Both the position numbers and the translations under genes were made by a program. DNA of 64,000 bases. Origin: Neofusicoccum parvum (lineage: Eukaryota; Ascomycota; Dothideomycetes; Botryosphaeriales; Botryosphaeriaceae). Each line of letters begins with the position of its first letter. Positions within the stretch are counted from its first letter, which is position 1. The stretch spans positions 1,364,001 to 1,428,000 of the forward strand of contig CP087218.1 in NCBI GenBank assembly GCA_020912385.1. Direction: 5' to 3'. The notes beneath the pieces were generated by a model, which saw nothing but the letters and a program-made list of their open reading frames with translations, made no database searches and was not told the DNA's origin. This document shows, in pieces, positions 1 through 64,000 of this stretch.

Positions 1-634
1 GAATTCTGGCCGCGTCCAATGTTGTTGCACTGCACTACATGAAGAGCGGACGTATTGAAGCTTGCGCTATCCTCGAATTCTGGAGAAACCACCGCCACAG
101 CAAAAGAGTTTAAGTGCTTTGGTCTTACTGATAAATCTAAAATTTTGTGGAGACTGAATGCCAATATGCAGCACCTTGTGCCGTCGATGTTCATCATCCA
201 CCTCTTCCCTTGTGGAGCAACGAGTACCTATTTGTGCAATTGCTTGCACTCAGTAGAACAGTGCTCGAGAATTTATTGCGAAATGGCTGAGCACAGAGAG
301 CATCTCTGTACTATCACGGGTGCCTTTGTAGAGGGTTCTCTCTGGTACAGAATTGAAGAAGCGAGGCGTGTTTGAAGGCCGTGTTTGAAGTATGGACTAG
401 CGGGGCGAAATAAGGAGTAAAGGCCGTAGGTTTGCTCTCGACGTGGGGAAATCGGAGTGACCGTGGACGCTCTGGCTATCTGGAACACCGTTATCTATAG
501 GGCCAGGTAACGTTCAAAGACTAGAAGGTACAAATGGGCCTGCTGATCAGATGTAGCCAGGGTCCGTTCTCCGTATGCGAACGGGGGGCATTTTGATGTC
601 AGGTACATAAACACCACAGCCGCTTCCCATTGCC
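1..634. other. Intergenic, no gene recognised
   Basis: Only short open frames without recognisable domains are present on both strands. The right part is the leader of the 5S rRNA gene. The window edge may cut a gene lying further left, but nothing at the edge looks coding. Confidence 0.5.
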
Positions 635-754
635 ACGTACGACCATAGGTCGCAGAATATAGGGCTTCCCGTCCGCTCAGCCGATACTCAAGCTGCGAAC
701 CGGCCAATTAGTACTCAAGTGGGTGACCATTGGGGAATCCTGGCTGTTGTACGT
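635..754 (+). rRNA. 5S ribosomal RNA (dispersed copy)
   Basis: This is a 120-nt block with the fungal 5S layout. It begins ACGTACGACCATA and ends GTTGTACGT, and these termini pair as helix I over nine base pairs including one G-U. The internal control region is intact: an A-box-like stretch near 700 and the C-box GTGGGTGACCA at about 719-729. A T-run follows at the 3' end as a Pol III terminator. Filamentous ascomycetes commonly carry 5S genes scattered as single copies rather than in the rDNA repeat, and a single copy here fits that. It was recognised by eye from the conserved blocks and the closing helix. Confidence 0.93.
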
Positions 755-1254
755 TTTGCATTTTGCATGGCTTCATTTTTCTTTTTTGCATTTACATGGA
801 ACGCTGCTTTTTTTGTCCCTTCCTTTCCCGTTGTCTTTCTTCGCTTCGTAGTTAATGCGTGCGGCGTTGGGACGTTTGTAGTTGTTGGCGTTGAAACCCC
901 GTCGTTGGACGTTGGAATGTGGGCTGCAGAATTTTCGGACCCTCTGGTCGCATGCCTGGCCAACATCCACCACCGAGAACTTCAAGAGCAACAATTGGCA
1001 ACAGTCCTCAAAGTGAACTAATTTCCCGAGCTCTTGTGTTCATTTGAAGGTCGTGTTCCACCCCGCACGAGCCAACTCCGCCGTCCGCACGGATGCCCAC
1101 AGATTTTTCCACCACCATGCCCCCAATGCTCCCTCTTCAAACGACCAAGTCCCTCCCCCGCCCGGTTCCTCTTCTTCATAAGCCCCGTCGCCCATTGTCC
1201 CCTCATCAAAGCACCCCAAGCATAGGAGGATCACCTCCTGTCCGCTTAGCCGCC
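755..1254. other. Spacer between 5S rRNA and tRNA-Tyr
   Basis: No coding or RNA gene recognised. The stretch starts with T-rich sequence after the 5S terminator and becomes C-rich toward the tRNA. Confidence 0.5.
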
Positions 1255-1340
1255 CTCCGCTTGGTGTAGTTGGTTCATCACGTTCGACTGTAATATCTGT
1301 TGCCATCGAAAGGTCCCTAGTTCGATTCTGGGAGCGGAGA
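1255..1340 (+). tRNA. tRNA-Tyr (GTA) with 11-nt intron
   Basis: The cloverleaf folds completely. Acceptor arms CTCCGCT (1255-1261) and AGCGGAG (1333-1339) pair perfectly, followed by discriminator A at 1340. The anticodon stem is TTCGA/TCGAA, and the T-arm is CCTAG-TTCGATT-CTGGG. Anticodon GTA lies at 1290-1292. An 11-nt intron (1294-1304) follows position 37, the canonical site for the tRNA-splicing endonuclease; tRNA-Tyr genes of eukaryotes nearly always carry one. The C1:G72 pair is the eukaryotic tyrosine identity element. The mature length is 75 nt, and a TCTTTT run follows the gene. Confidence 0.92.
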
Positions 1341-1587
1341 ACACAAGAACCTCTCTTTTGCCTCCTCTATCGCTGCCATGGGCGCCCTGGCGTGGTGGAG
1401 AAATTTTTTTGCCCTTGAGCCGGCGGGCTGCCTGTTCGGGAAAAGCGCGTCGGGCCGAGCTCGGGCCTGGTCGGTCCGGGGTGGCGGTGGTGCTTCAGCG
1501 CTTCTTTTGCTCTGCTTGGGGACGACGGGTTGAAAAGCGTGGGATTTGGAGCAATACGGCGTTCGCGTATGATGACGGTAGTCCTCT

Positions 1588-4293
1588 TCAGGAAGGCAGG
1601 TTCCACAGGAAACTCAGCATCCCGTCGTCCAGCCCCGGAAACTTCTGTATGCCCGAACCCCCGGCCCCGAACGGCGCCATCGAGGGGTCGAACGGCAGCG
1701 CAAGCCAGTCGTCCGACGACGCCGCCGACGCACCCAGCGCGTGGATGTCCAGATCCTCGCCCGCGCCGAACTGCTGGCTGTGCTGCGGCTGGTGCTCTGG
1801 CGGGCCGGGCGTCACAGCGTCGGCCCTCTCCATCGACGGCGGGCGCGTGCCTAGGCGGGGAGGCCGAGACGCGACGACAAAGCTGCGGCGTAGGCGCGCG
1901 ACGTGGACTTCAAGCAGGGTGGCGTAGCGGGAGGCGAGGTGCATGTCGTCCAGGGTGCCCGAGCGGAGGGCCTGGATGCCGCGGTCGAGTACGTCGAGCG
2001 AGGCGCGCAGCTTGGTGTTCCAGACGCCGAGGCTGAGGCCCTTGATCAGGTAGATGGCCGATGTGGTGATGTGCAGATAGATGCGCACCGGTGCAAAGCG
2101 GAGTAGGTTGGCTTCCGCGAGCTTGATGACCTTGCGCAGGATCTCGCAGCTGCCATCGACCACCTCCTGGATGAAGTCGTAGTCGGTCGAGTCGACCGAG
2201 AGGGGCTGGATGGGTGGCGCGTTCGGAGAGTTGGGGTCCGGGACCGGAGGGAAGTCCTCGGCTTCATCGAGGGTGCGCTCGACGACGGCTTGCATGCCTA
2301 GCGAGTTGACGAAGATGCGGACGAATTGGTATTCGATGGCAAGCATGTCCTGGAGAACGTCTCCCAGCCCTATTATGTGAGTCAGCAGTGGTATATGTAA
2401 GAAGTGTAGGGTACCCATACTTTGTGAGTCGAGATATCTGCCGCGCCATTGGGATAGAAGAGGCTGGAAATGTTCCAACAGTCCTATGTACCGTCCAGTG
2501 CGCAGCAACTGCCTCGTGAACGAGGCGGATGGAAATAACATATCGGAGGCGGACTTGACAAGCTTCGTGAGCTCGATCCATGCAGAGACAAATGCCTCCG
2601 AGTGGTTTGCTCCAGGAAACACTTCTCCGGCAAACGATCTCCCCAGCACCGTGTGGCTCAAGCTCTGAGGAATCATTGAAGTACAGCCGATCCGAGAAGC
2701 CAGCTGCTCCACGAAAACGTAGAGCAGCTTCCTGGCACGAGAATTCCGGGCAGCCTTTCTCCTTGCCTCCAATCGATCCTCGCACGGCGCTCCTTTCTTG
2801 TTGCCCTCGTCTTGCTCAAAAATGCCGAGCTCGTGGGCCAGTGATAACCCGCATCCAAGAAGCATCCAGCTCATGCGGTCTGACCTACGCGCCGGCTCAA
2901 TGACATCCTCAAGCCATCTGTTGGACGCAGAAGGATTCCCCTCCGGACTAGTGGGTTCGTCACAAACATCTGGATCCATGGCGACGAGGCCGGCATCCCA
3001 GCCGTCCGATGCAGGAGGGAAGTGAAGGGCGCGGGGATGCCATTCTGAAAGGAGAAGGAGGCCTTCTATGGATCCAACTGTCCTAGTCTTGGCTGTCGAG
3101 CTCTTTTCTTGGCCCAGCATAATGCGTAGGATAAGGTGTTGGCAGTGCTCCCAGAGACGGTGGTGGATGAAGTATCCGCGAGACGCGCCTCCCACGCCAG
3201 GTAGAACATGGTACCGTGATGACAACGCTAGGATGGTGCAGCAGAGGAACGGCTCCTTGGTGACCAGCTCGTAGTGCCTCGAGTGGTCCGCATAGTACTC
3301 CGTCAAGATCGGCGACAGCGGCGACAAGTTCTGAAAGAACCTGGAGAATCATCAGCAAACTCACTCCTTCCCCTTCCCACGCTGCCAGACTCACAAATCA
3401 ACATAGGTCACCGCCTCCCTCGCCGTAAACCACCCCATCCGCACAAACCTGCAGTTCTTCCACAAGTCCAACAGCTCCTCATCCGCCTCCGACAGCTGCA
3501 CCGGGCTCGGCGCCAGCAACCCCGAGCTCACCGACATATTCGAGCCCGGCGTCGCATACGCGCCCGGCTCCTGCCCCTCGCCAGCCGCAACACCCACAAA
3601 CCCGTTCGACTCCAGCGACGGATACGCCTGGTGGGCCCCCGACGCGCCCGCCGCAGCCTCCCTAGTCGCAGCCTCAAACAGCAAGTTCAGCGCATCATTC
3701 CCGCTCGCCACGACAGTCCTGATCATCGAATCCGCCAGCCCCCCATCACCCTGCTGCATCGCGCCATCCTGCCTCCTCGCCACCCTCGTCGGCGGGCTCG
3801 GCGGCGGACCCGCATCCCCGTCGGCGTCGCCGGCATCGGCGACATTGGCGTCGGCGGCCCGCCGCTTCGCCCTCCTCTCGCCCTCCTCCATCAGCCGCTG
3901 CTTCTTCCACGCGCGCTCCTCGGTGAAGACGCACTCGCGCAGCGCGCGCTTGCACCGCGTGCACGGCGGGCCCGGCACCCCGCCGTCGGCCGGCACCGCC
4001 ACCTCGCAGCGCGCCTTGCGCTTGCGGCACGGCACGCACGCCTTGTAGGCGCGCTGGAACTCGCGGGGGCCGGCGCCGGGGCCGGGCGCGTCGCGGGGCC
4101 GCTTGCCGGTCGAGCTGGCCGGGTTGGCGGCGGGGTCTCCGGCATTGTTGGGTGGGCGTGGTGATGGCGATGATGGCGGTGGTTGTGGTGGTGGTCCGGG
4201 GTGGTTGTTGGCGGTGGCGGCGGATGCGGCGGCCGGGCCTGCATCGCCGCCGTTGATGGTGTCGTGGTGGTGTGACGTGCGGTCGTCGGGCAT
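1588..4293 (-). CDS. Zn2Cys6 fungal-specific transcription factor
   Basis: The model is three exons giving 866 residues: 4293-3395, 3340-2421 and 2369-1588. The N-terminus is rich in Pro, Ala and His. Then comes a Zn(II)2Cys6 binuclear cluster with cysteines at about residues 86, 89, 96, 111, 114 and 121, followed by a basic linker. Joining exon 1 to exon 2 creates the VDLFF..LSP motif that opens the fungal transcription-factor (middle homology) domain, which supports the first intron (3341-3394). The second intron (2370-2420) is 51 nt, has good splice sites and a CTGAC branch motif, and contains no in-frame stop. The protein is a nuclear DNA-binding regulator; its targets are unknown. It lies just upstream of an MFS permease on the same strand and may control it, which is inference only. 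Confidence 0.9.
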
Positions 4294-4754
4294 GGCTGCT
4301 GACGAAAGTTGAGATGCAGATTGGTCCGGAGAGCGGAGGGAGCGGGATGTTGAAGGAAATTCAAGGCGGCCGGGGTGCAGGTGGGGATGGCGGGCGCTGG
4401 CCCGGCTATTGACGGATGGCTGCGTGCGCGGGAGTTCCGCCGCGAAGGCTCGTCCCGGCGCTCCCGATGCCGGTCTTTGTCTCCGTGATAACCAGCAAGT
4501 TTTGCACTAGCTCGTTTGCTCTTTCTCTTCAAACCGAGTGTAGTTTCCGCATGCCCTCGGGTGTAGGAGCTTTGCTACACCACCTGAACACGGCGTCCGT
4601 TCAGAACTCACGACAAAGCCGCAAAAACCTCGGAGTATCAACAGCAGCTTAACTCTCAGCTTCAACGGATCCTAAAAACTAGCTAAGCTGACAACCAACA
4701 TGGCAACCCCCAGCAAAATACACAGATACACCCATCCCCCCACGCCCCAATCCC
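4294..4754 (-). promoter_or_regulatory. Upstream region of the transcription factor gene
   Basis: This 461-bp spacer lies between the permease stop codon and the regulator start. It would hold the regulator's 5' UTR and promoter and the permease 3' UTR. No specific site is identified. Confidence 0.4.
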
Positions 4755-6456
4755 TCAAGTAAGATACCTGAAATCCCGACTATCCCCCCCATTCGTCACA
4801 TCCACCCTCACATCATCCGCCACCTCCCCGTACAACCGATCCCTCCTCGCATTCTCCCTCTCCAGCGCCCAGTGCAACCCCAGTGCCAGCACGACCACCA
4901 GCCCCGTAAACGCGCACCCGATCGCGCACCCCTTGGTGTAGAACGGGCCGTCCTCCTCCGGGAAGACCGAGCTGCTCAGGAACGACGAGCACTGCCCGAA
5001 CACGGCCAGCACGGCCAGGCCGGCGCCGCGCTTGGAGTCGCCGCCCTGGTTGTTCAGCAGCCAGGTGATGTTGATGGCGAGGGCCGGGAAGACGCCGCAC
5101 GCGGCGAGCCAGATGCCCGCGTAGCGCGGCCCCGTCCGCTGCTCGTCGCGCACCACCACGAGCACGAGGTACCCCGCCGCGCCGACGGCCGCGAAGCCCG
5201 CGACGATGAAGCCGCGCTTGCCGTACCGGTCCGACACGTAGGCCGCCGCCACGCAGAGGAGGAAGGCGACGAAGTAGGCCGGTGCGGTCAGCCCCTGGGC
5301 GTTGACGGACGAGTAGCCCATGTCGCGGACGATGGTGGGGAGGAAGTTGGAGAGGCCGGCGAAGGAGTAGTTGCAGCAGAAGTGCATGAGCGTGTGCACG
5401 TACGGCTTGTAGTCGGTGAGGCCGGCCGTGACTTGCGACCACTTGAGCTTGGATTTGGCCGTGTGGTCGACCGTTTGCATGCGCTCGACTGCTTGCGTCT
5501 TCTCATCTTCGGTGAGGAATTTGGCCATGCTAGGGTGATCAGGGAGGCAGAAGAATACGACTGGGGCGAAAAGAACGGTTGGTGCACCCTCTTCAAGGGC
5601 AGGTCAGCAAAGGTTGATGTTCCGTCGGCCAATGATGTTGCTACTCACCTATCAATAAGAGCAGTCTCCACGGTTCAATCGAATTCTTGATGTGGGTGAT
5701 GCCATATGCCAAAGACGAAGCAAAAGTGTTGGCCAGAGGGGACATCCCAAGGAGGAGCGATACACGGAGTCCGAGTTCTCGGCGCTGGTAGAAGAGCGAT
5801 AAGAAGTACGGCGCACCCGCGCCGAACGCTGCCTCAAAGATACCCAAAAGACACCGGCAAACAATCAGGCCGGCCATGTTGTGAGTTGCACCAGAGCACA
5901 TGGCAGCAACTCCCCACCTGAATAAATGTCAGTCCTCAGTCACACACCCGTTATTGATGGGAGCTTACAAAGCACATAGAGTGGCTATGAAGATATGCGC
6001 CGGTAAGATCTTCCACAGCACCGTCGTCCATTCCATCAGCACGTAGCAGATATAAAAGGCGTTAAGAATCCAACTCCTAGAAGCTTGTTAGCGAGACCAT
6101 CGACAAGTACCAGCCTCCAGAGGTAAAAGCGCCGTCATAATCTCGAATGATCATACCATTGTGCACTGTTGAGCCCTAAGTCGACGTCGGCGCCTGCAGC
6201 CTTTGCGTTTCCAATGTTTCCACGGTCCAGATAGGAAAGAACGTAGAGTATACAAACGATCGGGAGAACGCGTCTATCGAACTGATGGGAGTCAGCTTGA
6301 CCACTCTTTGCCGTAGATCAGAACGACACCTACTTTTCTTCTAATGTACGCCTGTTGCGAGGCAGTCACCTCGATGCGCTGCTTCGATGTCTCAACATCC
6401 TCAATCTTCGTGGCTTCGGATGCCTTCACCTCTTTTTCGATGTCGATGTCGCCCAT
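4755..6456 (-). CDS. MFS permease, anion:cation symporter (allantoate permease-like) family
   Basis: Six exons can be chained with GT-AG introns of roughly 50-60 nt to give a protein of about 470 residues. Exon 1 (6456-6334) is a charged cytoplasmic N-terminus. Exon 2 (6281-6157) holds the family signature FDRRVLP...YLDRGNIGNAK at the first membrane helix, followed by LGLNSAQW. Later exons carry the ATHNMAGLIVCR region and the helices to the C-terminus. Members of this Dal5-like family import organic anions such as allantoate, nicotinate, pantothenate or tartrate across the plasma membrane. The substrate cannot be read from sequence. The gene is divergent from a superfamily lyase and next to a Zn2Cys6 regulator, which hints at uptake of the lyase's substrate. 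Confidence 0.88.
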
Positions 6457-7074
6457 TTCTCTGGTCCGGACCCTGCGTTGTCTCTATGGACGTCGACGGA
6501 TTTCTGAATAAACACAATGAATTGGTCGGATGTGAATCCAACAATACAGTCGAGTTTTCTGCAACATGACCCTCCTGCGATGTGGTCTCTATATATCAAT
6601 GCCATTCATGGTGTATGTTGTTGATCCTCGGCCAGGAGAGCGGGCTGCTGAAGTATCCGCACTGAGAAGCAAATATCCGCTCACAAGGCAATCCAAAACA
6701 GTGAGGGGTTCCAAGCCCTCCACAGTACTGTCTGGGAAACCCGGATCTGAGGTAAATCAATACTAAAGCATGAGCGATCTGCCGCCTTCCGGGCGGGGTT
6801 CGCGGGGCCCCGCGTGCGCCTTGTGACGATTTAGGTCAAGAGTTCGCACGGACCACGCCCAGAAATATCCGTCGAAGTCCGCGCCTACCTTGCATATCCG
6901 GTAATGTGTGTGCATGCCCCACCATTCTATGCAAAAAGAGTAGAGAAGTAGAAGATGACATTGAAATCTGGAGGCGTATAAAAGGGAGGATCATGCCTTG
7001 GCCAGAAAGGAATAGAATCAGCCATCTTCAAATCATTGTGGTTTTACCTGACCTTCTCCGAAACTCAATACACC
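6457..7074. promoter_or_regulatory. Divergent promoter between permease and lyase
   Basis: A 618-bp head-to-head spacer separates the permease (left) and the lyase (right). A TATA-like element lies on the lyase side at 6977-6984. Shared control is plausible but is inferred from geometry only. Confidence 0.55.
6977..6984 (+). promoter_or_regulatory. TATA box of the lyase gene
   Basis: TATAAAAG lies about 90-98 bp upstream of the ATG at 7075, a usual spacing for a fungal TATA promoter. Confidence 0.55.
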
Positions 7075-8284
7075 ATGTCAAAGTCCATTGTCAACACCAT
7101 CCCCTACCCATTCCAATTCGAGGACTCTACCATAACAAAGCCAGGCAAGAAGGGGCAGACACAGGATGTATCCATCACATTGAAGAATGTGCGCGGCAAG
7201 ATCCCGTCTCTCCAGGCGTCGCGGGTCCGCACCATGCTGCTTGAGGCACACAGAGATCCATCGAAGATTGCTGCCCATGCCTGCTCCTACGATGGGCTCT
7301 CCTCAAGGCTATGCGAAGAAGCGGGATTCCCCTTGATCTTCCTCGCCGGGTACGCCGTGGCCAGTTCCTACGGTCTTCCGGACACTGGTTATATTGCACT
7401 GCAGGAAGTCTGCGACAAGATTCAGGAGACTGTACGCCAGGTCTCGGCTCCTGTCATGGCCGACGGTGATACCGGGTACGGGGGTCCAATGAACGTCAAG
7501 CGGACAGTCGAGGCGTTTGCCGAGGCGGGAGCTGCGGGTATCATGATCGAGGACCAGACATGGCCGAAGCGTGAGTCCGCAATCTTCAATACAGTCATTG
7601 CGTGCGTACTGAAAATCATCAGGGTGTGGTCACACAACAGGCAAGTCGGTTGTGTCAAGAGGTGAGGCGTACGCGCGTGTACAGGCGGCCTGTGATGCGA
7701 GAGACGAGGGAAAAGACATTTTCATTCTAGCCAGGACCGATGCTCTGATCCATGGATGGGAGGAGGCCATGACGCGTGCGAAGGAATTCAAGCGTATTGG
7801 CGTGGATGCTGTGTTCGTCGAAGCACTGCCCGACCGCGAGTCGATGAAGAAATGTGTGGAGGAGCTTGACATTCCTACCTTTGCCAACAGTAAGCGCTGT
7901 GAATGTGCGTGCTTCCGGAGCGGCATCGCTGATTGAAAACAGTCATCGAAGGCGGCAAGACAGAGAACCTCTCGGCGAAGGATCTGGCTGCGCTGGGCTT
8001 CTGCGCCGTGGCCTATCCGTGGACGCTGGTGGCAGCGAAGCTCAAGAGCATTCGTGAGACGCTCGAGGCGTTGAAGAAGTCAATGACAGAGGGCGCGCCT
8101 CCCATGATCCTGTCGTACTCAGAGGTCTGCCAGGGCGTTGGATTCAACAAGTACTGGGTGAGTTGCGCTCCGATCAGGAAAGCGACTGTGGCTGACTCTT
8201 GGCTAGGACCGCGAGGAGAAGTACAAGTTCGACGATGCCGGGCTCGTGAATGGCAATGCGGAAACCAACGGCCGCAGCCACTAG
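7075..8284 (+). CDS. Isocitrate lyase/PEP mutase superfamily lyase (oxaloacetate hydrolase/dimethylmalate lyase-like)
   Basis: Four exons (introns 7571-7622, 7890-7942 and 8158-8206) give 351 residues. The metal-binding stretch DGDTGYGG is at about residues 130-137. The first splice junction creates the catalytic loop KRCGH at about 165-169, with the active-site cysteine; this is the mark of C-C bond-cleaving members of the superfamily rather than PEP mutase itself. SYDGLSSRLCEEAG and GFNKYW are typical of the fungal oxaloacetate acetylhydrolase/2,3-dimethylmalate lyase group. Length also fits that group (about 340). Possible reactions are oxaloacetate to oxalate plus acetate, or cleavage of a substituted malate; which one is not settled here. 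No N-terminal targeting signal is obvious. Confidence 0.88.
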
Positions 8285-8484
8285 GCGACCGCGGGTGTGC
8301 GGGAGGTTCTCAGGCGAGCGGCACCAGGGGCAGTAGATGGTACACGTAGCACGTAGTTAGCAGTCAACAGATTGGCCACGACGATCTCGGCGGAAGCATT
8401 GAGTGTTGAGGGTGAAGGCGCACGGCTGCGGGCGGAAAGACGCGACTCGGGCAGGGTCTGACGCAATGGGCGGCCCCCTGACTC

Positions 8485-9991
8485 GTGCAGCTGTCACCGT
8501 GGCCCATGTCCATGTCAGAGAGCGCGCCTCAGGAACGCATCCATCAGCACCTCCGCCGCGCCGCAGTCATGCCACCACCACGCGAGCCCGCCCAGGCCGA
8601 GACCGCGCCCTCGCTGGAGCTGATCGCCCAGCTCCAGACCGTGCTCCACGACCTCTGCCACAACCCCTACCCGCACGTCCCCAACCCGCCCAATCTCAAG
8701 AAGCGCGCCTCCGTCGCGCTTATCATTCGCGTTCAGCCGAGGTACTCGCACTGGCCGGCCAGGTCGGACAGGGCACAATGGGCTGGCAAGAACGAGGACG
8801 AGTCGGTCGAGAGCCGGCTGGAGCGGTTCTTCGCCGCGGACTGGGTGCAGCATGGCGATCCGGAGGTGCTGTTCATCAAGCGCGCTCACCGGCCCGGCGA
8901 CAGGTGGACCAGTCATGTTGCCCTGCCGGGCGGCCGCAGAGACCCTGAGGATGCCGACGACCGCGCCGCTGCCGTGAGGGAGACCGAGGAGGAGGTTGGC
9001 ATCGAGCTGACCGACGACAACTCCATTCCCGTCGGCAATCTGCCCGAGCGCGTGGTTACCACGTCGTGGGGAAAAGTGCCGTATGTTGCGTCTGCTGCCC
9101 AGGATCCTGTGCAATTGGCTAACATATGTGTTGCACAGACTCATGGTCCTCTGCCCGTATATCTACCTGCTCACCGATCCAGACCCGCCAGCTCTCCGTC
9201 TGCAGCCCGCCGAGGTCGGTTCGACGCATTGGGTTTCTATCCGCGCGCTGCTCTCCCCCTCGCAGCGCACATACTGGCATGAGGATGTGTCCAATCGCCT
9301 TGCAAAGCAGGAAGTAGGCATCAAGCGATGGTTCCTGCGCGTCATGCTGGGGAAAATGATCTTCGCCGCCATCCGCCTGATCCCCTCGCAAAGCAAATAC
9401 TGCAGCACCATCCCCGGCTTCGTTCCGGAAGATAACAGCGAGGCGACTACCGGCAGAAGCATAACAGCACAGGTGTCCGAATGGTGGCATGCAGCCGAGC
9501 CCACCAGCAGCACAGACACCCCGCTACTGTTGTGGGGGTTGACGCTCGGTATCATGGCGGATTTCCTCGACCTGATTCCGCCGTATAATGCCGTCAGATT
9601 GTGGACTTACCCGACATTCACGCCATATGATGTGCAGTTCTTGCTTTGGGCCACGTCGTACACCTTCCGCAAGCGCAAGGAGAAGGTGTTGGCGGAGTAC
9701 CATAACGGCCAAGCACCCATCACTGTAGAAGAGGGATTGGACGGTGTCGAAGCACGGCCAAACGGCTCCGTGGATCCTCCAGAATCTGGTATCAGCGGCT
9801 TGGGCGTGGAGAGGTATTACAGCAGACTTGGTCAGAAGAACCCTGCGACTCGATCCTCTGCTGTGGGGATCTTGCTCGAGGGCTACTATGACATCGTCCG
9901 TAAGACTGTCGCGTTGACACTAGCGACGAGGATCTCAGCGTTTGCAATTCTAGTTGCCACGTTGGTAATTCGGTATAGACGCCGGAGATGA
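8485..9991 (+). CDS. Nudix hydrolase with C-terminal membrane segments
   Basis: Two exons (intron 9081-9138) give 482 residues. A Nudix box occupies about residues 149-173 (LPGGRRDPED...RETEEEVG); the core RE..EE metal ligands are present, but the first half is stretched relative to the PROSITE pattern, as in the CoA-diphosphatase-like (PCD1/NUDT7) group. Hydrophobic stretches beginning LLLWGLTLGIMADF and ISAFAILVATLVI suggest one or two membrane helices in the C-terminal half, ending in an RYRRRR tail. The enzyme would hydrolyse a nucleoside diphosphate derivative at a membrane; the substrate is unknown. A second ATG at 8509 is an alternative start. It follows the lyase on the same strand by 200 bp. 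Confidence 0.87.
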
Positions 9992-11411
9992 TTAGATTTT
10001 TCTGACCTTCGACGCGCTCTGTAGTACGCTTTTTGTGTTGGGATGGTTAGATTTATGAGCATGTTGGATACCTCAAATTTTCGTTTCTTACTTGTGTCAA
10101 TCATGAAGTGCGCGGGGATTAAGTCCATAAATGTGTCTCCGCAAAGTTCTCGGAACTAGCTAAAGTTCGAACGGATGCAACACAGATATATCAACGCCTA
10201 TGCGATCTCAAGCCACAGCTTTTGATCCCCTCAGAGAAGACATCGGTAAAATTTGATAATGTCGAGTTTATTTTTAAGCAAGGCAATGCACAATTTACGA
10301 AGAAGCCGGCCTCGGTGTTGGTCTTGGAATGAGCCATAGACCCGTAGATCACTGCACCTCATACAACTAGCCATGGGGGTGGATTGGCTTAATCAACAAA
10401 TATATGGCTTCTTTGTGAGGCTCCGGAATGTTTTCTAGATCATTATGCTCAGCTACACCACACAAACATGTAATCGGCTTGAAGTCATGGCCAGAGCCAT
10501 AATTACCTCCATTTCAAGGCACCACATTTATGATGCTTAGCATGCTATTGGTCTGTGCATGTCACCCTCACCTTCGCCGTGCTGCCGCCAGCATAATACT
10601 CCTTTAGCTGCACGTACTGCACTTCTACAATGTGGATTCGCAGCAGATCAATAATCACGCAAGATCCACATCACTCAAAACACATCAGCATCTCATGATA
10701 TACAATCTGAGCAACAGCTCTCTCTTCTTCCTACATCGATGTATACAATTTCCCCAAGAACATCCGTATGTCAGCACTGTACAAATTTCTGCTTTCTCCT
10801 CCAGATGTATCCACGTTCCCTGTTGCCCATCGGCAACTGAATTTCCACCCTATTTACTCCTTTACCTCCGAGAGAACCTTCCGAAGCGACAGAAAGGAGA
10901 AAACGAAGCGAGTGAAAAAAAAAAATCAACGGTCTATGGGAAAAAGCAACAAAACAGAGACCGATTCTCGCCGGATCAACAGAGCAATAAGGTAGTCTAC
11001 AACCCTTTCGCCTCCCACCGAAAATTCCATTTTTCTTTTCCCACGTTCAAATCGTTAAAAACCGCTGTCGTTAAAAAACAAAAATGGCGGAAACAAAAGA
11101 GAAAAACTAAGAGGGAACCCACCAAAGGAAAACAACTAATGCTTTTCCTTTCCCTTTTAATACCGCTTCCCCCATCCAATAACAGGGAAATTATTTTTCC
11201 CGCTTCCAGACCGCTTCAAACAAGAACAAGGGTGGTATAAATGAAAGCAAGAAGGACACGGAAAAATAAGAAGGGAAAAAACATCAAGGAGATCCGTGAC
11301 AACAAGGAAAACCCTCCCGCAAAAAAAGAAAGAAAAAACATTACCAGAATCAGACTCCCTGCAAATGCTTCCAAAACGCCATCCGCCTCTTTCTTCCCCC
11401 CACACACACAC
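9992..11411. other. Convergent intergenic region
   Basis: This 1.4-kb stretch separates two genes that end toward each other. It is richer in A and T than its surroundings, with A-rich runs around 10900-11350. No RNA gene or domain-bearing frame was recognised; 3' UTRs of both neighbours probably occupy the edges. Confidence 0.5.
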
Positions 11412-14187
11412 TCACGCCGCCGTCAGCGTCACCGCCACCGCCACCACCACCACTATGATCACCGCGACGCCCAACAAGCTCATCCGCCGGTTCAGCGTGC
11501 GCCACCACACCGCCCTGACGCGCTCCCTCTCCGCCAGCGCCACCCCGCTCGCCTCGTGCGCCTGCGCCTCGACGTCCACGACGCCCCCTGACCCCGTTTC
11601 CACGCGCGGGCCGTCGTCATCGTCGTCGTCGTCGTCGGTTGCGGCATGGCGGCCAGCGTAGCCGCTCACCTCGCGGCCCTTCTCGCTCTCGTCGGCGGTG
11701 CCGGCGGCGCCGGCGGTGCTGAAGCTCTGGCTGCGCTTCTGCGGCACGGGCAGGAAGGCGGCCAGGAACCAGGCGAACGGGACGACGAAGCCGAGGCAGA
11801 ACAGCCACATCTGCCGGTCGGCGGCCGGGCGGTCCGGGTTTTCCTGCACGGAGGCGCCGCTGCTGCTGCCGCCGACGATCCAGCTCGACGGGCGAAAGCA
11901 GCGGAATGTGCTGCTCTGCTCGCGGTGGAGGCGCGGCGTTTCGTTGCTGTCCGGGCCGGTGGGGCCGAACATCCTGAGCGGGCCTTGTTGGTAGCGGCGC
12001 TGCGTGCCGTGCGAGTGGTCCGTTGTGGTTGGGATCTCGCTGATGCTCAGGCGCTGTTGGTTATTGGTGTGGCTGGTGCTGGGTTGGTGTGGCTCGATGC
12101 CGGCGGAGTAGTTGTCGGAATCGTCGGCGTTCTCGTCGGCGTCGTCGTCTTCGGCCGGGGCGGGAGAGGGAGCCCAGTTTTCACTGTAAATGGTGCTATG
12201 GGGGCGGTTGCGTGGGCGGCGGATGCTGGCGACACTGAATTCTGACGAGGCTGGGCTATCGGTCGGTGCGGTGTTGGTGGGCCGAGAGCTACTAGGTGCG
12301 CGGCTGCCATGTGCGTGATGCTTGTCGCTGCTGTGGCTGTGGCTCATAGTGTCGTCCTGTCGCAGAGAGTTGTTTGACGGCTTGGAACGTGTCGAGGGGC
12401 GCGAGGAACCGAAAACACTTGTGTCACCGGTTGAGTAAAATGACCTAAGGTTGTAAGAAGGATGGCAAAGGGAGAAAAAAAAAAAAGCAAAAACTGCTTT
12501 CTACATACCGAGCCCAAGATGGCAGTCCTTTCGCCATATACAGAACAGTCGCGTTACTTCCTCTTGTCGATGGCCTTGATGTGGACCCTGAACCCCTCAT
12601 ATCGCCACTCTCGCGTCCCATCATGAGGTTGAAAAAACTCGTCGAATCCACCGATTGCCACGGATTCCTGATCGGCGGGATTTCAGACCTTGCTACAGCA
12701 GCGGTGGAAGATTCTTCGCCTATGTCCTGGGTGTGGGGTCTGGATGGGGGCAAGCTACCGTCAAAGTGCATGCTTGGGAGAGAGACAAGAGATGCATTTC
12801 CGGGGTTCTGAACACTGGACTCTGTCGGCGGAACGCTGTGTGAACCCGAAGGAATCGTAGGCAAGCGCTGGATCGGCTCCGCTTGTGTCGATGTGGACGG
12901 AACTTGCGGGGACCATTGTTGGCGCTCGTTTGGCCTAGCAGCTCTTTTCGGGAAATTGAGAGGCGCCGGCTCGTTGTCCTCACCGGTAGTGCATGACATC
13001 CCAGATACGCTTCGAACTTCTGGAAACTGGAAATCAGGATTCGCAGTTGCGTGGTATGCTTTTTGCGCGGCTGATGGTCGATGTGAAGACGGTTGGTCGC
13101 TCAAGAGCTTGTCGCTGGAACCAAAGTCCGAGATTTTCCCTGAATAAGTATCGGACGCTGATAAGGGACGTGAGGCTGACGCATTTTCCAAAAATGGCGA
13201 CAAAGGGTTACCGAAAGTCGAAACAGGCCGTTTATCTTTGGAAACGCCGGGACTGCGGGGGCCGAAAAGAGGCGTGCGCGGCGTGGAAATACCGAAGGGA
13301 GAAGGGGTCCGTGTGTTAATTGAGGTGGGGCGCGTAGAAGCAGACATAGGAGGGTGGATGGTCCAATTACTACCCGTAGATTTGCGATCTTCATGGCAGC
13401 GGGTAGAGAGCGTCTCCGATGACGCAGACGACCGCACTGATGTTGTTGACGGAAATTCCTCGGACGGCTGGATGGACCGGATCGTGGAGCGCATCATGGA
13501 GTTGCGCGAGTTGACGGACCCGTAGAGGTCACTGGACAGCCGTGGGTTGAGGGTGAGGATTGAGTCTTCATCGTCGGTGGCCGACTGCGTCGTGACGGTG
13601 GCGGTGGATCGTCTCTTCTCATCTGCCGACAACCGCGCCGGGACGAGGTTGCTGAAGAAGTCGGGGGCATCTGAAGTACCAACGGACGGCTCGCGGGTCA
13701 ATCCAGGTTCGGCGGGAGTCTCCTCGGACGGAATGACAAAACTCGGGGAGGTGGGGCTGGGAAGTAGGATTTGCGAGGGATGGAGAGGGAAGGGCGATTT
13801 AAAATAGGTCGCCGACGGCGTGCCACGCGCCTGTCTTTCCACAGGCGCAACCGCATCCTGCTCCCGCTGCGCTGCGCGCTGGGCCTCTCTCTCCATTTCC
13901 ATCCTCAGCAAGGGGGGAACGGGCTGCACGTCGCGGTCAGGAGACGGGGAACGCTCATTGCGCTCGGAAGGCGACAGCTCTCTTAACGGCTGTCTCTTGG
14001 GAGTCAGGACGGAATTAGAGCGGCCGCGCGAGTCCCTGGATTTCCTCTTCCAGCGGTTCTCCTGACTGTGCGGGGTTTGCGGGACGTCAGACTGCGCGCG
14101 GTGGTGCCGAGTCGGCGAGTCATTCTCGCTCGAGCGTTTTGGGGGGTGGGTCCGGGCCTTCTGCAGCCTGTTGCGGGCGGGAGCCAT
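11412..14187 (-). CDS. Serine-rich fungal membrane protein, two exons
   Basis: Two long open frames belong to one gene. Exon 1 (14187-12509) ends after GLPSWAR, and a 64-nt intron (12445-12508) with GTATGT donor and TTAG acceptor leads into exon 2 (12444-11412). The exons sum to 2712 nt, exactly 904 codons, and the join reads GLPSWARSFYSTGDTS with no stop. The 903-residue product is Ser/Pro/Thr-rich and mostly disordered. It has two hydrophobic helices near the C-terminus, one beginning WLFCLGFVVPFAWFL and the other LLGVAVIIVVVVAVAV, separated by a polar loop with a run of eight Asp. It resembles conserved 'serine-rich' proteins of filamentous fungi without known function. An internal ATG at 12347 could be mistaken for a separate gene. 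Confidence 0.8.
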
Positions 14188-15845
14188 GGAGAGGAGCGAT
14201 TAGACGTTAAGCGGTACGGTGATGCAAAGAGCTTTTGTGTGGCGCGCATCGAGCTAGAGGCACCGGCGGGGCGAAGGGGTATCAAACGGAAACAGAAAAC
14301 ATTAGCCGCGAGACTGGCTGGCGGCAGGTGGGGAGGCAAGCAGGGGCAGTGGGACGGCCGTCCGGGCAGGACGAGAGCACTATATGCAAGTAAGTAGCGA
14401 TGCGCAGGCAGGGAAGATGGCGCAAAGGCATGATTAACGGCACGCGCGGGCGCGCTCTCCACCAGTACAACGTGTTCGGGGCCCGACGATTCAGGGCCTT
14501 GGCGGGATGCCGTCAGCGCTGGGGCGTGACAGCGGGAGCGGCGTTGCTGCAGGTACGGGAATGCTAGTGCAACGGTGCCGGCCAGGCTGCGTGCAGGGCG
14601 CCGCGGTCCTGGCAATCTGCGCGACGAAGGCTGAAGACGCGCCAGAGTGAGGCGCGCCTGCGCGAAGCTGGGCGCCGCGAGCGGATTGGCGCTGGAGCGC
14701 CGGGCCTGGCGGCTGCGCAGGCGCGCGAAGGGGGAAACCCGGCAGCGCCGGGGCACGGCCATGCTGAAGGGCCCGCGCGCGCGATGGTGTCGAGGAAGCG
14801 GCCGCGAGTTTCTGAGCAGGCTGCCCGGCGGCCGGCGCCCGGCACTCGCACCTCGCACCTCGCACCTCGTGCTCGCTTGCGCCGCCAGGCCGCCGGCCTT
14901 GGCGCAGATCGCAGCGATCTAAACGGGCCCCGGGGCCCTTATCCAGACCTCCGCCGTCCGCTGCAGCAGCGAGGGCAGGTTGCAGAGCGCGCCGCCGCGC
15001 CATGCGGCTGTGTGTTTGCCCTGGCTCCTCAGCTCGGATCGACCTCCTGCATGTTCACCGACACCTCGCGCGCCCCCCACCGGTACGACTGTTTTGGATC
15101 CGCCGGGAAGGTCCCGTCTCCATCCTGCACGAGCCATGTCTTGCTGGCACTGTGGCCCGCGCGCTCGCCTTGCGGACGCTGCTGGCGCCCATCTCATTTC
15201 GTGGCCAACGCCGCGAGCGAGCCCACTCCAGGTCGCTCGGGCTCCAGCTCATCCCAGATCTGGTTCGCCCGCGCGCGCGTGCACCCGCTGGAGAACCTGG
15301 CGATCTTTCCAAGCCGGCGGCGAAGGCCCGATACGTCTGCCGCAGGGCCGCTCGGTGGCAGAGCTCACCACCTCGCGCCCTCCACTGTGCTCGTGCGCGA
15401 TGTCGTGGGTCTCAACTACTGCCAGAGCGCAGGAGCCTGAGGCTGCCGCTGCGCCTGGACCCGGCGCGTAGCGCTGAGAGCAGCAGCGGCTCAAATGAAG
15501 GACTTGCCGACGCTTTCGTCAGGCGACGCATGCCCTCCACAGTCTGCCGCCTCCCCGACCAGCACGCTGTGGCCAGACTCGCTGATCTCAGCGACTTTGG
15601 TGCCGGAAATAGCGCGTCTACGCGCGCGCGTATTACTCTGGGTACTGTCGTTTGTTGCGCTCGGCCGGGCCATGCTTGCCCGTTGCCGAGTGCTGGCCTC
15701 CTCGCCCGTCCCTGAGCGGTTAAGCTTTTCCTTCCTCATCTCTTTTCGAACTCACTTCCATGCCTAGTCACAACACTAACACCTTCGAATCTCGCGCGAA
15801 CCCGTCTAGACCAACAATCTCACGGCTCGTCGCGGCTCGTGCCAG
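14188..15845. other. GC-rich upstream region of the serine-rich protein gene
   Basis: This region has many overlapping GC-rich frames on both strands, rich in Ala and Arg, with no recognisable domain; they look like composition artefacts. The left edge is the promoter and 5' UTR of the serine-rich protein gene. Confidence 0.45.
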
Positions 15846-16175
15846 ATGGCGACTCCGGCAGAGCAGCATATGATGGCCTTTTATGATCGAAATCTCCGAG
15901 TAAGCCGCTCAGCCCTGTCGGGAGTACGTGTGCAGCACATCAGTCCGGCGAGTGCGGAATGTGCCACTGATGTCAGAGAGGGGGGAAATGGCCGAGTCCA
16001 GATTGCAACCGTGATCACGAGCCCACTGTTCGTGGTGTTGCTGTCGAGAGTTTCATTCATTTCTTTTCTCGCTCTTCCCCAGCAACAAGGTTTTCGGCAG
16101 TCAGGTCTCTCCGAGTCAGGTCCGCATCACACCAGGACAGAGAAAGCTTCTCTAACGCACAGGCTACGGATTTGA
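15846..16175 (+). CDS. Possible small ORF, perhaps spliced; unknown
   Basis: An ATG at 15846 in a C/A-rich, 5'-UTR-like context opens a short frame starting MATPAEQHMMAFYDRNLR. A GTAAGC donor follows at 15900, and a strong pyrimidine tract with a CCCCAG acceptor ends at 16082. The 183-nt interval is a multiple of three and stays open, so both spliced (48 aa) and unspliced (109 aa) versions reach the stop at 16175. No homology is recognised. It could equally be a chance frame in a gene desert. Confidence 0.22.
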   Translation: MATPAEQHMMAFYDRNLRVSRSALSGVRVQHISPASAECATDVREGGNGRVQIATVITSPLFVVLLSRVSFISFLALPQQQGFRQSGLSESGPHHTRTEKASLTHRLRI

Positions 16176-18305
16176 CGACTCCCGGGGGTGCCAGTCTCTA
16201 ATGTGTTGCCAGTCTTCGCACCAGATGTTCGACGGTCCAAGATTACAGCCTCTCCAACTACGGATGATGGAAGGGTATGGTATTGTCTTGAAGGGTCTGC
16301 GGTCTAAGGAGGATTCATCAAACTGAACTTTTTACCTGTTAAGCTTATCTCAAATTTTACAGTACGGTTCATTCTGTCCTTGCCATCAACCTGGATGTGG
16401 AGCGAAACCTGTTTCCGATTCCCTGTGTCTTCCAAATCAGCACGGCCATCCCCATTTCTGCGAAACATTCTCCGTAAAGACGAGAACTCACCAAGATTCT
16501 TTCCGTTCTCGACTACCCCGCGTGACAGAGATAACATGGAAGATGGTGTCAAATATTGCCTGCAACAATTAAACCCATGTGGACAAAAGCTCAAAGCAGG
16601 GACACAACAGTTTACAGTCAGTCAACACTACAGAGGGGCCTTGTAGCTCAAGGCTAGCATGAGGAGCATAGGTCATTTCAACGAGACGGATTGGGTTCGA
16701 ATCTTGCGTAAACGTGGGCAGCTGCAAAATTCACTCACATCATACGCCCAAACCTATCCGGATGACCGTTTTCATCCCCCGGGCCGGTTGGTGATGTCGA
16801 AAACATTTCCGCACTGGCTACCAGCGTCAGAACCCCTCTGTACGTCAAGCAAACAGCCACCGATGCGAAGGCAAGAAACTCACGACCAAGACACGCGCAC
16901 AAAGAACATCACTTCACGAGGACAGCTAATTACATAACAATTTTTCGTATCACAGCTACTACCCCTGCTACACCTATGCTCGGGCACCAAAGTGTCAAGC
17001 CGAAGAGTATAGCCAAACTTCAGAAACTATCATAACTGCTGAGTGTTGAGCCGAGTATAAAGGTCTGTCCAACCAGTCGATTTTTAAAAGGAGGGTTAGC
17101 GGTGCGTCTTTTATTCGCTATATCTTAACAAATTGACTACACATCAAAAGTGTTCTTTAAAAGTAAAGGCTAAATAGCGGCAGCACTGCTGCGTGATTCC
17201 GAGCTGTGAATGTTGTACTGAGTTTCTTGAGCGAATCGGCGAACTCCTCCTGGGCCTGAGGACGTCCGGCATGCCCACTGGGACAGCCACACATTCCTGT
17301 AATGGCTTGCCGGACATTACTGTGAAGCGGGAGACTCCGTTTAAAATGTCTCACGTATCTCTTGGCGGGCCCCTTGCCGCCGGTCTGCTGATACTCTTCC
17401 AATAGCAGCGGCAGATGAGCCAATCAAGAATTTCGCCTTCGCGCTACTCCTCAATGCTCTGTTTTGGCTGTCTCTCTAGACGTTTCAAAAAAAAAAAAAG
17501 GTAGGAAAAAGCCGCCGGAGAAAAGACCTGTGTGGAAGGATGTCGTCTGCTCTACCCTCACTTAACCGTAGAGTACAAGGAGGACTCTTCTTGTGGAAAC
17601 GCAATAAGGAAAGGCAGAAAACAGACAGTCTCTTCAGCTTTATTATGCAGACACAACCGACACACCCTTCGCCGATCGTCATATCAAACTGCATGTTGGT
17701 CAGTCATGGACTCAAGCGGATATGGACCTGGTACGCCACTGCGGGATTCCGGTCTCCGGAGAGTGGTCTGAGGTTCTACTTGAATCATGAACGAGCCTGA
17801 CGGACGGACGGACGATCTCGATGCGGTTTATTTGCTCGAGACCGTGCTCTTCGTGGTAAACATAGCCTCCGGTACATGCCGTAGAGAATCACTGCCGTCT
17901 TCGAGCTTTGCCGTAGGTGGGCGGCCCGGCCCGACAGCCGCAGTTTCCCTTCGTGGCGAAATCTGCCGGCCAATACTCATGCAGCTCCACTGCCTCCTCA
18001 TCTTCTTTTACATTTGCTATGTGCGGAACGGGCCGAGCGAGACATTATGACCAACTCGCTTCCTCTTCGTCATTCCGCCTCAACAACCAAATGCACCGTG
18101 AGAAAGTCGAGGCCCAAATCCGCGGCGATATTACCGAAACCACAGAAATACAACAAGTCGGATTATATGCGCATCGTTTTAATCCGAGGGCGGTGAGCAC
18201 GAAATTCAAAATCGTAAAGCATCGTTCCTCTATGGGTATGACAGTAAAGATAAATCTCGGAGCTCTCTCCGCACACATCTACCCTCTCTCTATACACAAC
18301 CTTTT
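16176..18305. other. Gene-poor intergenic region
   Basis: No supported gene was found over 2.1 kb. A degraded tRNA-like stretch occurs near 16640-16715, and a 13-nt poly-A run lies near 17488-17500. The right edge contains the 3' UTR of the dehydrogenase gene. Confidence 0.45.
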
Positions 18306-20078
18306 CTACAACCTCGCCTTGACTTTCTCCCACAAAGCCGGTTTCGCCAGGTTCGCCGGACCGTCGTACAGGTCGCGCTCGACGGCACGCGCGTTGATCT
18401 GCAAACACCGGTCAGCTAGGTAGAACACGAACACCCCACACGATGATCACTTACGTGCTGCATTCCCAAGTCCTCCACCCTCTCCACACCCAATAATCTC
18501 ATGGCCGTCTCGGTCTCGGCCTTTAGGACTGTCCCCACCCGTCAGCTATACGAACTAAACGAACACTCCCCTTTCGGGAGAAGACTCGGCAAAAAGGGGG
18601 GGGGACAGGGGGGGAACTCACTCTCCAGCATGCGCGCCACACCCTCCTTCCCACCGGCGCCCAGGCCGAACAACGCCGCGCGCCCCACGCCGACCGCCTT
18701 CGCGCCCAGACACAGCGCCTTGACGACGTCCGTGCCTCTCTTGATGCCGCCGTCCACCCACACCTCGATGCGATCGAACACCTCCGGGCAGTACTTCCTG
18801 ATCTCGAGCAGGGTGTGGACGGCGGGCGGCGCCGTGTCCATGGCGCGGCCGCCGTGGTTGGACAGGATGATGGCGCGGACCTGCGGCGCGTAGAGTGACG
18901 CCAGGTACGCGTCCTCGTGCGTCTGCACGCCCTTGAGCACTATGGGCAGCTGGGTGTGCTTGGCGAGCCACGGCAGGGTCGTCTTCCACGTCAGGTCGGG
19001 CGCCGTGCCCAGGAACAAGGACTTGCCGATGCCGCCGCTCTCCTCCTTCTTGGGGGCGGCGGCGGCACCGGCCTGAACGGACGAGCGGACGGGCAGGTTG
19101 GAGCCGACGTTCTTGCTGCGCTCGTCGTGCTCGCGCTTGCCTGGCACGGGCGCGTCGAGCGTGAGGCACACGAACTTGTACTGCGGCAGCTTGGCGATGC
19201 GCTGCAGCATGGCCTCGCTCTTCTTGCGCTCCGTCTGCACGTACAGCTGCCACCCGAACATCTGGTCCGGCGCCGCGTCCTTGACGATCTGCTCCGGCGT
19301 CATCGACGCGTTGTTCGACACGACCTGCAGCGCGCCGAACTGCGCGCACGCCTGCGCGATGCCCCACTCGCCGTCCGGGTGCGCCAGGCGCGCCATGGCG
19401 GCCGGCGACACGTAGATGGGCAGGTTGACCTTGTGGCCCAGCAGCGAGGTCGACGTGTCGCAGTTGGTGCAGTCGACGAAGACGCGCGGCCGCAGCAGGA
19501 TCTGGCGGTAGACGGTGTTGTTGAACGCCTTGGACGCCAGGTCGTCGCTGGCCGAGTAGTAGTACGCCCAGCCCTTCGCGCTGATCTGCTTCGTCGCCGC
19601 CGCCTCGATGTCGTCCAGGTTCAACAGCGACTCCAGGTCCGGCGGGCCCTCGGGCTCCGTCGTTGCCGGATCGCCGCCCACCGCCGCTGCCTTTGCCTCT
19701 TGTTGTTGCACTGCCGGCGCCTTCTCCGCGGCGGGCAGTGTGGACTCGTCGAACTTGCCTAGCTTGGCTTCTGCGGGCAGAGTCTCCTCGAGGATGCCCG
19801 GAGGGTGGATGGGGTCGTATTCTTCGGTTGCGTCGGTGCCGGCCAGTTGCAGGATGATTTTCGAGCCGCCCGGGTGCTCGTTCAGGAAGGATGTGACGTC
19901 GTAGACATGGCCGTATAGGACCACCCAGCAGCTCTCGGAAGTGTTATGCTTGGACACTGTTGGTGTTGAGCGGTGGCGTTAGCTTTGGCAATGTTCGGGG
20001 TTCTATGACACGAGGCGAGACGGTGGTGAGGTGACAGCACACAGACGTACCCTCATCGTGGCTGAAGACCTTCGCCAT
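18306..20078 (-). CDS. CYB2: Flavocytochrome b2-type FMN-dependent alpha-hydroxy acid (L-lactate) dehydrogenase
   Basis: Four exons (20078-20051, 19956-18622, 18528-18455, 18398-18306) total 1530 nt, 509 residues. Residues 1-80 form a cytochrome b5 domain with heme ligands His37 (HPGG) and about His60 (DPIHPP). The rest is the FMN barrel of the glycolate oxidase/lactate dehydrogenase family: [23 protein letters not shown], and the catalytic SNHGGR with His near 377 and Arg near 380. The C-terminus [12 protein letters not shown] is typical. It would oxidise L-lactate or a similar 2-hydroxy acid and pass electrons to cytochrome c. It starts directly at the b5 domain, without the long mitochondrial presequence of yeast Cyb2, so it may act in the cytosol or use another hydroxy acid. 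Confidence 0.92.
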
Positions 20079-20582
20079 GACTGCGGTCTCTACTTCTACT
20101 GTACAATTGGTGGCGAGGGAGCGGGCAATGGAGGATTGAAAAGACGTGGACGCAACACGCAAGCAATGCTCGAGGAGTTAAGGTGGAAACAAGGTACAGA
20201 GGAGAGGCGGAGGCTCGGGGTGGTGGGCCGGGGAAGATGACTCGGGCGTGGACGACAAAGCCATTGCGTCGATTGGAGGATGGGCGCAGATCGGCTACTC
20301 TGGAGCAGGAGTGGGATATAGCTTCCGGCTGGCGGCCGTTCTCGCCGCACCACTTCCGAGAGCCAGCTTCACCCCACGGTGACTGACGTCGGCGTTTGAA
20401 ATCCGAACCGCGCGACTTGCGCAACCTCGTTTGCGGGGAAGCTCGGCTCGAGCTGCCCGCCGCCCGACGCAATCCTCCAACTTTTTCCGTCCACACACCC
20501 CCCGCCGCCGCACAACCGCCCGCCCTGCATCATCGCCGCCACTCTTCACACCGGCCTGATCGCCGCCGGACCTGCAGCGAAC
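20079..20582. promoter_or_regulatory. Divergent promoter, dehydrogenase / YwbE-like gene
   Basis: This is a 504-bp head-to-head spacer. It contains pyrimidine-rich tracts on the right side just before the ATG at 20583, as is common in fungal 5' leaders. No specific site was assigned. Confidence 0.5.
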
Positions 20583-21224
20583 ATGATGCAACGGCCTCGC
20601 AACCGCCAGGGCCGTCCGCCCCAGCAGCCCGCCGACAGAGGCAGAGGCCGCGGCGCCAGAGGACGAGGCGGCTCCGGGAGAGGTGGCCGCCACGACAGCC
20701 ACGCGCCCTCCAACGTGCCGACCACCCACCAGGTCGTCTCTGGCGCCCACGTCTCCATCGTCCTGAAGGTCGACCAGCCGACCGGTCGGCAAGTGCAGGG
20801 AACCGTCGCCGATGTGCTGACCAGCGGCAACCACCCGCACGGCATCAAGGTGCGCCTCGTCGACGGCCGCGTTGGACGCGTGCAGCGCATGGCCACCGAG
20901 GACGAGGCAAGAGCCGGCTCTGAGGGCTTGAGTAATCTGGGACGGAACGGAGAGCCCGACGCCGGCGCGCACCAGGGAGTAAGGACCACCCGCCCGTCAA
21001 ATTCGAGGTTCGACATCAGGTATCGCGACGTGAGAGAAGAGGAAGAGATGGAAGGGCCTCCTGCAGGCTATAGTCTGGGCGATCTTCTGCCTCCAGGCCA
21101 TCCATTACTGGAGCAGGAAAGACCGCTCGAAACTGCCAGCCCTCAGGCCGTGTGCCCGGTGTGCAATGAGTTCGAGGGCGATGAGGCCGCCGTTGCACAT
21201 CATGTCAATTCACATTTTGACTGA
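20583..21224 (+). CDS. YwbE-like (DUF2196) protein with C-terminal zinc finger
   Basis: A single exon gives 213 residues. An RGG-rich N-terminus (about residues 5-40) precedes a YwbE/DUF2196 domain at about 50-105, with the hallmark VSIVLKVDQPTG, VADVLTSGNHPHGIKVRL and GRVGRV. That domain is a short, mostly bacterial family of unknown function. The C-terminus has a zinc-finger-like CPVCNEFEGD...HHVNSHF (C2H2, UBZ-like) at about 190-213. RGG and zinc-finger parts suggest nucleic-acid or ubiquitin binding, which is inference. It is divergent from the dehydrogenase and convergent with the TTC36-like gene, 70 bp away. Confidence 0.87.
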   Translation: MMQRPRNRQGRPPQQPADRGRGRGARGRGGSGRGGRHDSHAPSNVPTTHQVVSGAHVSIVLKVDQPTGRQVQGTVADVLTSGNHPHGIKVRLVDGRVGRVQRMATEDEARAGSEGLSNLGRNGEPDAGAHQGVRTTRPSNSRFDIRYRDVREEEEMEGPPAGYSLGDLLPPGHPLLEQERPLETASPQAVCPVCNEFEGDEAAVAHHVNSHFD

Positions 21225-21294
21225 AGAAGGGGGTCTCAAAGAAGAGTGTCAATTCTCATGGCAGGAGCCTTTGCGAAGAACAGAGCTATCCCTC

Positions 21295-22092
21295 TCATAC
21301 GCCGATGCCACCCCCGACGTCTATCCTTGGTGCCTCGCCCATTTCCTCCCTCATCGCTTGCTTCACAATGGCGCCGCACATCTTCGCGTATGGATTCGTC
21401 CTGACTGCCATTTCTTTGGCCATTTTGTCTCCATACCTGCCTCCGAGGAAGAATTCTCGGCTCGCCATTTCCTCCAAACTATCCTTGTCTTTCCCTTTGA
21501 CCTCCTTTGGTCCGCTCTCCAATTCTGCTTCGCCTGCAGCCTTGGCTGCCTTTAGGAGCAGGTATCCTCGATGTGTGTGCGCCGTCGCTAATAACCGAGC
21601 CTGGAGCTGCGATAGTGGATCCTGTGGCGACGCTGGCGATGCGAGTTGGATCGCTCTTGCCAGGTCTGAGAAGAGCATCTCCGTTGTGTTGGTGTTCTCG
21701 GGCCCAAACATCCTCTCCTCGTCCTCGATCCTCAACCGCATTGCCTGCGCTCGGTTTGTGTAGGCGGAAGCGTAGGAAGGGTGCAGCTCTATCAGCTCAC
21801 CGAGCGCTTTTATCGTGGCATTGGCGTCCTCGAGCGACGGTTTTTGAGTGTTGAGCGGGAGGATCGCGGCGCGTTCGGCGGCTTGCAGAGACGGGAGAAG
21901 CGAGTCGGAGATGTGCGGTAGGCTTTGTGGTGCTTGCGGTATTATCTTGACCGAGGCGGAGGGAGAGGATTCAGGGTCGAAGAGAGCAGAGAGGACTTTT
22001 GCGTCATTTGACGAGAGGGCTGCCGTCGATGCGACCATTCTGGGCAGTATGCCTGAGGAAAATTGGTATGTGGGAGGTGAAGGTAGGCGCAC
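21295..22092 (-). CDS. TTC36-like tetratricopeptide protein
   Basis: The gene is a single exon of 265 residues from the upstream ATG at 22092. The ATG at 22038 (MVASTAALSSNDAKVL) is a likely alternative start because conserved sequence begins there. TPR-like helices run from about residue 85 (IKALGELIELHPSYASAYTNRAQAMRL) to 190. The C-terminal NPYAKMCGAIVKQAM is characteristic of the TTC36 family, small cytosolic TPR adaptors. In mammals TTC36 binds 4-hydroxyphenylpyruvate dioxygenase and keeps it from being ubiquitinated and degraded. Here the gene is head to head with the HPPD gene, which supports the same partnership (inference). Confidence 0.87.
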   Translation of the reverse strand: MRLPSPPTYQFSSGILPRMVASTAALSSNDAKVLSALFDPESSPSASVKIIPQAPQSLPHISDSLLPSLQAAERAAILPLNTQKPSLEDANATIKALGELIELHPSYASAYTNRAQAMRLRIEDEERMFGPENTNTTEMLFSDLARAIQLASPASPQDPLSQLQARLLATAHTHRGYLLLKAAKAAGEAELESGPKEVKGKDKDSLEEMASREFFLGGRYGDKMAKEMAVRTNPYAKMCGAIVKQAMREEMGEAPRIDVGGGIGV

Positions 22093-22728
22093 GGGTTAAT
22101 GTGGGAGACAGCTCAATCAACGACGCAGCTTAATATTTTGGCGATAGCAGAGTACCTACCAATCGACCCCCACCGGCACACCGTCCCTTTTTACATCCGC
22201 GCACCCCGCACATGCGGCTTGTTGAACCGCATCTACGCAAGTTCCTTGATTAGCGATCCGTGGCAAGCCTATTCGCAGTGGTCTTTGTTCAGGTGGTTCC
22301 AGTTGGCCCGCCGCAAGCCGAGCGCCACAGCGGGCTTGGCACGAGTCTCCTGGGATATCCGTGCCTCGTCGCCCGCCCTCCTGCAAAATCCGCGTCTTCC
22401 CGCGATACCCAAGCTTCCAGACCTCCCTAATCTGAGAGGGCCTTGCAGCGGCACCCGTCGGTCTACCACGGTCCTTGCGTTGCTGACCGGTACGTCAGCG
22501 AACGGAAGTGAGGGGATTAGCAAACGGCTGCGGCGTTGTCTAGGTATTTGAACATCGAAGTGGAGCACTGAGAGCTTTTTCTTCTTTCGCTCAACCATCG
22601 CTGGTGGCTCAGGTATATAGTAATTGCACAGAGCCTCTTTTCCCTGCTGTCCACCACCGTTTCTTTCAGCAGTCCTCCCTGCAGCTTTTCCTACATCTTC
22701 TCTCCCTTCAAAACTACGTTACACAAAC
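22093..22728. promoter_or_regulatory. Divergent promoter, TTC36-like / HPPD
   Basis: This 636-bp region separates two start codons facing away from each other. A TATATA element lies on the HPPD side at 22614-22620, and a CCAAT motif near 22158. Shared regulation by tyrosine or phenylalanine supply is an inference from geometry and known biology. Confidence 0.6.
22614..22620 (+). promoter_or_regulatory. TATA box of HPPD
   Basis: TATATAG lies about 110-115 bp upstream of the HPPD ATG at 22729. Confidence 0.45.
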
Positions 22729-24061
<1,333 letters not shown>

Positions 24062-24359
24062 AAAGATTGCTGAGGTGATGGTGGGGCAGGGTGGGAGTTT
24101 TGTTGGAATACATCAGAATGTGAGCAGAGCATGACGCGCATGAGGAACTGGGAGAATTTGGATGATTTTCTCATGGAAAGCGGGAGTTGGGATGATATAA
24201 TGCATTGGCGGGCTGTGCAGAGCATAGCATGGTTTTGAGCAACAATGAATGCTTCTATCATCGTGATGTGCCTTCGTGTTCTGAAAGACTTCAAGGCAAA
24301 GATCTCAGAAAAGCATGACATGGTCTGCTCCTGGGAGCTACAGCTCAGCGAAGCACCGT
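24062..24359. other. Convergent spacer, HPPD / HET gene
   Basis: This 298-bp tail-to-tail region has nothing beyond presumed 3' UTRs. Confidence 0.5.
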
Positions 24360-26847
24360 TTATCCCAAAATCAACTCCACCTCCTCCCTCTCCTGGCTTT
24401 CCCACACCCCCTTTCTGACTTCTCCGATACCCTTTCGATACGCCACGCCATCTATCCACTCAACCCAAAGAACGTTGTAAGATTGCGGCATCTCTCCTCC
24501 CAGTGGCTCTTTCCACCGCTCTCCACCCTTTGCTCTCCACATCATAGACACGGCGACAAGCTCAACCCGGGTCGGAGACTGCCCATCACCAATCAGTGTA
24601 CCCGCATCCAACTCTCTACCCGTGGAGGGATCGTGTGGCCACAATATACCATGCCGCTCCCCTAAGCACCCACAAACACTATCACAGGAGTGGTCAGGAT
24701 CGACGAGCTCATATCCCTTGTGTGAAGATTTCGGGAAGTCCACTTGGAAATAGGCTCGATGCGTGGAGCAACAAAGATACCGTCCAGTGAGAGCCGGCTG
24801 AGAGGTTATATCTCCGCTGTCACTGTCACATTGATCCTCGTTGCCGTTAAAATTGCGCAGAGGGACCGGATAGTTGAATTTCACGGCGCCCGTTGACTCG
24901 TGAGTGTAGTAGAAAGAAGGGGGGTATTTGTCGTTGTCTTTGGAAAGCAACAGAGACCTCCCCATGGTGTCTGGAGCATCCGGGTCGAGTACGAAGCTCG
25001 AATTGGAGTCAAGGTCGATTGGCCATCGGGACCAACCCGGTAGAAACGCCTCGTCCAGTGCATCAGGTCTTGAGTACCGCATTTTCCAGACGTACCACTC
25101 ATTTTGATAGGCGATGTCTAATGACACAGATTTTGCAGTTTGCCGTGTTGACCAGCGCACCAGAGGAATAACGCGCTTCATGTAGTCCATCGGATAGTAC
25201 CAGGTGTCGCGGTCATACAGAACAAAATCCTCGTTCCTCCAGAGAGACGCATCCCGCAGTGTGCCTTGCCAGGCAACCCATGACCATATTGGGGCATGCC
25301 GCTCAGGTGCCGCTGCGCTCCGAGGATTCCAACGTCGGCGAAATGTGGATTCACACGGAGAAATGGGATCACAGTCCCACGACTCAGTTCTCCAGATAAG
25401 GCACATGTCCAGAAACATCACCGGTAACCCCCACAGAAAGCCGCTTCTGAAGCTCGGCGCAAGGGCGGTGGCGATTCCCGAGAAGGCATCCATAGCATCC
25501 TCGCTGAAAGTGAAGTGCCGTTCGCTGTAGGCGAAAGCGAGGGCCTTGTACGCCTCCATATTTGGAAACACCGAAATCGTAGACAACGACGCTTGGCGTA
25601 TCAGGACGTTGTCATTGTCCCACTGTGCACAACACTCGGGAGTGGGTAGGAAACCAGTGTCAGTGTGCTCTTCCCAGAAACACGCCTGCCCACATTCCCA
25701 TCTCACTGAGTCAGCGACGAAGATGAGCCTTCTGCGAGAGAAAATATACTCTTGGAAGGTCCAGCCTCTCCTGTTCCACTCAGTATCTCCCAGCCCGCCT
25801 TCGCTGGGCCGATTCAGCCGCGTGCCGTTAGGAAGGTCAAAAACACAAAGATTGTTGCGCGGCTTCGATATTCCCTTCAAGCCTCTTAAACCGGAGTTTG
25901 CGTCGATGCTGTCCGCAGCGACAATGGTGAGGGTAGCATTTGCATAGACGGCAGCCATGTTGTTGACCAGATATTCGCGTGTACGTTCATCATCTTGGGT
26001 GATGCAGAGCGCGTCGACCCACAGATACCTCTCTCCAAGGAGTGGAACGAGGCCAATGGCATCCTTGACGGTTTGAGACACGATGCAATCAGTTTGCAGC
26101 AATGCGCCGGGGTTGCACAAGTTGTCCAGGTTCTGCATTGTTGTTTTTAAGGCCTCGCAATTGCCCCAAACATAGCTGAGTGCAACGTATGCGTCGTCAT
26201 CATTGGCCTGAACGAGCCGGTGTTCAAAGGTATCAATGAGCCAACAGAGTTGAGGACGCGGCAGAGAGCTGCCTCTGGCCAATGAACACATCTTGCCGTG
26301 TTGTTGTTCGCAGGAACTCTTCCAGTCCACAATGAGGTTCTCGTCAATCCAGTGACGGTCCAAGAATCGTCCTTTCCCCGCAGCGACAGAGTGGCCTTCC
26401 AGGCTGGTAAGCAAGATCTCGCCATGGAGAGTGTGGCCCCCCGAGCTGCCCGTGGGTCCTCCGAGTCGAATTTCGTTTTCGAAATTAGACATGAATGTCT
26501 GGTCTCTGTCCGTGTTATGGTTCTCGTGTTCATCATGGCCATCATCATCCACCGTAAGTCCTGGCAGACTGTACCTGAAGAACCATCTGAAAAAAGCTTT
26601 GTGCGTGTCGCATTTTGCGTCGTTGAGAAGCTTGTATCTATGGCCGATGGATATTCTTTCGCGCCTTTCCGGCTTCCTCAACACGTCGAAGATTCGCGTG
26701 CAAATTTCACACTCATTCTCGGATATCCGTTAGTTGGATGGCGTCCTGAGGCTTTATCTCACTTACTGTCTTCGAATCATCTGGCGGTCGATGAGGTCCG
26801 AGCGTTAGCTCACTTCCCGCTTCCAATTCTGCGTGAGGTTGTTCCAT
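24360..26847 (-). CDS. HET-domain (heterokaryon incompatibility) protein
   Basis: Two exons give 812 residues. A short first exon (26847-26767, 27 codons) is followed by a 49-nt intron (26718-26766, CTAAC branch motif) and a long exon (26717-24360). Without the first exon there is no in-frame ATG at the front of the long one; the join reads SKTNECEICTRIF. The HET domain core is at roughly residues 200-350: YVALSYVWG, RYLWVDALCITQDD, VYANATLTIVAAD, then WNRRGWTFQE. HET proteins trigger non-self recognition and programmed cell death when incompatible hyphae fuse. The long C-terminal part has no recognised domain, and no NACHT or ankyrin partner is fused. The specificity is unknown. Confidence 0.9.
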
Positions 26848-27363
26848 ATCGAATCAAGTCGCAACACCACGCACGATGCTACGCATGTAAACCTAAGAAA
26901 GGCCTCTGGCGGAGACGTGCAATCATGGACCGCTGCTCTGGTAACGGGATAAATGTACCAGTCGTGCTTGAGATGCTTTCGCACTTGAGATAGCGGTGTT
27001 TTTTGGTGTTGCTGGAATTGTTGCCGACAAGGCAGCGAAGGAAAGATGGCGGGGTTGATCTCGCCCCCGCAGAAACTGTGTCAGCTTTTGCCGCTTTCCC
27101 CAAATCTAAGGCAAACGGATCACCAAATCTCACTGCTCATATTCATTATCTGCTATACCCGGATATCAACTTCGCCGACTATCTAGACACATGAGAGATC
27201 GTCATCCGTCATTAACCTCAATCGCTCCTAGCTAATCAAACCACCGGCTAGCCAGCAGGCCAGTCAAGGGGAGCAGACAAAAAAACGCCACGCTTCTTTT
27301 TTGGCTGGACGACCCACCCAACAATCCATTCGTGATACAAAATTTCCGAAAGCAACGCTTCAC
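26848..27363. other. Intergenic, HET promoter and GCP2 3' region
   Basis: This 516-bp spacer has no recognised gene. It should hold the HET gene promoter and the 3' UTR of the gamma-tubulin complex gene. Confidence 0.45.
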
Positions 27364-30234
27364 TTAATAGACCGTCTCCCCCTTGACATTAACTCCCAAA
27401 CCCAGCCCCTCGCTCGCCGCGCTCAACCGCGCGCACAAGCTTAAGAATACTACCGTCTCCGTCGCCGCATAGTAGTTCAGCGTGTCGAGCAGAATTCGCA
27501 AGTGCTTCGTGAAATTGTCTTCGTATTTCTGCAACAGGTCGATCATCTTCCCGAGCTTGGTGGGGTCGAAGGCGAGGGAACGAGTCGACGCATTCTTATC
27601 AGTGCTGGTAGAGGCGGAGGCCGCGTTGGTGGCCAGGTCGGCGTCGGCCGAAATCAGGTAGCGTGAAAGGGAGGCCGTGTAATTGGCGAACATGGTGCAG
27701 GTATTAAGGATTTTGGAGTTGATCTTTGAAGACTCATGTTAGCTCCAGTTCGCGGACTGTGAGGTGAGGGCACTTACCTTGAGGAGCTTCGCGTTGGTAA
27801 GCATGCACTCCTTCAAGCATGTTGCCAGGAAATCCACATGGTCCTGCATCAGCTCATCGACCGTGCGTTTTACTTGCGGTCCAGCCCCGATAGATGGGTC
27901 GCCACTTCCCTCCGCTGCTGATGTTGTTCCTGCCGGGTCCACTGCTTCCGACATAAAAACATCTGTGTTCTCCGCCGCCGCGTCGCCCTTGCTTACCGCG
28001 TTGAGCCGTGACATCATGCTCTGCCAGTTGGGTTCGATGACTTCGGCCGTGCTGTAGTAAAGCAGCTGCTGTACAAAGACCAGCATACGCGCGCGCAACG
28101 TCCATGCCTTACGCTTCCACATCTCGATCTTCGGGTTCGATGAGCGGTGCTTCCAGCTGCGAACCTTGGAATGGTCTGCCCAACTTCCAACAAGAAGCGT
28201 CTCAAGATGGCGCAAGGAAAGGAGATAGCGAAAGAGTAGTTGATACCGAGTCAGTGTAACACGGCTAACGACAAGGGAGAGAGGGAAGGGCATGGCGTAA
28301 TCCAGGACCAGAGCATCGAAACCGATGATGTCCTTGTCATCGGTGATGGTCGCGCTTTGCGCTGCTGGGGTATAGTTTGAGAAGCTTCCTGTCGCAGCGT
28401 CCTGGTCTAATCCAGTCACAGTGACAATTTTCATCAGCCAGTTTGTGAGGCCGATCTCATTCATCTGGACCTTTACATCTTCCTTGTAAGGGTCTTCTGC
28501 CGCTACACTGCCGGGCTGGCGAAGGACAATATCCAACAACGACTGGAGTTTGCCAATGTTGACAATCTTGGCTGGCTTCTTGAGCTCGGAAGTGCCGAGT
28601 TCGAGGAAGTAGGAGAAGAAATCGGATCGATCGAGGAAGAAGTAATGCTTGAGTGATCGGAGGCGAGCAGGGAGGGCATGAGTCGTGAGAAGGAGATGAA
28701 GGAGAGAGGAGTTGGCGTAGGCGTATGCGCTGTTGACGTTCTCCAGGAAACGAGGGTCGTCGAAGCTGGTTGGTACGTCTTGCACCCTTTTGCTGACATC
28801 AACACCGCCACACTCGCGCACCACATTCAGATATTTTCCAGCGAGTAAGACTTTGTCTTTCACAGCCTCGAGTTGTGGTGGAACAAGACTTTCCCGGATG
28901 GTGTAGCGCTTCTCCCAATACTCGTCCGTGTAGTCCTGATCAAGTCTCTCGCGCTTGATGCTCTTCTGCTCCTTAATCAGAAATTCTGCATGAGGATCCT
29001 TGATCGCTCCATGGTGCAGCCATTCGTTCAGCATTGTCATGTACGGACGACTGGCCTCGCGTAGTAAAGTCGTGAGTAGCGTTCTTGCTGCGGGGTCTCC
29101 GGCCATGGACGCCAATCGTTTTGATATTAAGCCCAGCACACTTCCACCTTTGCACACCTTTTTACTCCCTATTGAGCCTTGCGCTATGTTGCCTCCTTCT
29201 CGTAAAGACTCAAGAATATCCTCAAGATTCTCAGTCTCGTCAAGATCATCTTCGTCTTCATCATCCAACAGAGCATTTGCCTTCAAGACCTCCAGACCCA
29301 TGCTGTATAGTTGGTACAGCATGTGGCTCGTGGGCTTTGTGTGTAGATTAAGGAGATGAAGTGTGAAGGTGGTGTTGGTAAGCATCTGGTGTTCCAGCTG
29401 AGCCATAAGCACCAGGTAGTCTTTGAGCAGCTTCCGGACAACGGCGCACAGTGCATGATTGACTGCGCCGTACTCGTCCCTGCTCTGGACTTCAATGAAG
29501 GCCTCGAGTGCCGAGTAGTGCGTGGCCATTTTGAGCATTGACGTCGTCAGATCGCGCAGGCTGGGGTCCAAGCCGGGAGCTATGCTGAAGGAAGGACCCA
29601 TCAAGCGGCTCTTTTCCTCCGACGGGTTGTAGGTTGCGGTGAATCGAATATACTGGCCCTCGAAGCCCATGAAGACGAACAGTAGGTCCTCGATTATAGC
29701 AGCCTCTTGGGCCTCGACGGAAAGCTCGGCCAATGCTTGCGGTTGCAGGTCGACGGGAGCTAGTGAGGCACGCTGGGGAGTGGATATGCGGGAGGCTAGA
29801 GGGGCGGTGGTATGGGGAACGAGTGAGGCCTGCGGCTTCCACGGCTCTATTGCCAGTCAGCGGTTGTGTACGGAAGTAATATGGGACAGCATACCCCGTG
29901 GCTCATCTTTCTTTGGTTCGGCTGTTGTTGGAGTGGTTGGAGCACTCTGCCTGGACGGGCGGGTGTCATCCCTGCTTTTCCTCGAATTGGAGCGGCTGTC
30001 GTTGGGATGCTTGAGCGGAGCGCGCTTCACGGTGATTGTCTCGCGGGTGAGGACGTTGTTGCGCTCGGTGCGGCGCTCAGTGGTCTTGCCGGCGGAGTTG
30101 GAGCGCGAATGGGACTGCGAGGTGGAATGCGACTGCGGATCGCGGGTTGAGGTGGAGGCGACGCGTGGGCGGGAGGAGCTGGGGACGCGCTCATGGTTCG
30201 AGTAGTATTTGGAGTTCGGGCGCGAGGAAGACAT
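27364..30234 (-). CDS. SPC97: Gamma-tubulin complex component 2 (Spc97/GCP2)
   Basis: Three exons can be joined: exon 1 30234-29895 (Ser/Arg-rich, low complexity), intron 29848-29894 or one base off, a long central exon to about 27779, a short intron, and a last exon from about 27727 to 27364. The product is about 900 residues. The GCP motif QEAAIIEDLLFVFMGFEGQYI opens the gamma-tubulin ring protein N-terminal domain. The C-terminal domain with RSLKHYFFLDRSDFF, TYSTAEVIEPNW-like sequence and KHLRILLDTLNYY completes it. It would act at the spindle pole body with gamma-tubulin and GCP3 to nucleate microtubules. It is divergent from the Atg37-like gene. Confidence 0.92.
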
Positions 30235-31295
30235 GGCGGCGATTGGGAGAGTCCATGTGGTGTGTGCAGAGCAGCGCAATGTTTGTACACGCAGAGCTGG
30301 CCGGGCAGTAATCGCGGGGAGCGCGTCGCCTAGCGCGCGTCGGGCTGTGGCTGGTGGCGCTGTGGCGTCGCCGTGGCGCAGCCCTACGAAAACACCCACT
30401 CACAACACCTTCCGCCTTGCGAGCATTCTCTGCGTCAAGCGCGCCATGCGGGGCGTCTACACGATGGATTTGCATGTCTAATCCAACCGACAGTGGCTTT
30501 CTTGACATCCAGCGTCGTCTCTTCATCCACCACCCACCACAGCCTTTAACTGGGCTCTCACCTCGCTGGTAGCGTGCCATCGCGTCTTATGAGTGCTACT
30601 TTCGGCCAGGGGTCATTCATCCGAGGTCCAAATGGACAATGACGAAGGTGTGTCTGTCCAGAGCACATATTTCCATGTACAGCATACCAGAGCGTGCTCT
30701 CATTCAAAACGCACGCCTCAACTCTGTTCAGGATGTGCTGAGTGGCCGTATTGTACACGCACGATCTATACTTCTCTTTCTCTAACCTGAAGCCTGTGCG
30801 GAGAGATCTGACACATCAGAGAATTATACTCCTTCCGCACAGACATCCGAGGCCATTTCATAACGTTGCTCGCTATAACGCATCGGTGTTTCGGCAGCGG
30901 GATGTTTAATCATCTTCATGCAGGCTTGCGGGAGACGCGCAGAAGACAGCGAGGACGGATTGAGACGTATCTCGACAAGACAGCCAGTCTCGCGACAGAA
31001 AGCATCAAGCTGCGAGCCAACTTACACTTGCACTTGCAGCATCGGACTGGAACGGGACCCTGATGCCGGCGAGATGTCGGCTCCACCTTCCAATCCTGAG
31101 CCTCGGTCCAGGGCGGCATGTGTCTCGCGCCGCGAAGGCGACTGCGGAGGAGACGTGATCCACGTCTTCCCCAGCGCCACGACACGTCCCGACCGTCTCT
31201 GACTTCGCATGTCCGCTTCGCCGCCCCACCCGCGACCCTCCCTCTGCGCTTCATGACCCCGCGCCAAGTCATCGCAACTGAGCATTGGCGCTGAT
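30235..31295. promoter_or_regulatory. Divergent promoter region, GCP2 / Atg37-like
   Basis: This 1.06-kb head-to-head spacer has no RNA gene or convincing coding frame. Confidence 0.45.
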
Positions 31296-32479
31296 ATGTC
31301 CGACTCTGTGGGTATGACGCACCCAGCAGCTCCCCCGACCCAACACGCGACCACTGACACCATGGGCGTAGATAGAGTCTTCAGCCATGCCCTCAACACC
31401 GTCAACAAGATCCGGATCGGCTCCGAGAAGCCACCCTCGCACGTCCGCCTGAAGCTCTATGGCCTGTACAAGCAGAGCATGGGTACGCCCGCCCGCGCTC
31501 CCGCACCTCCACGCTTCCCGCATTCCTAACGCGACCCGCAGAGGGCGATGTCGACGGCATCATGGAGCGCCCCGACGGCGACGACGAGCAATCGAAGAGG
31601 GCACAGGAGAAATGGTAAAGACCTCCTCCCCCCGCCCCACCGCCACCCGCACACCGTGTTGAACACCGCGCCAGGGACGCCTGGAAGCAGCAGAACGGCC
31701 TGTCGCGCACCGAGGCCAAGCGCCGCTACATCACCACCCTGATCGACACCATGCACAAGTACGCCTCGCCGAGCCCGGACGCCCGCGAGCTGGTCGCCGA
31801 GCTGGAGTTCGTGTGGGACCAGGTCAAGTCGAACGTGCCGTCGTCGTCGTCGTCGTCGCCCCTCCAGACGCTGGGCATGCCCTCGTACCCCACTCTCGGC
31901 TCGTCCGGCGAGTCGCACGAATACCCCAACCCGCAGATACAGGCCTCGCAGATGCGCGTGCTGAACCCGGGCGGCGGCGACGGGGCGGTGGACGACAACG
32001 AGGAGTTTGTGGACGCGCAGGACGACTCGGGCGGCGACCACGACCACGACCACGACCCGGCGACGCAGGACCGCCTCCGCGGCCGGGCGACGTCGCGCGT
32101 GCGGTCCGCCAGCGACAAGCAGTGGCGGCGCCGCGTGGAGCAGGCCCTGGTCAAGATGACGGCCGAGGTGGCCGCCCTGCGCGAGCAGCTCGAGTCGCGG
32201 CGGCTGTTCCAGCACACGCGGCGGCGCCGCTTCCTCGCCTGGGTCGGCTGGTTCGTGTGGTTCATCGTGAAGCTGATCGCCGCCGACATGGTCATCCTCG
32301 GCATAATACTGCTGTGGATGCGCCGCAAGAAGGACCGCCGCCTCGAGGGCGCCATACGCGTGCTGCTCGGCGACGCCGTCGTGCAGATGCAGCGCGTCGG
32401 GAGCCAGCAGGTTGCCAACATCGGCAAGATCCAGCTGCCCAAGCTCCCTGCCAAGCTGCCGACGAGCAGGAAGAGCTGA
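31296..32479 (+). CDS. ATG37: Membrane-anchored acyl-CoA-binding protein (Atg37/ACBD5-like)
   Basis: Three exons (introns 31483-31541 and 31615-31674) give 354 residues. The N-terminal acyl-CoA-binding domain spans about residues 25-120, with FSHALNTV, KLYGLYKQS and, after two splice joins, KWDAWKQQNGLSRTEAKRRYI. A Ser- and Asp/His-rich linker and a coiled-coil stretch (QALVKMTAEVAALREQLESR) follow. A C-terminal hydrophobic helix WVGWFVWFIVKLI...VILGIILLW is followed by a basic tail. This order matches yeast Atg37 and human ACBD5, tail-anchored peroxisomal proteins in pexophagy and lipid contact. Peroxisomal location is inferred from that family. The coding sequence is unusually GC-rich at third positions. 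Confidence 0.87.
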
Positions 32480-33951
32480 ACGCCGCGGCCCGGTTGGATG
32501 TTTCTCACTATTCTTTGTACCCCTCCAGAGACGATGGGCTTGATACCACACAATATCGATCACGGCCGTCACGATTCACGAGAGAGCGTGGTCGAGCGGA
32601 ATGTAAATTTTTCTCTTTTCTTCCCCAGTTGCGTTTTGGAGGTACTACGTGGGCATATTAAACCAGCCCAGAGGTACGGGATTTGGCCTGCCCCCAAGGT
32701 GATTTCTTGATATGTACAGTAGAATTGTACAGGAAAGGCTACTTCCTTTGTGTGTCTTGCTTCCTGTTATTGTCTATTATACTACAAAAGATTTGAATTC
32801 TCCTTACGAAGCCTTTCTCTACTTCGAGTAGAAACCGGATGATCAGGAAGTGGGCAGGCAGAGATTTCGTAGACCCGAGAGGTTCCTTTTGAATTCGTCG
32901 ATGATCAGGCCACTCGTTCTCTCACTTCTGTTTTCTGTGATGCATGCATGGTCTTGGTGACAAGTCACTTCGTAGTTTTCATCAAGTAACATCACCTACC
33001 CAACAGCGCATCAAGCGCTGCCATTTATGCCGCCAAGAGGTATCATTCATTCGTCTCGACTAAAACACTTGTGGAGCATTTGTGGTGCCACTCTCGGAAA
33101 GAAACATGAGTGTAGTACAATAATGACTCTGAGCAACACTTGTCCCACCCGAAAACCAACTATTTCTGACAGTTACTGCACGGCATCTTCAACATGCATG
33201 GACAGGGAGCGGGAGTGCAGAAAGGCATGTGCCTTTCCGTTGGACGGAAGTGGTGTTACAGGGGGTGTGGAACAAGCATGTCAATAATGTTGTGCATCGA
33301 CTTCGGACATCGTTACTAGGTAGAGTTACTACAGCTAAGAGGGGTGCCCCAGAATTGACATCCTCTTCGATCGCTCCGCTGACGAAATCGGAAGAGACAG
33401 ATCTACCGGCGCAGATTGGTGCCTTGACTTAAGCTTTTGTTCCAAATATCAAGCTGTTTTTGCTGCTTGAAGGCGTCCCCGATCCTGAACGTCGACATCC
33501 ATCCAAGCTCTTAGTCTTAAGACGGCCGTATCTTAGGTGAACAGATCTGAGAGACCAGACTATTCCATAATAACATTGAGACTGTCCCAACTTTTCAACC
33601 TCAAGTGAGCACATATGGCCCAAATCGATAGATGTTACCATGAAGCGGCCATAGTAGCATTGAAAACTTGCTATTCTTCCTAGCAAATGTTTCATGTCTT
33701 CTCACAAAACGGATAGATCCTGTGCGCTTGTCCTACAAGTTCCATCATTCCAGTATCCATGATTATTCCACAATGTTCAGGTCACGTCCAATCCAGCAAG
33801 ATTGGTTCACGCAGCCCATATCACCATTACGGTGTCGTATAGTGTTAAAGATCTCATGCTCCTAGCATACAAATTAAAAACAATACCTCCTACCTACCCT
33901 TCCAATCTACCCTCCCCGTACCCAAACCCAACCCAACCCAACCCACCCACC
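32480..33951. other. Intergenic region
   Basis: This 1.47-kb stretch has no recognised gene. It becomes C/A-rich over the last 60 bp before the ATG at 33952 (CCCAACCCAACCC-type leader), probably the 5' UTR of the secreted protein gene. Confidence 0.45.
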
Positions 33952-34546
33952 ATGCTCCCCACCCACCTACCCCTCCTCCTCCTCCTCCTCCCCTCCCTCC
34001 CACCCACCACCGCCCTCGACCCGGGCTGGACGCTCCTCAACCTCACACACACACCCACGCTCCCAGGCAACCCCACCACGCCCGCCCGCAACGGCAGCAT
34101 AACCTTCACGCTCGCCGGCAGCGCCGCGCACAGCGCGCACGCCTGCGCGCACACCTTCGCGGCCCCGACCCCAGCCGCCGGCGGGCCGATCGCGTGCAGC
34201 GACGCGTGGCCGGACCTGCTGTACTACTGGCGCGACGGCGGCGGCGGGCGGGTTGAGGTGGATGTGTGGTATGCGTATCTGGACTGCACGTGAGCGCCTT
34301 CCCCCCCTTTTGCGCTCCTGGGCGGGTGGAGATGCTGATGGGTTGTTTCGCGGGTGGGGCAGGCCGGACGGCGGCGCGGTGTCGGAGTCGGGCAAGGTGG
34401 AGCTGCCGGCGGTGAGCGGGGTGGAGGAGGAGGGAGGAGGGGGCGGGAGGAGGTGGTGGGGGAGTGTGTTTGTGCCGGCGCAGGAGGCGAGCTCGACGGC
34501 GTGGTATCCGGGGCAGTATGAGGAGGTGTGTCTGAAGCGTGAGTGA
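33952..34546 (+). CDS. Small secreted cysteine-containing protein (AA1-like candidate)
   Basis: Two exons (intron 34290-34362) give 173 residues. A clear signal peptide (MLPTHLPLLLLLLPSLPPTTA) is followed by a mature part of about 150 residues with four cysteines spaced as two possible disulfides. A beta-rich pattern (NGSITFTLAG..., VEVDVWYAYLDC) and the cysteine spacing loosely resemble the Alt a 1-like (AA1) fold of secreted ascomycete proteins; this is tentative. The last codons before the stop overlap a GTGAGT sequence at 34540, so a further intron and a slightly different C-terminus are possible. It could be an effector or a cell-wall-associated protein. Confidence 0.65.
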
Positions 34547-35251
34547 AAGGTCGAAGGGGTGGTGAGGGTGTCGCCAAGTGCGTTGGCCTTGTTGGTGGAT
34601 TGGCAGGCATTTTGATGAATGCTGATTGTTGGTTAGTTGGTTGAGGGTTCAGCCTCTTTCCCCTGGCCAGGAGTTACTAAACTGCTACTGTGTCTTCTGT
34701 CGGAAGGGCACCTCGAACGAGCTCTTACGTTCAATTTAATCTCGTGTCCGCAGGCGCTTCAAAGATCCTGTCCCTGGTAATTATATCAGCTGCACACGAC
34801 CCACGAGACTTCGACTAATTGTATCAGCATATCCGCAGCCGCTGAGCCTTCCGAGCAGAAATCAATAGCATAGAAAGTTAGGAAGTGAGAGCGAAGAAAG
34901 ATATGGAATTCACATGCTTCCCACCCTCAACTCCGACGGCTAAAGACATTCAGGGGAGTGGATCACTTGACGTGAAATGATAGTGGTAAAACATCAAAAG
35001 AAAACGAAGACTAGTACAACTGTATACTCCGGCCGTGACCATGTGAATGCATCATCGAATTCCCCCTCCAGAGAGAAGTTGCCTCTCATCTTTTTCAAGC
35101 AATAAAAGGCTGTTTCGTTGACTACCACCTTCCCAACAAGGCATTTCCCTTTCCTTCCTGACTCCTTGACTCTCTTTCCTAGGACCAACCACACCCTACA
35201 ACGCGCGTCGAAAAGACCAAGAAGAAAGAAATAACCCCTCTCTCATCTCCT
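34547..35251. other. Convergent intergenic region
   Basis: This 705-bp stretch separates two gene 3' ends; nothing else was recognised. Confidence 0.45.
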
Positions 35252-37666
35252 CTAAGCGTCCACAACGCGCCACGTGCTGAACCACTTCAAGTGCTTCCAC
35301 TGCGCGTTCGGTCCCACCATGCCGAAAGTAATGTCCCGGAAGTAGACGAAGAGACCAAGCGTAATAGCGTAAAGAACACCGTAAACAACCCAGCGGATCT
35401 GGCTGCGAGCATTCCTGGTGAACCAATCAACCATGAAGGTGAAGGAAAGGATGGCGAAGTACAGAGCCGGGAAGTAGTGGTGAACGTAGGTAACACGGGC
35501 CATGGCAACGAACGGGAAGTAGTGCAGGAACCAGCCGATAATGGGGTAGATGCCAGCGTAATGGATCTGGTCGATCTCCGAGGGCTTGAGTTCCACGTAA
35601 CCACGTTGCCAGCGGATCAGGTACCAAGCGATGACCAGAGCAACACCGGCAAGGGAGGCAGTGGAGGCCCAGTACACGAAGGGGTTACCAAGCAAGAAAT
35701 ATTTCACGGTCTCGTCGCCCCAGCCGCACATGCGGAGACCGACGTGGAGAATGGGCCACTGCCAAGGTGCGGAGGCGAGATCGTCCTGCTTATCGGGATC
35801 AGGGACCAAGGCGTTGTTCGAGGTCATCATGGCAACGTTGAGATGGAGGAAATCGCGGATGAAAGGCGACTTGTACGATCCAGGGTCACTCGCGGGCAGC
35901 CTGTCGTTCCAGTGGCTCTCGACATTCCAGTGCGTGTAAACATCCCTGGGGTTGTTGGTCTTGGTGCAGGTGACTTCAATCTGCTTGAAACCCCATTGAG
36001 GCAGGTTGACATTGCCAGCACGAAGATAGCAGCCGAGATCGATATGCTTCAGGCGGAAAGACGTGGTCAGTGTCCGAATCCGGGAGTAGTCACTAGTGGC
36101 GGCATCGTTGACAACCTCAATCTTCCAGTGGTCCTTGGTATCACCAATGGTAACGTTTCCGTAAGACGAGACTTCCCAGTCCGCCTTGGTGACGGGAGCG
36201 GCAATCTGGTGAGAGTGAAGGTTGCGGCCGGTTTGAGCGTGGATCAAACGAACAACAGAGCCATCCTGGGGGTAACGAATAGGGTCCTCTCCAACAACGT
36301 AATCGGGGTCGGCGCGGTTGGGATAGATAAACCAGTCGTTGTTGGCATCTTTGTGGTGGTAGCAGGTGACCTGCTGCTGCTGAGATCCCTCCGGATAAGT
36401 CTGGACGTGAGAGTGCAGAAGACCACCGCCGTAACCCATGTTCTTCAGGGTGGCACGAGAGCCAATGGCAACTTCGAGCGGGCTGTCCTTTCCGACCTCG
36501 GTACCACGGAGGTTTGCCTGGAAGAGAGAGCTCATCTGAGCATCACCGGGGCCGCTGTTCTCCAAGATCAAAAAGTGGAGCCAGAAAGAGAACAGATAGA
36601 CCATCATGGGAATGAGGATGAGTGCAAACACGCGGAAACCGAGATGGGCTGCGAGTTCAACCTGAGAGTAGTTAGAGCTAAGCACAGCCGCCTACGTGAA
36701 TTGGACTACGCACCTTGGGCATCCTGAGGTCGCCGAACTTGTTCCAGAGATCCTCAATGGTGTACAACCCGACGAGAGCCGTGGCGAAGAAGCCGACCCA
36801 CTTCACGCTGCAGACGCAGCCAATCGAGACACCGCAGAGCATGAGCCAAAGACCCCACTCGGGCGAGAACGGATCGTACTGCATGCGGTGGAACTTGGCC
36901 CAGCAGAAGACGGTGGTGAAGGTGAAGAACAGGAGCATCGAGTCGAGGAGGATGAAGCGGCTGATCGTAGCGAGCGAGTTGTCGCACAGCACCATCAGCG
37001 CGGCCAGCCAGCAGGCCGGCTTGCGGAAGTTCAGCTCCTTGGCCGTGAAGTATGCCAGCGGGACGCAGAGAGCGCCGAAGGTCGAGTTGAAGCCGCGCAT
37101 GAACGTATAATTCAGCTCCGGTGGGTACGTCTCTCCCGACTTGAATTCGAAGGAGCCGTTGTAGCCGGCCAGGTAGCCGGACAGGCCGACCAGCATCTTC
37201 CCGAGCGGCGGGTGGACATCGAAGTAGAACTCGCGCTTGAGGTAGTGGGAGCCGAACTTGCCAAAGCTGTGCAGCTGCTGTCAGCCAGATGTGTCCGTGG
37301 TGCCATTGGGGCGCGGGGTGCAGAGCGCTTACTGAGCCTCGTCCCAGGTCACAATGTTCGAGAGGCCGATCTTGTACATGCGCGTGAAGAAGGCGGCGGC
37401 GGTGAACAGGATGGGCGCCCAGATGTACTCGTACTCGTCGAGCGTGTCGATAATGGACTTGGTCTGCGCGGGGACTGGTCAGCGCTGTGGCCGCAGACGC
37501 CAAAGCTCCAGGTGGAGCTTTCGCCGCCGGAGCTCACCTTCTGCTTGGCCTTCTCCTCGGCCGGCGGGCTGGCGAGGCCGGGCTGGCCCTCGCCATTGGC
37601 GACATTTCTCCTGCGCAGGCTGTCGGCCTGCTGGTCGGCGCCGGTGGCATAGCCTTGCGACGCCAT
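35252..37666 (-). CDS. PMT2: Dolichyl-phosphate-mannose protein O-mannosyltransferase, PMT2 type
   Basis: Four or more exons run from the ATG at 37666 to TAG at 35252. Exon 1 encodes a short cytosolic N-terminus. The next has [25 protein letters not shown] and VTWDEAQ, with the catalytic Asp-Glu of the first luminal loop. Then comes [29 protein letters not shown], with [12 protein letters not shown] in the following helices. The last exon holds MIR repeats ([29 protein letters not shown]) and C-terminal helices. The combination FEFKSG...ELNYTFMR places it with PMT2 rather than PMT1 or PMT4. It acts in the ER membrane, normally as a heterodimer with PMT1, to start O-mannosylation of secretory and wall proteins. 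Confidence 0.93.
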
Positions 37667-38444
37667 GGTGTGTACGGCAACCCCTCAGGAAGCTCGCGGC
37701 GGAGCTGAGCTGAGCTGTGCGGGCGGGAGGACGGTGGTGAGCGGTGCAAGGCAAAGACAAAAGGAAGAGGCTGAAGGAGGGAAAGAAGAGGAAAGGTAAG
37801 CAGGGCGGAGGATGCGAAGCTCCAGGCGGTGCCTGCCGTGATTCGCAGGCCAAGTTGAGCGGAGCAGGGGAAGCGTCGCTCGAAATAGCTCGGGCAGGCC
37901 GTGGACTTTTACATACGCGGCCGGCGATCCTCGGCGCGGCAAGGGGGTGGGTGCGCGTCGGCGCGGACTTGCACAGGTCAACGTGTCTTCAATTTTGCTC
38001 CTCGCAACTGCGCCCCAAGCAATTATCGCAGCGCCCCTTCCGAGGCACATGTGAGCCGCTGATTGGCCCCGCGCACGCAAGGCGCATGCCACCGGGTGCT
38101 GCAAATGCTAAATTCTGTATCCCTATGTCTGGGCTCGCGTCCGACTGATGTACAAAAACCAACTGGAGGCACCGGCGTCTGCGGGAACGTAGCTCGAGCC
38201 ACAGCAGAGCCGCACTCTACCCTCCAAACAACCTAAAACACATCCCTAGAACACATCCGACCGTGTGAAGCGAAAATTACCCGTCCGCGAAGCTGCGTCC
38301 TGCGTCCTTGCCCGTCGTATGCCTTTCCCATGCAAGGCTGTATAATGATCCCGGTGCGCCCGCATGAAAATCTATCAGGTCTCCGTGTGCAATCCGCATT
38401 CCGAACAAAACTGCCCGCCCAATCATTACATCGAAGCCGCTGCT
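37667..38444 (-). promoter_or_regulatory. Upstream region of PMT2
   Basis: This 778-bp spacer between the sugar porter stop and the PMT2 start is presumably PMT2 promoter plus sugar-porter 3' UTR. No specific site was identified. Confidence 0.45.
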
Positions 38445-40895
38445 CTAGTCGTCGTCTTGGTTGACGCGTCTGTAGCTGCCGCTCTGGCTGTCGCCCTCGC
38501 CGTTGTCCTTATTGCGCTTGACCAAGTTCGAGATCCAGCCTCCAACACCCTCGGACCGCTCGTCCGAGTCCTGCTTGGAGAACTTGGGCTTGCCACCCTC
38601 CACCGGCACCGAAGGGGGGTTGATGTCAAGTCCAGGAATGGCATTGTCGGCGCCCACGCCGCGGCGGATGTCCAGAGACGGCACCGGCGATCCGTGGCCG
38701 CTGAAGAGCGACTCCGCTTCCGCGAGCGTGGCCGGCGTCGGCATCTGCGATGTGGCATCGCCGAAGATGTTGTTCATGTCCTCGAGACGGACATTGGCGG
38801 TCTCCGGGTAGATGAACCAGACTATTCGCTGTCAGACAAAAATTTCGGAGGAATCGGCGCCAAAACTTACCAACAACGAAACTGACAGCGCAGAAGAAAG
38901 CGTGCAGAAGGTACAGGCGCCATTGGATCAGCTCCTGGAGAATCGGGGTCATCTCTCCGACCAGCCAGTTGAAGGCCCAGTTGGTCGCCGTGCTCAGACT
39001 GGCTCCCTTGGCGCGAATGCTCAGCGGCAGGATCTCGGGCGGGTACAACCACGGAATCGGGCCCCAGGAGGCTCCAAAGGCACCGTTGTAGATCATGACG
39101 AAAATGACGACCAGGCGCGGCGTCCAGACCGGGATGTCGACGTAGATGAAGTACGAGATCAACGACAGGGAGATGATCATGGCCAGCGCACCGCCGAGGA
39201 GGATAGGGCGACGGCCCCAGCTATCGACGACGTACCATGGCGGAATCGTGCAGGCAAGGTAGCTCAGACCATTGATACCGGTCATCAGGATGGCATCGCG
39301 ACCTACCCAGCCGGCCTGTTCGAAGACAAGCGGCGCGTAGTACGAAATGACGTTGATGCCGTTGAGCTGCGCGAGACCCTGCGCGGACATGGCGATAAAA
39401 ACACGCTTGTAGTATCTCTTGAACATGTCGCCGTAGGAACGCTCGCCTTCCTGGCGCTGGATGAGGACGTTCATCTTGATCTCGCGGTATTCGTCGCGGG
39501 CTTTCGGGTTGTGGATGTCGCCCTTGCCGTAGAGGTTGGCGATAACGACGATGCCCTCCTCATCGTGATCATTATCAAGAAGCCACCTGCGAGATGTTAG
39601 CTGTTGCCGCTGCAGAGGCGCCGTAGCCGTGAATTACCTGGGAGATTCGCAGATCACAAGACTGCCAAGCGCGAGCAAGCTGCCCATGACACACTGCATA
39701 AGCAAGGGGATACGCCAAGCCCAGTTGCTCTTGATGAAGCTGCAGAAGTAATCGACCCAGACACTAGCAGCGTAGCCACAGATGTTGCCCGTGAACTCGA
39801 CACAGGCCAACTTGCCGCGGTTGTGGGGCGGGGAGATCTCAGACTGATAGACGGGCACGATGGTGGACAGAGCACCCACACCCAGACCAGCAATGATTCT
39901 ACCCACCATCATCATGTTCAAGTCGTTCGAAAACGTCTGCAGAGCACCTCCCACTACGAAGATCAGAGATCCGTATAGAATTGTTCGTCGGCGTCCGATG
40001 GTGTCGCCTATGCGTCCGACCGCTAAAGATGATATGAACGCTCCGACTTCGAGGATGGCCACCATCGTGCCGATCTGGGCACGGCTGGGCTGGTTGAATT
40101 GGTCTTTGAAGTACGATCCCCTGAAGAGCACACACGCTGTCAGTGACGATGGGCAGGTGGCTGCGGAGGCGGCGGAACGTACGTGATAATGCCAGACATA
40201 ACGCCCTGGTCGTAGCCGAACAAAAACACTCCTAATGAAACGAATATACTGGTGAAATAGCTGTACTTCACCGTCAGCAGCGTGCCCTCCATCGCAGTCG
40301 GCGGGCGTGGGGGGAGACGCACATCAACTTCTTCCCGTGCAACCCGTGCATGCGGGAGGGGCCATCGTTAGGGGCCATGATGGCAGCGACGATCCTGAGC
40401 GAGCATCAGTAACAGGAGCAGCGAGGTGGCAGCAGAGCGCTCAGGTGTTGAGGGCGCTCGGGGTGCGGCGCGGGCGTATACGTACCGTTCTCCGCGGGAA
40501 GCAAGCCGTCGGGGGACGTTGGGGACCTCGATGTCCTCCTTTCTGATGCGACCAGGCTTCTCGCTATCGTCGGCGTAGTGGACGTGGCGGGGGTGCCGAA
40601 GGTGCGGTCCGGTCGAGTCTCCAAATTCCTGCGATTGGCGAAGCCGGGCCTGCAAGGGATCCTCCTCGTCGCCGAGCTGGTCGACGAGATCGCCCGTGTC
40701 GCTCCAGAGAGAGTCTAATTCCGAGTGCTCGGAACTGCTGCTGGAATGGCGGCGGCCACGCTTTTCGTCGGCCGATGTGCGTGACGACGAGAGCGTGTGG
40801 AGGGGAATGTTCGCGGGCCGGCGACTTGAGGAGGGAATCTTGACGAGGTTGGGCTGGGTTGGAGCAGCCCTCTCCACGATATCGGGTGTGCAGGT
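38445..40895 (-). CDS. MFS sugar porter with N-terminal cytoplasmic extension (5' end uncertain)
   Basis: At least five exons. The 5'-most one recognised (about 40895-40493) encodes an acidic N-terminal tail (SLWSDTGDLVDQLGDEEDPLQ). It joins through a short intron to IVAAIMAPNDGPSRMHGLHGKKL, then to IFVSLGVFLFGYDQGVMSGIIT. The other helices carry the sugar-porter marks GRRRTI, VPVYQSEISPPHNRGKL, CESPRWLLD, QQ-less AQGLAQLNGINVISYYAP, DSWGRRP and PETANVRLEDM. A long cytosolic C-terminus has FGDATSQMPTPATLAEAE and PSLDIRRG, conserved in filamentous fungi. It imports hexose or a related sugar by proton symport at the plasma membrane. The first exon has no in-frame ATG after an upstream stop at 40896-40898, so a further 5' exon must exist; one candidate ATG lies near 40992. 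Confidence 0.85.
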
Positions 40896-40898
40896 CTA

Positions 40899-42551
40899 GG
40901 AGCGAGAAGGCCCGCTGACGTCTCGCGCACAGGGTCCGCAGGCGGCTGTTAGACGGTTCGGTGGAGCCAAGCAGGGCCAGTGGATCACGGGCATTGAAGA
41001 AGCGAGTGCGTGGTCGGGTGCTGTACGAGTAGTGCTAGGCTGGCAAGGCAAGTTGGTTCACTGGAAAGCGCCGGAGCGCTGCGAGAGTTGGAAGCTGAGC
41101 CAGGGCATGCCTCCGGCCACGAATAGCGGCGCCCGCCGGGCTGCTGGGGGCCTGCGGCGATCCCCATCAACGGCTAGAGCAGCATCATCGCACAGATACA
41201 GACCGCCAGAGCGTGGACGAGCCTGATTTGCCCTGCTGCGGTGGATCGCTTGCGCTACCTGAATTTTTTTCTCGAGCAGCCGTATCGCGGCCGCGCGATG
41301 GGGCGATTGGGGCTGGATGCGCTGCGCGCTCCATCGCAGAGCCACCCTCGCGCTGAAAGCGGCCGGCGTGGTGGAAACGTCGCCGCCCGCCCGCCGCCCG
41401 CAGCCAGCGCGCAGCGCAGCGCGCAGCGACCAGCGCCGTTTGGCCCTGCGGCCTGCAGCGCCGCCGCCGCCTGCCCCAGCCAGGGTCCTCCGATCGGGCG
41501 TCACCAGGCACCGGATCCTCGTAGCACGCGGGTCATGTGGACCTGGACACCTGGAGACGACGCGCTCGTGAGCACTTCCCCAGGTCATCGCTAGCGGTTT
41601 GTGGGGGAAGAAGGACACCAGAACTGGGCGCCTGATTAGTCAAGACGGCGCAGCTGCCGGCCGGGCAGCGAAGCGCCGCCGCCCACTGCGATCGATGCCG
41701 AGCGAGGTCACGATGGCGAAAGTGGTGGAGCGGAGCGGAGGCTAGGAGCCGCGTTTGCCCTCGCCGGCCCACTTCGGTCTTTGCTCCATACCGCCTTTTG
41801 CCCGCCAGAATTCACCACCGCGCCAGCGCGCGTCCGTCGCGTCTAGCACGCTCATCGTCCGGCCGCAGTGCTCCATGTGGGCGTCGCGCAGGATGCCAGC
41901 CTCATCATGCGCCGCCCGAGCAGCGTCACTGATCGCGCCCCTATGCCTCATGCGCCCAGCCGACATTGGCCCTCCGTGTGTTTTGAGATTGATTGCGCCG
42001 GCCAAGCCTGATGCCAGTGCCTGCGTCAGGCGCCGCCATTCCCAAACTTAGCTAGCCACTCGAGTGTCCGCTCGGTGCAGACTCTCCCGGCGCCGTCGAT
42101 CTTCGCCTTTTCACATGAAACGGCCTCCACGGCCTCCGTGGGCGAAAGCAGCAAACAGGGCTTGAGAAACGTGCGCGAGTCGTGCAGACGCCGATAGAAA
42201 CGCATCGGTGCGATGGTGTTTGTTTGGAGTGCATGCTACGTACACGTACACAAATCGTCTCCCAACCCCCACCACCCGCCACCCTGGCGAGGAGTGGACA
42301 GTGTGGCATTCCTCTCGATAGACAAGTGCAATTGGTGAACAGATGGGGCAGTCCGATCGTGAGTGCTCCAGCTTTGCAGTCGTTGACCAGTCGCCGGCTA
42401 GTCACCAACCAGTCGCCAGCTGGTCACCGGCTAGTCACCGGCTAGTCGAGCATCGCTAAATTGCGAGCATACATAAATTTGGTTCGCGGACTTACTCCCC
42501 ATCAACAGCCACTCCAACTTACGTTGGATCCAAGGAGATGGTCGTTCCACC
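40899..42551. other. GC-rich intergenic region with short direct repeats
   Basis: Frames here are composition-driven (Arg/Ala-rich) and carry no domains. The region includes the probable promoter and first exon of the sugar porter on its left side and a short tandem repeat at 42385-42449. Confidence 0.45.
42385..42449. repeat. Short imperfect tandem repeat
   Basis: An 11-bp unit close to GTCACCGGCTA recurs about five times with small changes (GTCGCCGGCTA, GTCACCAACCA, GTCGCCAGCTG, then two exact copies). It lies about 100 bp upstream of tRNA-Asn. Confidence 0.7.
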
Positions 42552-42651
42552 TCCTCCGTGGCGCAATTGGCTAGCGCGTCTGACTGTTACGGGAGTCCTC
42601 TGGGCTCCCACTGCAATCAGGAGGTTGACAGTTCAAGCCTGTCCGGGGGAG
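42552..42651 (+). tRNA. tRNA-Asn (GTT) with 26-nt intron
   Basis: Acceptor strands TCCTCCG (42552-42558) and CGGGGGA (42644-42650) pair with one G-U, and discriminator G follows at 42651, as for eukaryotic tRNA-Asn. The D-stem is GCGC/GCGC. The anticodon stem is TCTGA/TCAGG, with GTT at 42586-42588. The T-arm is GACAG-TTCAAGC-CTGTC. A 26-nt intron (42590-42615) sits after position 37, the canonical endonuclease site. A TTTTT terminator follows at about 42658. Confidence 0.92.
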
Positions 42652-43749
42652 TAGTTCTTTTTGCTGCTCTTTTGCATGCTGCAGGCTCTCTTCCAAGGCC
42701 CCCTGTCCTTCTGGCTGCTCACGCTGCCCAGGAGCTGTTTGTGTGGGCAGAGAGGGTGTGCCCGAGTGGCAGGGGGCGCGTCTTGCTCACCTCAGCCACC
42801 GCATATCTCGCGTGGCACAGTCTGTCCACCTGGTATACTTAGCGGCTGAGACAAGGACGGAAAGGGTCTTCTCTCTTTTGGCGTGTATGCACAGCACGTC
42901 TTGGACAGATGACCCGGGAGGGTGCAGACGCGCGGCTGCGACCGCCCGCGGGGAGGTCTCCAAAAGTCAGAAGTGGGACAGTATCAGACTCCCGTCTCAG
43001 GCAGCCTATCATAGGAAGGATGTTGCGAATCTCTAAATGCACCGACCACCAGCTGCACGCTCCGCATCGCATCATGGCCATCAACATCAATGCTGCAGCT
43101 ACGAGGTTGGTTCGGACAGTATTGCAACACGTGGGCAGCTGAAGCATTCATCCAGACGGGATTGATATTCCTCTCACTGCACGTTTGCGTCCGGATGAAT
43201 GCTTCAGCTGCCCACGTGTTGCAATACTATCCGAGCCGACCTTGCAGGCCAAACGGGTTTAAAAAGGAGAACCTGGGATCGTCGAAGGGATGGAGGAATG
43301 AGCCGAGTGCAATCGGTGAGCGAATGAGCGGCTCGGAAGAGACCACGCGGACTGTCATCCCCGTAAACTCCTGCGGTGGTTCCAAAAGTAGAATGGTGCG
43401 AAGAACAGCGAGGGACAAATTTTGTGAGAAGTACTGAATACTCTCGATTGTGTTTTCCGACAAATCTATAGGTCTTCTACTGTTGGAAGCGCGAACAAAT
43501 AGGAAAATGCGCAGCCAAATGCCGCCAGCTACTAAACAGTGTAGGTAGAGTTTCCATAGTGGGACCCAGACAGGAGGCGTCGTTTCGTGCTCATTCAAAA
43601 TCCGTCATAACTGCCCGCCTGCCGTGATATTCCAGCCCAAACAACATGATATGTGCCTTTTCCATTGCTCATATAACTCTCTTGGTATCACAAATACCCA
43701 CAGACTGACCGAGATGACCGAGGAGAGCCCAAGAAACGCCTTTGTCCGT
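42652..43749. other. Intergenic region containing a long hairpin
   Basis: Apart from the inverted repeat at 43104-43242, no gene was recognised. The right end is the 3' region of the citrate carrier gene. Confidence 0.5.
43104..43242. repeat. Near-perfect inverted repeat, 55-bp arms, 29-nt loop
   Basis: The left arm (43104-43158) and the reverse complement of the right arm (43188-43242) agree at 51 of 55 positions; two of the four differences would be G-U pairs in RNA. Each arm contains CACGTG and CAGCTG. All differences are transitions. It could fold as a hairpin RNA, be a small non-autonomous element, or be the scar of a local inverted duplication. No target-site duplication is evident. 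Confidence 0.93.
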
Positions 43750-44897
43750 CTAGTGCTTCGCCGTGACCGAATCGCCAGTGAGCTTCTCAACAGCTTCCTT
43801 GGCACTATGGTTGGAAGTTAGCCTTTTGATGCGGTTCTGGAGAAACTGAGAAGACAGTGTCACTTACACATCGCCCAAAGCAACCATGCAAACCGTCTGC
43901 CAAACGCCCAAACCAATCCTAGGAGTAACGCCCCTGTACAAGCCCTTGAGTCCGTTCTTCTGGTAGATGTACTTGGCCGCGCTGGCGACCGTCATCTTCT
44001 TCGGCCTGTTGGGGTCCTCGACCTTGCTCTGCATCTCAACGCGGATGACCTCGATGGGCTGGTTCCAGGCGGAGAGACCACCACCGAGAGTACTAGCGAG
44101 GATCTTTTCAGCGACACTGAGCTTCTCGCCGTGGTCCTTGTGGGTGACCCTGCGGATTCCAGTCTCGGCAACACGGGACAGACCGAAGCGAGAGCCCCAG
44201 TTGGTGACCTGGCGGACAGCGACGGCGTTGACACCCTTGTTGATGCCACGGATACCCTCCTTCTGCCAGATGCCCTTGAAAGTCTCCATAGTGCCCGGGG
44301 GCTTCACACCCGAGGCGGCGACCTTGTGCTTTGTGATCTCGACCGTCTTCATGCAGGTGCAGAAACCCATGGTCGCGTAGGCTTGCGCCAGACCGCCGAC
44401 CATGCCGCCAGTGATGCCGCCGACGAAGGGGGAGGCGCCGAAGGAACGGGCGTGGTACTCGGCCTCGGAGGCCACGAAAAGGAGCACGGCACCCTTGGTG
44501 GAGGCTTCGATCCATGCCCAGGGGATCAGGCCTTGGTAGACTGCGGGGAAAAAGCGGGTTAGGACAGCTGTGCTTTCGGGTCTCAATGCGCCGCAGCAAC
44601 TTACAGCCAAGGACTCCGCCACGAGACCAGATCTTGCCGATGGCTCCAGCGAAGCCGTCGCCGCGGTTGGCGGCCATGGTCGTCTTGACGACTTCCAGAG
44701 GCTGTGTGGAGAGCGGGCGCGTCAGCGTGGGCTAGTCTCGACAGCGGCGCGAGTTGGGAGCGACTTACCTGTCCCAGCGTCGACACTTCGAACATGTTCA
44801 GACCCGAGCCAAGCAGCAGATTGCTGAACTTGATCGGCTTCTTCTCGAGCTTCGGGGGCGCCTCAACGCCTGCCATGGTGGCTGCGGGAGTGGACAT
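43750..44897 (-). CDS. YHM2: Mitochondrial citrate/2-oxoglutarate carrier Yhm2
   Basis: The gene runs from ATG at 44897 to TAG at 43750 with four exons and three short introns. The sequence follows yeast Yhm2 closely: KKPIKFSNLLLGSGLN, TLGQPLEVVKTTMAANR, YQGLIPWAWIEASTKGAVLLF, TMGFCTCMKTVEITKHK, GINKGVNAVAVRQ.TNWGSRFG and WNQPIEVIRVEMQSK...NRPK, ending SVTAKH. Carrier signatures PLEVVK and PIEVIR are seen; the middle repeat is atypical, as in Yhm2. It exchanges citrate for 2-oxoglutarate across the inner mitochondrial membrane, feeding cytosolic NADPH and acetyl-CoA. Citrate synthase is the next gene on the same strand, 1.26 kb away. Confidence 0.96.
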
Positions 44898-46155
44898 GAT
44901 CTAGGTGCTTCGCGGTGGAGAGGGGCCTGACCAAGGCAAGAGGGTGCTTCGTCGCGAAGGTAGCGTGGTATGCAGAGGAAAGGGAGAAAGGAGAGGAGGT
45001 TGGAGTGGGCGCCGTGGAATGTATATGGGGCGGTGCACAGCTGCGCGCGCAGCGGGATGGCCGTCCGTGCTGAGTAACTACGGTAGAGTCGCCGAAAGCT
45101 AGGTCGGACGCATCCGCGGCGTCGGAGCGCGCCTTGGGTTTCGCTGCTTTCTTGCCGTAGCGGGACAACAGTTGGGAACAAAACCGGGACCGTGCAACGT
45201 TCTCCTGCTCTCACACGCTGCGGTTGACAGGTTGCTCTCTTGGGCGCCGGGGACTGACGGGATCAATAGCCGCGGCTGCAGCTGCAGCTGCAGCGGCCGC
45301 CCTGAATGTGACAGCCCGTCGCTTCTGGCACATGCTGAGTGAGCTGAGACAGCAGACGGCGTCGCACCCGCCGGCTGGCCGTATTGCTGATGCGCGGCCG
45401 GAATCAATAGAGTAGAGAGGCCCTCTGCGGCCTCCGAGCCGCTGCGCGCAGCAAAAGTCCGGAGAGCCTGAGCGTCATCGGAGCTCGAGTGGCCCTGCTT
45501 GTTGAGCAGCGCAATGTCCGACGCCGACCTTGCGCACCCACGCTCGGCTCCCCAGCGATCCTCAGCAAACTCGCTACGGTTCAACAACCGCCCCCCATGC
45601 AGCCCCATCAGCCCCAACGTGTGCCGCCGCCCGGCCCTCACCGCTAGCCTTCCTTTAGCTTTCCCGCGCCCTCGCCCCCTCCCGCCGCCGACGGCCATGC
45701 CTGCAGGTTTCCAGCTCCCGAGAGCTGCGAGTCCGATCTTATGAGGCTGAGGTATATTTTTGTTGACACCGTGGCCGGGTCTGCAGGGACGTGGGAGCTC
45801 CCGGCAGCTGCTAGCGCCTGGCCCACACCGCGTCATCCGGCATGAGCCCGCCGTTGACAAAATTATTTCAGAACTCAGCTTGAGCGCAGTCGCGGGCCCA
45901 ATCAATGCGGAGCCAGCCGCGCGAGGCGCTGTCTGTGCACTCCGAGGCCAATTGGGCTGGATATGTTTCGTTCACATTCACGGCGAGACCGGATGGCAGA
46001 GGTAGTGTTGTTACATGCTGCATATCCGTACATTTCAAATACTAGGCATTGGGTAGACAATGCCGCGCGCCCACTCCAATCCCGTGAACCATTCCGTTAT
46101 CCTAGATACGTACAATTTTCCCGTCCATCTATGCTCTAAACCCCCCGAAATGCGT
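44898..46155. other. Intergenic, YHM2 promoter and citrate synthase 3' region
   Basis: This 1.26-kb region has a small GCAGCT-repeat stretch (GCTGCAGCTGCAGCTGCAG) near 45275-45295 and no recognised gene. Confidence 0.45.
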
Positions 46156-47832
46156 TTACAGAGAAGCGCCAACGAGCTTGGCGTAGGCCTCGGTGCTGAA
46201 CGACTTGGGGCGCTCGATGGGGGCGCCGACGGCGCGGTCGATGATGAGCTGGGGAAGGACACCAAGAGCGCGGGAGACACCGAAGAGGACAGTGTAGAAG
46301 TTCTGCTCGGTGAGGCCGTAGTACTGGAGGAGAACACCGGAGTGAGCGTCGACGTTGGGGTAGGGGTTCTTGGTCTTGCCGTGCTCGGTGAGGACGCCGG
46401 GGGCAATCTTGTAGACCTGGGAGACGAGCTTGAACATGGGGTCGTCGGGCAGGTGCTTCTGGGCGAACTCGCGCTGGGAGACATAACGGGGGTCGGTCTT
46501 GCGGAGGACGGCGTGGCCGTAGCCGGGAACGACCTGGCCGGACTTGAGAGTCGACCACAGGTAGTCCTTGATGGACTGGTCGCTGAGGTCGTTGCCGACG
46601 GCCTTCTTCATCTTGGTGATCCAGTTGAGCACCTCCTGGTTAGCAAGACCGTGGAGAGGACCGGCAAGACCGTTGAGACCGGCAGCGAGAGAGAGGTAAG
46701 GAGAGCTGAGAGCAGAGCCGACCAGGTGAGTGGTGTGGGCGCTGACGTTGCCACCCTCGTGGTCCGAGTGGATGGTCAGGTACAGCCTCATGAGCTCAAC
46801 GAAGTCCTTGTTGTCAGCGAAGCCAAGCTGGTTGGCCAGGTTGTAGGAGTAGTCCTTGTCCTTCTGGACGGGAGCAACCTTGCCATCCTTGAAGACGTTG
46901 CGGTAGATGCGGGCGGCAATGGTAGGGAGCTTAGCAATGAGGTCCATGGAGTCCTCGAAGGTGTGCTCCCAGTACTGGATCTTGGGAACGCCGCGAGCGT
47001 AGGCCTTGGCGAAGGCAGACTGGTGCTCAAGAGCGGTGACGGCGAGGGAGAACTGGGCCATGGGGTGGAGGTCGTTGGGGCAGCGGTCAATGAGCTCCTC
47101 GACGAACTTGGGGACATCGGAACGGGCAGCCCACTCAGCAGAGAGGTCGCGGACCTGCTGCTCGGAGGGGACCTCGCCGGTCAACAGAAGCCAGAAGAGA
47201 CCTGAGCATGTCAGCCTTTGTCGTCCCAGCCTTGTCTGTGCAAAACAAACCTTCGGGCAGAGGCTCCTCGCCGCCGGGAGCCTTGGGGAGGAGCTGCTGG
47301 CACTCCGGGATCTGGACGCTGTGAGCAATTGGCAGTGTAAGACGGAGGTGTAGGGGCTCACGGTCTTGCCACGGAAGCGGATGCCCTCCTCGGAGTCGAG
47401 GACGGAGCCCTGACGGCAGTTAGCGTTGAATGCGGTTGAGACGGGGCCAGAGAGCACCAACCTCCCAGACGAGGGACTTGATGCCACGGGCACCACCGTA
47501 GACCTGGTCGAGGGTGACCTCGCCGAGGACCTTGCTGCCATGCTCCCTGATATAGCTGTTAGCGAACGGCGGCCGGCTTCGGCGGCGGGGAAGCGCGCGC
47601 ACTTCTTGAGCTTCTTGATCTTCTCGATCTCCTCGGGGACCTTGGCGGCGAAGGTCTCCTTCAGGGACTGCGGCGGAGGGTCAGCTCGGTGCGCGACGGA
47701 CGGGACGGCGGGCAGCTAGCTTACGGAGGTCTTGCTGGAGTAGCAGCGCAGACCGTTGAAGGCAGCAGAGCGCGCAGGCGCCCGGGTGGACGAGCGCAGA
47801 GCGGCGGAACCGAGGCGCAGAGCAGAAGCCAT
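46156..47832 (-). CDS. CIT1: Citrate synthase, mitochondrial
   Basis: About six exons run from ATG at 47832 to TAA at 46156, giving about 470 residues. Exon 1 encodes a mitochondrial presequence rich in Arg, Ser and Ala ([20 protein letters not shown]...). Small exons follow: [41 protein letters not shown], and [14 protein letters not shown]. The long last exon contains the active-site segments [25 protein letters not shown] (catalytic His) and NVDAHSG (catalytic Asp). The enzyme condenses oxaloacetate and acetyl-CoA in the TCA cycle. The C-terminus does not end in a peroxisomal SKL signal, so this is the mitochondrial rather than the glyoxysomal form; 2-methylcitrate synthase is less likely but not excluded. 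Confidence 0.95.
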
Positions 47833-48658
47833 TGCGAGGGACGGGGATGGGCGGGGGAGAGGAAAGGAATTGATGGGGGAGTGGGTGGGATAAATAAATG
47901 GCGCGAAAGTTGGCGGGAAAGCTGCGAGAACTTTGAGGGCGCAGCTGCCAGTCCCCCGGCACCCAGGGCGCCGATTGCGTCGGCCGTCGGGAAAGCGCGT
48001 CCGTGCGCGCTGGCGCTCCGCAGGCTTGGCCCGAGCCTGGCCCGCGGCAGCGACATATCTGGCAGGGCGTGCACATCCCTCGTCATCGCCATTACACACG
48101 TCCGTCTCTCGCGCACTCGACGCCTCGAGAAATAAGCACTGCTCCCGGCGCACGTCGCTCAGCCCGTGGCACCCAGCTGGTCGTGCAGCCTCCCGCCCGC
48201 CCAGCGCGCCCCGTGACCGCCCGCCGCCTCTAGCTTGCCGGGCGCTGCGTTTCACGGCTCCCAGGGCGAGTGCCAGATCGTCTCCTGAGAAGACGCAGTC
48301 ACCACGCACCTCAGCTTCATATCGCTTGCGCCGCCATCGAGTCCCAGTAAGCTCTTGATCGTGTCAAGGAAGCGGCGAGCGCTCCCGTAGTCAGCTGCGC
48401 GCCTCTCGCCCTCCACCCTGAGTACCACCAAGTCTTCAGCTGTTGCGCCCGAGCAAAGCCCCATCATCTCACCCACCGTCGCCTGGCTGCTTCTCTCGTC
48501 TGCTTCGCAGGTGTCGAGGTTGATTCAGTGACGTAGCGCCGCCAGCTCCACGCCGAGCCAAAGTATTCCGCAAACCCTTGCTATACACCACACGCGCAAC
48601 GCGCGCCCGCTTGCTCTAGCTCGACCTGGGCGCCGTCGCCCCAGTAGAAGACGTAGTC
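47833..48658. promoter_or_regulatory. Divergent promoter, citrate synthase / NRD1-like
   Basis: This is an 826-bp head-to-head spacer. No domain-bearing frame is present. Confidence 0.5.
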
Positions 48659-51198
48659 ATGTCGGCCATCGATGAGCTGAACACATTGCTGCTGTCGCTG
48701 TCTGCGCTGAAGCCCCCAGGAGCCAACAAGTCGAAGATCACCGCCATCACCAACCTGTGCATCGCGAACGCAAATGTAGGCCGACACTGCTCCCCAAGAC
48801 AGAATCACCCGAATCCCACTGACCTCTGGCCGCTGCAGCAATGTCCGCTCATCCTCCAGACGATCCGCGACCGCTTCAACACCTCTCCTCACACCCATAA
48901 GCTTGGCGTACTCTATGTTCTTGATGCCGTCGTGCGGCAATGGGCGGACAAGGCCCGGATGAACAAGGAAGATGCAGCCGCTGCAGGTTCTGACGTTTCC
49001 AAGGCACCCAACTCCATTGGAGTGGCCATCGCGACGCAGGTGCTCCCTCCGATGATGCACGACCTCATCCAGACAGCGCCAGAAGACCAGAAGGTACGCA
49101 CTGCTGAATCCGTCGCGCGGAGCCTTTGATTCCCTAGGCATGAGATTTTTGTCATCGCAAAGACAATATATTGCAGGTCCACACATACCGGCTGGCTTAC
49201 TTACAATTTGTCTGGTTCTAGGATAGAATTGGCAAGATGATCGAGATCTGGGAGCGTGGCAACACGTTTCCCCAGCAGATGCTTGCCGACTTCAAGCAGC
49301 GTTTAGGAGCCCGTAAGAAACTCCCTGGCCTGCAAGAATCACTCCGTGAGGCTGGGCAATGGTCTGATGTCTTCAATTCTGCAGCCGCCCTCCCAATATC
49401 CGGTCCTCCAGCCGTTACTGCACCTGACTCGATGGTTCAGCCTCAAGCAGCACCAGTATTTTCAGCAGCGCCCTCTGGCACAGTTTCACTGCTCGCAAGC
49501 CTTGCCAACGTAGGAAAGCAGGCAGCCACTCCAACGCAGACTACCTCATACCAGAACGGCGCACAATATGCCACTACTCAGCCACAGCAACAGAACGTAG
49601 GCCCTTCTATGACTGCTCCATCCATGCCATCGTATGCTCCTCAGCCCAACGGACAAGGTAATTCCACTACTACGCCGGCTGCCGCACCTGCTGCCTCTGC
49701 GCCTGCGAACCCCTTCATGCCCCAGGCTTTCCAAAACATGCCTGGTGGAAATGAGGCCTTCATGCAATTCATAGGCTCTTTGGTGCAGCAAGGTTGGACT
49801 CCGGAGCAGATAGCTCAGATCATCGCTGCTATGAGTGGTGGTGGTCAGGCTCAGCCAGGCATGCCAGGCGCACCGGCTGTCCCCCAAGCTCCTCAGGCCC
49901 AGAACGGACATGCACAGGGTGGGCCAAATGGCCAGTCGCTTCAGCCCGGCGAACAAATCGCGCAGGATTATAGGAGTAGAGATGACCCCCGCGACCTCGA
50001 TCGAACCCGTGATCGTAGCCGCTCACCCGACTCGAAGCGTCGGCGTGGTTCTCCGGTGAACCGCCGTGAGAGCCCGACCTATGGTGTCTACGAACCTTAT
50101 TCCATTCCTGGTGCTCCTGATGGACCTGCTGGTGGTCCCTCTAGCGCAAATGGGCAGCAGCCATCTGAGCACAGCGGTGGTCGCCGTGGTGGTAGGAAGA
50201 ATAGGAGAAACCGTGACAAGCATCGCAACTCGCCTGCCGTCCAACAGCAGCAGCAGCAACAGCAGCAGCAGTCGCAGCAGCAGTCGCAGCAGCAGTCGCA
50301 GCAACAAAAGGGCCAGAATCAAAGGCCCAAGTATATCCAGCATGATCCTACCTTACCAAGGAACAATATCAAGGTGCTTAGTCGCACTCTGTTCGTAGGA
50401 GGAGTCTCGTAAGTCGTCTCGATGGTGCCTAGTCCAAAAGCTCCAACGGATCCTGACTATGTGTGCAGCGCCACGGAGCCGGAGCTCAGACAGATCTTCA
50501 GCCGCTTCGGCGAGGTCCAGACTTGCATCGTTAACCCGGAGAAGCATCATGCCTTTGTCAAGATGGCTAATCGTACAGACTCTGTTGCTGCTAAGCTTGG
50601 CATGGAGAAGGAAAAGAGCGAGCAGGTTCTCAAGAAGGCTCGTCAGGTAAGTTCAAACATATTATCAGTTTCCGCTCTTGCTAACATATTCAAGACTCGC
50701 TGGGGTGTCGGCTTTGGGCCTCGCGAATGTAGCGACTATAGCACTGGCATCAGTGTTATTCCTATTGACCGTCTGACTGAGGCCGATCGTAAGTGGGTTG
50801 TCACCTCCGAGTTCGGCGGCACAGGCGGACGCACCCTAGAAACTGGCCTCGTGATCGAAGAGCCAGACATCGAGATTGGGACTGGTGTTTCGTCTAAAGG
50901 TACGTTTATTCCTTGCATAGAGCTGCAGAAAACAACCAATTAACGCCATCCAGCCATGAGCCGCCGCGTGGGTCCGGAGCCGGCAGGTAAGGGTGGCCAT
51001 GGCCACTTCCACGGCGGGCGCCGCCATCACCATGGGGGTCACCACGGGGGCGGTGGCTTCAACCCGGATGCTCCGCGCTTCCGCAAGCCCGATCCGCGCC
51101 CCGGTGGACCCCAGGGTGGTGAACCTCGGCCAGAGCCTCACACGATCGGCGTTCCCCCGGCCGTTCCGGGCTTCGGCTTCCAGCTACCCGGTATGTAA
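48659..51198 (+). CDS. NRD1: Nrd1/Seb1-like RNA-binding protein (CID + RRM)
   Basis: Exons are separated by introns at 48776-48838, about 49095-49220, about 50409-50468, about 50647-50693 and about 50901-50954; the product is about 720 residues. The N-terminal CTD-interacting domain (about 1-150) reads SAIDELNTLL...KITAITNLCI and, after splicing, LGVLYVLDAVVRQW and DRIGKMIEIWE. A low-complexity middle holds RS/DR repeats (SRDDPRDLDRTRDRSRSPDS) and a poly-Gln tract at about 50243-50310. An RRM follows: TLFVGGVS..ATEPELRQIFSRFGEVQTCIVNPEKHHAFVKM, then the RWGVGFGPRECSDYSTG extension found in Nrd1 and Seb1. It would bind RNA polymerase II CTD and nascent RNA in transcription termination. The C-terminus is Gly/His-rich. 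Confidence 0.93.
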
Positions 51199-52327
51199 GC
51201 GGCTACGCGGCTGCATGAATGCATGCACGCGCTCTTCCGTCATCTCGACCCAGGTGGCTGGAAAGGTTCGGTCGCGGCTTCTCCGGAATCTTTTGTATTG
51301 AGCGGGGATTTACCTGCATGGCCATTGACGCGGTGGTGACTCTTTTGCTACTTCTCAACAACAATATGGCGTCCAGGCTTCATTACCAAAAACTTTGCCA
51401 TTTTGGCATTCGGGTCTGAAGGGTGGAACTTTGCTTTTTTTGCTTCTTGGTCTTTTGATTTCCATTCCTGAGCCTTTATATCCTTTCTTCATGTAGCATA
51501 TCAAAAATTAGGTGGGTGCGGCGAGCAGGGAAGCATGGTGGCTGCTGACAGTGGTTCAGTGACGATGGTGGGCGGTTCTTTGCTTTGCTTTACTCTTGCA
51601 GTTCTGTGGATTTGCATAGCTTGCGGGTGCGGAATTCCCCTTTCTTAGTCGGGTACTCTAGGCAGTAGTAGGGAAGGTAAATGGAGCATCTGTCAACGGG
51701 GTTTTCTATGACTGTTCGTCATGCTTTTTGCTTCTTTCTTATTGCTGTTACCCTTGCCCTCCGAACGATTGACGAACGGCAAGTCACCGAGTTGATTGAT
51801 GTGCGACTTAATATGAGTAATCAGAATTCTTCTCTTTCAAGTTGTACCAGGCGCAATTTTCGCTTCTGCGCTGTTGAGCATCATGTAGGTTAGCATTAGC
51901 ACAGAGCAGTAGTTTTCTTCGTTTCCCTGCTTCACGGCTTTCGTCGTTCTCTTGTCGGCGGACATTAATACGAAATGCAATTTGGCGTTGACAATACGAT
52001 ACTTCTTGCCATGAACTCTTGCAACGAGCTTTGAAGATATCTTTTCCGCAGCAACAGCAGCACTCGGGTGTGAACGAGTTTCGAACAAGAAGCCAAAGAT
52101 GCAAATTTGTGGAACGCAGCAGGCGCGGCGGTGGACAAAGAAAACGGGGCAGCCAGTCGGGACACGCCCATGATCATTAAAATTGAGTGAGTCATTGCTC
52201 GCGGTGTGGGCCTTAGCCCGTCGGCACCGGTGGGACAAAAGAAATTGGTGGAGACAAACGCACACATGACCAGTGAAAATTCAAGGAGGAAAAAGGAGCA
52301 AAAAGAGCAAAAAGAAAGCCAATATCT
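51199..52327. other. Intergenic, NRD1 3' region
   Basis: This 1.1-kb stretch has no recognised gene; T-rich tracts near 51350-51480 probably belong to the NRD1 3' UTR. T-runs at about 52291-52315, read on the minus strand, serve as terminator for the initiator tRNA. Confidence 0.5.
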
Positions 52328-52455
52328 TAGCTGCGAATGGTTTCGATCCATTGTCCTCCGGGTTATGAGCCCGGCGCTATGATGGTTGTTAGTGAATTTG
52401 TTCAAGTCTTGTGGTGCATGAGGGTAGCTTACCGCTTCCGCTGCGCCACGCAGCT
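52328..52455 (-). tRNA. Initiator tRNA-Met (CAT) interrupted by a 56-nt spliceosomal-type intron
   Basis: Exon 1 (52455-52433, 23 nt) is AGCTGCG-TG-GCGC-AGCGGAA-GCG. Exon 2 (52376-52328, 49 nt) continues CG-CCGGG-CTCATAA-CCCGG and the T and acceptor arms. Joined, they make a standard 72-nt initiator tRNA with an A1:T72 pair, a G29-G31/C39-C41 anticodon stem, A54 and A60 in the T-loop (ATCGAAA), and a perfectly paired acceptor. The A-box (TGGCGCAGCGG) and B-box (GGATCGAAACC) are intact on either side of the insert. T-runs follow the 3' end. The insert falls between positions 24 and 25 in the D-stem, not at the usual 37/38 site. Without splicing the D-arm cannot form. No second initiator tRNA is in this window. 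Confidence 0.9.
52377..52432 (-). other. 56-nt GT-AG intron inside initiator tRNA-Met
   Basis: The insert starts GTAAGC, contains CACTAAC with the branch adenosine about 12 nt from the 3' end, and ends CATCATAG. Size, donor, branch and acceptor match the mRNA introns of neighbouring genes (42-95 nt). Removal restores the tRNA with no base missing or extra. The bulge-helix-bulge substrate of the tRNA endonuclease is not expected here. Confidence 0.85.
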
Positions 52456-53237
52456 TTTTTGATAGACTTGATGAGAGGTTTTTGGCGGAGATTGTACTAG
52501 TAGATGCAGAAAAATGCATTGCTTCGTTTAGGAACGTCATGCTTTTTTACTTTTCTCGCACATGTGCGGCTCCTGAAGTGTTCTGCGGCTCTCCGGATCT
52601 CCGACCTCGGGATTGTTCGGCTTTTGATCGTGCCGAATGCGGTGTAAGTGCGGCTGCTGTCCGCCGTATAGGCCGGCCAGTTAAGTAGCTGGCTTTGTGA
52701 GCCCGGGCCGAGTGGGCAGGAACTTGAAGGATTGCGGGCGCTTGCATGTGAAAATGACGATGCGCGTGACCTTATCTTTTTGACTTCTGGTGAAGCTTGA
52801 TCCCAAGGTGCCGTTCAGGAGCAGGATCAGGGCATGAGTTGTGATCGTTGCAAAGTCGGAATCATGGATCTAAGCCTTCATACACAGCACATACGAATGA
52901 CGTTTAAAATCGTGGACAAAAAAACTGGTGGAGTGTATAGACTATTTACGCAGTGAGATGTTCTGCCTCACAAGACCTTTCGGAATTCACATGAATAAAC
53001 TGAGGTCTGCAGCACACATGCTCGCAAGTTCCCAACCTCTCCCCCCTTCTTTGCAGCTCTTGCATACATAAACATTCGTGTCTGGTTATTCTTGACGCGG
53101 AGCAAATTAACATCCACAAATGTGGATGGTTGCAACCGAACGCCGCCGGGGTATCCATCCGGTGGTGTGACATGACGCTTGCAGCCCACTGCTTGTGCTA
53201 GGGCTGCATTGATATTCTGTGCCGCAGAGGGCGCCAT
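52456..53237. other. Intergenic, upstream of tRNA-iMet
   Basis: No gene was recognised. An open frame directly after the carrier stop codon (53237-52968, minus) lacks any domain and is most likely 3' UTR. Confidence 0.45.
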
Positions 53238-54384
53238 TTATTTCTTGATCGCGGCCCTCCTGGCCTTCACGGTCATGTCGTAGAGAGCATCCTTAAAGGC
53301 GAACAGGAAAGCCGCCGTGATTACGCTCTGAGTGACCTTGGGACCGATACCTTCGTTCACGTTAGCAAACATTTCCGATCAACAATCTGACAGCAGCAGC
53401 TTACCTCCGTAGAGACCAGCCCAGCCTTCCTCCTTGAGAATGCGACGGAAGCTCGTCATCATGTCCTCCTTCGGACCATCCTTGCCGGCAACGTGCATAC
53501 GGCTCTTCACCGTGATGTACGGGTACGTGATCGACGTAGCCAACAGCTTGCCCAGCGCACCCAGGTAGAACGAATCCGTTGGGGTGACACGCCGCCTCTT
53601 CTCCAACACGTTCTTCAGCTGCTCGAAAAAGGTATATTGGAGGATGGGGTTGATGACGAGGACGAGGGCGGGAACGACGCCGGCGAAGAGGCGGGTGAAA
53701 CCCTCATCCTTGATGATGGAGAGGAGGGTGCCGATGGTCGACGGGGCCTTGGCGGGCTTGCTGCCGGGCAGCTGCTCGTCGGACTCCGACTTGCGCGCCG
53801 TCATGCGTGTGTTGACAACCCAGATGGGGTTGGTGATGAGGACGGTGGCGCTGCCGGCGATGGCGCCTGCGATCATCGACTCGACGGTGGTGAGCTTCTT
53901 GGAGGCGCGGCCGGACTTGATCGCGGCTTTCTCGAAGCCTGCGCGGGTCCATTCGTACCCTGCGACACACTCCGTCAGCTTCCCCTCGCCTTTGCGGTCT
54001 GTCACATGCTACGCACAGTAGTAGTACACGAAGTTGGTGACGCTGATGCCAAACAGCGCGGACTCGAGGCCGGCGTAGAGGCCGGTGATGCCCTCGCGGT
54101 TGATGATGCGCTTGGCGGCATCGAGAGTCGACGACTGTGCCCGCTTCGACTCAACCTGGGCGCGGGTGGAGAGGGTGATGAGCGGGTAGCTGGCTTGGAT
54201 CAGCGGGACAACGGCGGCGGGCTGCTGTCAAGGGAGCCTACGTCAGGGCCATGGAGAACAGGCCTCCGCCAGCACCAGCCAGCGCGTGGGCCACATTGTC
54301 GCTCTGCTGGGCAGCGGTGGAGGTCGGGAGGCTGGCCGCCTGGCTGTCCGAGGTCTTCCTCAGGTCCTGTGCCTGTGCGGACAT
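53238..54384 (-). CDS. PMP47: Peroxisomal adenine nucleotide/solute carrier (PMP47/ANT1 type)
   Basis: Four exons run from ATG at 54384 to TAA at 53238, about 335 residues. The first junction makes SMALTYPLITLSTRAQVESKR, and the second makes NFVYYYWYEWTR, both typical of the PMP47 group. Three carrier repeats are visible, with modified signatures YPLITLSTR, NPIWVVNTRM and YPYITVKSRM; the absence of the standard PX[D/E]XX[K/R] acidic residue in repeats 1 and 2 marks this peroxisomal branch. A last exon encodes IGPKVTQSVITAAFLFAFKDALYD. The protein imports ATP (and possibly CoA or NAD) into peroxisomes for fatty-acid activation. It is divergent from ABP2. Confidence 0.92.
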
Positions 54385-55096
54385 TTTGGGAGGGGTTGGA
54401 CGGCGCAGGGTAATGAAGCTTGGGCGGGAGCTATGAATGCAGGTGTCCAAGTACTCAATGGCGAGGAGAATGTGAGCAGCGGAAGCCAGAGTAGAGGTTA
54501 CGACGAGCCGGGAGAAGAGGTGTTCTGCGGAGGAGAGACGAAAAAGGAGCGGGTTGATATGATGGTCTTGCGCCTGTCAAGCATCATCATGCATCCAGTC
54601 GGCTTTGCGTCCTTGCACCAAACCTCGGCACAAGCGGAGACACATGGGACGGATCACGTGCGGGGGCGGCCTGCATGCGGCTTAGCCCTGTCCAGGAGCG
54701 CGTTTCAGGCGCAAGCGCGCCAAAAATATACCTGAAAATAGCGACAAACTCCCCTAAACTTCGCAAGTCCGCCAAAACGACCGCAAATTTGGGCACCACC
54801 AACGCCCATAACCCGCTACTTTCCCTCAAACCGCCCGCCACCGCTCTGCACGCGTCACCGCCCGCCTTAAACCACGACTCGAGAGCGTTCAGCCCTCAGG
54901 CGCGGCCGCTCCGGGCGCGCACGTGGAAACCGGCCGTCTCAGCTGGCCCGCGACGCGTGGGAAGGAGACTGTCTCTCTCCTGTACCGTCTGGACACCAGC
55001 TCTTGGCTCCGCAGAAGGATCCAGCGTTGCATACCATTGGCGGCGCTTGCTCCGTGCCAGCGAAAGTAGTAGCCGGACTGCTGCTCTGCACGAACC
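54385..55096. promoter_or_regulatory. Divergent promoter, PMP47-like / ABP2
   Basis: This is a 712-bp head-to-head spacer without recognised genes. Confidence 0.5.
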
Positions 55097-57624
55097 ATGG
55101 ATTTCAACACTAATGGATCCCATCTTTCCCCGCATAATCACCAATACCCACAACAGCAGGGCTCTCCCGGCCCCGCCTACTCGCAGTACTCGCCTGCAAT
55201 AGACCCGAATCTGGCCTCTACTCCGGCGAGTCAACGCCACTTCCACCACACCACTATGCCTGGCTCTTCTCCTGGTTTCAGTGCCTCGCCGCGCTACAGC
55301 GCCTCCCCAGGCCACCAGCACCAACCCAACTACACCCCGTCTGATCGTAAACTTCCGTCGATAGACAACCTCTCGTCCGATAACATCGACGAGGTCTATG
55401 CCGCTTTCGTCTTGTATTGCAATCCCTACTTTCCTCCGCATTATGACACCGCCGAATTGAAGAAAGTATTTAAAAAGCCGCCGATGAGCGACAACAAGAC
55501 ATTTGATCCGTACCATCTGTTTGACCTGCTGAAGAAACTTGAAAAGGGTGAAATCAAGACTTGGATTCAACTTGCGTTGGATTTAGGTGTCGAGCCTCCA
55601 GATGTTGAGAAAGGTCAAAGTACACAGAAGGTGCAGCAATATGCTGTGAGATTGAAGGTGCGTTTCTTCTTCTTCTTCCGACTTTTCCTCTTTCTTTTTC
55701 TTCAAATGACAACGATGGATTTTGTCTCCTTTCTTCGGAGTAGAAATCCGGAGGTGCCACGAAAGTGCTCGGCCAGATTCCGCACGCCTGTCCCGTGTCT
55801 TTTTATCTGTCATGTAAATTTTCATATGTCGCTCCACCTGCTTGGACATTGTCAAACGTTCCATTCGTGTGTTCTTTGCTCAGGCTCGAGCAATTAACAT
55901 TTCGAGATGCTCTTGTTGCTCTACCTCTAATCATCAAACATGACTGGGCTAACCTGGCTTAGCGTTGGATGCGGGCGATGCACATCGACGCTTTCTTTGA
56001 CTTCTTGCAAGGCAAACCACATTCGTATTACATGAATATACCGCCGCCGAATGAGCCATTTCCTCAAGGTGGCAGGGACGGAGTTCCGTTGGAGGAAGAT
56101 CTCGCCATTCGTGGCCTTGATCCAGCCTTCAAGCCAAAGCGAGGCCGGAAGAAGGCGGAAGACTTGGAGGATGATGATCACGGCACTCCTCCGCCGAAGA
56201 GACCACAACTGGACACTTCGTTTACCTTCAACAGCGGTGGTCACCCACAGTCGGCATATCCGAACAGCGCCATGCCTATGAGCGCTCATCCCGACAATTT
56301 TGTCAACCACGACCCCTGGACGGCGGCCTCAATGGGAACGCCCAACACCAACCAAAGAGGCCTAACACCGAACTCTGCTATGAATGCAGCAGGTGGCTCC
56401 CACTTGCGGTGGCAGGTGAACAACCATGAGAATCCGAGCACACCGCACCCGCTTTCCGCGGTCAGCCCAATGACAGAACGACCACCCGACTCCGCTTTTG
56501 ATGAACCTCTGTCTGCTGTAACTCCATCATCTCGGAAGCCCAGGCGTAGACATGGGCCGGCAGTGTCGTCTGCCTGGCCCAGTAGTGGGTCAGGTTCAAG
56601 TGGGAAGCTGCGTGGACGGCCGCCGCAAAACCGATCTGTTCGCGATGGACCCTTTGTTACCTTCCCTGCGAATCCAAACACTAAGGAACAACCAACAGTC
56701 GACCTCACTCGAACTACGCCTGATCCAGTGAATGCGAGCGTTCAATTGATCGAAGCTGCACATGGACACGCAACAAGTCCGGCTCCGGGTCCAGCTTCGG
56801 GCCAGTCTTTCCGCTTCCCTCCCACTCCGGCATCAGCTACACAGGCAGGGCCGTCCCCTGTACACAGTCGTGCAGGCCAGCGGCTGTCCCTGCAAGTACC
56901 GCAACATACCGGCGGGCCAGTCCATCTGGTGACGCCGACGGTATTGGTGAATGGAGAGTCGAACAGCCCGGACAAGCAGCAGAACTCGGCAGAGACGCCA
57001 GCTGAGGCTCCGAAGGTAACACGCGAAGGTCTCAAGCGCCTGTTGGCCGCTGATCTCCTCCGTGCCGATCTAAGCGGACGAAAGCGCCTCCGTGGCCACG
57101 AAGCCAAAGCGCTTGCGGACGCGCTTTTGAACCAGCTGAGTACGCAGAACGAGGCAAATGGTGCCGAGGAAAGCGCAACAAGTCACAGCCAAGTCAGCTG
57201 GCTCGGCTACTCAACGCACCTTGGCCTGGGTCCTGCCCCATCACCCAGCGGCATCAAGAAGATTCTTGTGCAGAAATACAGAGTCAGTGAAGATGGGTAT
57301 GAGAGCCCCGTCGACGAGGATGATGATGAGCGGGAAGAGAGCACACCGGCTCCAGGCCAAGGCATGAAGATCAAGGAGACATTTGATGTCAGCTGGAGCT
57401 TGATGCTCGGTGGCTGCAGTGGCAAATTCTCTGTGAAAGGGTTGATGATAGACGCAGGAGGGGATGATGAGGGGGAGGGGGAAAGGGAAGGGAAAGAGGG
57501 CGGGCCGAGCAAAGATAATGGAAAGAGCCTGGCGGAGAGAGTCAAAGAGCTAGAGGCAAGGTTGAAGGGCAAGGATAAGGAGGTGCAACTATGGAGGCAG
57601 CGGGTCCTGGAGGCTGTCCTGTGA
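55097..57624 (+). CDS. abp2: ARS-binding protein 2 (Abp2)
   Basis: Two exons (55097-55657 and 55963-57624) give 740 residues. The conserved Abp2 domain spans the splice junction, from about residue 90 to 215: LPSIDNLSSDNIDEVYAAFVLYCNP, GEIKTWIQLALDLGVEPPD, KGQSTQKVQQYAVRLK, then RWMRAMHIDAFFDFLQGKPHSYY. The contiguous family motif at the join fixes both splice sites. The intron is 305 nt, far longer than others here, with a pyrimidine-rich start and GGCTAACC near its end. The C-terminal two thirds is Pro/Ser-rich with basic patches (KPKRGRKK) and a final coiled coil. Fission yeast Abp2 binds AT-rich replication origins. A GTGAGT overlapping the stop could mark a further intron. Confidence 0.92.
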
Positions 57625-58665
57625 GTCCTTCTTTCTTGGTGTTACTTAGGGGGCGATCTGTGATTTGTTCGGGATACCACTTGGCATTTGTTTTAGTTCG
57701 TTAATATCGGGTCGTAATACCACCGGGATTCTCTTCATGCCGCGTCCGCATGCAAAGGCTGTTCCACGGCGGGCGCTCCGGGTTGCCCTTCCTCGGTCTC
57801 TGACGTAGTCCCTTCATTGTCCCTTTGTGTTGTTGACTTCCACGTTGGCGGCTTGACTGGGATGATGGTGGACGAGGCGAGGATTATCCAATCCAACACT
57901 TTAGCCAGAAGCAGGAGCAGGAGCGGGAAGGAAAGGGCTTGGCTGCAGTCAAGCTGCCGGCAGCGCTAGACCCTGGGGCGACATGGCGTCTGAGCGGCAC
58001 GCGATCTGCAGCGGGCCCTAATGGGCGGGGAAGATGCCGGGCGAAACAGACGCGGGCGATCGCTTGGTGGCTGACAACGCCTGGTTTTTTTTTCTTGAGA
58101 CAGGTTGCTACTTGCAAAAGCACACCTCGCGTCCGGCGCCTGTGCTGAGATATGCCGCGAAACGCGCTCCACACGGCGGCGGCCACCGCACGGCCGCGAG
58201 TCCGCAGCTCCCTGGTCGCTTCGATGGAGCTCCACGCGCATCGGCGATCTAGCCCATTAGCGCCGCCTGCACTCCAGCACTTACTCAGTAACCGCATTGT
58301 CTAGAATTCCCATGCGCAGAATTGCCCTCGCCGCCCGCCTCGCTGGCCCCCATCGCGCCCCAGAACAAGCCCCCAGCCCGAGACGACAGTCCCCGCGTCA
58401 AGCTGGTCCCTGTACCCGCGCGAAACTGGCCCTTTCTTCACGCACCAGCTGCACATGCCGGAACCCGCTCGCCACGCTGCTTACCGTTTCGGGCACTTCC
58501 TCAACCACCCTTTGTACGACCGCTGAACTCCGTCTGGATTCGCCGCTGCGCGCTCGACCCTTTCCCCTGCCGCCTTACCCACCGTCACGCTGGGCGGCCT
58601 AGACCTCGAGCGGCGAGCGAACAGCCCATTGCCACCAGCGCAGACGGCGCCGTCCGCGAGACGCG
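57625..58665. other. Intergenic, histidine kinase upstream region
   Basis: This 1.04-kb stretch has no recognised gene. It holds the ABP2 3' UTR and the kinase promoter. Confidence 0.45.
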
Positions 58666-61600
58666 ATGCTGGCGTCGTTTGCGAGCAAGGGCGGCGGCGG
58701 GCTGAGCCACCGCAGCAGCAGCACCAGCAGCGAAGCCTCGCGCCCTCCGACGGGCGAGTCGAGGGCGCCGAGCGAGCCCGCGTGGTCCATCTTCGGCGCG
58801 CACACGTCGCAGCCGCTCTCCTCCCACCACCACGGCCACCCGCAAGGCCCCGAGTCGGAGCCCGAGATCCCGTCCAGGGAGGACGACGTGCTGTTCGCCG
58901 GCGTGCCGCTCATCGACTTCCTCGACCTCGACGCCAGACCCGTCTTCGTCGTTGACCTGCTCGCGAAACCGGCGTCGACGTCTGCGGCGCGCGCGACGTC
59001 CTCGGCGCCCTTGTCGCTGCCCATCATATATCACAATCAGGCGCTGCAGGATGCGGGGAATCTGATGGAGGTGGTCGAGGGATATGCGCTGGCCAGCCCG
59101 TACGGGCAGCCGGCTTGGGTCACCTACCCGGTTTTCAGGGCCTGGGTGCTGGATCATATGCGGAGGGCCTTTGCGAAGAAGAAGTCCACCATTGTGTATG
59201 GGGGCATGACTTGGTCGGCCACGACGGTTCGGAGGCGTTGGAAGGTACTGTATGGCGAAGCTTATCGGCATCCTGATCATCTGACCGCGTCCTACTCGAA
59301 CATTTATTTTTCGACTAAAAACGTGGGTGTCGGTGAGCCGACACCAGCGGAGGAGAAGGTCGACGAGTTGGACAGATTTGAGAAAGAGACGGAAACTCCA
59401 AAAGAGGAGCCAGCAGAAGAGCCGAATGTAACGGAAGGACCGGCGGTTATGACGCCGGAGGAGCCTACAGAGGTGCAGACGGAGAAGCTAAAGATGACAG
59501 AAGAGCCCGCGGAGATACCGCCAGAAGACCCGAAGTGGATGGCAGAGGAGCCGAGACAGGCCAGGGCAGAAACGGAAGCACAGAGACTCAGGAAGGACTC
59601 GTTGAAATACGAAAGGAGACTCAGCTTACCGCCACCTGTCAGCGCGGTGCCTCTCCTCCCTGGAACCAGCACGTACTATCGACAGAGTTCATTGCCAGCT
59701 GCTGTTCGATACGACTGGACTTGCACCCCTCCTCCGCCTAACCTCGCACCGCACGTTCAATTAATCCGTGACAAAGACTGGTCGAAGACTCCGCTTGGCC
59801 CAGTCGAGTCGTGGTCGCCTACCTTGAGATTCATGTGCAACCTGGTAATGGCATGTCCGAATCCTGCGATTATCTTTTGGGGTCCAGAGTTGAACATGAT
59901 CTACAACGAAGCATATATTCCTATCGCGGGAGCCAAACATCCAAACATGCTAGGCGCTCCACCATGGATCAGTTTTAAAGAGGCTTGGAATGACTTTGAG
60001 CCGTTTTTGCGAAACTGCGAAGAGTCTGGTTGCGGAGCAATGGTAGAAAACATGCTACTTTTTGTCAACCGAGGAAGTGGCGGCAAGGAAGAGATGTATT
60101 GCTCTTTCAGCTTCACGCCCATCTTGGATGACGATAAGATTGTCGGATGGCACGAGGTCACCTTTGAAACAACGAAACATATGATCACCGAAAGGCGGGT
60201 CTCTACCCTCCTCGCACTCAGCGAGAGACTTTCGACATCTATGACTCTCAAAAATTTCTGGGAGAATGTCCTGGACGGATTAAGGTCCAACCCACAAGAT
60301 CTTGGGTTTGCCGTATTGTATTCCGTAAGTGACCTAGCTAACGAGAGGCACCCGGGAAGTCCTGATCTATCTGCATCGAGACGCTACGAATTAGAAGGGA
60401 GTGTCGGCGTACCGGAAGGCCATCCTGCCGTGGCGACACGTCTTGACGTAGCTCTCGGCAGGGATTGCTACATGCGATATTTCCGTGCAGCCGCCGAGTC
60501 CAAGGAACCTCTTTATCTAAGCGTCAGGGACGGTTCACTTCCGGAAAGTCTGGTGCGCGGAATTGACTCGCGAGCATGGAACGAGCCGTGCGACTCTGTC
60601 GTCATTTGCGCTGTCCGTCCTACAACGGGCCATGCTACAAACCGCGATACCGCTCTTGGTTTCTTGATCATAGGCTTGAACTCTCATCGGCCGTATAATG
60701 AGTCGTACAGGAAGTTCATCCAGTTACTTAACCGTCAGATCACCACGTCTCTTGCGTCCCTCTTGCTGCTTGAGGAAGAGACCAGGCGCGGCCGCACCAT
60801 TGCCGAACAGGCTGCCCTCGACCAGCAGAAGATCGAGGAGCAGTTGCAAATCCGAACAAGGGAGCTCGAACAAAGTGAACTCCAGCTTCAACACTTTGCA
60901 GATGCAGTGCCTATTGGGATCTTCATCACCGAGTTTAGCCCGGACAATATGGACGGCAGGTATCGCTACCGGAATGAAAGATGGTTCGAGCTGATGGGCG
61001 ACTCACGTGAGAACGTCTCGAGCTGGAAGAGCCCATTGTGGCAGAAGATGCATTCAGACGACATACCCGCCGTGGAGAAATGCTGGAGGAAGCTTATGCA
61101 GGAGAGAACGGAAGAGAGTTTTGAGTTCAGGATTCCGAGAGTAGGAGGTGGGCAGTCACCAGTGGACGATACCTTCAAGTTTACGTGGATTCTTTGCGTA
61201 AGTCTTCCAGACCTTGAGCAGGTTGAATGGTGCCGAAGAAAAAGGAGGACGTTTCCGAAAGCTAATTGTGGATTTACAGCACGCCTTTTCTGTCATGACC
61301 GATGACGGCTGGCTTCGATCCATCGTGGGGTCTGTCACCGATATTACGACCGTCAAATGGGCGGAAGATATCCAAAAACGTAAGATGGAGGACGCCATAG
61401 AGGCGAAGAGACAACAAGAAAACTTCATTGACGTTACATCGCACGAGATGCGCAACCCTCTCAGCGCCATAATGATCTCCGGTGAGTCTACCAGATAGCC
61501 GTCCTCGGGCAGCCAGTCACCATGTCTTTGCTAATTTTTCTAGCGGACGACATCATCTCGACGTTACGGGATCTAGATCGAAACTCGAGCGATTTTGACA

Positions 61601-63132
61601 CAATCATCAAGAACAGCGTTGATGCTGCCCAAACTGTGCTGCACTGTGCCCAGCACCAGAAGAGGATTGGTAAGCAGTTCGTACCTTTCACGGAAACTGC
61701 TATCTGACACCCCACAGTCGACGACATTTTGACTATCAGCAAGCTTGATTCTGGCCTTTTTTCCATCAACCCAGTCGAGGTGCAACCAGTGGCCCTTGTC
61801 AACGACCTTTCCAAAATGTTTAATGGCGAATATAACGCCGCCGGTATAACGCAGACAATCTGTGTTGAAGATTCTTTCAAATCACTCCAGGTTGATTGGG
61901 TCCTGTTGGACTCAAGCCGACTCACCCAAATTCTTATTAATCTGATCACGAACAGCATCAAATTCACTCAATACCAATCCAAACGTGAAATAAAAATCAG
62001 CCTCGGAGCGTCAGTCGAGAAACCAACCGAGAGCACAGAAGGCATACAGTACTTGGATTTCCGGATGACGCGCGAGGACTTGACTCAGCGGAAGGAGTGG
62101 GGCAATGGCGAAGAGCTGTATCTGCATTTCTCTGTCTCGGATACAGGGTGCGGACTAACCATGGATGAGAAGAAACTCCTCTTCATGCGGTTCTCGCAAG
62201 CACCGCGGACGATGGTGCATTACGGAGGATCCGGGCTAGGCCTTTTTATCTGCCGCGAGCTCACTGAGCTCCAAGGAGGATCCATAGGCGTCGAATCTGA
62301 GTCCGGTAAAGGCTCAACTTTCGCATTCTACGTCAAGACGCGTCGAAGAGTGCCACGAACTCCGGAGATACCCAGCCGCCGCGCAGCACATCAAATACCC
62401 GAATTGACTGCACTCCAGCAGCTGCAAAACATCGAGCAGACCTTCGAGCAGCCGCCCTTGCACCGCAGAGACCAGCACGCGCCCAGCCTATACAGCCACC
62501 AGCAGACACGGCCGTCATCGCCCACGACGACGACTACGACAAACACTACTGCCTCAACGCATTCCCCAGCCACGTCCGTCCCCTGCTCACCGCGCGTCTT
62601 TGATTGCCTGATTGTGGAGGACAACAAGGTCAACCAGTCCGTTATGAGCAAAGGCCTCGTCAAGCTTGGCCATGCCGTGTACGTCGCCAATCACGGCGTC
62701 GAGGCCCTCGACTTCCTGCGCACGACGCGCCTTTGGTGCGGCAACGCAGCCGACGCACAGAACCTAACCGTCGTGCTCATGGACATCGAAATGCCAGTTA
62801 TGGACGGGCTGACATGCGTCAGGAAAATCAGGGAGCTGGAGAGAGAGGGGAAGCTAACGGGCAGGGTCAAGGTTATTGCAATCACCGCGAATGCGCGAGT
62901 GGAGCAAGTCAATACGGCTATGGAGGCGGGGATGGTGAGTCGGCCTTTTTTTGATCTGTGTTTTTGTGCCTGTTCTTGGGTTGACCTAACGGATGTGTAG
63001 GATGATGTCGTCTCCAAGCCGTTTAGAGTTGCGGAGCTCATTTCGAGCATCGAGCGTTTGATTGACGCGAGGGAGCAGGAGGCGGACGCGGAGGCGGAGG
63101 CGGCGGCCGAAGCCGAAACGGTGCAGCAATAG
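58666..63132 (+). CDS. Hybrid histidine kinase with receiver domain
   Basis: Five exons (introns 61198-61279, 61482-61543, 61670-61717 and 62935-63000) sum to 4209 nt, 1402 residues. The N-terminal 350 residues are low-complexity, with acidic Pro-rich stretches (EEPAEEPNVTEG..., EEPAEIPPEDP). A sensor region follows: KTPLGPVESWSPTLRFM...NPAIIFWGPELNMIYN (PAS-like), a GAF-like section and a second PAS-like part near 770-840, preceded by a coiled coil. The H-box SHEMRNP has its phospho-His near 899. ATPase boxes are TNSIKFTQ (N), DTGCGL (G1) and YGGSGLGLFICRELTELQGG (G2). The receiver domain carries VEDN, the phospho-acceptor in MDIEMP and VSKPF. It has no membrane helix, so it is probably a cytosolic input to the Ypd1 phosphorelay. 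The signal is unknown. Confidence 0.94.
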
Positions 63133-64000
63133 CTATGAAAAGGCGGTGCTGCGCTGTTTACTTGGTTTGCTAGCAAGGTTTTTGAGATTTTTTTTTTATC
63201 TCGCCTGGTCGAATTACCTTCCAATGCTTTCTACAACTTGCAACACTTATTTATGGATCGGATGCATCCCAGGTCATATTCCGAGGAGAAGAGACGGGTT
63301 CGGGTGATAAATTTTTTTCCTTTGGGTCATGGGACGAATGCCCATCTCCATGTGGTACAGATTGGAATGAGGCACAGAGAAACCGAGCCGGTTGATGGTG
63401 AAGAAGACCGAGATGGTGTACAACGTTGCGAGGCTGTGTAAACGTCTGTTTCTAGTTTTGTGCCAAATTTGGCATTCATGGCGATCGAGATGCAGCGTTT
63501 CAGCGTATGGCGTTTCATTTGAATATTATATTTAATTGTCTTGTACCGTCTCATTGAGAACAGCAGCTCCAGCATATGCAACTAATTGGGTGGTTGTGTT
63601 CATGACGTGTCTCGCAGATTCGTTCGACGTAGACAGGTTGCACAGCCAACGCAGAGCGCGCCATCTGACTGCCAACCCTCTGTCAAGAATATAAAGACTT
63701 GTCGCCAGCAAGGCGCAGCTTCTTCACCCTCTTCGGATCGACTTGTGACGTGCGTCTTGCCGCGCCGTTGTCCCCACAATTTCCGTCTTCTCCCCGGCGC
63801 GGATCGCCGCTGGTGGAGGCCATGCCAGGATGCCGCGCGCGCTGGAGCTTCGTGCTGGATTGCGGCGCAGCTCGAGGTGAGGGAAAAGAGAAAAATGTCC
63901 GGGGGCTCTGAAAATGCGGCGGCCGGCGCAGGACCGTGACGGCTGCCAGTGCAAGCTAGCGGAGGAGTCTGCGGCGCGGTTGCTGGGCGGGGCTCTTGTT
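63133..64000. other. 3' region of the kinase gene and right edge
   Basis: No gene was recognised in these 868 bp. T-rich sequence follows the kinase stop. The GC-rich right edge may be the promoter of a gene outside the window. Confidence 0.45.

Follow-up and report, generated by a model that had tools for sequence, protein, structure and literature searches.

Introns at position 37/38 of nuclear tRNAs are removed by an established pathway of endonuclease and ligase, the tRNA endonuclease needing either that position or a bulge-helix-bulge (BHB), and the self-splicing introns of groups I and II are hundreds of nucleotides long and carry a catalytic core. Introns of the mRNA type have been described in several genes for structural RNAs. 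One study reports them in the genes for U6 snRNA in fission yeast and further fungi (PMC10484740), which supports the precedent that a preliminary description of the locus treated here had invoked for a spliced Pol III transcript. According to a 2017 paper, U3 and U6 were until then the only small structured RNAs in which introns were known to be frequent (PMC5832005), and spliceosomal introns in ascomycete rDNA appear in a title cited in PMC2586383. Among tRNAs, a review describes non-canonically placed inserts of 3-24 nt in Guillardia and, in Cyanidioschyzon merolae, a removal guided by the BHB (PMC4090602). A 2026 review sets tRNA splicing apart from the spliceosome (PMC13149111).

The locus lies in a window of 64,000 nt of the Neofusicoccum parvum genome (the whole stretch of DNA analysed, to which coordinates given without a contig refer), where an initiator tRNA-Met (iMet) gene runs on the minus strand from 52455 to 52328. 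Very probably, the features described below point to a functional Pol III iMet gene that carries a U2-type spliceosomal intron in its D-stem and belongs to a set of at least seven genes of this kind from the iMet, Trp and Leu(CAG) families. Exon 1 (23 nt, 52433-52455, nucleotides 1-24 in standard numbering) comprises the 5' acceptor strand and the D-arm up to G24, and exon 2 (49 nt, 52328-52376) comprises C25, the anticodon arm with the anticodon CAT (52365-52367), the variable loop, the T-arm, the 3' acceptor strand and A73. When joined, the exons are called by ARAGORN as a 72-nt tRNA-Met(cat) with complete pairing (acceptor 7/7, D 4/4, anticodon 5/5, T 5/5), in agreement with the split initiator tRNA first proposed and with its coordinates. 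The joined sequence has all of the features that we take to mark an initiator, namely A1:U72, the anticodon arm GGGCTCATAACCC, and A54 and A60 in the T-loop, which reads ATCGAAA. The 56-nt insert (52432-52377, minus strand) begins with GTAAGC, runs to ...CACTAACAACCATCATAG and is located at position 24/25, between box A (TGGCGCAGCGG, 52448-52438) and box B (GGATCGAAACC, 52349-52339); both boxes, read from the sequence and assigned by what we take to be the Pol III consensus, are intact, as had been claimed. Within the insert, the GTAAGC 5' splice site occupies 52427-52432, the branch site CTAAC 52388-52392 and the TAG 3' splice site 52377-52379, and the branch A (52389) is exactly 12 nt from the intron end, a distance initially given as about 12 nt. 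The first T5 run 3' of the gene (52309-52313, minus strand), which resembles a Pol III terminator, starts 14 nt downstream. The uncut gene receives no call from ARAGORN, and it was reported neither by the ARAGORN scan of the window nor by the Rfam scan of the window at the gathering score.

Since G is the last base of exon 1 as well as of the insert, the boundary can slip by 1 nt without changing the product, and only one of the two possible cuts yields GT...AG, as fits the spliceosome. ARAGORN makes the same iMet call at all nine cuts shifted from -4 to +4 and does not fix the exact boundary, which is set instead by the D-stem and by the intron-free paralogues. The combination of GTARGY, CTAAY placed so that the branch A falls 9-13 nt before the end, and YAG occurs in one of 639,438 window segments, taken at five lengths on both strands, and that one is the iMet insert itself.

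A search of the genome (44 Mb, 18 contigs) found at least seven tRNA genes with D-stem inserts, distributed over three families and seven contigs, with the insert present in two of the three iMet, two of the three Trp and all three Leu(CAG) genes found. The iMet genes were listed, as the preliminary description had suggested, by an exact match to the anticodon arm GGGCTCATAACCC; the three matches are the window gene, a second gene with a 58-nt insert (C2:896369-896498) and an intron-free gene (C1:1470928-1470999). The Trp and Leu(CAG) genes were counted by match to the T-arm, for Leu(CAG) together with the 3' end, a census that would miss genes with a more divergent T-arm. D-stem inserts are carried by the Trp genes at C4:1075717-1075861 and C1:3696873-3697021 and by the Leu(CAG) genes at C5:2705772-2705936 (GTAAGT...CTAAC...AATAG at 25/26, plus a 37/38 intron), C17:499762-499927 and C16:428943-429105, the last of which differs in sequence from the other two. 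The insert is located at 24/25 in iMet and Trp and at 25/26 in Leu, and the insert-bearing Trp and Leu(CAG) genes additionally have an ordinary 37/38 intron. Thus, the phenomenon is not unique to the initiator tRNA. With the D-stem insert removed, ARAGORN calls Trp(cca) in 2/2 and Leu(cag) in 3/3 genes; uncut, one of these five receives no call and four are called as a wrong Gly with an anticodon-loop intron of 67-83 nt, so that all seven uncut genes are missed or miscalled. Rfam missed the window iMet gene but listed the C5 Leu gene at 34.3 bits, and the C17 and C16 Leu genes and both Trp genes were found by pattern scans. On the same strand as the C5 Leu(CAG) gene, 2.6 kb apart, there is a Leu(CAA) gene without a D-stem intron (C5:2703055-2703162).

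The intron-free Trp and iMet genes are natural empty sites. The Trp gene without D-stem insert (C4:1074918-1075010) is located 706 nt from the intron-bearing one on the same contig, and its empty site reads GGTAGCG^CGTCAGATTCCA. The intron-free iMet gene differs from the intron-bearing ones at 6 nt, which make up three compensated pairs.

In form, the seven D-stem inserts are 52-60 nt long with GT...AG ends, too short for group I or II self-splicing introns. Six have GTAAGY and one has GTAGGT as the 5' splice site. CTAAY is present in every insert, the branch A lying 12 nt from the intron end in six cases and 10 nt in the seventh, and the 3' splice site is TAG or CAG. For comparison, seven coding introns of the window, from two genes (GCP2 and citrate synthase), were mapped by spliced alignment to homologues without use of the branch signal; the GCP2-like protein has 95% identity to that of Botryosphaeria dothidea (99% of the query aligned) and 99% identity to that of Neofusicoccum parvum (60% aligned), which would place the genome in the Botryosphaeriaceae, probably in Neofusicoccum. 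These coding introns are 48-57 nt long and end in CAG, TAG or AAG, and six of the seven have CTRAC at 9-15 nt from that end. The tRNA inserts share the form of the coding introns, and their signals are closer to the consensus. The reading of the window insert as an mRNA-type intron, proposed from a single gene, is supported and is strengthened by six further genes with the same architecture. T4 is absent from all seven D-stem inserts, which is weak evidence because six of the seven coding introns also lack it, and the first run of T4 or longer starts 4-14 nt after the seven genes. The inserts are richer in A (34% vs 20%) and poorer in G (13% vs 24%) than the coding introns, perhaps reflecting selection against structure; folding of the precursors gave no consistent picture. 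Similarity between families is slightly higher for whole D-stem introns (mean z 4.1, n=16 pairs) than for coding introns (2.7, n=21), and likewise for intron cores (z 1.0 vs 0.3), but given this difference in base content it is too weak to show a common origin.

Functional genes with a spliceosomal intron have to be weighed against three other explanations. That the locus is an assembly or chance artefact, i.e., two neighbouring tRNA halves with an arbitrary 56-nt spacer, is refuted in practice, since position, length and signals are common to seven loci on seven contigs and none of the 639,437 other window segments carries the signal set. It would be surprising, too, if the inserts were removed by the tRNA splicing endonuclease in the manner of D-arm introns elsewhere. 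Such introns are known in C. merolae, according to PMC9602550, and in nucleomorphs, and certain eukaryotic splicing endonucleases recognise sites of this kind, according to PMC4090602. Yet the D-stem inserts, at 24/25 or 25/26, do not occupy the canonical 37/38 position, and in a test for the strict BHB motif, in two registers, none of the seven junctions offered the 4-bp central helix, the best case being 3/4 pairs in the Leu genes. Moreover, the endonuclease pathway has no need of the GTARGY, CTAAY and YAG signals present in all seven.

The third alternative, that the inserts disable silent or decaying copies while intron-free paralogues supply the tRNAs, draws on the existence of intron-free iMet and Trp genes and on an iMet exon-1 relic (C5:2996319-2996341, minus strand, L019), which has two mismatches, is followed by GTAGAC and has no exon 2 in the approximately 330 nt read downstream. 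It is nevertheless improbable, to about the same degree as removal by the endonuclease. The acceptor, D and T stems of the joined exons are fully paired in 7/7 genes, and the splice signals are retained in 7/7. The anticodon stem has 5/5 pairs in iMet and Leu and 4/5 in Trp, where the A31-C39 mismatch (by eye) is common to the intron-free Trp gene; decayed stems or exons were found in none of the seven genes. The most telling comparison is that of the two intron-bearing iMet genes, whose exons are identical at 72/72 positions despite intron cores that align no better than shuffles (z -0.4), with common splice signals and weakly similar flanks (z 2.5, 2.8). Neutral relics would not be expected to give identical exons together with unalignable intron cores, which disfavours the decayed pseudogene that the preliminary description had named as the alternative. 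The corresponding contrast between the C5 and C17 Leu genes (25/25 and 85/85 outside the D-stem intron, 45/60 inside) is less telling because their flanks are alike (37/62 and 47/65; z 5.8, 7.0) and their 29-nt canonical intron, part of the 85/85, is identical; these genes look like recent duplicates, and recent duplication or gene conversion contributes to the pattern. In the C4 and C1 Trp pair, 22/23 and 59/66 positions agree outside the D-stem intron (canonical intron included) and 43/62 inside, and the D-stem intron cores are related (z 2.6). For Leu(CAG), furthermore, the T-arm census of the genome found no intron-free gene that could supply the tRNA, although one with a different T-arm could have escaped it. 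This tRNA matters, since CTG serves 44 of 167 leucine codons in two coding genes. A Leu(TAG) gene without D-stem insert (C3:1434618, anticodon by eye) may allow wobble decoding of CUG.

For the preferred reading, a functional gene with a spliceosomal D-stem intron, the following course of events can be proposed. Pol III would transcribe the whole precursor, as suggested by the intact boxes A and B, the T-run after the gene and the absence of T4 from the intron; insertion between box A and box B would spare both promoter boxes. GUAAGY and CUAAY would then be recognised by U1 and U2, and spliceosomal joining of G24 to C25 in iMet and Trp, or of C25 to G26 in Leu, would complete the D-stem. The tRNA endonuclease and ligase would separately excise the ordinary 37/38 intron of Trp and Leu. 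We infer the spliceosome as the cutting machine from sequence alone, and this route would explain together the GTARGY, CTAAY and YAG signals, their spacing and the intron length. It is likely, if less firmly so than the reading of the window gene, that this fungus has a class of nuclear tRNA genes needing the spliceosome, with Trp and Leu(CAG) precursors cut by two unrelated machines, the spliceosome and the tRNA endonuclease. The spliceosome may then also be required for the normal decoding of CUG, since a D-stem intron is present in every Leu(CAG) gene found. The link between initiation capacity and splicing, put forward when the locus was first described, needs correction: two of three iMet genes carry the insert, but given the intron-free gene at C1:1470928-1470999, initiation is not necessarily tied to splicing in full.

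The count of seven genes is a lower bound, as the genome scans covered the following patterns and their matches incompletely. The scan for box A TGGC followed by GTAAGY gave 44 matches, six of which are genes already known. Any TRGY box A followed by GTAAG gave 136 matches, and among the 100 listed, 19 have D-stem pairing: four true genes, 13 other sequences, and C1:224016 and C2:1753549, which are also among the TGGC plus GTAAGY matches. TGGC plus GTRNGT gave 17 matches and yielded the seventh gene, two further matches being rejected by eye; the 15 matches of TAGC plus GTRNGY were assessed by eye only, and TGGT and TAGT boxes were covered with the 5' splice site GTAAG only. A strict box B test misses the Trp box B, and a T-arm test (5/5 pairs) was applied instead to 69 sites in 61 loci, comprising 30 of the 44 TGGC plus GTAAGY matches (three of the other 14 are known genes), L126, L130-L141 and L145-L162. 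It was passed only by the known genes in L092, L100, L107 and L145 and by the bacterial locus L152.

Public sequence collections were scanned as well. In viral contigs, exon 1 followed by GT...AG gave two matches, which are one stretch shared by two phage-like contigs without an ARAGORN tRNA prediction, and AG followed by exon 2 gave five matches, each within a predicted uninterrupted tRNA-Met; two additional viral contig scans gave 0 matches. Of two scans of genome-contig collections, one gave 0 matches and the other 15, all in bacterial records, which were rejected because 0/15 have a box B within 180 nt; one of these, L152, has by the looser T-arm test a 17-mer resembling a T-arm, but its distance of 26 nt downstream leaves no room for an intron and an anticodon arm. 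Thus, no relative was found in the collections scanned (viruses, bacteria, archaea).

Among the other Pol III genes, Rfam matched at least 49 tRNAs in the genome (63 of 860 candidates scored), a list that is itself a lower bound because the Asn and Tyr genes of the window are missing from it. Forty-five of the 49 lack a D-stem insert, since their anticodon stem begins at nucleotide 26 or 27; three were not solved by the script and show no such insert by eye, and the remaining one is the C5 Leu gene. Introns of this kind are not present in all Pol III genes of the genome, as each of the three U6 genes found aligns with the model over its full length (99-107 nt) without interruption. Four Pol III genes lie in the window: the iMet gene, a 5S rRNA (635-755, plus strand, Rfam), a gene at 1255-1340 (plus strand) that ARAGORN gives a 4-base anticodon (tcga) and that by eye is a tRNA-Tyr(GTA) with a short canonical intron, and a tRNA with a canonical intron at 42552-42651 (plus strand, Rfam), by eye Asn. 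Unusually long 37/38 introns (48-68 nt, C-rich by eye) are present in Gly(GCC) genes at C1:1382448-1382584, C8:1724309-1724447, C17:438172-438310 and C12:1022404-1022522.

Several known systems resemble the D-stem introns in part. Like them, the U6 introns are spliceosomal introns in a small structured Pol III RNA, but U6 is itself part of the spliceosome and thus has an obvious route by reverse splicing, whereas the hosts here are tRNA genes with internal promoters. Fungal U3 snoRNA is likewise a short structured RNA with a normal spliceosomal intron, yet it is a different RNA, capped and transcribed from its own external promoter, and the ascomycete rDNA introns, although spliceosomal and in a non-coding structural RNA, interrupt Pol I rRNA rather than Pol III tRNA. 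Canonical 37/38 introns also interrupt nuclear tRNA genes, including the Trp and Leu genes described here, and differ from the D-stem inserts in position, signals and probable machinery. The introns of C. merolae and nucleomorphs share the non-canonical D-arm position in a eukaryotic tRNA, from which the inserts described here are set apart by their length of 52-60 nt, the absence of a strict BHB, and their GT-AG ends and branch site. In line with the initial statement that no precedent in a tRNA was known, no account of spliceosomal introns in nuclear tRNA genes turned up in the literature searched, which was mostly open-access. Thus, spliceosomal introns in Pol III RNA genes are already known, and their presence in tRNAs appears to be new. 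Since tRNA finders tend to miss them, such tRNAs may be hidden or labelled as pseudogenes in other fungal genomes. The three families, two of which combine copies with and without the intron, would also offer a way to test how a structured RNA gains introns. If the reading is true, Pol III precursors besides U6 are spliced, tRNA supply is linked to splicing capacity, and the separation of tRNA splicing from the spliceosome is broken.
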